This document shows positions 1 through 31,422 of a stretch of 31,422 nt of DNA, in pieces. Made by a program: the position numbers and the translations under genes. The first letter of the stretch is position 1. Every line of letters begins with the position of its first letter. Origin of the DNA: a virus; IMG/VR virus record IMGVR_UViG_3300034107_000274, positions 1-31,422 of that record; one strand, 5' to 3'. Below the pieces are notes generated by a model, which did not search any database, had not been told where the DNA came from, and worked only from the letters and a program-made list of their open reading frames with translations.

Positions 1-127
1 TAAGAAAATCTAAACTCGTTCCATTTAGATAAAGTTTTCTATTAAAAGATACATTTCTATTACTTCCTACGGTTGCAAATCCTATTAAGGTTGCACCCGA
101 TAAACTATTTGCTGTGTTTATGTATAG
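1..127. repeat. 127-bp terminal direct repeat, left copy
   Basis: Bases 1-127 are identical to bases 31296-31422. An exact overlap of this kind is what an assembler leaves at the two ends of a circular contig (127 is a common maximum k-mer). The tail-fibre frame continues correctly across it, so I read it as circular closure and not as a biological terminal repeat. Confidence 0.93.
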
Positions 128-1723
128 TCTTAAAGTGCAATTTAAAGCAGAAGTCTTAAAATAATCCATTGTACTCCAAATAAAACATTTTGAATCTAAA
201 GTATTTGCAGGAATTGTCAAACTTGTAAGTATAGTTTCAGCAGTTGTACCTGTTATCGATCCAGTACCATTTGTTATTAATCTACGTGTAAATTGAAATA
301 AATCAAAAACCGCATTTTGACTAGGTGCTTTATCTGTAACTCCATTTGTAATTGAATCCTCAATTATAGTTTTATTTTTCCAAAGTTCGCTTGAAGTTTC
401 GTAAAGTATTGTTTGATTGTTTAAAGGCGTTATTATTTGAACATCGTGGATTTCCTCTAATTCATAACCGTTTTGGATTTGCACCTCAATTTGCCCTTGT
501 GTTGGATGAACTCGTGTAACTTTACCTACATAAACTAAGTGAGTAGGTGCTAATGTTCTTACGTCTGTAAATGCACCCGCAACCGTTCCGCTTAAATAAA
601 GTTGCGCTCCCTCTGCAAATGATGAAGTGTTAATTCCGCTTAAATCTCCAATAATAACGCAGTTTCCCAAGCCATTGTTTAAAATGTCTGATTGCAATAA
701 TCCAAATGTTCTAGAACTTAACGCATCGGTTGTGGCTATTGCTTTTTGTACTAATGCCTTATTTCCATTTGCACCCGAAATGTAAACTACCGTTCCTTTC
801 GTTAAAGTTGCACCCGTCATATTTTTAACTTCACGAACTAAGGTTGATGCTTCTCCCGCAACTGGTATATCTAAAGCTGTAATAAAAGGATTTACACCAT
901 CTGCACCATCGTTTGTTAATTGGCTTGTTGTTGTTGGAATGTCAGAAGTTAACGCTATTGTGCCAGTTGCATCAGGCAATAAAAACTCTCTATTATCTGT
1001 TAAATTTAGAGCTTGTATAGCTGCTGAAAATCCTGACCTAAACAATCCTAATGTTGAATCTTGCAACGTAAATAATATAGTACCATCTAATCTTCTAATG
1101 CTTATTCCTCCATCTTCTCCTAAAATTTTTAAATATTCATCTGCTGCCGCATCAAATAGTTGAAAACTATCTAAACTCTTAATGGAATTTGTAGTTACAT
1201 TTCCCTCATCTGTTACTTCTTGAAGTGTAGGAATACCAGCAACGCTATAAATTTCCCAAACTGCTGCTCCCTCTGTATTGTCTGTACAAATGTAAGTAGT
1301 GCCATTATCCAAAGTCCAAAATGAACCAACTTTAAATCGTAAAGTAACGTCAAAAGTTTCATCAGGAACTAAATCAAAACCATTACTTGAATTTCTTATA
1401 AATCCACTTTGGTCAAATACGTGTCTAAATCCATTTTGCCACATATCCTCGTATTGGTTTGAGCATACTCTAGAAATACCACCATCACCGCCAAAATCAT
1501 AAGTTCCCTTTTTTAGCAAAGATGTGTTTTCTAACTCAATCGCATCGGCATTATTGATAACAATATTTTCGCCTCCAGTTGTATTTCCTAAAGCTAAAGT
1601 CTGCGCTAGTGTTTGCGAACCACCGACTCCGCTTGTACGTGTTACATTAACTTCAATAATATTAGGTGTTACCGTAATATCTACTACATCAATCGTTTCT
1701 TGTATTACTATATCTACTGCCAT
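1..1723 (-). CDS. Tail fibre / receptor-binding protein, N-terminal 574 codons (gene continues across the contig join)
   Basis: The reading frame starts at ATG 1723 (MAVDIVIQETIDVV) and runs without a stop off the left edge. Joined through the terminal repeat it continues at 31295 and stops at 31114, giving 1905 nt and 634 aa. The C-terminal half has a pattern common in phage tail fibres: a segment beginning VREVKNMTGATLTKGTVVYI, then Gly/Asn-rich beta-type sequence, then VGKVTRVHPTQGQIEVQIQ. Ser/Thr/Asn-rich stretches without long helices suggest a trimeric beta-structured fibre. The start overlaps the upstream stop as TAATG. It sits between tail-adaptor genes and the lysis cassette, where host-recognition proteins usually lie. 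The host receptor cannot be told from sequence. Confidence 0.8.
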   Translation of the reverse strand, partial: MAVDIVIQETIDVVDITVTPNIIEVNVTRTSGVGGSQTLAQTLALGNTTGGENIVINNADAIELENTSLLKKGTYDFGGDGGISRVCSNQYEDMWQNGFRHVFDQSGFIRNSSNGFDLVPDETFDVTLRFKVGSFWTLDNGTTYICTDNTEGAAVWEIYSVAGIPTLQEVTDEGNVTTNSIKSLDSFQLFDAAADEYLKILGEDGGISIRRLDGTILFTLQDSTLGLFRSGFSAAIQALNLTDNREFLLPDATGTIALTSDIPTTTSQLTNDGADGVNPFITALDIPVAGEASTLVREVKNMTGATLTKGTVVYISGANGNKALVQKAIATTDALSSRTFGLLQSDILNNGLGNCVIIGDLSGINTSSFAEGAQLYLSGTVAGAFTDVRTLAPTHLVYVGKVTRVHPTQGQIEVQIQNGYELEEIHDVQIITPLNNQTILYETSSELWKNKTIIEDSITNGVTDKAPSQNAVFDLFQFTRRLITNGTGSITGTTAETILTSLTIPANTLDSKCFIWSTMDYFKTSALNCTLRLYINTANSLSGATLIGFATVGSNRNVSFNRKLYLNGTSLDFL

Positions 1724-2043
1724 TATCTTGAAATATCGTCGTTAATAATAAACAATCCACTGATCCACGTAACAACCGTATCGTCCGCTAAAGTAATCTG
1801 TATATCGTATTGGTAAGTGCAAGCAGGAATATTGATAATTTGCTCGTCAATTTGAAAGTCCCCTCCAACTGCATCGGTAATGGTTAAATCGGGAGTGAAA
1901 GCAATAACGCCTCCCGGCTCTTTTCTTAACTGCATCAAAATAACCGCATCGGTTAAATCGAGATCAACATCATTTACTTTTATGTTTATCGGTGTTTGGT
2001 AAAATGTATCCCCTCGTTTGTGCGTGAAATTTACTGTTCTCAT
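1723..2043 (-). CDS. Small tail/baseplate-associated protein (BppU N-terminal-like)
   Basis: This 106-aa protein begins MRTVNFTHKRGDTFYQ, has a central DLTDAVILMQLRKEPGG segment and ends with a beta-rich stretch (TYQYDIQITLADDTVVTWISG). The rGDTF...LtdA.i..qlr arrangement resembles the small N-terminal domain of baseplate upper proteins that anchors receptor-binding proteins. Its stop overlaps the fibre start (TAATG), so the two are probably translationally coupled and may act together at the tail tip. The family assignment is pattern-based inference; it could also be an unrelated small structural protein. Confidence 0.6.
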   Translation of the reverse strand: MRTVNFTHKRGDTFYQTPINIKVNDVDLDLTDAVILMQLRKEPGGVIAFTPDLTITDAVGGDFQIDEQIINIPACTYQYDIQITLADDTVVTWISGLFIINDDISR

Positions 2044-2104
2044 TTGATAAATACTTTTGTAATTTTTTTATATTGTCCTCTGTTCTTTTGTCTACTTTTC
2101 TCAT
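1970..2104 (-). CDS. Possible small protein overlapping the 106-aa tail gene
   Basis: A 44-codon ORF (MRKVDKRTEDNIKKLQKYL...) starts one base after the stop of the 172-aa connector gene (TAG-G-ATG), a spacing that would allow reinitiation. It overlaps the first 74 nt of the next gene in another frame. The N-terminal half is charged and helical; the C-terminal half, in the overlap, has low-complexity composition. The tight spacing argues for it, the long overlap and lack of any family resemblance argue against it. Confidence 0.33.
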   Translation of the reverse strand: MRKVDKRTEDNIKKLQKYLSNENSKFHAQTRGYILPNTDKHKSK

Positions 2105-2105
2105 C

Positions 2106-2624
2106 CTAAAAATAGTTATTGTTTGGATCTAAAAAGTACCATCTATTCAAGATACTACTTTTATTGTAAACTGGAGGTACTATTTGACTGTCTGCGCTTA
2201 AATACTCCGGCAATTCATTCAGCATTAACCAACGCTCTAAACGCCCCTGATACATTTCGGCTTTTAATCTTTGGTTATTTACTAAATAATCAACTTCGGT
2301 TTTATCAACTGCTGCAGTATTTTCGGGTTGCGTTTTATAAATGCCGTTATTAGTTATTTTATAAGCACCCACTAAAAGGTATTCTACTGCGCTCTGATGA
2401 ATCAAAAATGGTTTAATATAATCGTCAAACAAAGTCAAATATAAACCGCTTAAATCGTCGTTTCCGAAGTCAACATCTATTTTATTAAATAGCGTTTCAC
2501 CTAAAATTTCCTCAAGCCTTGTTCGTTGTGCATCTGCAATACAAGGGATGTATAAATCAATATCAATATTGCCACCCAATAAGGTGTTTTTTGTAAGTTC
2601 GTTTTCTCGTAGCCAAATATTCAT
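2106..2624 (-). CDS. Putative head-tail connector/adaptor protein
   Basis: This 172-aa protein (MNIWLRENELTKNTLLGGNID...) is acidic and largely helical. It contains an adaptor-like pattern: an N-terminal 'ENELTKNTLLGGNIDIDLYIPCI' type segment, a central LYLTLFDDYIKPFLIHQSAVEY helix and a C-terminal region ending DPNNNYF. Similar proteins (DUF6712-type, as I remember the family) lie next to the portal in phages of Bacteroidota and are thought to form the ring under the portal. It lies 18 nt after the portal gene. The connector role rests on position and helical character only. Confidence 0.62.
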   Translation of the reverse strand: MNIWLRENELTKNTLLGGNIDIDLYIPCIADAQRTRLEEILGETLFNKIDVDFGNDDLSGLYLTLFDDYIKPFLIHQSAVEYLLVGAYKITNNGIYKTQPENTAAVDKTEVDYLVNNQRLKAEMYQGRLERWLMLNELPEYLSADSQIVPPVYNKSSILNRWYFLDPNNNYF

Positions 2625-2642
2625 AATAATTTTATTTGTAGG

Positions 2643-4550
2643 TTACATATCGTGAGGCGCGATATAGACTTTTTGTGGGTTTGTTGGTGCTATCTCTCCC
2701 GCTCTTCTTACATCTGCTGGAGTTGATGGTTGCGCTGCGGTATTTCGGCCCGTTCCTATTTTTCTGTACATCTCACGCACCCAAAAATGTTTACAAGTTC
2801 CAAAAGGAAAAGCATCGCTTAAAAGTCCGCCACCTTTCCAAAGAAAAATATCATAAGGTTGATTCGGGTTTGGTCTCATTCCAAATCCCGGATTAACATT
2901 TCGTTGGCTCATTAACTCAATATCCTCTTTTCTGTAAAGTTTGTTGGCTTTCATCATTGCTTTGCAAAACTCACGCTCGGGATTTGGATTGCCGCTATAT
3001 CTGTAACGTGTAATGTATAACTTTGTGTCTTGCTCTGAAACGCTTTTAGTTCTTGCAGTTCCAGTTGATACATCTGCAAAAGCCACGTTCATCAATTTAA
3101 TGGTTGTTGCGTTTAACCTTTCCATCTCCGCATCTCTCTCCTCTTCTTTGTCGTAATCAACTGGATCGGCACTAATCAACTCCCACTCGTTTAAATCTAT
3201 TTCCTCTCCTAAATCTGAAAAGTCTTGTGATGATAATTGAGTAACTGCTGCGGTTTGTTGCGTGAATAACGCTTGTGCTACGCTTGCAGGAATGTTTAAG
3301 AATTGAACCAAGAAAACAATCGCTTGTTCGGTTGTCAAAATACCCTCTTTTACCTTTGCAAAAATATCAATCGCACTAGCAATCTGCGCACCGTTGTAAG
3401 AAATTTGCGCATCTGAACTAGCTTTGTCGGTTTGGTCTAAAACATTTGCAGCAACCTGCTCACTTCTTAAACTTTCAAACTGTAAATCCAAACTAATACC
3501 GTTTGCCTTTAATATTTCCATCAAGCCATCCAAAATAATTTCTTGTTTTGGCGTTATAACGTTAATCATTAATTCGGCAAATCCAACCTTAATCTCCTCC
3601 GCATTTGAACTGAATCCGCTTGCCTCTTTTATACCTACCAACATCGGTGAAGTAAGTTTGTGAGCGGTGCAAAGTTGTTGCCTAGCTTCCGCACTTAGAT
3701 ACTCATACTGTTTATGGGCCTCGCTAACATCCAAAGCGGTTATTGTGATTTCACTTTCTTTATTGTCATTCCAGTTTAAAAAGAAATTTCCCGCTTTATT
3801 CGATCCCGTTAAATTCTCACGAATTCTCCGAGTAGTTTCCATTATTTCAATCTCACTGGCTTGAACTCCAGCATTCATATTTATAATGTAGCCAAAAGAT
3901 AATCCGTTTTGAATGTGCTTAATACAATAGTTTTGAAACTCCTCTTCAAACTTTGCCCAACTTAAACCACTTACGTAACTCGGATTGGAATAATAAAATT
4001 GTCCTACTTGGTAATCTCTAATAATGTAAATTTCAGAACGCTCACCGCTTCCGCTTCCAAATCCGAAAGCATCATAACGCTCGGGCTTGTATTTTTGCAC
4101 ATTTGAAAAATCATAACTATACCAATATCCCGTAATATCGCCATCCTCATTGGCTACTTCCGGAGCAACCCGCTCCTTTGCTATGTGGTAAACTTTTCTT
4201 ACTTCATTATTCAAGTATTTTACTTCAACACTCGCCTCGCCAAACATTTCAAAATCTTTGCAAATTTTTCTTAACTCCTTTTTATCAAAGATGGTATTTA
4301 ATGCGCTCCACTCTTTTGGCTTAGTTAACTTTTCGTTTGAATCGATGCCTTTTCCGTAAATGAAATTGGCGTAACTATCAATTATTGCACTATTTGTAGT
4401 TGATCCGTTGTAAGCGTCGATAATTGTTTTATAAAACTCGTTATTTCTGCCATTCAACACCCATTTTTTACCCTGCACCTCTTTAATTTCGGGGCGAATG
4501 TAGTTGCTTAATTGCAAATCGAATACTCTTTGTTGTGGTTTATTAGCCAT
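2643..4550 (-). CDS. Portal protein with a minor-head-like C-terminal extension
   Basis: At 635 aa this is the size of a portal plus an extension. Residues about 1-450 have the portal pattern: an N-terminal region with NSAIIDSYANFIYGKGID (about 53-70), a hydrophilic wing, a central SAEARQQLCTAHKLTSPMLV stem-like segment (about 286-305) and helical DILQTE-type repeats after it. Residues about 505-600 differ: RYRYSGNPNPEREFCKAMMK, then IFLWKGGG and GTCKHFWVREMYRK, with C529, C586 and H588. This resembles the C-terminal part of SPP1 gp7/MuF-type minor head proteins. The portal forms the dodecameric packaging channel; the extension may act inside the capsid. It overlaps nothing and follows the 102-aa gene by 2 nt. 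Confidence 0.85.
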   Translation of the reverse strand: MANKPQQRVFDLQLSNYIRPEIKEVQGKKWVLNGRNNEFYKTIIDAYNGSTTNSAIIDSYANFIYGKGIDSNEKLTKPKEWSALNTIFDKKELRKICKDFEMFGEASVEVKYLNNEVRKVYHIAKERVAPEVANEDGDITGYWYSYDFSNVQKYKPERYDAFGFGSGSGERSEIYIIRDYQVGQFYYSNPSYVSGLSWAKFEEEFQNYCIKHIQNGLSFGYIINMNAGVQASEIEIMETTRRIRENLTGSNKAGNFFLNWNDNKESEITITALDVSEAHKQYEYLSAEARQQLCTAHKLTSPMLVGIKEASGFSSNAEEIKVGFAELMINVITPKQEIILDGLMEILKANGISLDLQFESLRSEQVAANVLDQTDKASSDAQISYNGAQIASAIDIFAKVKEGILTTEQAIVFLVQFLNIPASVAQALFTQQTAAVTQLSSQDFSDLGEEIDLNEWELISADPVDYDKEEERDAEMERLNATTIKLMNVAFADVSTGTARTKSVSEQDTKLYITRYRYSGNPNPEREFCKAMMKANKLYRKEDIELMSQRNVNPGFGMRPNPNQPYDIFLWKGGGLLSDAFPFGTCKHFWVREMYRKIGTGRNTAAQPSTPADVRRAGEIAPTNPQKVYIAPHDM

Positions 4551-4552
4551 TT

Positions 4553-4861
4553 TTATACTTTTAATATGCCGTTGTTCATTTCGTAATTTTCCAAATCAGT
4601 TTGTGCAGTACAATAAGCCTTACCTCTGTACGTAATTGAGTCATTTTCGAGTATTGTACACTCAAAACTTTGCCCCTCGATTGTCTGAAAATCGGAAAAT
4701 GTGATTATTAATTGAAAATTTTGATAAAAAACATTATCATATTCAATAGAATAGGTAATATTTTTGAGTTCATCACGTAAATTTAACACAATTTCCCCAC
4801 CATTATAGTAAGATGGGATGCATCTGAACGTGTGATTTGTTGCTACTGAAAAGACTATCAT
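4553..4861 (-). CDS. Small protein between tail tube and portal genes, unknown function
   Basis: This 102-aa protein (MIVFSVATNHTFRCIPSYYN...) is beta-rich, with alternating hydrophobic residues and four to five aromatic strands, and has four Cys. It lacks a signal peptide or membrane segment. It is the first gene after the intrinsic terminator at 4897-4920 and ends 2 nt before the portal start, so it belongs to the portal/connector unit. A small structural or capsid-decoration role is possible, but I do not recognise the family. Confidence 0.7.
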   Translation of the reverse strand: MIVFSVATNHTFRCIPSYYNGGEIVLNLRDELKNITYSIEYDNVFYQNFQLIITFSDFQTIEGQSFECTILENDSITYRGKAYCTAQTDLENYEMNNGILKV

Positions 4862-4896
4862 ATAAATAAGACTAAAAAAAACTAAATTGTAACAAA

Positions 4897-4920
4897 AAAC
4901 CCATCAATTAAGATGGGTTT
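4897..4920 (-). terminator. Intrinsic terminator after the tail tube gene
   Basis: A perfect 9-bp stem (AAACCCATC / GATGGGTTT) with a 6-nt loop is followed on the minus strand by a run of six T, then GTT. It lies 22 nt past the stop of the tail tube gene and 36 nt before the next gene. It would end or thin out transcripts carrying the capsid and tail tube genes before portal is reached. Confidence 0.85.
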
Positions 4921-4942
4921 AAGTAGTAAGTTAAGCTAAAAT

Positions 4943-5473
4943 TTAAGAAACTACGTCATTTGATATTGTTTCAAGTAATTCTGTTTTAGCACCAGCATCC
5001 AAAAAAGGAGATAAACTTCCCTCTTCGGCTGTAATAGTAAGTGTAAATCCTGAAAGGTCGCCTCCAGCTGCTCCAGTTGCTTTTGTACAATTACTCATTG
5101 TGCCATTCGTTGCTCCTAAAAGCATAATATTTCCGTTGTAATCTTCTACAAATACAAATGGTCTGCCTTGGCAAATTAATTGTACTTGCGCTTGTAAGTC
5201 TGCCGCTAATTTTGGAAGCGTAACCGCTAAAGATTGAGTTACTAAATAAGTTCCATTATCTTCTGAACTTGTGCCAGTTTCTGTTAGTGCGTTGGTAGTT
5301 GCTTTTACTTCGTATTTAAAAGTCTCATCTAAACTTCCTAAACCAGTAACCGCTTGACCTGCTATAACAATTCCGTAATTACCATAATTTGCAAAGTAAA
5401 GATTTTTCACTCCCCCTCTTTGGTTCTTACAATTATTTAAAAGCCTTCCCGCTGTGATAGGACAATATGCCAT
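4943..5473 (-). CDS. Putative major tail tube protein
   Basis: This 176-aa protein starts MAYCPITAGRLLNNCKNQRG and is beta-rich. The second half reads like a tail-tube fold: a LPKLAADLQAQVQLICQGRP helix-turn, then VFVEDYNGNIMLLGATNG, then a GGDLSGFTLTITAEEGSLSP strand pair, a pattern also found in other siphophage tube proteins (kG..viv.D.nG.y.llG...gDlsGy.lt..aeE). Position between the major capsid gene and a strong terminator suggests high expression. It follows the capsid gene by 50 nt that contain a hairpin. A capsid-decoration protein is the main alternative. Confidence 0.6.
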   Translation of the reverse strand: MAYCPITAGRLLNNCKNQRGGVKNLYFANYGNYGIVIAGQAVTGLGSLDETFKYEVKATTNALTETGTSSEDNGTYLVTQSLAVTLPKLAADLQAQVQLICQGRPFVFVEDYNGNIMLLGATNGTMSNCTKATGAAGGDLSGFTLTITAEEGSLSPFLDAGAKTELLETISNDVVS

Positions 5474-5492
5474 AATATTTTTATTTAAAATA

Positions 5493-5514
5493 AGGGCGGA
5501 AACTAATCCGCCCT
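5493..5514 (-). promoter_or_regulatory. Intercistronic hairpin between capsid and tail tube genes
   Basis: A perfect, G+C-rich 8-bp stem (AGGGCGGA / TCCGCCCT) with loop AACTAA (plus strand) fills most of the 50-nt gap between the two genes. On the minus strand it is followed by TATTTTAAAT, only a weak U-tract. It may be a leaky terminator, or an mRNA-processing or stability element that sets capsid to tail-tube ratios. Confidence 0.6.
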
Positions 5515-5523
5515 AGTTACTTC

Positions 5524-6543
5524 TTAACCTCCGTAAAGTACTCCTTTTGTAGCTTGACCTACATTCGCCGCCAATGTGTAGATTGATCTTACAAATTGAA
5601 CATCCCCATCGTTAACCAATTTACCAACTTCAAATCTGTTTACGTCATCAAGTAAATCTGTATTCCAAGATACTGCCGCTTTTCTTTGAGCGTAAGCCAT
5701 CAAAGCATTTGGTGCAGGAACGAATAATAATTCGATTCCGTTGTAGAATACTTGAGAATTGTTAAAGTTATCGCCAGTAATTACAAAGTTGATTTGTTGA
5801 GCAGCACCTACCGCATTGTTAGCGTTGTAGCAAAGTTGCTTCCAAGAACGTGGGCAATAGATAACCGTTGGGCTAACTGTATCAAGTAAGTTTTCCGCTG
5901 GTATTGCAGCAAAGATTTTACCAACTTCCGCAGCGATGTTTGCAGCAGTTACAGTTGTTCCGATTACTTTGATATAACCACCTAATGCAGCGTTATCATA
6001 AAGTGCTTTTGCGAAAACTCCATCAACAAGTCCTGGAGTTAATGCAGCAACCGCAGTTTTTGTAGCAGCAGTGATCGAACCTTGTGCGTTATTCGCAGTT
6101 AAGGCAGCGATAGCCGTTTGAGTTGCAGCAGTCATACCACCCCAGAAAATGTTTTCTGCATCTTGTGAAACGTTTGGCCCAACCATAGCTAAAACAGTTG
6201 AAGCAAACTCGCTTGACTCAATGTTAAACGCTCCCGGATTCATTGAACGGTTAAATCTAGATGAACGCAAAGCCTCTTGTAAAAATGTTTGCTTGTACTC
6301 TAATTTTGTAGGTGTAATTGTACGGTCTGTAATGTTTATACTTCCGCTTGAACTCAAAGCACTTCCTGTGTATAGTTGTGCTGTTACGTCAACTCCAGCC
6401 TCTGTAAAGATTGTACCTGCTTTGATGTTGTCGTTAAATGTTACGTAACCATCCGCAATAGTTTTATTTGCGAATAATACTTCCTCAAGGATTGGTTCTA
6501 CTGCAACCCCTCTAATGTCTACTGGTGTATAGCTTATTGCCAT
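5524..6543 (-). CDS. Major capsid protein (HK97-fold candidate)
   Basis: This 339-aa protein has the length and composition of an HK97-type coat protein: an N-terminal arm (MAISYTPVDIRGVAVEPILE), an E-loop-like segment, an Ala-rich spine/A-domain region and a C-terminal beta segment with NDGDVQFVRSIYTLAAN. It lies directly after an XkdF-like protease/scaffold gene, the usual partner order. No processing site can be placed with certainty. The middle contains a near-duplicate pair, TAATQTAIAALT (138-149) and TAATKTAVAALT (158-169), 20 residues apart. The start has an A-rich leader (AAAAAAAATGGCA), typical of Bacteroidota genes. Strong downstream hairpins fit high expression. Confidence 0.85.
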   Translation of the reverse strand: MAISYTPVDIRGVAVEPILEEVLFANKTIADGYVTFNDNIKAGTIFTEAGVDVTAQLYTGSALSSSGSINITDRTITPTKLEYKQTFLQEALRSSRFNRSMNPGAFNIESSEFASTVLAMVGPNVSQDAENIFWGGMTAATQTAIAALTANNAQGSITAATKTAVAALTPGLVDGVFAKALYDNAALGGYIKVIGTTVTAANIAAEVGKIFAAIPAENLLDTVSPTVIYCPRSWKQLCYNANNAVGAAQQINFVITGDNFNNSQVFYNGIELLFVPAPNALMAYAQRKAAVSWNTDLLDDVNRFEVGKLVNDGDVQFVRSIYTLAANVGQATKGVLYGG

Positions 6544-6562
6544 TTTTTTTAGTTTTTAGTTG

Positions 6563-7654
6563 TTATTTTAATTGTTTTTTGATTTCTCTGTGTCTCTCCA
6601 AAGCTGTCATCGCCTCGAAAGGTTTTGATTCTTTAACCTCTGGTTTTGCTTTTGTACTTGCACTAAGTTGGATTTCTTTAGCTTCTGAAATTTCAGCTTT
6701 CAATTCAACTTTTAAGTCATTCATTTGTTTAGCCACTTCCGAAGAAAGGTTCATAACAATCGTTTTAATTAACGCCTCAAATTTTGCATCGTTAGACATT
6801 TCAACCTCTTCGGCTTCCATTTCTTTAACTCTGATTTCAGCGATAATTCCCGCTTCTGCAATTATTAAGACGTTGCCATCTTCTAATTCGTGTTCGCCCA
6901 CTGGTGCAGGAGTAGTTGTGCCATCTTCGGCTACAATCACAACCTCTTGTCCAGCTTCAAAACTTGCCGCTTCTAAAACTGTAACGCCATCGCTAAGTCT
7001 CATTTGTGCTAGTTTTACATCTACCGCTTCCGGTGTTGGGTTATCGCTCGATAATTTTATCGCTGCAAACCCCTCTTTAATTGCATTTGCAATCGCTTCT
7101 AGATTCATATAGTTAGTATTAAAATTAATTTTCTCCAAACCGAATTTTGTGCCATCTATTGAAAAGCCTTTTACTTTTCCCGTTTTAATATAATCGTTCC
7201 AAACCTCGTCATTATTTATTTTCTGCATTCCGTATAATGTACCAATAGGATGCTTAAATCCGTATAGTACTGACTTATCGTGTACTTCATCCTCTTTTAT
7301 CCACGTTTCCGTAAAAGTAACATCCTCAATAAATTTCCCGTCGTGTTCGATAGTTGAATTATTTTGAAATCCATTTTTTATAAACTTTTCGTGGATTTCT
7401 GCAATCGTTTCCGCCTCAAACATAATATTGAAAGGTTCGCCTCCATCGGGATCGTTTCTCATTATTAGCTGGTTTGGTATAAGTACTGGGCCAACTACAA
7501 TCCTTTTCTCTTCGTTTGCTGTTGCCAGTTGAATATCTGTTTGATCTGCCTTAAGTGAAATAAACCACTCCTTTGTAGCAGGATCATCCACTAACGAAAT
7601 TGCGTAAATTCCGCTCTCATCATTTTCGTTTAATATTACCTTGTACGTTTGCAT
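6563..7654 (-). CDS. XkdF-like prohead protease fused to a scaffold region
   Basis: The N-terminal half of this 363-aa protein matches the XkdF-like prohead serine protease pattern: YAISLVDDPAT near the start, H104 in STIEHDGKF, a WIKEDEVHDKSVLYGF strand, and S165 in GKVKGFSIDG as the likely nucleophile. Residues about 180-270 form a Gly/Val/Glu beta-rich segment (VVIVAEDGTTTPAPVGEHEL), and the C-terminus (about 280-363) is highly charged, Lys/Glu-rich and helical, as in scaffolds. It would assemble inside the prohead and then cleave itself and the capsid protein. It precedes the major capsid gene by 19 nt. A separate scaffold gene is not present, which supports the fusion reading. Confidence 0.82.
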   Translation of the reverse strand: MQTYKVILNENDESGIYAISLVDDPATKEWFISLKADQTDIQLATANEEKRIVVGPVLIPNQLIMRNDPDGGEPFNIMFEAETIAEIHEKFIKNGFQNNSTIEHDGKFIEDVTFTETWIKEDEVHDKSVLYGFKHPIGTLYGMQKINNDEVWNDYIKTGKVKGFSIDGTKFGLEKINFNTNYMNLEAIANAIKEGFAAIKLSSDNPTPEAVDVKLAQMRLSDGVTVLEAASFEAGQEVVIVAEDGTTTPAPVGEHELEDGNVLIIAEAGIIAEIRVKEMEAEEVEMSNDAKFEALIKTIVMNLSSEVAKQMNDLKVELKAEISEAKEIQLSASTKAKPEVKESKPFEAMTALERHREIKKQLK

Positions 7655-7693
7655 ACTTTATAGACTAAATTAAATTTGTTTGTTATAAACTTT

Positions 7694-9559
7694 TTATCCT
7701 AGTGAGGCGTTTCTAATAATGTTACGGTCTAAAGATTGGCCCGTTGTAACATCGCTAGGAACTACGTACGCTTTAACTGGTGTTTGTTCATTCGTTGCCA
7801 ATACGGATGCTAATTGATTAACTCCTGAATTTCCTACAACGTTAAATTGTGGTGCGCTTGGTGCGCCTCCGCCAGTTGGAACATTCGCACCGCCTACTCC
7901 CCCGCCTTTTGGAGTTTTAACCGATAAAATCTTTTTAACATTTGCCAATCCCGCTACTACCGCAACTCCCGCAGCGACACCTCCCAAAGCTGGTCCAACT
8001 ACTGGAATACCTGCAAGTGATTTATAAGCTGCTGTTGCACTTTGATAAGTGTCGATTGTGGTTGCCGCTATTGCTGCCGCCTTTCCCGCATCTGTTGCCT
8101 CTCCTAATAATGAAGATGCTTGTTTTAAAGTATTTGATCCAGCTGCCAACCATTGCTCACGCGATTGTGCTTTCTTTTTTTCAATTTCTTCAGTTGCTGC
8201 CGCGTTATCTTGCTTAATTTTTAAATCTTCCGCATCGCTTTTAACTCGAATATCATTTATCTCATTTGCTTGGGCAATTTCTAAATCTAAAGTGTCTTTT
8301 CCTTGTTGCTTTGCTAATTCAATTAAACGAAAATATTTATCATTTACTGCTCGCTCTTCAATTTGACTTCTAGTCATAAATGCCTCGGCATTTTTATCCT
8401 GCGCATCTCCAATCGCTTTTGTTATTTCTAACTCATTTGCAACGGTTGCATCACTTTGCGCTTTTAATGCTGCCTTTAATTCTTCAGCGTCTTTTTTTGC
8501 TTGCTCTTTGGCTTCTTTTTGTCTTTGCTTTCTATCAGCTTTTTTTTCTTCAGCACTCTTTTTTTCCGATTCTCTTTCTTTTGACGCTTGATCTGCATTA
8601 AAATTTGCAATTTCTAATCTTCCTTTTCTTTCTAAATCTAAAGCCTCGTTTCTTAATTCTTGTATTCTTTTGTTTTGCTCTTTTGTTAAATTATAACCCT
8701 CTTTTTGAGTAGATTCAATCGATTTTATTTCTTCATTATTAGCTTTTAATCTAGCGTTAATGCCATCTACTTTTATTTGTGTTAATTCCTTATCACTTGC
8801 TCCTCTTTGCTTTGCAGCAGCTAATTCAATTTGAGTATTATAGTCTATTCCTTTTGCGTTTGCATCGGCTAATTCTTTTCCGTATTCTAATTGCTTATTA
8901 AGTGCTTTTTGTTTTTCGGTCATTTCCTCTGTTGCATCTGAACTTTCATTCATTTTTGCAACTAGATAACCTAAACCAACAACAAGCGCACCAATACCAG
9001 TTGATACTATTGCGGTTTTTAAAGCATTAAATGATACTGCGGTTGTAGTTACTGCACTTGAAAATAATCTTTGCACTACCGTTGCCGCTGCGGTTGCTAA
9101 AGTATCAAGTTTTTTAAATGCAGTTGAATTTTGAACTACTGCGCTTAATTGCTCAAAGCTATCTATACTTTCTCCAATCGCTTGCAATCCTGAACTCAAA
9201 GCCATTGCGCTTTGAACTTTTAAAAGCGTTTGCTCTACTTCTTCAGATTGCGCACCAAACAAAGCCATTCCGCCCTGCACCGCAGCAAACCCACCTGCAA
9301 CTCCAGCAAGTGAACTGCTCAAAGCCTTAAATTTAGCATCGGGATTGAAGGCATCGGTTAACGCTTTTGCATCTCCAATCCTATCTTTTAATTCTCCCGC
9401 TTTTTTAGCCGCATTAATTGCTTCTTGTGAAGTAACTCCAAACTTTTCAGATAATGCAGCTACATCGGCTTGCGCTGCTCTTAATTGTGAGCGTAAAGAA
9501 CCAACCGCCTCATCTGCGTTGCCTTGTACTTTTATATCAATAACCTTTTCTATTGCCAT
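7694..9559 (-). CDS. Tail tape measure protein
   Basis: This 621-aa protein begins with MAIEKVIDIKVQGNADEAVG, the usual opening of tape measures, followed by long amphipathic helices. Hydrophobic segments lie near 85-105 (SLAGVAGGFAAVQGGMALFG), 185-203 (VSTGIGALVVGLGYLVAKM) and 520-545 (GIPVVGPALGGVAAGVAVVA). Between them is a long Glu/Lys/Ala coiled-coil tract (about 325-480). Using the usual rule of about 0.15 nm per residue it would set a tail near 90 nm, an inference. Its start overlaps the 44-aa gene by 10 nt. The tail chaperones are encoded far upstream here, beyond the tail-tip genes, an unusual arrangement. Confidence 0.85.
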   Translation of the reverse strand: MAIEKVIDIKVQGNADEAVGSLRSQLRAAQADVAALSEKFGVTSQEAINAAKKAGELKDRIGDAKALTDAFNPDAKFKALSSSLAGVAGGFAAVQGGMALFGAQSEEVEQTLLKVQSAMALSSGLQAIGESIDSFEQLSAVVQNSTAFKKLDTLATAAATVVQRLFSSAVTTTAVSFNALKTAIVSTGIGALVVGLGYLVAKMNESSDATEEMTEKQKALNKQLEYGKELADANAKGIDYNTQIELAAAKQRGASDKELTQIKVDGINARLKANNEEIKSIESTQKEGYNLTKEQNKRIQELRNEALDLERKGRLEIANFNADQASKERESEKKSAEEKKADRKQRQKEAKEQAKKDAEELKAALKAQSDATVANELEITKAIGDAQDKNAEAFMTRSQIEERAVNDKYFRLIELAKQQGKDTLDLEIAQANEINDIRVKSDAEDLKIKQDNAAATEEIEKKKAQSREQWLAAGSNTLKQASSLLGEATDAGKAAAIAATTIDTYQSATAAYKSLAGIPVVGPALGGVAAGVAVVAGLANVKKILSVKTPKGGGVGGANVPTGGGAPSAPQFNVVGNSGVNQLASVLATNEQTPVKAYVVPSDVTTGQSLDRNIIRNASLG

Positions 9560-9684
9560 TTTGCCGCTTTTTTAAATAATTCACAGTTATTTGTATATTG
9601 ATATTTTCCCTTTGCGATTTCGATTGTCTCGTTGCCTTTATAGTCCTCTGCTATTTGTAGCATATCTAGTATTTGTTTAAGCAT
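9550..9684 (-). CDS. 44-aa protein between tail-tip and tape measure genes
   Basis: The ORF starts inside the end of the 836-aa gene (8-nt overlap, ATGCTTAA) and ends 10 nt inside the tape measure start. Sequence MLKQILDMLQIAEDYKGNET... KYQYTNNCELFKKAAKWQ is a helix followed by a short polar tail. Overlaps on both sides point to a translationally coupled gene. No family recognised. It may assist tail assembly given its place, but that is only context. Confidence 0.62.
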   Translation of the reverse strand: MLKQILDMLQIAEDYKGNETIEIAKGKYQYTNNCELFKKAAKWQ

Positions 9685-12187
9685 ATTGATTTATTTGTAT
9701 TGAAATAGTTGTTGAAACTGCGCCTTGAAAGTACTCTAATAATACATTGTCCGTTCTATTAACTCCAGTTGTATTTGCCGGCACTGCAACATTTAAAAGT
9801 CCATCTTTGTATTGGTTGCCTCCACTTGAGTAAGTTCCCACTAGAAAACCCGTTGCTAATTTTGAACGCCACAAATCAAAGTTTTGTAAAGATACTTGCA
9901 ACTCTATTTCTTGCGCAGTATTGTCAAGTAACATCGTTTGAATGTTTGTCAATCGTAATACTTGACTTCCCTCATCTGTTGCTGCGCTGTTATCTAAAAT
10001 CAATTCAAAAGAAGTTTCTCCGCTTGTTAATTCGGGTGTCATTGTGTTAATGATATACCTTTTATTTGAAATTATCAATTTGTCTTTTAATCGTATTGAA
10101 CAAATTAACGACGTTGGTAACATCGCTTTTAATTTTAAAATTCTAGTACGCTGGTTAAATAAATTTTCAATATAATCTGAATAGAAGCTATCATACAAGC
10201 CACTAAAATTTATATCTAAAAACCAAGAGGAAATTTCTGCACCCCAATTTAAAGATTGAACGTAACTCAAATCTGTTGCCGCTAACTCTAACTCGTTTGA
10301 AAATCTTACATAAGTGCTAATGTCATTTGTGGTAGTTCCGTTTGAAATTTTTATAGCAGGTGTTACGGATTGCTCCGCATTGCAATAAATTAAACTCGGC
10401 TTCGGCACGTATGCGTTGTTATCTTTATCAAACATCGTAGCTGTAATAAAGTTCGTGTCCGTTTCCCTTTCAAACATAAAATTTTCAAAAGGTAAAGCCA
10501 CTTCGTAAGTTTCAACAAATGCACTATTTTGATTTTCAAAATTCAAATCGCCATATTCTTTGTTAAATAAACCTCTGTAAATTTCATTCAACCTATTGAT
10601 TGAGTTTTCGTATTTAAAAGCTATACGCTTAAATAATTGTGGAGGGTTTATTTCGGTTGAATCAGTCATTACATATTCTGTAATATCTATATTTGAACCA
10701 TCTGAATAGTAATTTACTAAAGGTTGCAAATTAAATGAAGTATCAGATGTTGGAATTACCATTAAATTAAACATCTTAATCAATCCTTCCATAAATGTAA
10801 CCACGTTAATATCGGGAACGAATGATTTAATGTCAATATTTGAAACTGTTGTTTGTGATGCGCTTGTAGCTTTTACTACTTGGTACTCTGTATATGTGCC
10901 GACAAAACCTCCGCTAAATGGTCCTGGATTAAAAAAACCTGTTCTTTTAATTGTGCGCTTTAATTCACTTGTAAAAGTTATTCCACTTTCACTACTTACA
11001 TAAAAATTAAATAAATAAACTGGCGTTAAATTATTTGCAAGTTGATTTGATATAATTGATAATTCTTGCGTTCCTACTAAATTTGAAAATGATGAAAATA
11101 AAATACCATTATTATAAACAAATACATTGTAAGGATTTGTCGAAGCTGTTGTTATTTTTAGCTTTAAAGACCTACTATTTGAAATAGTAGGAGAATATCC
11201 CGAAGGTGTAGCAGGAGGGTCAAAAAATTCATTTATTGATGTTGAGTTAAATGTTAAAACATCAGTTGCTAAATCTAAAGTTGTAAAGCCTATTCCAGTT
11301 GCAGTATCTATAAAACCTCCAAAAAAATCTTCAATTCTTGTATTGGCATCTTTGCTAGTAAAATTTATTTTTAATAATTCAGGTTTGATTGTAAACTGGT
11401 CTTGATTTTTAAGATAAAGAAACAACCTGCTAAAAGTTAAACTTTCAATAAACGCTCCCGTAAATGTGATTCCGTATGCTCCCTGAATATACTCTAGTAT
11501 TTTAGTAACTCTTATCGCTGGAAATATCTCATTAAACAATAACTTACCCGCAGTAGTTGAAATGTTATCGGCTGCGGTTGCTCCTGCTGCTAGAAATAAT
11601 TTTCTCTTTGTTCCTATTAATGGGTAAAGTATATCGTAACTATCATCCGTTACCCTTGCCTGAACGTTTGCAAGGTTATACAAGTGATTTAATTCATCGT
11701 AATAACTAATTCTTACGCCATCCTCAAAGTAAGCTAGTGAGTTTAATTTGTCATCCTTAAACCTTTCCTTTAATTGCACTAAATTACCCGTAAAATTAAT
11801 TGAGTAACTTTCAATTTTATTGTCGGTTTTCTTACTGCCTTTCAGCGACCACTTTCCAAACCTAAAAGGAATTGTGTCAATCTCAATATATCCAAAATAT
11901 GTTATTCTGTGGTCAAATGCATCGGTTAAATTTAAAGGAGAATCTACAACCGTTGCACCTACTTCGCTATTATACCAATGGTACAGAATTTTGTTATTGT
12001 GGTCAGATGCTGGAATAGTAAATGCTTTGGAATAGTCCGTAAATATCTTACCCAAATCCCTAAAATTTTGAATTGAGGAAGTAACGCTTATTGATTCATC
12101 CGCAAACAATTCCAAACGGTGTCTAATTGGCGTTATAACGTCATCAATTAACTCGTCGATATAAATGTATAATGCAACGTTTTTCAT
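9677..12187 (-). CDS. Large tail-tip / baseplate hub-like protein
   Basis: This 836-aa protein starts MKNVALYIYIDELIDDVITP and near residue 40-70 has NFRDLGKIFTDYSKAFTIPA, an element I associate with a large tail protein of Bacteroidota siphophages. It is beta-rich and rich in Asn, Ser, Thr and aromatic residues, without coiled coils or membrane segments. The C-terminal region (TPELTSGETSFELILDNSAA) looks like a structural beta domain. It abuts the upstream 360-aa gene with no gap and precedes the tape measure. A Tal/gp27-like hub function is a reasonable inference from size and place but is not shown by any catalytic motif. Confidence 0.62.
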   Translation of the reverse strand: MKNVALYIYIDELIDDVITPIRHRLELFADESISVTSSIQNFRDLGKIFTDYSKAFTIPASDHNNKILYHWYNSEVGATVVDSPLNLTDAFDHRITYFGYIEIDTIPFRFGKWSLKGSKKTDNKIESYSINFTGNLVQLKERFKDDKLNSLAYFEDGVRISYYDELNHLYNLANVQARVTDDSYDILYPLIGTKRKLFLAAGATAADNISTTAGKLLFNEIFPAIRVTKILEYIQGAYGITFTGAFIESLTFSRLFLYLKNQDQFTIKPELLKINFTSKDANTRIEDFFGGFIDTATGIGFTTLDLATDVLTFNSTSINEFFDPPATPSGYSPTISNSRSLKLKITTASTNPYNVFVYNNGILFSSFSNLVGTQELSIISNQLANNLTPVYLFNFYVSSESGITFTSELKRTIKRTGFFNPGPFSGGFVGTYTEYQVVKATSASQTTVSNIDIKSFVPDINVVTFMEGLIKMFNLMVIPTSDTSFNLQPLVNYYSDGSNIDITEYVMTDSTEINPPQLFKRIAFKYENSINRLNEIYRGLFNKEYGDLNFENQNSAFVETYEVALPFENFMFERETDTNFITATMFDKDNNAYVPKPSLIYCNAEQSVTPAIKISNGTTTNDISTYVRFSNELELAATDLSYVQSLNWGAEISSWFLDINFSGLYDSFYSDYIENLFNQRTRILKLKAMLPTSLICSIRLKDKLIISNKRYIINTMTPELTSGETSFELILDNSAATDEGSQVLRLTNIQTMLLDNTAQEIELQVSLQNFDLWRSKLATGFLVGTYSSGGNQYKDGLLNVAVPANTTGVNRTDNVLLEYFQGAVSTTISIQINQYA

Positions 12188-13270
12188 TTAATCTACGTCA
12201 TTTATAAGGTTAAACGAGTACTCAAAATTCATTTCGTAGTTAATCATTTTGTCTTTTAACCTTGTTTTCTTTTGAATAGATTTGTCTTTTAAAGTTGCTG
12301 GTTCGTTATCTAGCAATATAGTTTCACTTGTCATTAATTCTACAAGTAACTCGATTGTATTTTCATCTACCCATCCAGTATTTAACTTAACGCTTTGCAT
12401 CAAATTAAAGTTAAACTCTTTTTTTTGTCCTCTTAATGGGTTGTAATCAACTGCATCAGCAAGTAAATTAAACCCTTTACTTTTTACTTCATAGCTATCT
12501 GTACGTGCTTTAAAAAATGTTAAATACTGCCATCCACCTTTTGAGTTTACAAAACTGCATTTTATCGGAGTGTAAAGACAGTCATCACCGTTTAAAAAGT
12601 ATATTTGAGGTTGTACGTCATCAGAATTCAATATAACTTGTACGCTATTTCCGTTTTCTTGTCCAGCAACATCACCTCTATAAGGTACTTTCATCATAAA
12701 AATACCAGTAATTTCATCTACTAAGTTTATTGCTTTTACGTTTTCAATAGTTGTACCTGCTAAATTTCTATATCTATAAATCAAATCGTACCCATCGTTC
12801 CAATCGTAATCTACTAAAATGTTAAAATATTGCTCATTATCGGAGCGATAAATATTTACGTTTGGATTAGTTAAGTAAACAACATCCGATTCAATAGATT
12901 GATTGTAGCCACCTTGATAATTGTTATATCCGTTTACTGCAACTAAAGCTTCTGTATCTATTAAAGTCCATTCATCGGTTAAATTTACTTTCCAATAGGT
13001 TGTAACTTCAACTTTGCGCCACATATTCGCATCTTCATCCGTTGGTGTAATTGCGCTCGGTGCTATGTTTTCAATCTCATCTTTTATGTAAGGTGAAATA
13101 TTAAACCAGCAATCCCGATTAACTGTGTCTGGGATTTGCTTTTCTAGCGTTACGGTTTTAGTTGGTAACACTCCAGCAGGATCAATTATATCAATCACGC
13201 ATCTAGTATAAACCTGCGTGGCTTCATCAACTAAAATTTTATAAGGACTTCGTACAAATATTACTTTCAT
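12188..13270 (-). CDS. Tail-tip protein, possible distal tail (Dit-like) component
   Basis: This 360-aa protein (MKVIFVRSPYKILVDEATQVY...) is beta-rich. The second half has the pattern KEFNFNLMQSVKLNTGWVDE then ELLVELMTSETILLD and NYEMNFEYSFNLIND, often seen in a tail protein that lies just before the large hub gene in Bacteroidota phages. Its start overlaps the upstream gene as ATGA, and the next gene begins directly after its stop. A Dit-like role linking tube and hub is inferred from the neighbours. No enzyme motif seen. Confidence 0.58.
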   Translation of the reverse strand: MKVIFVRSPYKILVDEATQVYTRCVIDIIDPAGVLPTKTVTLEKQIPDTVNRDCWFNISPYIKDEIENIAPSAITPTDEDANMWRKVEVTTYWKVNLTDEWTLIDTEALVAVNGYNNYQGGYNQSIESDVVYLTNPNVNIYRSDNEQYFNILVDYDWNDGYDLIYRYRNLAGTTIENVKAINLVDEITGIFMMKVPYRGDVAGQENGNSVQVILNSDDVQPQIYFLNGDDCLYTPIKCSFVNSKGGWQYLTFFKARTDSYEVKSKGFNLLADAVDYNPLRGQKKEFNFNLMQSVKLNTGWVDENTIELLVELMTSETILLDNEPATLKDKSIQKKTRLKDKMINYEMNFEYSFNLINDVD

Positions 13271-13821
13271 TTTATTTCTTTTAGTGTAAATTTCAAAAAC
13301 GATTCTACATCCAAACCGTATTTCTCAACTATATTTTCATCTAAACTTTTGTAACTCGTTTCAAACGCCTCGCGGAAAAACTTTGTTTCGGGTGTACCTT
13401 TCAAATAGATACTTCGGCTAATCATAGAGACCATTTGCTTACGTGTAGTAAATCGCCCATCTTTGCCCCTCGTTCCTGCCAATCCTTTGCGAACTACCCA
13501 GCTATCAATAGCACGTCTCAAACCGCCCTTTTCTCCTTTGCCACTTCCAAACTTATAAGGTGAGTTCGGTGCTTTTGCGCTTGAAATTTTACCCTTAACT
13601 CCGTAATCTAAAAACTTCCAGTAACTTTCGGCAAAAAAATCAAAAGCAATACTCCTCGGCATTTCCTTAGTTTCAAATCTTAAAGAGTCGGTCAACTTGT
13701 TACTTGTATTATGAGTACCGTATTTGCCTCCTTTCTTTAAGTTAGACTTTGCCCGATCTATAACAAGTTGCCCAAACTCATTTAATGCCGCTTGTACGTT
13801 CTCAATCTTCACAACAAACAC
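13267..13821 (-). CDS. HK97 gp10-like tail completion protein
   Basis: Residues about 60-80 read FFAESYWKFLDYGVKGK, the aromatic 'YW.f.dyGv.G' core of HK97 gp10-type neck/tail completion proteins, followed by a Lys/Arg/Gly-rich loop (PYKFGSGKGEKGGLRRAI) and a C-terminal helix with TPETKFFREAF. These are known to join tail tube to head. There is no ATG: the 184-aa frame opens at GTG 13821, or at GTG 13812 (MKIENVQAALNEF), the latter leaving only an 11-nt overlap with the upstream gene. I cannot decide between them. The stop overlaps the next start (ATGA). Confidence 0.75.
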   Translation of the reverse strand: MFVVKIENVQAALNEFGQLVIDRAKSNLKKGGKYGTHNTSNKLTDSLRFETKEMPRSIAFDFFAESYWKFLDYGVKGKISSAKAPNSPYKFGSGKGEKGGLRRAIDSWVVRKGLAGTRGKDGRFTTRKQMVSMISRSIYLKGTPETKFFREAFETSYKSLDENIVEKYGLDVESFLKFTLKEIK

Positions 13822-14263
13822 TCATTGCGTTGTTCGGAATTGAAAGCGTTAAATCCACTTTCCAACCGTCTAACATATTTGTAAATTCTAAAAGTATCGG
13901 AGTTAAATCTGAAACGTTTTCAATCTCTATATCAAATTCATTTCTCGTTAACTGCATTTTGGTTATAGCATAATTGATAATGGCGTGGCAAGTATTCAAA
14001 TTGTCAATTTCATTATCGTTTCCTAGAAACTTATTATTTGATTTTACCTTGCTTACGTTGCGAATATCTAGAACCGCTATTTCAAACGTGAAAGTATTAT
14101 TTTGTCCCGGAGCGGATGCATTCAAAATATTTATGTGTGCCAGCGGAAATATATTCTTTTTTACGTTGTCGATAATGTCCGTTCCCTGCGTGATCGTATT
14201 AACAAAAGGAGCATCTTTTATGCTATCTCTAATGAAGTTTAAACAAGTGTAATATTGGTTCAT
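13802..14263 (-). CDS. Putative tail terminator protein
   Basis: This 153-aa protein (MNQYYTCLNFIRDSIKDAPF...) has an early TITQGTDIIDNVKKNIFPLAHI segment followed by alternating beta strands (TFTFEIAVLDIRNVSK) and a C-terminal strand before NAMSVCCED. The pattern 'ItqG...di.k..iyPlahi' is one I associate with tail terminator-type proteins in Bacteroidota phages. It starts at the ATGA that also ends the frameshifted chaperone, and is followed by the gp10-like gene, the normal neighbour. The role is inferred from this context. Confidence 0.62.
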   Translation of the reverse strand: MNQYYTCLNFIRDSIKDAPFVNTITQGTDIIDNVKKNIFPLAHINILNASAPGQNNTFTFEIAVLDIRNVSKVKSNNKFLGNDNEIDNLNTCHAIINYAITKMQLTRNEFDIEIENVSDLTPILLEFTNMLDGWKVDLTLSIPNNAMSVCCED

Positions 14264-14520
14264 TGCTTTTGTGTTTGTTTTATTCGTCTTGCTTCCTCTT
14301 TGCTTTCGTCGATTAAGTAAGATAAAAGCGTGAGTGATTCAGATAAAGGTTCTTTTCCAACGTCTGAAATTCTAATTTTAAGTTCTCGGCTAATTGTGAT
14401 AAAGGATTGGTACCATCCCCAGCGTTCGGTAAAACTTCCTCCAAATTCAACTTCTCCCTCGCTGCCATCTTGGGAATAGAGCAAAGGGTGTGATTCAATA
14501 ATTCGCTGAATAAACTCCAA
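14260..14520 (-). CDS. Tail assembly chaperone T-domain, reached by -1 frameshift
   Basis: This 86-codon frame has no ATG anywhere; its first codons lie just after the T9 slippery run, and a TAG in the same frame sits five codons upstream of the slip codons. It encodes a convincing C-terminal chaperone domain: GGSFTERWGWYQSFITISRE, then KEPLSESLTLLSYLI and a Lys/Glu-rich helix, similar to the T domain (WGWyqs.. .L..L.y) seen after G-type proteins in Bacteroidota phages. A -1 shift at codon 162 of the 230-aa upstream gene gives a 248-aa G-T fusion. Its stop overlaps the next start as ATGA, which supports real termination here. Confidence 0.78.
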   Translation of the reverse strand: MEFIQRIIESHPLLYSQDGSEGEVEFGGSFTERWGWYQSFITISRELKIRISDVGKEPLSESLTLLSYLIDESKEEARRIKQTQKQ

Positions 14521-15005
14521 AAAAAAACCATTGCGCCTCTAACTATGTGCATCGGTGTATCTTTGAAATTTAACGCAAGGGATTCATCGCCAGTGAACTC
14601 TTCAATTTCGTAATATTCGCCCGCTTTTCTTTTGATTGGTCGGTACATTACTGAAAGCATCAACTCGGTTAGTTCATCTTTACCCATACAAGTATCGATT
14701 GTTGCGTGTTCCCCTAGTGAGATGCGCTCCATATTAGGAATAAATCCGTAATTAACGCCATTCATTTTAAATGTACGTGTAAGTGCAGGAGATTGGTCAA
14801 GTGTTTGCGCTATTGTTTTGACTATATCGGCAAACTCAATCGCAGGAAGTTTCATTACATCGCCAACTTCTATGTTACAGAATATCGCAACCATTTGAAT
14901 GCAAATATACGTTTCATCATCTGCATTATCGGCTACTACTTTTTGGTAACGCTTATACTGCGATAGGGTTATTTCTTTTAAATCTGTGGGGATTATTACT
15001 CTCAT
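14313..15005 (-). CDS. Tail assembly chaperone G-like protein (zero frame)
   Basis: The 230-aa protein begins MRVIIPTDLKEITLSQYKRY and contains NGVNYGFIPNMERISLGEHA (about 99-120) and VMYRPIKRKAGEYYEIEEF, all matching a chaperone family of Bacteroidota siphophages. At V160-F161-F162-W163 the codons GTT TTT TTT TGG hold a T TTT TTT slippery heptamer. Without shifting, translation continues 69 codons and ends at 14313; with a -1 shift it enters the T frame. The last 208 nt are therefore read in two frames. G and GT proteins bind the tape measure during tail assembly. Gene order differs from lambda: the tape measure is far downstream. Confidence 0.82.
   Translation of the reverse strand: MRVIIPTDLKEITLSQYKRYQKVVADNADDETYICIQMVAIFCNIEVGDVMKLPAIEFADIVKTIAQTLDQSPALTRTFKMNGVNYGFIPNMERISLGEHATIDTCMGKDELTELMLSVMYRPIKRKAGEYYEIEEFTGDESLALNFKDTPMHIVRGAMVFFWSLFSELLNHTLCSIPKMAAREKLNLEEVLPNAGDGTNPLSQLAENLKLEFQTLEKNLYLNHSRFYLT
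14519..14528 (-). promoter_or_regulatory. T9 slippery site for -1 ribosomal frameshift
   Basis: On the minus strand the sequence is GTTTTTTTTTGG; zero-frame codons are GTT TTT TTT TGG. The heptamer T TTT TTT allows both tRNAs to re-pair after a one-base slip. A weak 5-bp hairpin (ATTCA/TGAAT) begins about 8 nt downstream. A homopolymer indel is the main alternative; one extra T would fuse the frames permanently. Confidence 0.75.
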
Positions 15006-15034
15006 ACTATTATAACTAAAAAATGTGGTTTTGT

Positions 15035-16198
15035 TTATGTTATTATTACTTTTCGTGTTGGCTTGATTGCAAGTTGCATCATTGCGAAGTATCGAAGCGC
15101 ATCAATAGCGTGGTTCATCGAGTCAATCGGCTTGTTAAGTTTCTTGCCAGTCTTGTCAACATCCCAACTATACGACCTCAATTCTTTGATTAGGTTCACG
15201 CTTGACTTTGTGATTAACATTTGTCTTTGTTGCAGTACTGAAATCCCAAAATTAATCGAGTCTGCTCCTTTCACAACCGCTTTGATATTGTATCCTGCTC
15301 TGCGAATTTCCTCGATGCTTTTAGGTTCGGCACTATCCGCCCAAATCGGCAGGCGTTTATCGTGGCTCATTAAGTTTATAATATCGGAGTTGAGTAGTGA
15401 GGTCGAATATATCACCTCGTTGCAAATAATCTTACCATCGTACTCGTGAACTTCAATTAGTGCGCTCGGATCGTTACTATATCCAAAATCTAGTCCGTAA
15501 CCGATTAACTTTGCCTCTGCCGGTATTGTATCGATTAGTTCGTAATTTTCAAATATAACGCCCTCCAGCGTTCCGAGTTGACCTAATCCGTAAACATTCC
15601 ACCAGTTCTCCCAATATGCCGAAGTCTTGGCTTTCTCCTGCGCCTTTTCAATCTCTTTTACTATTGCTGGATCAAGTGCCTCGTTATCCTTGTAAGTTAG
15701 AATTATGAAGTCGGAATTGCTATCGTTGATTAAATCCGTATGCACCCAAAATTCATTTGTTGGGTTGTAGTCTAAATAGATGAATTTCTTTGTTCTGATT
15801 GATAACTGTTGGTAACTTTCAAAAGTAATGTTATTGCACTCGTTTATAAAAAGTACATCACGCCTCGCTCCCCTTAATTTATCCGGTTGATCTGCGCTAA
15901 AAAATTCGATATAACTTCCGTTTGTAAATTTGTAGGTTAGGTTTGACTTATTAAAATTGTTTGAATTAAAGTTATCAGTCCACTGCATTATTTTTAAAAA
16001 GTCCTTTAACGCCCCACGTTTTAAATGCGGGATTGATTCGGCTACAACGCTAATTTCGGAGTTTGGAGTATCCATCGCGTACTGTATCAAAAGCGGAAGG
16101 ATTGTAAAGGTTTTGGAACTACTTGTCCCGCCTTGCACAATCCTTACTCGTTTTCTTAATTTTCTTATTTTACTCTGCGCTGTCGTCTGTAATAACAT
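15035..16198 (-). CDS. Terminase large subunit
   Basis: All landmarks of a large terminase are visible in 387 aa. The ATPase has Walker A GGTSSSKT (23-30), Walker B DVLFINE (114-120) and a coupling-like YLDYNPTNEFW (141-151). The nuclease has D237 in YGLDFGYSNDP, D288 in WADSAEP and D366 in NHAIDALRY. It uses ATP to drive DNA into the prohead and cuts concatemers. The Walker A with GTSSSKT is typical of Bacteroidota and Firmicutes phages (PF04466-like). It overlaps the small subunit gene by 29 nt. Packaging strategy (cos or pac) is not visible. Confidence 0.96.
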   Translation of the reverse strand: MLLQTTAQSKIRKLRKRVRIVQGGTSSSKTFTILPLLIQYAMDTPNSEISVVAESIPHLKRGALKDFLKIMQWTDNFNSNNFNKSNLTYKFTNGSYIEFFSADQPDKLRGARRDVLFINECNNITFESYQQLSIRTKKFIYLDYNPTNEFWVHTDLINDSNSDFIILTYKDNEALDPAIVKEIEKAQEKAKTSAYWENWWNVYGLGQLGTLEGVIFENYELIDTIPAEAKLIGYGLDFGYSNDPSALIEVHEYDGKIICNEVIYSTSLLNSDIINLMSHDKRLPIWADSAEPKSIEEIRRAGYNIKAVVKGADSINFGISVLQQRQMLITKSSVNLIKELRSYSWDVDKTGKKLNKPIDSMNHAIDALRYFAMMQLAIKPTRKVIIT

Positions 16199-16547
16199 CG
16201 AGGTCTATTTGTTTGAAGATAGGTTTTTCCGTTTCCTCTGTTACTTGATGGTTCATTGATAGCTTTCGTAACTCTTCAGGCGTTGCAATTAGTTTCATTA
16301 AAGCCATCTGTAATGCTGGAGCGTTGCTAGTGTACCATTTTGACCGCATTGAAACTTTTAGAGTTACTCGGTTAGTTTCTAAAAGTCCTTTTAGCTCGTT
16401 GTATTCGTTGCTATCAGGTTCAAAGAAACGGTAAAAAGTAGTTTTATCACAAGGCAAAAAAGCAACGATGTCCTCAACAAAAAACAATTTATGTTTGACA
16501 ATTACTTCCTTTGCCTGCTCAAATATTTTATTCTTGTCGTATGCCAT
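16170..16547 (-). CDS. Terminase small subunit
   Basis: This 125-aa protein starts MAYDKNKIFEQAKEVIVKHK and has a helix-turn-helix-like FLPCDKTTFYRFFEPD segment (about 30-45), a long second helix pair (VTLKVSMRSKWYTSNAPALQ) and an acidic C-terminus. The arrangement, size and position immediately before the large subunit (29-nt overlap) match small terminases that recognise the packaging site. The start overlaps the methyltransferase end by 20 nt. DNA target unknown. Confidence 0.86.
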   Translation of the reverse strand: MAYDKNKIFEQAKEVIVKHKLFFVEDIVAFLPCDKTTFYRFFEPDSNEYNELKGLLETNRVTLKVSMRSKWYTSNAPALQMALMKLIATPEELRKLSMNHQVTEETEKPIFKQIDLDVITDDSAE

Positions 16548-17652
16548 TGCGTTTTATTTCTATTGTTGGATCGAGCTTCTTCATTCGGTCGATTATAACT
16601 TGACAATATTTAGGGTCTAATTCTATTCCGTAACATTTGCGTTTAAGTTGGTGTGATGCAATAAAACTCAAACCACTGCCACTAAACAAATCTACTATCG
16701 TTTTTGCGTTTTTATGATTGTTAAATGCTCTTGATGCTAACTCAACTGGTTTTTGTGTTGGATGCATATAATTGGTGTCTTTTTTAACTTCCCATAAATC
16801 CGATTCGTTATTAATACCTTCGTCTATTTTACCATTGAACAAACAAAACTCGTGTTGATGTCTATACCCACGACCTAACCCAAACACATTTTTTGCCCAT
16901 ACAATACACGCCTTAAAATCTAATTTGCTTTGCAGCATACCATAAAAATTCCAATTACACCAAACATAGTAAATAGGAGGGTTCAATATATTTAAGATTG
17001 AAACAAAACCATCAATTAACTGTTCAAATTCTTTTTCGGGCAAATCATCGTTTTCAATAACATCAAACTTGCCACTCCTACCATTAAACGCAACATTATA
17101 AGGCGGATCAGTAAATACCATATCAGCCTTTTGCCCATTCATTAACTTTGCAACTGTATCGGAGCAGGTGCTATCCCCACAAAGCAACCGATGCTCTCCA
17201 ATTTCAAACAAATCACCTAAAACTATATCTGTTTCAATACCGCCATCAGGAACTGCAAAATCATCTTCTTCGGCTTCGAGTACTTCAGGATTAAAATCAA
17301 TCGGCAAATCTAATCCCCACGCTTCTAGTTGATCGCTATCCCATTCATTTGCTAATACTTCCCAATCCCATTCGCCACCGCTTGTATTGTCTTTTATTAA
17401 AAATTCCCTTTGTTGGTCCGGTGTTAGATCGGTAACTATAACTGGAATCTCTTTTAGTCCAGCTTCTTTACACGCTTTATAACGCATATTTCCACCGAGA
17501 ATAATCATATCTTGATTAACTACTATTGGGCGAATGTTTAGCATTTCCGGGAAGTCTTTAATTGACTGAACCAATTTTTTAAACTTATCATCTTTGATAA
17601 GTCTAGGATTGTTTGGGTTTAATTTAATCTCCGAAATTTTCCTAATTTCCAT
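16528..17652 (-). CDS. ParB/Srx-like domain fused to a beta-class DNA methyltransferase
   Basis: Residues 1-90 form a ParB-type N-terminal nuclease-like domain (ISEIKLNPNNPR; GGNMRYKACKEAGLKEIPV at 53-71). Residues about 145-365 form an N6-adenine or N4-cytosine methyltransferase with catalytic DPPY at 182-185 before the SAM-binding LFSGSG (FSGSG at 323-327), the order of the beta class. An HPTQKPVEL element is also typical. It would modify phage DNA against restriction, or mark it for packaging or replication; no restriction gene accompanies it. It sits between a Cys-rich protein and the small terminase, a frequent spot in phages. Target sequence unknown. Confidence 0.93.
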   Translation of the reverse strand: MEIRKISEIKLNPNNPRLIKDDKFKKLVQSIKDFPEMLNIRPIVVNQDMIILGGNMRYKACKEAGLKEIPVIVTDLTPDQQREFLIKDNTSGGEWDWEVLANEWDSDQLEAWGLDLPIDFNPEVLEAEEDDFAVPDGGIETDIVLGDLFEIGEHRLLCGDSTCSDTVAKLMNGQKADMVFTDPPYNVAFNGRSGKFDVIENDDLPEKEFEQLIDGFVSILNILNPPIYYVWCNWNFYGMLQSKLDFKACIVWAKNVFGLGRGYRHQHEFCLFNGKIDEGINNESDLWEVKKDTNYMHPTQKPVELASRAFNNHKNAKTIVDLFSGSGLSFIASHQLKRKCYGIELDPKYCQVIIDRMKKLDPTIEIKRNGIRQE

Positions 17653-17935
17653 CGTTAAATAATTTATTCAAATCCTTGATCATTATCGCCATTACTTTTT
17701 CGCTTTTGGTGTTGGTGTTATCCAAGCCGAAGTATTTTAAGTATAAAGCTGGGATGTTAGGCTCGGAACTATTAAACGCTTGGCAGTCCTTACAATCGAT
17801 TTTACAAATTGGCTTTTTGTGAGTCCATTTATCCATCGTAAATTGGCGGTCTTCACATTTAGCACATTGCTTAATTCCAACTGCCTCTGTAATCTCTTTT
17901 ACTATTGTTCCGAGTTTTGGTTTTTTACTACGCAT
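17642..17935 (-). CDS. Small Cys-rich (possible zinc-binding) protein
   Basis: This 97-aa protein has QCAKCED (C24, C27) and ICKIDCKDCQ, five cysteines that could bind zinc, between a Lys-rich N-terminus (MRSKKPKLGTIVKEI) and a helical C-terminus. It overlaps the sigma factor end by 34 nt and the methyltransferase start by 11 nt, so the three are co-translated. A transcription or DNA-binding accessory role is possible from the neighbours, but I do not recognise the family. Confidence 0.72.
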   Translation of the reverse strand: MRSKKPKLGTIVKEITEAVGIKQCAKCEDRQFTMDKWTHKKPICKIDCKDCQAFNSSEPNIPALYLKYFGLDNTNTKSEKVMAIMIKDLNKLFNDGN

Positions 17936-18339
17936 ATTAGTTTTTCTTTTACCATTTTATTAATTCTGTGAACTGTTTGAATGTGAATACCCGTTTGCCT
18001 CGAAAATGGTCTTTGCCCCTCCAATGTTGAGCAAACAAACATTGTTTTTTCATACCAAGTTAATCGCTTTGAAATTTCATCAAACTCCGGAAGCGTAACG
18101 TATTCATCATCAATAATCTCAAACCTTGTAAAGTCATCGATTAGTATTTCTTTTGTCTTTAAACTATCGTAAAATAAGTTTCGTAAGATGGTGTAAATGT
18201 ACGAATTATTTATATTCTTGAACGTGTGCGCTTTTAGATACATCTCCTGCACAATATCGTCAGCAAGGTCTTTGTCTTTCGTAATTTTGAAAGCCATCAA
18301 TCGCCAGTCGCTGTCTTTTTGTGCAAGTTGTTCAATCAC
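17902..18339 (-). CDS. ECF-like sigma-70 family factor
   Basis: Residues about 11-62 match sigma region 2: KDKDLADDIVQEMYLKAHTF (21-40) is the region 2.2 core-binding helix, followed by YIYTILRNLFYDSLK. Residues about 92-135 match region 4: a first helix YEKTMFVCSTLEGQ and a helix-turn-helix with GIHIQTVHRINKMVKEKL. At 145 aa it is shorter than most ECF factors and the linker is minimal. It would redirect host RNA polymerase to phage late promoters. The start is GTG 18339, overlapping the 58-aa gene by 4 nt; a promoter-like box lies just before that gene, so the sigma factor heads the late block. Confidence 0.85.
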   Translation of the reverse strand: MIEQLAQKDSDWRLMAFKITKDKDLADDIVQEMYLKAHTFKNINNSYIYTILRNLFYDSLKTKEILIDDFTRFEIIDDEYVTLPEFDEISKRLTWYEKTMFVCSTLEGQRPFSRQTGIHIQTVHRINKMVKEKLICVVKNQNSEQ

Positions 18340-18512
18340 ATTGTACTTATTTTTTCATTTAAATAACAATAAACATCATTCATATTGCTAAAATTAATTT
18401 TATACAAAAAATCTGACCATTGCGATAAATCTTTTACCGTTACTTTTTCATACAAATCAAATGGAATGTAATCAATGCAAATTTGATTGTACCAAAATTT
18501 ATCTTTATTCAT
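18336..18512 (-). CDS. 58-aa protein upstream of the sigma factor
   Basis: ORF of 58 codons starting MNKDKFWYNQICIDYIPFDL, rich in aromatic and acidic residues, ending NEKISTM. Its TGA overlaps the sigma start in a GTGA, so translation is likely coupled. A TACATTTG box lies four bases before the ATG, which would make a leaderless message. Function unknown; it could be a modulator of the sigma factor by position only. Confidence 0.68.
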   Translation of the reverse strand: MNKDKFWYNQICIDYIPFDLYEKVTVKDLSQWSDFLYKINFSNMNDVYCYLNEKISTM

Positions 18513-18516
18513 AATT

Positions 18517-18524
18517 CAAATGTA
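18517..18524 (-). promoter_or_regulatory. Promoter-like -7 box TACATTTG
   Basis: TACATTTG matches the Bacteroidota TAnnTTTG box and ends four bases before the ATG of the 58-aa gene, placing the likely start of RNA at or next to the ATG. No TTG -33 box is seen. Same spacing as the plus-strand box at 26866-26873. Confidence 0.45.
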
Positions 18525-18731
18525 TTAATTATTTTCTAATGTTTTGTTTTTTATTCTTACTCGCACCCAGTCTGTAACATTTTGCTTTGGATCGAGGTCA
18601 ATTATATCATCATAAATGGTGCCATCTAAATCGGATTTTCTGCAAATTTGCCTAGCATCGGCAAAGGTTAGGTTTTCTTGCATTAGGTAAAGCTGGTAAA
18701 TTTTTGGATCTGTGGTCAGTACTGCAATCAT
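18525..18731 (-). CDS. 68-aa protein with DWVRVRI motif, unknown function
   Basis: MIAVLTTDPKIYQLYLMQEN... carries LTFADARQICRKSDLDG and ends PKQNVTDWVRVRIKNKTLEN. The DWVR motif, coded by the same 12-nt string, recurs in the 39-aa ORF at 27696-27815 (DWVRIQI). Compact alpha/beta character, no membrane segment. It lies 3 nt after the 53-aa gene and belongs to the chain of small genes. Confidence 0.7.
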   Translation of the reverse strand: MIAVLTTDPKIYQLYLMQENLTFADARQICRKSDLDGTIYDDIIDLDPKQNVTDWVRVRIKNKTLENN

Positions 18732-18734
18732 TTG

Positions 18735-18896
18735 TTAGTTATTTGTATAGTAAGTTATTAAATCGTTTTTTAAAGAAATATTTTCATTTGTTAATCGCTC
18801 TATTTTTGCATCTTTTATTTTGTTCAATTCTAAAGCCGATTTTAATTCATTCAGCATTATAGCGTAACTTTCAAAAGTTGGGTTATTATTTTCCAT
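18735..18896 (-). CDS. 53-aa coiled-coil protein
   Basis: MENNNPTFESYAIMLNELKS continues as a Lys/Glu/Leu helix (AKIERLTNENISLKNDLITY) with leucine/isoleucine spacing suited to a short coiled coil. It overlaps the end of the 32-aa ORF by 11 nt and precedes the 68-aa gene by 3 nt. Function unknown; size and position fit a small early regulator. Confidence 0.62.
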   Translation of the reverse strand: MENNNPTFESYAIMLNELKSALELNKIKDAKIERLTNENISLKNDLITYYTNN

Positions 18897-18984
18897 TTTC
18901 TGCTTTTTTGATTAAATAATAAAACAACCAAATCAATTTTGGTCTGATAAATTCGTATGCTGCTAAGATTAAAATGTATTTCAT
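18886..18984 (-). CDS. Possible 32-aa membrane-associated peptide
   Basis: MKYILILAAYEFIRPKLIWL FYYLIKK... is hydrophobic, with two short apolar segments around a Pro-Lys turn and a basic end. It overlaps the following gene by 11 nt (coupled start). Very short, so support comes from spacing and composition only. Confidence 0.5.
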   Translation of the reverse strand: MKYILILAAYEFIRPKLIWLFYYLIKKAENGK

Positions 18985-19040
18985 TTACTTTTTGTTGTTA
19001 CATAAACCTCAAAAATTAGGGTTTATCTTGTTGTAAAAGG

Positions 19041-19283
19041 TTATTTCTTTTTCAAGTGCATCAAAATTGTAGCTCTCTGACTGGCGCAGCTTAATTTGTG
19101 ATTATATTGATCCTGACCACAATATTTACATTTGTTATTGTGCCAAAATAAATCGCAGTTGTATGCATCCGCTTCTCGGTTGGTATTAATCCAGCTTTGC
19201 CTAAATTCACTTACTGGAGAAGTAAACCTATAACAAATTTCTTTTGATGGGCAAAGATTGTCGTTGCATTTTGAAATATCCAT
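19041..19283 (-). CDS. Cys-rich 80-aa protein, possible zinc binding
   Basis: The sequence has two Cys/His groups: an N-terminal ISKCNDNLCPSKEICYRF (with C5 or so, C10, C16), and CDLFWHNNKCKYCGQDQYNH, then LSCASQ. The CPSKEICYRFTSPVSEFRQSW opening is one I have seen in small phage proteins of this host group. It starts 3 nt after the 70-aa gene. Likely a small zinc-binding protein; partner and role unknown. A 56-nt gap before the 32-aa ORF holds no clear signal. Confidence 0.72.
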   Translation of the reverse strand: MDISKCNDNLCPSKEICYRFTSPVSEFRQSWINTNREADAYNCDLFWHNNKCKYCGQDQYNHKLSCASQRATILMHLKKK

Positions 19284-19286
19284 AAG

Positions 19287-19499
19287 TTATAATTTTAAAA
19301 TTTCTTCTTTAACTTCATACCACCTCTTTTTTTTATTATAGAATACATTTTCTTTTGGTATAATTTTTACTTCACTAATTAAAATTTTACAAGGTTCATC
19401 ATAGTAATGAATGTAATCACTATCTGTTTTTAAAATCATACCTGCCTCGCAGTATTTAGGATTAATTCCTTTAGGTTGAAAATAAACTGTATCGTTCAT
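19287..19499 (-). CDS. 70-aa protein, unknown function
   Basis: MNDTVYFQPKGINPKYCEAG... is rich in Lys, Tyr and Ile with alternating strand-like segments (KILISEVKIIPKENVFYN) and ends RWYEVKEEILKL. Its start overlaps the upstream 52-aa gene stop as ATGA. No signal peptide or membrane segment. Part of the coupled small-gene chain; family not recognised. Confidence 0.68.
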   Translation of the reverse strand: MNDTVYFQPKGINPKYCEAGMILKTDSDYIHYYDEPCKILISEVKIIPKENVFYNKKKRWYEVKEEILKL

Positions 19500-19654
19500 A
19501 GCTTTTCTATTTCTTGTTTAACATCTTCCCAAAATTTTGTTTGATTCCAGGATAGTATTTCATCAACTGCTATTAATGCACTTTGTTTTGCTTGATAATC
19601 AGTAACTCCATACATTTTATCAAATAACTCTTTTGCTTTTTCTTTTGGTGTCAT
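19496..19654 (-). CDS. 52-aa phage protein (TPKEKAKEL family)
   Basis: MTPKEKAKELFDKMYGVTDY ... SALIAVDEILSWNQTKFWED then VKQEIEKL. The pattern TPKEKA.EL..K.y....A..sAli.vDeil....fW..Vk.EI is a recurrent small protein in Bacteroidota and other phages, function unknown. ATGA overlaps at both ends (19651-19654 and 19496-19499) make it a certain member of the coupled chain. Confidence 0.8.
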   Translation of the reverse strand: MTPKEKAKELFDKMYGVTDYQAKQSALIAVDEILSWNQTKFWEDVKQEIEKL

Positions 19655-19905
19655 AAATTATCTAATATTTTACGAGTTCTCTCATGGTTAAACTTCTGCA
19701 CAAAATTATCGTTGTAATCAAATTCAAAACCGAATAAGCTATTGTCGTCGGTATAAATAAAAAAATAGTACCAGTGCCAATGCTCAACTTTTTTTATCCA
19801 CTTGCAGGAAACTTGTAAATTTTTAGCAATACTTAATAAGCGGTAAGGTCTGCCTAACTTTGAGATCTCCGGGATATTAGTTAAATTTAAATCACTGGGC
19901 TTCAT
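19651..19905 (-). CDS. 84-aa protein, unknown function
   Basis: MKPSDLNLTNIPEISKLGRP is followed by an aromatic-rich middle (KKVEHWHWYYFFIYTDDNSL FGFEFDYN) and a basic end (HERTRKILDNL). The aromatic strands suggest a small beta sheet. ATGA overlaps join it to the genes on both sides. Family not recognised. Confidence 0.7.
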   Translation of the reverse strand: MKPSDLNLTNIPEISKLGRPYRLLSIAKNLQVSCKWIKKVEHWHWYYFFIYTDDNSLFGFEFDYNDNFVQKFNHERTRKILDNL

Positions 19906-20039
19906 CGTGTGTAAACTTCTCGAATTTCGTAATTGTATAAACCTTTTAGCTCCGCTCTTAATTTAGCTTGCTCTTCTGTTCTGTAATAATTTTCAGAGTG
20001 CTGGTCCTCTTGTGTCCAAATGTAAAACTGTTTTCTCAT
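19902..20039 (-). CDS. 45-aa protein heading the small-gene chain
   Basis: MRKQFYIWTQEDQHSENYYR ... QAKLRAELKGLYNYEIREVY is a small strand-helix-strand protein. Its TGA overlaps the next ATG (ATGA). The 24-bp palindrome at 20051-20074 lies 11 nt upstream and is the first non-coding signal before the chain, so this is probably the first gene of the unit. Function unknown. Confidence 0.68.
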   Translation of the reverse strand: MRKQFYIWTQEDQHSENYYRTEEQAKLRAELKGLYNYEIREVYTR

Positions 20040-20050
20040 AATGTTAAAAT

Positions 20051-20074
20051 TTTAATATTTGAACAAATATTAAA
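20051..20074 (-). promoter_or_regulatory. 24-bp palindrome, candidate operator
   Basis: TTTAATATTTG-AA-CAAATATTAAA has perfect 11-bp arms and a 2-nt centre, 11 bases before the 45-aa gene. Each arm contains an ATATTTG that resembles the -7 box, with one extra base from the exact TAnnTTTG form. It may be a repressor operator overlapping the promoter of the small-gene chain. Its A+T-only arms make a chance palindrome more likely than for mixed sequence. Confidence 0.5.
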
Positions 20075-20100
20075 TAAATTTTTTTAATTGAACTAATTAT

Positions 20101-20433
20101 TTAACATAAAATCGATTCTTTAAAATCCTCTAGTGATCTAACCACAAAATATTTAAAGCCTAATTCTTCTACTTTTTTCTGAAACTTAATTTGTACTAGA
20201 GATTGTATTCCAACATCTGTCTTAATTTCTACAAAAATAGTTTCTCCATTTGGTTTTAAAACAATTAAATCAGAAACTCCAGCCATCAATCCAGTTGATT
20301 TTAATTTTTTGGCTTCAATTATATTTCTAGATCCACCATTTGGAACTGAAAAGATCAATCCTTTGCCATTTATTTGGTATTCATTTTTAAAAAATACTAT
20401 AATTTTTGCTTGTAATACGTCTTCTTTATTCAT
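20101..20433 (-). CDS. VRR-NUC domain nuclease
   Basis: This 110-aa protein has the PD-(D/E)xK core of VRR-NUC nucleases: FSVPNGGSRN (28-37), GLMAGVSDLIVLKPNGE with D55, FVEIKTD with E69 and K71, and a following helix with Q81 and FQKKVEELGFKYFVV. Such single-domain phage enzymes resolve or trim branched DNA. It lies directly after the primase gene and the candidate origin, which fits replication or recombination. All three core catalytic residues are present. The start at 20433 follows a T-rich plus-strand (A-rich mRNA) leader. Confidence 0.9.
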   Translation of the reverse strand: MNKEDVLQAKIIVFFKNEYQINGKGLIFSVPNGGSRNIIEAKKLKSTGLMAGVSDLIVLKPNGETIFVEIKTDVGIQSLVQIKFQKKVEELGFKYFVVRSLEDFKESILC

Positions 20434-20450
20434 TTTTTTTCTTACTTTTT

Positions 20451-20519
20451 AAAAAACCTTACCTTTTTTTCCTAGTGTTTGTGCGGGTTTATCACTAAAG
20501 TAAGGAGGTAAGGTTTTTT
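20451..20519. promoter_or_regulatory. Long hairpin with terminator-like ends
   Basis: Arms AAAAAACCTTACC (20451-20463) and GGTAAGGTTTTTT (20507-20519) pair perfectly over 13 bp; inside, TAGTG (20473-20477) pairs with CACTA (20493-20497). On either strand the outer arm ends in a T run, so it can act as a bidirectional terminator after the primase gene. It also carries two of the CTTACC units, so it may instead be part of the origin. Confidence 0.6.
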
Positions 20520-20562
20520 TGTTTTCAAACTATTATTATTTACTATCAATTATTCATTATGT

Positions 20563-20579
20563 AGTAATATAGTATTACT
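20563..20579. repeat. 17-bp palindrome in the candidate origin
   Basis: AGTAATA-TAG-TATTACT has perfect 7-bp arms and lies in the A+T-rich centre of the 20434-20706 region. It could bind a small dimeric protein. Its A+T richness makes a chance origin possible. Confidence 0.4.
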
Positions 20580-20706
20580 TTTTATAATCTTATATATATT
20601 TAATTAATAATTTACCTTACTACCTTACCTTTGTACTTAACCTCAATAAAATAAGGGTTTAAGGGGTAAGATTTTTTTTCTTACCTTTTCTTACTTTCCT
20701 TACCTT

Positions 20707-22884
20707 TTAAAATGGAACTTCAAAATTTTGTTGTTGAAATTCTGCTTTTTTCCACAATAATATTCCATGTTTAACTACTCCGTAAAGTTTAATTGATTTG
20801 TAAATTAACTTATTTTTGGTAAAAATATCTTTTATATCATATTTTGACACATTTATTGCCGAGTTAATATTTAAAAAATTTAGTATATCTCCTTGATTCA
20901 TTACTATTTTTTCGCTCTTTTCTGTTGTTTCTTCTAGTGAAAAGTGATTAAAAAATATTTCTTCGATTGGATTTACATCTATATTTTCAATTGTCTGGCT
21001 ATTTAGATACTCTATATCATCAGATTTATAGATTTTCCAATCAAAACCATCTCGCCATAATTTAAATGCCTCACGCCAAAGTGAATCAGTATCAATACTA
21101 ATCATTTTATCATAATCAATAGATCCAACATTGCAAGGTAATAGTCTTCGATTTCCTGTTACGTCTTTTAGCACGTTGCCCTCATTTGTAGTTCCTGCAA
21201 GTGTAGCGCGTCTTTTTATTTTTGTGTAATATGCTGAATAAGGAAGTCTAATATCAATCCAGTTAGTGTCGGCCACGCGTTTAAAATCTTTAACATCTTT
21301 TGTGGCCAATCCTCCAAATTCATCATCAAAACAAATTAGGCCTTTTGCAAGATTGTACATTGAATCTTTATCATTTGCATCAATCTTTTTTTCAATTAGG
21401 TAATCTTTTAAATCCTCTGGAAGTAAATTTCTAAAAAAAGATGTTTTTCCGGTGCCTTGTTTTTGGCCACAAAGTACAAAAGTTAAAGGACTTACTTTTG
21501 TTTCATTTAATGGACTTATCCAATTGTGAACTGTACCTACAATCCATTTTTTAAACGCCCATCGATTATAATCGCTTTGTGGATGAACACAGTCGATATA
21601 AGCGTCTATTTCTCCAGTCTTATACTCTTTATTACTAAAGAATGAATTAAGCGGGTTAAAGTCTTTTGTTGCATCTGAATTAATAATATCGCGTACATCA
21701 GATTTGGAAACATTAAAATCTAAAACTTTGCAGGCTGTTTTATAAATTGAATTTAATCTATGGTCATCAATTACTACTTCATCAATTTTTATTTCATTTG
21801 TAATTATATTGCGTTCTGGAGCGTAATTTTCAATTATAAAATTTTCAAGTTTGGCCATATTTGATAAGTCCTCAAATACTTTAAACTCTGTTTTTGAATC
21901 AATCAAATCTTTAATTAACTTTTCATCAGGTGTAAACTTTTGTATTTTAAGAACTTTTGCTACGCTTTCAATTGTGGCTTCTCCTTGCGCTTTTTGTACG
22001 TTTACAGCTTTGATTGTGGCCTTTGTATTATCGCTGTATATTTCAATTCCAGCTTCTTTTACGTAATGATAAAAGGTTGCAATTGTTATATTTCCATCCT
22101 TACAAAAGTTTTTATAATGTTTTTCAATTGCTTGCGGATCATACTTTTGACCACTTTGACAAATAGCTTTAAAATAATCTAATCCTGCCAATCCAAATGT
22201 TGATCCAATTGCAAATCCAATATCACAATATCTTTTATAATCATCCTCGCAAATGTCTATATCTTTTACTTTATCAATTATTTGGCTAAAATCATCCTTA
22301 ACAAAAATAAAGTTTTCATTTTTTATCTCTTTTTTTACTTTGCTTTTTGCTATAAACTTTTTTGATTTGTCATTTTGAAATAGGTATGGATCAAAAGATA
22401 AAAATCTTAATCTATTTGGATTTTTGCAGGATTGATCAATTACTAAATTAAAATTATCCCAATAGTACTGACCTAAATCGTTAAACGATTCTAGGAATTT
22501 ATTAGCGTTAATTTTTATAAATACGCAAAGGCCATCGCCTCCAAAGGAACGGTGCGAAATAAATGTATATTGATCCGCATTAATTTTATTTACTAATGCT
22601 AAATCAACTTCATCATCAATATCCAAAACAATAAGGCCATTCATTTCCTTTATATTGCCTTTTGTTTTTTCTCCTTGATTCATTATAGCGGAACCAGTTA
22701 TGCAAGGCATCTTTGTTTTTAATGCTTTATACTTCGCCTCATCTTTTTTTACTGCTCGCGCTTTAAGAACCAGGTCTTGATATTTTCCTTTAACAATCAT
22801 TTCGCAATAATCATCAAATGATATATCTACTTTTTCTTTCGAACCTATTGAGTTATATAGGCTAAATTTGGTTTGTGTTTCCAT
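20707..22884 (-). CDS. Primase-type N-terminus fused to VapE/VirE-like ATPase (replication protein)
   Basis: This 725-aa protein has three parts. Residues about 60-170 resemble the BT4734-type primase-like domain: LIVLDIDDE (D88, D90), then ISHRSFGGDGLCVFIKI (109-125) and NPNRLRFLSFDP (155-166). Residues about 210-280 form a helical PriCT-2-like segment (DDYKRYCDIGFAIGS). Residues about 440-660 form a VirE/VapE-type ATPase with Walker A GQKQGTGKT (473-481), Walker B LICFDDEF (516-523) and a TTNEGNVLKDVTGNRRLLPC sensor segment. It probably primes and unwinds phage DNA at the neighbouring CTTACC-rich region. It overlaps the helicase end by 23 nt. Confidence 0.88.
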   Translation of the reverse strand: METQTKFSLYNSIGSKEKVDISFDDYCEMIVKGKYQDLVLKARAVKKDEAKYKALKTKMPCITGSAIMNQGEKTKGNIKEMNGLIVLDIDDEVDLALVNKINADQYTFISHRSFGGDGLCVFIKINANKFLESFNDLGQYYWDNFNLVIDQSCKNPNRLRFLSFDPYLFQNDKSKKFIAKSKVKKEIKNENFIFVKDDFSQIIDKVKDIDICEDDYKRYCDIGFAIGSTFGLAGLDYFKAICQSGQKYDPQAIEKHYKNFCKDGNITIATFYHYVKEAGIEIYSDNTKATIKAVNVQKAQGEATIESVAKVLKIQKFTPDEKLIKDLIDSKTEFKVFEDLSNMAKLENFIIENYAPERNIITNEIKIDEVVIDDHRLNSIYKTACKVLDFNVSKSDVRDIINSDATKDFNPLNSFFSNKEYKTGEIDAYIDCVHPQSDYNRWAFKKWIVGTVHNWISPLNETKVSPLTFVLCGQKQGTGKTSFFRNLLPEDLKDYLIEKKIDANDKDSMYNLAKGLICFDDEFGGLATKDVKDFKRVADTNWIDIRLPYSAYYTKIKRRATLAGTTNEGNVLKDVTGNRRLLPCNVGSIDYDKMISIDTDSLWREAFKLWRDGFDWKIYKSDDIEYLNSQTIENIDVNPIEEIFFNHFSLEETTEKSEKIVMNQGDILNFLNINSAINVSKYDIKDIFTKNKLIYKSIKLYGVVKHGILLWKKAEFQQQNFEVPF

Positions 22885-24418
22885 ATTTTTTATTATAAGA
22901 TTGTTTTAATATTTTGTTGCAGTAATTTTTGTAAACTACATTTTTACCTTTTGGCAAAATTGAATTTATAATTTGAAAATAAAAGGGCTTCAAAAGTACA
23001 TCAAATCTTTGTTGAAAATTTCCTTTTTTCTGATGAAATAAAAAATCATCGTGTTTAATATCGCTTTTATCTAAAAATTGAATCCACTTTTCTGATAAAA
23101 TTTTGAGTGCCTGATAATCTGTAACTCCTTTATTTATAAAAAAATTTATGTCAATTGTTGGAGTCTTTAATTTTGCTTTTTTCCCGTCAATTCTAAATTG
23201 TTGTTTTTCCCTTTCAAGTTGCATTTCTATCGGTTCGGGAATATGGCCACAATTTGGGCATTCTTTTTCTTTTTCTGGAAAAGTAAATCCGCACTCTTCA
23301 CATTCCTGCTGGGGCTCAATTATTAATTTTATTTTTCTATCTGAAAAAATTTTATTCCAATCTCGATCAAAAGAAAAATACTGATGTTCGTTTATATTAT
23401 TACCACCGTCAATAATAATAATTTTATCTTTATGTATTTTGTCCGTAATTCTGGCTCCTCTCCCACAAATCTGAATCCATAAGGCAAGGCTTTTAGTTGC
23501 ACGCGCTACCATTATACACTCAACATCGCAAACATCAAAACCTTTTGTAAAGCAACCTGTGTTTATAAGTATTGCATCTGGAGTGTCTTTAAACCATTGT
23601 ATAATTTCATCTCGCTCATTTGAGTTATTATTTACACTATCATAAGTCCTAACATTTTTTTCAGAAAACAATTCCGCAAAAATTGCATTTGTTTCCGTTG
23701 ACGAAGTAAATATCATTGTTTTTTTATTATCGCAATATATTTCGTACGTAGATAATAATGCTCTTTGATATTCCGGATCTTGGAAAACTTGCTTCATTGA
23801 TTCGGCAGTAAATTCTCCGCTACTATCTGTTTTAAGTCCTGAATAATCAAAATCAATTAACTCATTTTCATCTTTTACAAGATAGTTATTATCAATTAAC
23901 CACTTAATTGGTTTGCCACATATTATATCATCATATACATCGGCCATACATTCCACTGCAGTTGTATCTTCATCAATTTTATATCTCTTTAAACGCACTG
24001 GAGTAGCTGTAAATCCAATAATTTTACAGTTCTTTAAATAGGGAAATAACTTATTAAAAATCCAAACGTGGCATTCATCAACAACGCAGTAATTGAATGT
24101 AGGCATTTTGTCGCGTCTATTCCAAAGGCTTGAAACCATTGCGACAATAACTTTATTTTCTGGAAATATTTTATTTCCTGCTAGCACCATTCCAACATCA
24201 ATCCCTTGCTTTTTAAAAGTATCGTTTGTTTGATGAACAAGATCAATACTATCAACTAAAATTAAAGTTTTAGAATCTAGTTGCTTAATCATTTCTGTAA
24301 AAATTACAGTTTTACCACCTCCAGTAGATAGTTGAACGCAAAGTTTATCAACTGTTTTTAATTTTTCAAATATACCATCTAGAAGTTCTTGCTGGTATGG
24401 CCTTAATGTCTTTATCAT
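22862..24418 (-). CDS. DEAD/DEAH-box superfamily 2 helicase with zinc ribbon
   Basis: From ATG 24418 the protein is 518 aa: LRPYQQELLDGIF (Q motif), Walker A STGGGKT (31-37), DECH box (YCVVDECHVW), motif III GFTATP, motif V-like TGCFTKGFDV and motif VI QICGRGAR. After it, CEECGFTFPEKEKECPNCG is a four-Cys zinc ribbon, then a helical tail. The arrangement matches phage RecG/UvsW-like SF2 helicases that remodel forks or D-loops. An ATG nine codons further up (24445) lies inside the leader hairpins, so I prefer 24418, where homology begins (MIKTLRPYQ). It overlaps the primase start by 23 nt and is led by an attenuator-like leader. Confidence 0.9.
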   Translation of the reverse strand: MIKTLRPYQQELLDGIFEKLKTVDKLCVQLSTGGGKTVIFTEMIKQLDSKTLILVDSIDLVHQTNDTFKKQGIDVGMVLAGNKIFPENKVIVAMVSSLWNRRDKMPTFNYCVVDECHVWIFNKLFPYLKNCKIIGFTATPVRLKRYKIDEDTTAVECMADVYDDIICGKPIKWLIDNNYLVKDENELIDFDYSGLKTDSSGEFTAESMKQVFQDPEYQRALLSTYEIYCDNKKTMIFTSSTETNAIFAELFSEKNVRTYDSVNNNSNERDEIIQWFKDTPDAILINTGCFTKGFDVCDVECIMVARATKSLALWIQICGRGARITDKIHKDKIIIIDGGNNINEHQYFSFDRDWNKIFSDRKIKLIIEPQQECEECGFTFPEKEKECPNCGHIPEPIEMQLEREKQQFRIDGKKAKLKTPTIDINFFINKGVTDYQALKILSEKWIQFLDKSDIKHDDFLFHQKKGNFQQRFDVLLKPFYFQIINSILPKGKNVVYKNYCNKILKQSYNKKYGNTNQI

Positions 24419-24431
24419 AAAAATAAAAAAT

Positions 24432-24514
24432 GCCCACAATTTCAAGCGGGCAGGCTTTACTCTTGTGAGCTTTTTAAAATTTCTTAATTAGTATCGAACC
24501 TGCCCGAACAATAC
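24432..24514 (-). promoter_or_regulatory. Attenuator-like leader before the helicase gene
   Basis: Minus-strand RNA from the promoter at 24520-24527 would carry three competing pairings. CGGGCAGG (24506-24499) pairs perfectly with CCTGCCCG (24454-24447). GCTCACAA (24470-24463) pairs with TTGTGGGC (24439-24432), one U-G. GCCCGC (24451-24446) and GTGGGC (24437-24432) form a 6-bp terminator stem with an 8-nt loop, followed by ATTTTTTATTTTT and then the ATG. The first two pairings each block one arm of the terminator. What switches it is unknown. Confidence 0.6.
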
Positions 24515-24519
24515 AAATG

Positions 24520-24527
24520 CAAATATA
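24520..24527 (-). promoter_or_regulatory. Promoter TATATTTG for the helicase leader
   Basis: Exact match to the Bacteroidota TAnnTTTG box. A TTTTG lies 15 bases upstream, slightly closer than the usual spacing. Its first base is the end of the T-run of the terminator at 24537-24560, so one transcription unit ends exactly where the next starts. Confidence 0.6.
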
Positions 24528-24536
24528 AAAAAAAAT

Positions 24537-24560
24537 GGCACGCAAAATTAATCACGTGCC
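24537..24560. terminator. Bidirectional intrinsic terminator after the SSB-like gene
   Basis: GGCACG (24537-24542) and CGTGCC (24555-24560) form a 6-bp stem with a 12-nt loop. The minus strand continues with ATTTTTTTTT and the plus strand with TTTTTTTT. It lies 10 nt past the stop of the SSB-like gene. Confidence 0.8.
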
Positions 24561-24570
24561 TTTTTTTTAA

Positions 24571-24858
24571 TTAAAAAGGAAGTCCGTCAAAGTCTGGTAT
24601 GTCAACCACATCAATTTTATTTTCTATTGGAGTTGATTCCTTCAAGTTTCCAAAATAAAACTTCTCCTCTTTTGTTGCTCCTTTAAAGTTTGATTGAAAA
24701 GAAGCAACGTTTCCGTATTTATCAACTTCATCATTAACGTACATCCGCACGTTTAAATAAATTTTTCCGTTTTCGGATTTTGAGAAAGCCTTGTTTCCCG
24801 ATTTTGCCTGCTCAATTAATTTACTAAAATCGATTGAACCATAATAAGACTGCGCCAT
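24571..24858 (-). CDS. SSB-like single-stranded DNA-binding protein (small)
   Basis: This 95-aa protein has a short beta domain (KIYLNVRMYVNDEVDKYGNV then FQSNFKGATKEEKFYFGNLK) and an acidic end with aromatic tip, PDFDGLPF, like the partner-binding tail of bacterial SSB. Related small proteins occur next to ERF genes in Bacteroidota phages. It would bind single-stranded DNA during ERF-mediated annealing. Shorter than full SSB (about 150-180 aa). It follows the ERF gene by 10 nt and ends at a strong terminator. Confidence 0.65.
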   Translation of the reverse strand: MAQSYYGSIDFSKLIEQAKSGNKAFSKSENGKIYLNVRMYVNDEVDKYGNVASFQSNFKGATKEEKFYFGNLKESTPIENKIDVVDIPDFDGLPF

Positions 24859-24868
24859 AAATAAAAAA

Positions 24869-25363
24869 TTAAAGATTAATAAAAATTGTTTCTTGTTGTT
24901 GTGTTATGTTGTATTTGGTTTTTACTTGATCCAATGAAAAGCCGCCATCTTTTGCCTTTTTTAATATTTCGGTTGTAGCGTTTGGTTTTGGCTCTACTGC
25001 TTTCTGGCCATCATCATCATCTGCGCCCACGCAAACAAATGATTGAAGCGAATATCTGCGGGCATAACTTATTCCCGACCCTTGCGCTTGTGCATCGTTT
25101 ATTTTGTTGTAAACTATTTCGGTAAGTGATTCCATCATTTCTCCAGTTTCGTGCAGCAATATAGTCTTGACAAAGTTTTTGCCATCCACGTGAACAATCG
25201 GCTGGAGAACCGAGATTCCGTTTGCGTTTAGCGTTGGAATAACTGCCTCCCGGATCGAGTTTAAATCTGCGTATTTGCTTTTAAAGAATGGATTTACTGC
25301 GCCTTTTTTGGCGTTGCTCATTTCTGACTGTGCTTTTAGTAAAGCGGTTGCAATGTGTTTCAT
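24869..25363 (-). CDS. erf: ERF-family single-strand annealing protein
   Basis: The ERF core is plain in 164 aa: NPFFKSKYADLNSIREAVIP (24-43), LNANGISVLQPIV, then the hallmark GSGISYARRYSLQSFVCVGA followed by four Asp (95-118). It would anneal homologous single strands in phage recombination and end-joining/circularisation. The C-terminal 45 residues form a small helical tail (TEILKKAKDGGFSLDQVKTK). Neighbours SSB-like and helicase make a recombination-replication set. Confidence 0.93.
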   Translation of the reverse strand: MKHIATALLKAQSEMSNAKKGAVNPFFKSKYADLNSIREAVIPTLNANGISVLQPIVHVDGKNFVKTILLHETGEMMESLTEIVYNKINDAQAQGSGISYARRYSLQSFVCVGADDDDGQKAVEPKPNATTEILKKAKDGGFSLDQVKTKYNITQQQETIFINL

Positions 25364-25392
25364 AAGATAAGATATTAAGATTAATTATTGTT

Positions 25393-25836
25393 TTAAAATG
25401 ATATTGCTAGTGATGATTTTCGTGGCGTTGTTGATACTTTAGGCACTTGAACTCCAGCCGCATCGTATATTTCATTATGCGATTTCAAAGCTAACTTTAG
25501 TAAGTCCTCACGTTCTTTTAGTTCTCGGTTTATATCACTCCACACTTCACAATCTTTAAAGTTGATAGTTTCGCCACCGCTTCGGAATGTGCCTTTTAGT
25601 CCGTACCCCTCGAAGTTCTCTTGTGGGAGAACTTTTATAAGTTCGGCGTTAATTACTTCCAACGCTTCTCCCATTCTTTTGGCTTGTGCTAGTAGTTCAA
25701 TTTTGTCTATCTCTCCAGCATCTAACACTTCTTTGATGAATGTTTTTGCAGATAGCTGAATTTCTAGCTTGTTTGGTAAAAAGTTTTGCGTGTCAATCTC
25801 TTGTTGGCGCATTAACTGGAATAAATCTTTACTCAT
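25393..25836 (-). CDS. 147-aa protein preceding ERF, unknown function
   Basis: MSKDLFQLMRQQEIDTQNFL... is mostly helical: a long helix at about 28-65 (LSAKTFIKEVLDAGEIDKIE LLAQAKRMG) and another at about 100-125, with a beta turn GYGLKGTFRSGGE between. This layout is common in proteins just upstream of phage recombinases; I cannot name the family. The C-terminus ends PRKSSLAISF. It is led by the second attenuator-like leader and ends 29 nt before ERF, so ERF and SSB-like genes would share the control. Confidence 0.72.
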   Translation of the reverse strand: MSKDLFQLMRQQEIDTQNFLPNKLEIQLSAKTFIKEVLDAGEIDKIELLAQAKRMGEALEVINAELIKVLPQENFEGYGLKGTFRSGGETINFKDCEVWSDINRELKEREDLLKLALKSHNEIYDAAGVQVPKVSTTPRKSSLAISF

Positions 25837-25853
25837 AATGTTTAAATTAAAAA

Positions 25854-25928
25854 ATCCTAACTTAAATCCTATTGGTCAGAATAGGCAAAATTAGGATCGA
25901 TTATAATTTTTGTTTCAATCTCTGACCA
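25854..25928 (-). promoter_or_regulatory. Attenuator-like leader before the 147-aa/ERF/SSB operon
   Basis: The minus-strand leader carries TGGTCAGA (25928-25921) complementary to TCTGACCA (25880-25873), perfect over 8 bp with 40 nt between. Between and beyond lie ATCCTAA (25897-25891) pairing with TTAGGAT (25860-25854), which is followed by TTTTT, and a nested CCTATT/AATAGG hairpin (25885-25880, 25873-25868). The 8-bp long-range pairing uses the loop and flank of the nested hairpin, so the two cannot form together. Same design as at 24432-24514, different sequence. Confidence 0.55.
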
Positions 25929-25938
25929 GATTGTTCTG

Positions 25939-25946
25939 CAAATATA
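25939..25946 (-). promoter_or_regulatory. Promoter TATATTTG for the ERF operon leader
   Basis: Exact TAnnTTTG match followed by GCA, as in the helicase promoter (TATATTTGCA in both). No clear TTG -33 element is seen upstream. The predicted RNA start lies a few bases before the 5' arm of the long-range leader pairing. Confidence 0.55.
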
Positions 25947-25956
25947 AAAACTTTTT

Positions 25957-26163
25957 TTATAAATAACTCTTTGCGGTGTAATTTAATTTACTTTCAACTA
26001 AAATACATTCATCGTTCTGCTCCCACTCGTCTAAAATTCTGTAAATTCTTCTAGATCTAACTCCTAAGCGATTTATAAAAGTTTCTCGCCCGAAGTACTC
26101 GAATCTAAACCATAACTCAATGATTGTTATCTTGAATCGGCTGTAATCTTTTCTCCTATCCAT
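25957..26163 (-). CDS. Small HTH-like protein, possible DNA-binding regulator
   Basis: From ATG 26163 this is 68 aa, with a central ETFINRLGVRSRRIYRILDE (27-46) that fits a helix-turn-helix (helix, Leu-Gly turn, Arg-rich recognition helix) and flanking WFRFEYFGR and a C-terminal strand pair as in a small winged helix. Earlier ATGs at 26175 and 26205 lie in the upstream gene; 26163 leaves an 8-nt overlap (ATGGATAG), so I chose it. Being the last gene before the ERF leader and promoter it could control that unit; this is context only. Confidence 0.6.
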   Translation of the reverse strand: MDRRKDYSRFKITIIELWFRFEYFGRETFINRLGVRSRRIYRILDEWEQNDECILVESKLNYTAKSYL

Positions 26164-26311
26164 TGTCTTTGTCATTAAAGTTATCTTTCCAATCCATATC
26201 CTCAATCATTTCATCGGGAAAAAATAAAATAAATACGATAAAAACAATCAAAAGAAGTAAGTAACCAGCTATAAAGCTAAGTAATACGATGTTATCTGCG
26301 ATGTAGTCCAT
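26156..26311 (-). CDS. 51-aa single-pass membrane protein
   Basis: MDYIADNIVLLSFIAGYLLL continues hydrophobic to about residue 31 and ends with an acidic tail (DEMIEDMDWKDNFNDKDNG). One transmembrane helix with an acidic C-terminus is clear. It starts at TAATG with the upstream coiled-coil gene. Function unknown; small early membrane proteins of phages often act on the host envelope or on superinfection, which is not shown here. Confidence 0.72.
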   Translation of the reverse strand: MDYIADNIVLLSFIAGYLLLLIVFIVFILFFPDEMIEDMDWKDNFNDKDNG

Positions 26312-26538
26312 TAGAATAAGTTATTAAGTTGCTCAATCGGGTTTTGGAAAATCTCGTCAAAGACTTTAGTCGCCTGGTCTAGTTGCTTAGTTTCTAATAC
26401 TTCTGCATCTTGCACCTCCCAATCGTTTATAAGTGCTTGCATTAACTCTCTAGCTTGTCTAAGTTCGTTGTTTAAACGCTCATTTTCTTTTCGTACTGCG
26501 TTTAATTGTTCCGCTTGAAATCTGATTAAATCTTCCAT
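26311..26538 (-). CDS. 75-aa coiled-coil protein
   Basis: MEDLIRFQAEQLNAVRKENE RLNNELRQARELM... has heptads of Leu/Val/Met and charged residues over about 5-40, then an acidic helix (DAEVLETKQLDQATKVFDEI). Likely a dimeric coiled coil. Both ends overlap the neighbouring genes as TAATG. Function unknown. Confidence 0.72.
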   Translation of the reverse strand: MEDLIRFQAEQLNAVRKENERLNNELRQARELMQALINDWEVQDAEVLETKQLDQATKVFDEIFQNPIEQLNNLF

Positions 26539-26783
26539 TATTTTATTTCTTTTAGTTTGTTAAAAATATAAGTATTGTCGCCACATACAGACTGGCAAAG
26601 TTCAACTATTTTCTTGTTAACCGCTTCTCGGTATTTGATGCGGATTGTTAATTCTTGAATCTTGCGTTCTAAATCGCAAATCTCGTTTTCCATTTGCTCC
26701 TCAATAGTCAACTCCAATTCTGTTCCCTGTTGATTCGCTGGGTGGCTACTGTTGCCAACTCCTAATACAAAGTGATCGTCCAT
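26538..26783 (-). CDS. 81-aa coiled-coil protein at the start of the leftward early unit
   Basis: MDDHFVLGVGNSSHPANQQG is an unstructured, Gly/Asn/Ser opening; from about 25 a Glu/Leu coiled coil follows (ELELTIEEQMENEICDLERK). Two Cys lie in LCQSVCGDN. It follows the TATATTTG promoter at 26811 with a leader of about 25 nt, so it is the first gene of the minus-strand early unit. Its partner may be the next coiled-coil protein, coupled as TAATG. Confidence 0.72.
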   Translation of the reverse strand: MDDHFVLGVGNSSHPANQQGTELELTIEEQMENEICDLERKIQELTIRIKYREAVNKKIVELCQSVCGDNTYIFNKLKEIK

Positions 26784-26810
26784 AATAAATGTTTTTTAAG
26801 TTTGATGAGG

Positions 26811-26818
26811 CAAATATA
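26811..26818 (-). promoter_or_regulatory. Promoter TATATTTG for the leftward small-gene unit
   Basis: Exact TAnnTTTG box, 27 bases before the ATG of the 81-aa gene. It is one half of the divergent control region 26784-26877, the other being the plus-strand box at 26866-26873. Between them lies an A+T-rich core. Confidence 0.62.
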
Positions 26819-26865
26819 GAATCTAAATTGTAATAAAAAAATTTTTTTATATAAAAGTTTATTTG

Positions 26866-26873
26866 TAGGTTTG
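26866..26873 (+). promoter_or_regulatory. Plus-strand promoter TAGGTTTG, leaderless start
   Basis: TAGGTTTG matches the TAnnTTTG box and ends four bases (CAAA) before the ATG at 26878, which places the RNA start at the ATG. The same four-base gap is seen at 18517-18524. A leaderless message is inferred. Confidence 0.5.
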
Positions 26874-26877
26874 CAAA

Positions 26878-27084
26878 ATGAAAAAGAAAGCTAACGAATT
26901 AGAATTTATTAGTCAAATTAAAAGAGATGGTTCAGGAACGACTAAAGTTAAAAAAAGTTATTTAAAGTCTATGTTAGAAAACTCATTGATGAAAAATGAA
27001 GATTTTGAATTGCATTGTCTTTCTTTAACAGAAAATACATTTATAGCTTTTAATTTTAATGCTTTTGTTGTTAAATTAAAGTAG
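26878..27084 (+). CDS. 68-aa plus-strand protein, unknown function
   Basis: MKKKANELEFISQIKRDGSG TTKVKKSYLKSMLEN... starts strongly basic, then has an acidic/aromatic end (EDFELHCLSLTENTFIAFNF NAFVVKLK). Small alpha/beta protein without a membrane segment. It is the first gene of the only plus-strand unit and is transcribed divergently from the minus-strand early genes. Its placement resembles early anti-host or regulatory genes, but no domain is recognised. Confidence 0.7.
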   Translation: MKKKANELEFISQIKRDGSGTTKVKKSYLKSMLENSLMKNEDFELHCLSLTENTFIAFNFNAFVVKLK

Positions 27085-27130
27085 TGTATATGCTAATAAA
27101 TACTAACATTAATCACTAAAAATAGCATTA

Positions 27131-27343
27131 ATGATAAAAATAACCCACATTAAAACAATCCAAAACCCTAAGTTTATAATAGTTCGCCACTATGATAATT
27201 CTATTGTAACTTTGCCATCTGAATTTAGAGTAGTTGAGGAAGATGCAATAGGTTGTTGGCGTGTACGAATCATCGATAAAATACCTAAAGAATATAAACA
27301 ATCAAATCAATTAATATGGCAGGAAGACCAAAAAAAGGAATAG
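27131..27343 (+). CDS. 70-aa plus-strand protein, unknown function
   Basis: MIKITHIKTIQNPKFIIVRH YDNSIVTLPSEFRVVEED... is beta-rich with a VTLPSEFRV segment and a Lys-rich tail (IPKEYKQSNQLIWQEDQKKE). It lies 46 nt after the first gene and overlaps the next by 28 nt. Looks like a small beta-barrel or SH3-size fold; family unknown. Confidence 0.66.
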   Translation: MIKITHIKTIQNPKFIIVRHYDNSIVTLPSEFRVVEEDAIGCWRVRIIDKIPKEYKQSNQLIWQEDQKKE

Positions 27344-27465
27344 AGAAACGAGAACCGTATAACGGAAAACTAGAAAAGTATAAGATTGAAGTGATCGGAG
27401 GTACAAAAGAATGCAACCGATTGGCTTACGAATATTTAACTAAAAGATACAATGAAAGAAAATAA
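27316..27465 (+). CDS. 49-aa protein with AT-hook-like N-terminus
   Basis: MAGRPKKGIEKREPYNGKLE ... KECNRLAYEYLTKRYNERK. GRPKKG is an AT-hook core (GRP flanked by basic residues) that can bind the minor groove of A+T-rich DNA. The rest is a basic helix. It overlaps the previous gene by 28 nt and the next by 14 nt. A DNA-binding early protein is plausible; a GRPKK opening also occurs in phage proteins that are not AT hooks. Confidence 0.62.
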   Translation: MAGRPKKGIEKREPYNGKLEKYKIEVIGGTKECNRLAYEYLTKRYNERK

Positions 27466-27535
27466 AGAGGGATTGGTGCTTTTAATAGCTTTGTTTGTAG
27501 TATCTGTAATTTACGGAATTTTAGTTTGTTTGTAA
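27452..27535 (+). CDS. 27-aa membrane peptide
   Basis: MKENKEGLVLLIALFVVSVI YGILVCL: a short charged start, then one hydrophobic helix to the last residue. It overlaps the AT-hook gene by 14 nt, in another frame, typical of coupled small phage genes. Too short for family assignment; the regular single-helix shape is the support. Confidence 0.5.
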   Translation: MKENKEGLVLLIALFVVSVIYGILVCL

Positions 27536-27557
27536 TTAAAATTAATTACTACATTTG
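27529..27557 (+). promoter_or_regulatory. Promoter TTTG-17-TACATTTG of the first short transcript unit
   Basis: TTTG (27529-27532), 17 bases, then TACATTTG (27550-27557): the best full match to the Bacteroidota consensus in the window. The predicted RNA would start near 27561 and run into the terminator at 27590-27617, giving about 60 nt with only a four-codon ORF (MFDV) inside. Confidence 0.6.
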
Positions 27558-27589
27558 CAACTCATAATGTTTGATGTTTGATAGATTAG

Positions 27590-27619
27590 AAAAGCCACTA
27601 TTTATTTAGCGGCTTTTTT
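27590..27619 (+). terminator. Intrinsic terminator, first short unit
   Basis: AAAAGCC (27590-27596) and GGCTTTT (27611-27617) pair over 7 bp, with CT/AG continuing inside after one mismatch, and the plus strand runs on as TTTTTTATTTAT. It may end both the plus-strand gene unit and the short transcript from 27550. Confidence 0.8.
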
Positions 27620-27622
27620 ATT

Positions 27623-27630
27623 TATATTTG
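27623..27630 (+). promoter_or_regulatory. Promoter TATATTTG of the second short transcript unit
   Basis: Exact TAnnTTTG box directly after the preceding terminator, with no gene between it and the next terminator. No TTG -33 box is seen in the preceding hairpin region. Confidence 0.55.
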
Positions 27631-27634
27631 CCTG

Positions 27635-27717
27635 ACAGTACTTAGCTTACTTCCCATTAGAACAGTTGTTAAGTCTTTTTTCAACAAAGCCTACTCTAAT
27701 CAGTAGGCTTTTTTATT
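27635..27717 (+). ncRNA. Putative small RNA (about 80 nt) between two terminators
   Basis: Starting about five bases after the TATATTTG box, the RNA would fold into a 5' stem ACUUAGC/GUUAAGU (27640-27646, 27668-27674, one G-U), a U-rich single-stranded stretch (UCUUUUUUCAAC), and a perfect 10-bp terminator hairpin. There is no ATG-initiated ORF of any length. The promoter-stem-U-rich linker-terminator layout is that of a regulatory small RNA. It overlaps the 3' end of the minus-strand 39-aa ORF, so antisense action there is one option. Confidence 0.5.
27686..27717 (+). terminator. Intrinsic terminator, second short unit
   Basis: AAAGCCTACT (27686-27695), loop CTAATC, AGTAGGCTTT (27702-27711): a perfect 10-bp stem, followed on the plus strand by TTTATTT. 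The minus-strand side ends in only TTTG, so it works best for plus-strand RNA. Confidence 0.85.
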
Positions 27718-27815
27718 TCATCCTCAATCGGAGGTATTCCTTTCCACTTGTTGACTGGTATTTGAATCCGCACCCAGTCTTTACCCTCTTTTATCCACTT
27801 GTATTCTAAAATCAA
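27696..27815 (-). CDS. 39-aa protein, TTG start, coupled to the spanin candidate
   Basis: The frame starts at TTG 27815, which overlaps the upstream TGA (TTGA), and ends inside the loop of the terminator at 27686-27711. Protein LILEYKWIKEGKDWVRIQIP continues VNKWKGIPPIEDEI. The EGKDWVRI part resembles the VTDWVRVRI end of the 68-aa protein at 18525-18731. No ATG is available. Protein-like composition and overlap support it; the non-ATG start and very short length are against it. Confidence 0.45.
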   Translation of the reverse strand: MILEYKWIKEGKDWVRIQIPVNKWKGIPPIEDEIKKPTD

Positions 27816-28333
27816 AGCAAAGGAAATTTAAGATAACCTTTGTATCTTCGATATGCTAAATAAATAGCCAATATAATTAAGAGCCACAACCACCAGAGGT
27901 GAATAATAAATGTTCCCCAATTAAACTGTTCCTTGTAAACTATCTTTGTGCTTTCAACTTTGTTAACTTCAATCTCGTTACTAGCTGAATCAACCACTAT
28001 TTTAGCCACTATCTTTTCGCTTACTACAATAGTATTGTCTTTACGTTTTTTCTTGCTTAAACGGGCGTTTTTGTAACGAGTTACTTTGCCCTCGTTATTC
28101 GTAATCTCGATTGGCTCGGTTGTATCTACTGCCTCAATTACAATTTCATCCGTTTCAACATCATAAGCAAATACCTTTTTGTCAATAGAGGTGCTATCAG
28201 TTGTCAAAACTGTTACGTTTTTAGCGATGCTATCTGTTTTTGTTTCTTCTTTGTTAACAGTTTTTGCACCGCAGGAAGTTAAGCATATTACGGCGATTAA
28301 CGCCGTTACAATAGAAATTAATAAATATTTCAT
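27812..28333 (-). CDS. Lipoprotein with C-terminal membrane helix, candidate unimolecular spanin
   Basis: MKYLLISIVTALIAVICLTS ends in a lipobox LTSC with C21 as the lipidation site. The middle (22-135) is a charged, Val/Lys/Asp-rich periplasmic-type region with strand propensity. Residues about 141-161 (TFIIHLWWLWLLIILAIYLA) form a transmembrane helix followed by a basic tail (YRRYKGYLK). A lipid anchor at one end and a membrane helix at the other is the architecture of unimolecular spanins (T1 gp11 type), which join outer and inner membranes and finish lysis. It is the last main gene of the lysis region. A different envelope protein is possible. Confidence 0.7.
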   Translation of the reverse strand: MKYLLISIVTALIAVICLTSCGAKTVNKEETKTDSIAKNVTVLTTDSTSIDKKVFAYDVETDEIVIEAVDTTEPIEITNNEGKVTRYKNARLSKKKRKDNTIVVSEKIVAKIVVDSASNEIEVNKVESTKIVYKEQFNWGTFIIHLWWLWLLIILAIYLAYRRYKGYLKFPLL

Positions 28334-28335
28334 TT

Positions 28336-28455
28336 TTATTTTGTTTTAGTTTTTAATATTTTACGATATACCTCGTTTACGTTTTCTCTATTTTGCCCTC
28401 TTTTGTAATAAAATTGCAAAATTCTTTTTATTCTTTGAAATCGTGTTTGGCTCAT
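28336..28455 (-). CDS. 39-aa basic protein
   Basis: MSQTRFQRIKRILQFYYKRG QNRENVNEVYRKILKTKTK: strongly basic, one or two short helices. It starts one base after the metallophosphoesterase stop and ends just before the lipoprotein start, so it fills an otherwise empty gap in a compact unit. It could bind nucleic acid or membrane; no family recognised. Confidence 0.66.
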   Translation of the reverse strand: MSQTRFQRIKRILQFYYKRGQNRENVNEVYRKILKTKTK

Positions 28456-28456
28456 A

Positions 28457-29608
28457 TTAAAATAAAAAAGTTAATCTCTGTAATTGTCCATAATCAAAAT
28501 CGTGTATAAAGGCTTCAACTGCTTTTGGTGCGTGTTGGTATCCCTTTCTGTGATGCCAACCATCAGTGCCACTTGGAGAACGTAATGCCTCAACACATAC
28601 ACTCATATAGTCTTTGCTAATTTTATGATGGAAATGATGAATATAAAAATACCTATGGTTGCAATCTTGCCAATGTTTGCTTTCGTGCGCCATAAGTAAA
28701 GCCAAATCACTTTCCTTTGCGCCATCTCCGTGAGTAGTTCCAATTAAATTATTGCCATATCGGTAATATTTGCGATGTGAAATACTACAATCAAAAGTTA
28801 CATTATAACTATCTTTAAAATGCGCCTCAATAATCTGCGCTAAAAAGAATCCATTTGTATAATCGTGATTGCTTGGATTAAATACAACGTGAACATCCGC
28901 TACTTGCATCATCATTTCAATAATATCTACATAAAGTTGTTTGGCGATTAAAAAATTATCAAACCACATCCCATCAGTATCTTGAGGCGTTCCAGCAGTC
29001 GTTGTTCTTTTAGTGTTATCGATATGCAAAATATCGTTTCCTATAACAAATAATATCTTATCTATGCTATCTGCTGGTAATTCTGCTAATAGTCCATTAC
29101 AACCCTCTAAAACACGTTTAACCGCTATTTGATTGTTATAATCTTCTCCAGTTTCAAATGCACTACTTAACTTTCCGATGTGAATATCTGCTGGAGAAAC
29201 TACCAATAGTTTTTTCTTTACATTTTTTGGGCGTTCAATCTTTGGGTATTTTGGAGTGTAGTCTTTTAAGCTATCAATTAACTTGCTTCGTAGTTCTTGC
29301 AAGTCCTGTGTTTCTTGCTCAACAAAATTTGGGTTTTTTACAAATACACTAGCTTCTTTATCTTTTAACCATAAATGCTTAACGGTTGTATAGTCAATAT
29401 CTAGGTTATTAGAAGCATTATAAACTCCCTCGTAACTATCTGTTATCCTTGCTAGATTTCTCTCTAAATATTTGCTAAAAGATTTTTTATCGTCAAAACT
29501 TAAATCTTCATTTATTTTTCTTATAATCTCAATTTTTTTTAGTTCCCTTTTGGAAGTAGTAACTATCTCTAATACTTGATTGTCGTAAACACTCCATTTA
29601 GATAGCAT
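28457..29608 (-). CDS. Calcineurin-like metallophosphoesterase
   Basis: Residues about 130-335 hold the full metal-binding set in order: D141-I-H143 (SPADIHIGK), G190-N-D192 (VIGNDILH), N247-H-D249 (PSNHDY), H293 (GTTHGDG) and HHFHH (324-328). Residues 1-115 form a separate helical region with an HTH-like DYTTVKHLWLKDKEASVF, perhaps binding DNA or a partner. It could be a nuclease or phosphatase acting on DNA or nucleotides. It lies between lysozyme and the spanin candidate, an odd place for a DNA enzyme, though such phosphoesterases recur near lysis genes in Bacteroidota phages. Substrate unknown. Confidence 0.87.
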   Translation of the reverse strand: MLSKWSVYDNQVLEIVTTSKRELKKIEIIRKINEDLSFDDKKSFSKYLERNLARITDSYEGVYNASNNLDIDYTTVKHLWLKDKEASVFVKNPNFVEQETQDLQELRSKLIDSLKDYTPKYPKIERPKNVKKKLLVVSPADIHIGKLSSAFETGEDYNNQIAVKRVLEGCNGLLAELPADSIDKILFVIGNDILHIDNTKRTTTAGTPQDTDGMWFDNFLIAKQLYVDIIEMMMQVADVHVVFNPSNHDYTNGFFLAQIIEAHFKDSYNVTFDCSISHRKYYRYGNNLIGTTHGDGAKESDLALLMAHESKHWQDCNHRYFYIHHFHHKISKDYMSVCVEALRSPSGTDGWHHRKGYQHAPKAVEAFIHDFDYGQLQRLTFLF

Positions 29609-29620
29609 ATATTTTAAGTT

Positions 29621-30067
29621 TTAAGAAAAGTATAGTTTTGCTTCAACTGCTCTGCGTTTTGTAAGTCCGTTTACTACCTTGCCACCAGCTTTATTCCATT
29701 TAGCAAACTCGTTAGCGATTGTTGGATCACTAGGGTTTATATTAACCTTTTTAAGAATTGTGCTTTTTGCAAGTCCAGTTATTCCGATATTGTAGGCTAG
29801 AGATGCGATTGCGTTAAATTGGTTTTGATTAAGATTGGCTTTGATTAACTTATCCACGTCAACTGCAAACCTATCAGCTATCGTTCTAAACATCCACGAA
29901 GCCGTTGCCAAACTAATCGGCTTGTCTTGCATCGTAACTTTAATTCCGCTAGGGTAAAATATATTACCCCACCCTATTGTCGCAACCTTTGCCTTGCAGA
30001 GATACGGAACTAAAGACAATCCCTCAAAGCCTTGAATTAACTTGTAACCATTATCATCTAGTTTCAC
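29621..30067 (-). CDS. Endolysin, GH24 (T4-type) lysozyme
   Basis: The catalytic signature E-8-C-5-T is complete: E15 in GFEGLSL, C24 in PYLCKAKVAT and T30, followed by IGWGN. Residues about 72-110 (ANLNQNQFNAIASLAYNIGI) form the conserved central helix of phage lysozymes and the C-terminus carries GLTKRRAVEAKLY. It cuts the glycan of peptidoglycan. It has no signal peptide or SAR-type segment, so a holin is needed to release it. Its start overlaps the coiled-coil gene stop (ATGA). Confidence 0.93.
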   Translation of the reverse strand: MKLDDNGYKLIQGFEGLSLVPYLCKAKVATIGWGNIFYPSGIKVTMQDKPISLATASWMFRTIADRFAVDVDKLIKANLNQNQFNAIASLAYNIGITGLAKSTILKKVNINPSDPTIANEFAKWNKAGGKVVNGLTKRRAVEAKLYFS

Positions 30068-30477
30068 TTGGCTAGTTTTTTTTGTGCATCAAAATCTTTT
30101 TTAAGCTTATCATACAAGCCTTTTAAAGTTTCATAATCCTTTTCTAGTGCGATATATTTTGAGTTTAAATCCCGATGCTTTTCCGTTTCTTTACTATAAG
30201 ATATTTGCATTTCGTTGAATTGCTTCTGCATAGTCTTATAGTTATCTTTTACCTCTGTAAGTTCATTCATAACCTCGCTCATTCTCAACTTATAATCTTC
30301 TAGGAATTTATTGTAAACTTCTTGCATCGCTGATACTGCATCGGCATTACCTTTATTTATTTCAGTTTCGCCTTTTTTTAATTCTTGTGCTTTGGCTTGT
30401 TTGCCTCCAAAAATCCAAGCAATCGGAGTGGTTATTGCCCCTAGTAATAACATCCAATTATTTACAATCCATTCCAT
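30064..30477 (-). CDS. Membrane-anchored coiled-coil protein of the lysis region
   Basis: One N-terminal transmembrane helix (IVNNWMLLLGAITTPIAWIF, about 4-23), then a long Lys/Glu coiled coil (about 30-135) with strong heptads (YNKFLEDYKLRMSEVMNELT). The layout resembles inner-membrane lysis regulators or i-spanins such as Rz, though a spanin partner lipoprotein is elsewhere (27812-28333). Its start lies 2 nt from the holin candidate and its stop overlaps the lysozyme start, a tight lysis cassette. Confidence 0.72.
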   Translation of the reverse strand: MEWIVNNWMLLLGAITTPIAWIFGGKQAKAQELKKGETEINKGNADAVSAMQEVYNKFLEDYKLRMSEVMNELTEVKDNYKTMQKQFNEMQISYSKETEKHRDLNSKYIALEKDYETLKGLYDKLKKDFDAQKKLAK

Positions 30478-30479
30478 AA

Positions 30480-30818
30480 CTACAAAAAATATAAAAAAGT
30501 AATTACTATTCCTAACACTAAAAAGAACTCACTCAACCACAAATCTTTGTAGCTTTCAAACATTTCAAGTTCCCCAATCATACGCCCTCTTTTCTGCAAA
30601 AATTCAAATAAGCATAAACCTAAAAATCCTAAAAAAGATGGTGCAAATATCTTAAATGCTATTTCGGTTGCTATGTAAGTATCGCTTATTGTGTCTTTTA
30701 AAAACCAAAACATAAAGCAACCAATTACAAAAGCTATCGGAGCGTGTAAGTGCCATCTATTGACTACTATTTTATTCCAACTTTTACAATCTTTGAGTAT
30801 TGATTTTAATATTCTCAT
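30480..30818 (-). CDS. Candidate holin, three membrane segments
   Basis: At 112 aa, with hydrophobic segments near 26-42 (HAPIAFVIGCFMFWFLK), 54-73 (IFAPSFLGFLGLCLFEFLQ) and 95-112 (FFLVLGIVITFLYFL), a basic N-terminus and position just before lysozyme, it fits a class I-type holin that opens the inner membrane. Holins are diverse and no family match is claimed. Alternatively it may be a small membrane protein of the cassette with the 137-aa protein acting as holin partner. Confidence 0.65.
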   Translation of the reverse strand: MRILKSILKDCKSWNKIVVNRWHLHAPIAFVIGCFMFWFLKDTISDTYIATEIAFKIFAPSFLGFLGLCLFEFLQKRGRMIGELEMFESYKDLWLSEFFLVLGIVITFLYFL

Positions 30819-30819
30819 C

Positions 30820-31113
30820 TTATTGCGTTAAAAGTGTTTGCAAAATATCTGTTTTTTCTTCCTCTGACATCGTTTCAACTTGTTTAGTTAGTAAGTCTAT
30901 TACAATTTCGTTGGCTATTGGTTGAGTAGGTTCTTCCAATATTTCTTGCTCGGTTGCATTTTCGTAAAATGTGCTGTTTTCAAAATTCCAATAAGGATTA
31001 ACAAAATTATCTTGTAATAAATTATCAATCGCTATTTCATTTTCTTGCAAATCAATATCTATTGACGTTGCAAATAAAACTTTTCCGGTATTTATGTTTA
31101 CTATTGTTTTCAT
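30820..31113 (-). CDS. 97-aa protein after the tail fibre, possible fibre chaperone or attachment protein
   Basis: MKTIVNINTGKVLFATSIDI opens a small beta domain, then ENEIAIDNLLQDNFVNPYWN FENSTFYENATEQEI, then an acidic helical end. The pattern TGKVL.A..i....ENE..id...NPY.nf.......eEI is one I know from small proteins directly after tail fibre genes of this host group. It starts directly next to the fibre stop (31114). Co-assembly with the fibre is inferred. Confidence 0.72.
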   Translation of the reverse strand: MKTIVNINTGKVLFATSIDIDLQENEIAIDNLLQDNFVNPYWNFENSTFYENATEQEILEEPTQPIANEIVIDLLTKQVETMSEEEKTDILQTLLTQ

Positions 31114-31422
31114 TTAGTTTAATTTCATTTTTTGAACCGTTGCTTGTTTACTTGTTGCAGTAGTTCCCACCGCATCATTTTGCGTAGTGTAAATTAAGAA
31201 TATATCATTAGCAGGGTTTACAGTCAAAGTTGTAGATGCACCAAATATAGATTCTACAAACTCACTACTAATTTGTGAACTTCCAGTATTGCTTGTAAGA
31301 AAATCTAAACTCGTTCCATTTAGATAAAGTTTTCTATTAAAAGATACATTTCTATTACTTCCTACGGTTGCAAATCCTATTAAGGTTGCACCCGATAAAC
31401 TATTTGCTGTGTTTATGTATAG
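31114..31422 (-). CDS. Tail fibre protein, C-terminal part (continues from position 1 across the join)
   Basis: This is the end of the fibre gene at 1-1723; bases 31296-31422 duplicate 1-127. It reads ...LDFLTSNTGSSQISSEFVES then TTLTVNPANDIFLIYTTQND and ends TVQKMKLN. The TNDNTL-poor, Ser/Thr/Asn-rich beta composition continues that of the N-terminal part. The TAA stop is directly next to the start of the 97-aa gene. Counting across the join gives 635 codons with no frame break. Confidence 0.8.
   Translation of the reverse strand, partial: LYINTANSLSGATLIGFATVGSNRNVSFNRKLYLNGTSLDFLTSNTGSSQISSEFVESIFGASTTLTVNPANDIFLIYTTQNDAVGTTATSKQATVQKMKLN
31296..31422. repeat. 127-bp terminal direct repeat, right copy
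   Basis: Identical to bases 1-127 and best read as assembly overlap of a circular (or circularly permuted) genome, unique length 31,295 bp. Confidence 0.93.

Follow-up and report, generated by a model that had tools for sequence, protein, structure and literature searches.

A kissing-loop leader RNA with a putative terminator ahead of a helicase gene and other genes in Flavobacterium phages

Several described RNAs resemble in part the leader reported here. HK022 put is a phage leader RNA that acts in cis with hairpins near the transcript start, as do the kissing-loop leaders, from which it differs in that it is not known to have a U-tract after the fold or kissing loops. The lysine riboswitch and similar kissing-loop aptamers show, as here, loop-loop kissing and a loop E-like internal loop; unlike in the lysine riboswitch, no ligand-binding core is common to the subtypes of the present leaders, and Rfam gave no match. 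Intrinsic-terminator attenuators combine a promoter, a structured leader and a hairpin with U-tract directly before the gene. The same holds here, with a hairpin and adjoining U-tract upstream of the start codon in 88/94 units, but a competing antiterminator pairing showed no general excess, and in our leaders the upstream hairpin kisses the terminator loop. In pT181-type antisense attenuators and their engineered orthogonal variants (PMC3753616, PMC4878617) hairpin-loop kissing is likewise tied to a terminator and families differ in loop sequence, but there the partner is a separate antisense RNA, whereas here both loops lie on one RNA. STAXI and c4 RNAs are also structured RNAs near phage or DNA-handling genes, but their architecture is another one, c4 is an antisense RNA (PMC2864571) and Rfam matched neither to our leaders.

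In a strict search none of the 4227 Rfam models matched, and the best permissive hit reached 22.5 bits against a threshold of 60, which agrees with a preliminary description of the locus that knew of no such phage element. ARAGORN found no tRNA-like element in the leader, which contains GGUUCGA. The strict pattern had no match in 84,980 species genomes and the model of the subtype studied here had no genuine match in 199 Flavobacterium genomes, on which grounds an origin from host or prophage was rejected; the one match to the model (L235, 38.9 bits) was a plain terminator. Nothing relevant was found in plasmids and no published description in the open-licence literature. In kind the element is a terminator-bearing leader RNA. 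As a class we found no precedent for it, and it looks like an undescribed one.

The leader ahead of the helicase gene

The stretch of DNA that was analysed (the window) is a virus record of 31,422 bases, whose helicase has ~75% DNA identity to the helicases of the Flavobacterium phages mumin and snusmum. An intrinsic terminator closes the preceding operon; its U-tract extends into the leader promoter, and the helicase transcript thus probably begins at that promoter (Table 1). TAnnTTTG is the Bacteroidetes -7 consensus (PMC6847099, PMC7366714), and across the whole family an element of this kind lies a short way 5′ of the RNA.

The preliminary description, made from the letters of the window, had placed here an attenuator-like leader with its own promoter and a terminator-like hairpin and U-tract directly ahead of the gene, and a structured 5′ leader of this kind is what we find. 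Its span of 24432-24527 holds for the core, but the full unit of copy 1 runs from the promoter (24527) to the ATG (24418). All the segments that it named are present and conserved, namely the promoter, a 5′ segment CGGGCAGG (24506-24499) and, at the claimed spacing of 44 nt, CCTGCCCG (24454-24447). The pairing of the latter two covaries in 31 relatives and constitutes the loop-loop contact between P1 and P3. A second segment, GCTCACAA, pairs as proposed with TTGTGGGC, the right arm of the hairpin (24452-24431) that precedes TTTTTTATTT; this pairing also covaries and is P2, which encloses P3.

Table 1. Features of the two leader loci in the window
Feature	Positions	Strand	Details
Intrinsic terminator of preceding operon	24537..24560	-	GGCACGTGATTAATTTTGCGTGCC + T9; 9 bp, 5 G-C pairs
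Bacteroidetes -7 promoter element, copy 1	24520..24527	-	TATATTTG (consensus TAnnTTTG); P1 starts 5 nt beyond
Whole folded leader RNA, copy 1	24432..24514	-	Alignment A1, 31 distinct relatives
P1 hairpin	24491..24514	-	GTATTG (24514-24509) / CGATAC (24496-24491), 6 bp
Kissing strand in P1 loop	24505-24500	-	GGGCAG
A/U-rich linker	24471..24490	-	Contains motif AANA[ACT]ATT, here AAGAAATT
P2 5′ strand	24463..24470	-	GCTCACAA; double compensatory changes in phage 11b, L145, L146
P2/P3 internal loop and P3 hairpin	24440..24462	-	GAGTA / GAAA; AAGC[CTGCCC]GCTT
P3 loop, kisses P1 loop	24453-24448	-	CTGCCC
P2 3′ strand	24432..24439	-	TTGTGGGC; 8 bp with GCTCACAA, encloses P3
U-tract	24421..24430	-	TTTTTTATTT; right after P2, stops just short of ATG
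Helicase ATG	24418-24416	-	
SF2 (ResIII/DEAD-like) DNA helicase gene behind copy 1	22862..24418	-	518 aa; Pfam PF04851 2.7e-23, phrog_16 6.4e-71
-7 promoter element, copy 2	25939..25946	-	TATATTTG
Leader RNA, copy 2	25854..25933	-	Sequence unrelated to copy 1; descriptor scan
Copy 2 P1		-	CAATCT[GGTCAG]AGATTG
Copy 2 P2		-	ATCCTAATTT/AAGTTAGGAT
Copy 2 P3		-	CCTAT[TCTGACCA]ATAGG; kiss GGTCAG x CTGACC
Gene behind copy 2	25393..25836	-	147 aa, without family match
Erf-like ssDNA-annealing gene	24869-25363		After the 147-aa gene
95-aa gene	24571-24858		After the Erf-like gene

The checks proposed in the preliminary description included a fold of the minus strand and a search for covarying homologues. 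The single-sequence fold of the window leader was only moderately better than shuffles (z -1.98; 8/200 shuffles equally good), and one sequence's fold alone would be weak evidence; it is the relatives that settle the structure. Pattern scans and BLAST recovered the element in phage 11b and many viral contigs, and we aligned 31 distinct phage sequences of the window's subtype (alignment A1). In these, P1 (6 bp), P2 (8 bp), P3 (4 bp) and the kissing helix between the P1 and P3 loops (6 bp) all covary. Over the four helices together 99.9% of cells are paired; shuffles reach 91.8 ± 0.6%, and sliding the partners lowers the figure to 29-44%. The covariation score of 0.251 compares with 0.093 ± 0.008 for shuffled and at most 0.059 for slid alignments. 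The pseudoknotted structure contains 9 pairs with changes on both sides, and RNAalifold recovers P1, P2 and P3 without help. Every pair of P1 varies (6/6), four of them on both sides, with 100% of cells paired; P2 changes from ACAA/UUGU to AUCA/UGAU in phage 11b; and the middle pair of P3 occurs as G-C, U-A, A-U and C-G. The kissing strands are RGGCAG in the P1 loop and CUGCCY in the P3 loop, one pair shifting from G-C to A-U in four sequences, while L086 has GUGCAG x CUGCAC. Judged from these comparisons, the leader structure (P1, P2, P3 and kissing) is all but certain. No sequence of this subtype departs from AGUA/GAAA in the P2/P3 internal loop, which resembles, and may be, a loop E (bulged-G) motif.

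One architecture in many sequences

In L149, which has a distant homologue of the helicase, the corresponding position holds GGUCAGAG x CUCUGACC along with a P1, P2, P3 and U-tract of its own, and other loci do likewise. We therefore scanned with a descriptor of shape: P1 of at least 4 bp, a kiss of at least 6 Watson-Crick bp, and a P2 of at least 6 bp that encloses a P3 of 3 bp or more and is followed by a U-tract. In the window it matched two places, copy 1 and copy 2, where 0.15 were expected. The 235 loci examined (2.44 Mb) were gathered starting from the window element and helicase, and the census is therefore biased; they yielded 124 distinct matches, of which 93 are distinct units with a promoter-like element 5′ of the RNA and an ORF behind it. 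Shuffled DNA gave 39 matches in 4.03 Mb before the promoter and ORF filters. There were 42 different kissing strings in the 235 loci, 37 after collapsing nested ones, although such counts are circular since the descriptor requires pairing, which does not apply to the A1 covariation, the shuffle controls or the 64-region test below. Among 92 contigs drawn from chance short matches, 91 had no filtered unit, the sole exception being L086, a helicase-bearing phage contig.

A test independent of the RNA used regions upstream of helicase homologues, nearly all collected by protein similarity. The architecture was present in 40 of 64 distinct regions, against a mean of 0.1 and a maximum of 1 in their shuffles. 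Several of the remaining 24 have, by eye, a version with larger loops (L166, L217, L203) or a gene inserted after the leader. The cultured carriers are FCL-2 and the FCOV phages, mumin, snusmum and 11b; the complete phages have two units (mumin), three (snusmum) or one (11b and FCL-2). No unit was found in P12024L, phi46:1, phi17:1, 6H (first 46 kb) or phi38:2 (first 50 kb). For the metagenomic contigs we infer hosts from cultured relatives.

Copy 2 folds better than any of 200 shuffles (z -3.75). In its subtype (alignment A3, 10 distinct sequences) P1, P2 and P3 covary, with 14 pairs changed on both sides (0/500 shuffles), and P1 and P3 are altered at nearly every pair while the kissing pairs are kept (6/6 invariant). 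Within a subtype, in A1 as in A3, the kissing helix varies less than the stems do, which complementarity alone would not account for. Part of the GGUCAG subtype (L158:4011-4088, L168:3523-3600, L169:761-834 and L172:1758-1839) has CUGAC twice, in the P2 5′ region and in the P3 loop, and the P1 loop could pair with either copy; the doubling is not conserved in the window copy.

Across subtypes the kissing sequences follow a rule: 25/37 strings begin with GU or end with AC, where 4.5 are expected. Some strings occur in both orientations, namely GUGGAAG/CUUCCAC, GUGGACG/CGUCCAC and GUGAGAAG/CUUCUCAC; GUGGAAG, for example, lies in P1 of L158, L170 and L173 and CUUCCAC in P1 of L012. The rule and the two orientations suggest that something recognises the kissing helix itself or that its geometry is under constraint. 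No two leaders within one phage shared a code (0/31 pairs, P 0.016), near-identical copies having been merged before counting. Near-identical duplicates within one contig were observed at L036:4307-4385 and 8085-8163, and also in L197, outside the counted set; given these, a rule that copies within one phage differ is weak. The P2/P3 internal loops include AGUA/GAAA (loop E-like), UGAU/UGAU, UGAA/GGAU and GGA/GAA (tandem G-A-like), and look like interchangeable non-canonical modules.

The -7 element ends 4-5 nt ahead of P1 in 51/93 units, and the ATG lies 7-24 nt beyond P2 in most (full range 7-52 nt). When the search did not require a U-tract, 88 units of 94 had at least 4 T in 6, and T occupied positions 2-9 after P2 in 57-84 of the 94. 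The tract is anchored to P2 and not to the start codon. Between -11 and -7 the leader genes are rich in T (63-78% T), whereas A prevails at ordinary starts of these phages (54-67% A at -14 to -10), and in F. johnsoniae A at -3, -6, -12 and -13 promotes initiation (PMC6847099); because of this the U-tract is not a translation feature. The P2/P3 hairpins average -16.3 kcal/mol, compared with -12.7 for the ordinary terminator just upstream. Linkers are 54% A, and 33/67 distinct linkers contain AANA[ACT]ATT (6.8 ± 2.4 in shuffles), a motif that spans unrelated subtypes and might contact the fold or be bound by a protein. A longer linker was expected for a longer coaxial rod, but the correlation was -0.50; this arises in part because extra P2 pairs take linker bases and was not used as evidence. 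On both strands of the window TANNTTTG occurs 74 times, against 53.9 ± 7.7 expected, and no shuffle of 100 reached as high.

The preliminary description had the leader controlling the helicase gene. It does precede that gene, but this is too narrow, since the same unit stands before at least 28 gene families, counted as protein clusters. The SF2 helicase lies behind 32 distinct units with 19 kissing strings; other followers are HNH and GIY-YIG endonucleases, DUF6291/DUF7833, a DUF3987 primase-polymerase, an SNF2-like helicase, Phg_2220_C, an exonuclease and unknowns. One gene is found with different subtypes and one subtype before different genes, so the unit is modular. GIY-YIG and other small genes stand behind the leader, some between leader and helicase (L215:3568-3653, L193, L198:5292-5385, L212:3500-3583), an arrangement that would fit homing endonucleases which had settled after the leader and now make use of it.

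Possible modes of action

The reading that we consider most likely, with confidence and doubt about evenly balanced, is that of a cis-acting leader in which P2/P3 and the U-tract are an intrinsic terminator set by the kissing fold. Its parts were observed directly, from the promoter element through P1, P2, P3 and their kissing contact to the U-tract and the nearby ATG, and so was its reuse, in different sequence, before different genes; termination at the U-tract, an effect of kissing on it and the action of a signal or phage factor are what we infer from them. The leader RNA would comprise ~85-95 nt, from at or next to the transcription start to just before the start codon. P1 would form first, and the P3 loop, once transcribed, would kiss the P1 loop. 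P2 would then close round P3, abutting the U-tract in the form of an intrinsic terminator. Such a terminator would be conditional (leaky), with part of the polymerases stopping at the U-tract and the rest entering the gene, and the kissing contact would set hairpin formation in the exit channel and hence the amount of operon made. The gene would depend on read-through because the short gap between RNA and ATG leaves no room for a second promoter in most units and, in the window, also because the preceding operon terminates at the leader promoter.

Two points count against this reading. Many P2 helices are rich in A and U (mean GC 0.44), and some copies may therefore terminate poorly. Moreover, no conserved or general antiterminator pairing was found across units, with a slight excess only for the upstream sequence with the P2 5′ strand (p 0.004), and a conserved fold that always forms would not readily account for a conditional gate. 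Nor was a leader peptide or ligand site found in these leaders. A leader-peptide attenuator was considered and rejected, as the window leader has no ATG and phage 11b does not preserve the codons on either side of the kissing strand.

A bolder reading, which we offer tentatively, is that of a class inheriting only its three-dimensional architecture. Each copy would have its own self-complementary kissing sequence under the GU.../...AC rule, a set that works in either orientation; phages would swap the kissing-gated terminators as modular cassettes for expression control, with a single factor that recognises shape, or RNA polymerase itself, perhaps reading them.

The leader may instead be a 5′-end clamp or translation module, in which the kissing fold shields the mRNA 5′ end from ribonucleases and keeps a U-rich stretch single-stranded for the ribosome, with no termination. 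A mechanical role would account for an architecture kept without kept sequence, and P1 does adjoin the presumed transcription start. Nevertheless we think this rather unlikely: the U-tract occupies the zone where Flavobacterium starts are A-rich (PMC6847099) and is fixed relative to P2 over the whole range of ATG distances, and a stable hairpin as near to the ATG as 7-20 nt should hamper initiation.

A polymerase-modifying RNA like HK022 put, whereby the leader binds RNA polymerase so that it passes later terminators of the operon, would fit the phage origin, the position at the very start of early/replication operons and the compact conserved fold. It is improbable in view of a terminator-like U-tract right after the fold, which put is not known to have, and of subtypes that have in common no polymerase-contact sequence beyond the linker motif and the GU/AC kissing bias. 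We give still less credence to an independent trans-acting small RNA gene that by chance lies ahead of other genes. The promoter and terminator do delimit a transcript of ~90 nt, and within a subtype the kissing sequences vary less than the stems. Against this, most units are followed at 7-24 nt by the start codon of an ORF on the same strand, which leaves no place for a further promoter, and each copy-1 kissing 8-mer has a single occurrence in the window, where no trans partner was found.

The preliminary description had read the locus as a switch in which termination is brought about in one way and prevented in two, the 5′ segment and the second segment competing with a short terminator hairpin, TGCCCGC/GTGGGCA. 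The segments are there and the short hairpin has 7 pairs in the window, but the two supposedly preventing pairings coexist in one fold and both covary. The short hairpin itself has no double changes among the relatives, its end pairs are broken in 9 and 15 of the 31 sequences, and an analogous pairing is no stronger than in shuffles over 68 units of the wider family. This three-state switch is thus very unlikely, and the terminator-like hairpin that covariation supports is, on the alignments, P2/P3 itself. Least credible of all is a metabolite riboswitch with a ligand pocket in the kissing fold controlling the terminator, for although aptamers with kissing loops and loop E exist (the lysine riboswitch) and the window's subtype never departs from AGUA/GAAA, neither the internal loop nor any helix stays the same across subtypes, an unlikeness that argues against a common small-molecule pocket, and the followers, which are replication genes and homing endonucleases, do not form a single pathway.

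Very little is known of gene timing in Bacteroidetes phages, and a class of leaders that stands before many genes and keeps its shape while almost all of its sequence changes would evade ordinary sequence searches. Since cultured phages carry these leaders, it becomes testable whether loop-loop contact alone tunes an intrinsic terminator. If real as a class, the leaders would represent a natural supply of compact, mutually distinct expression gates, several of them in some phages.
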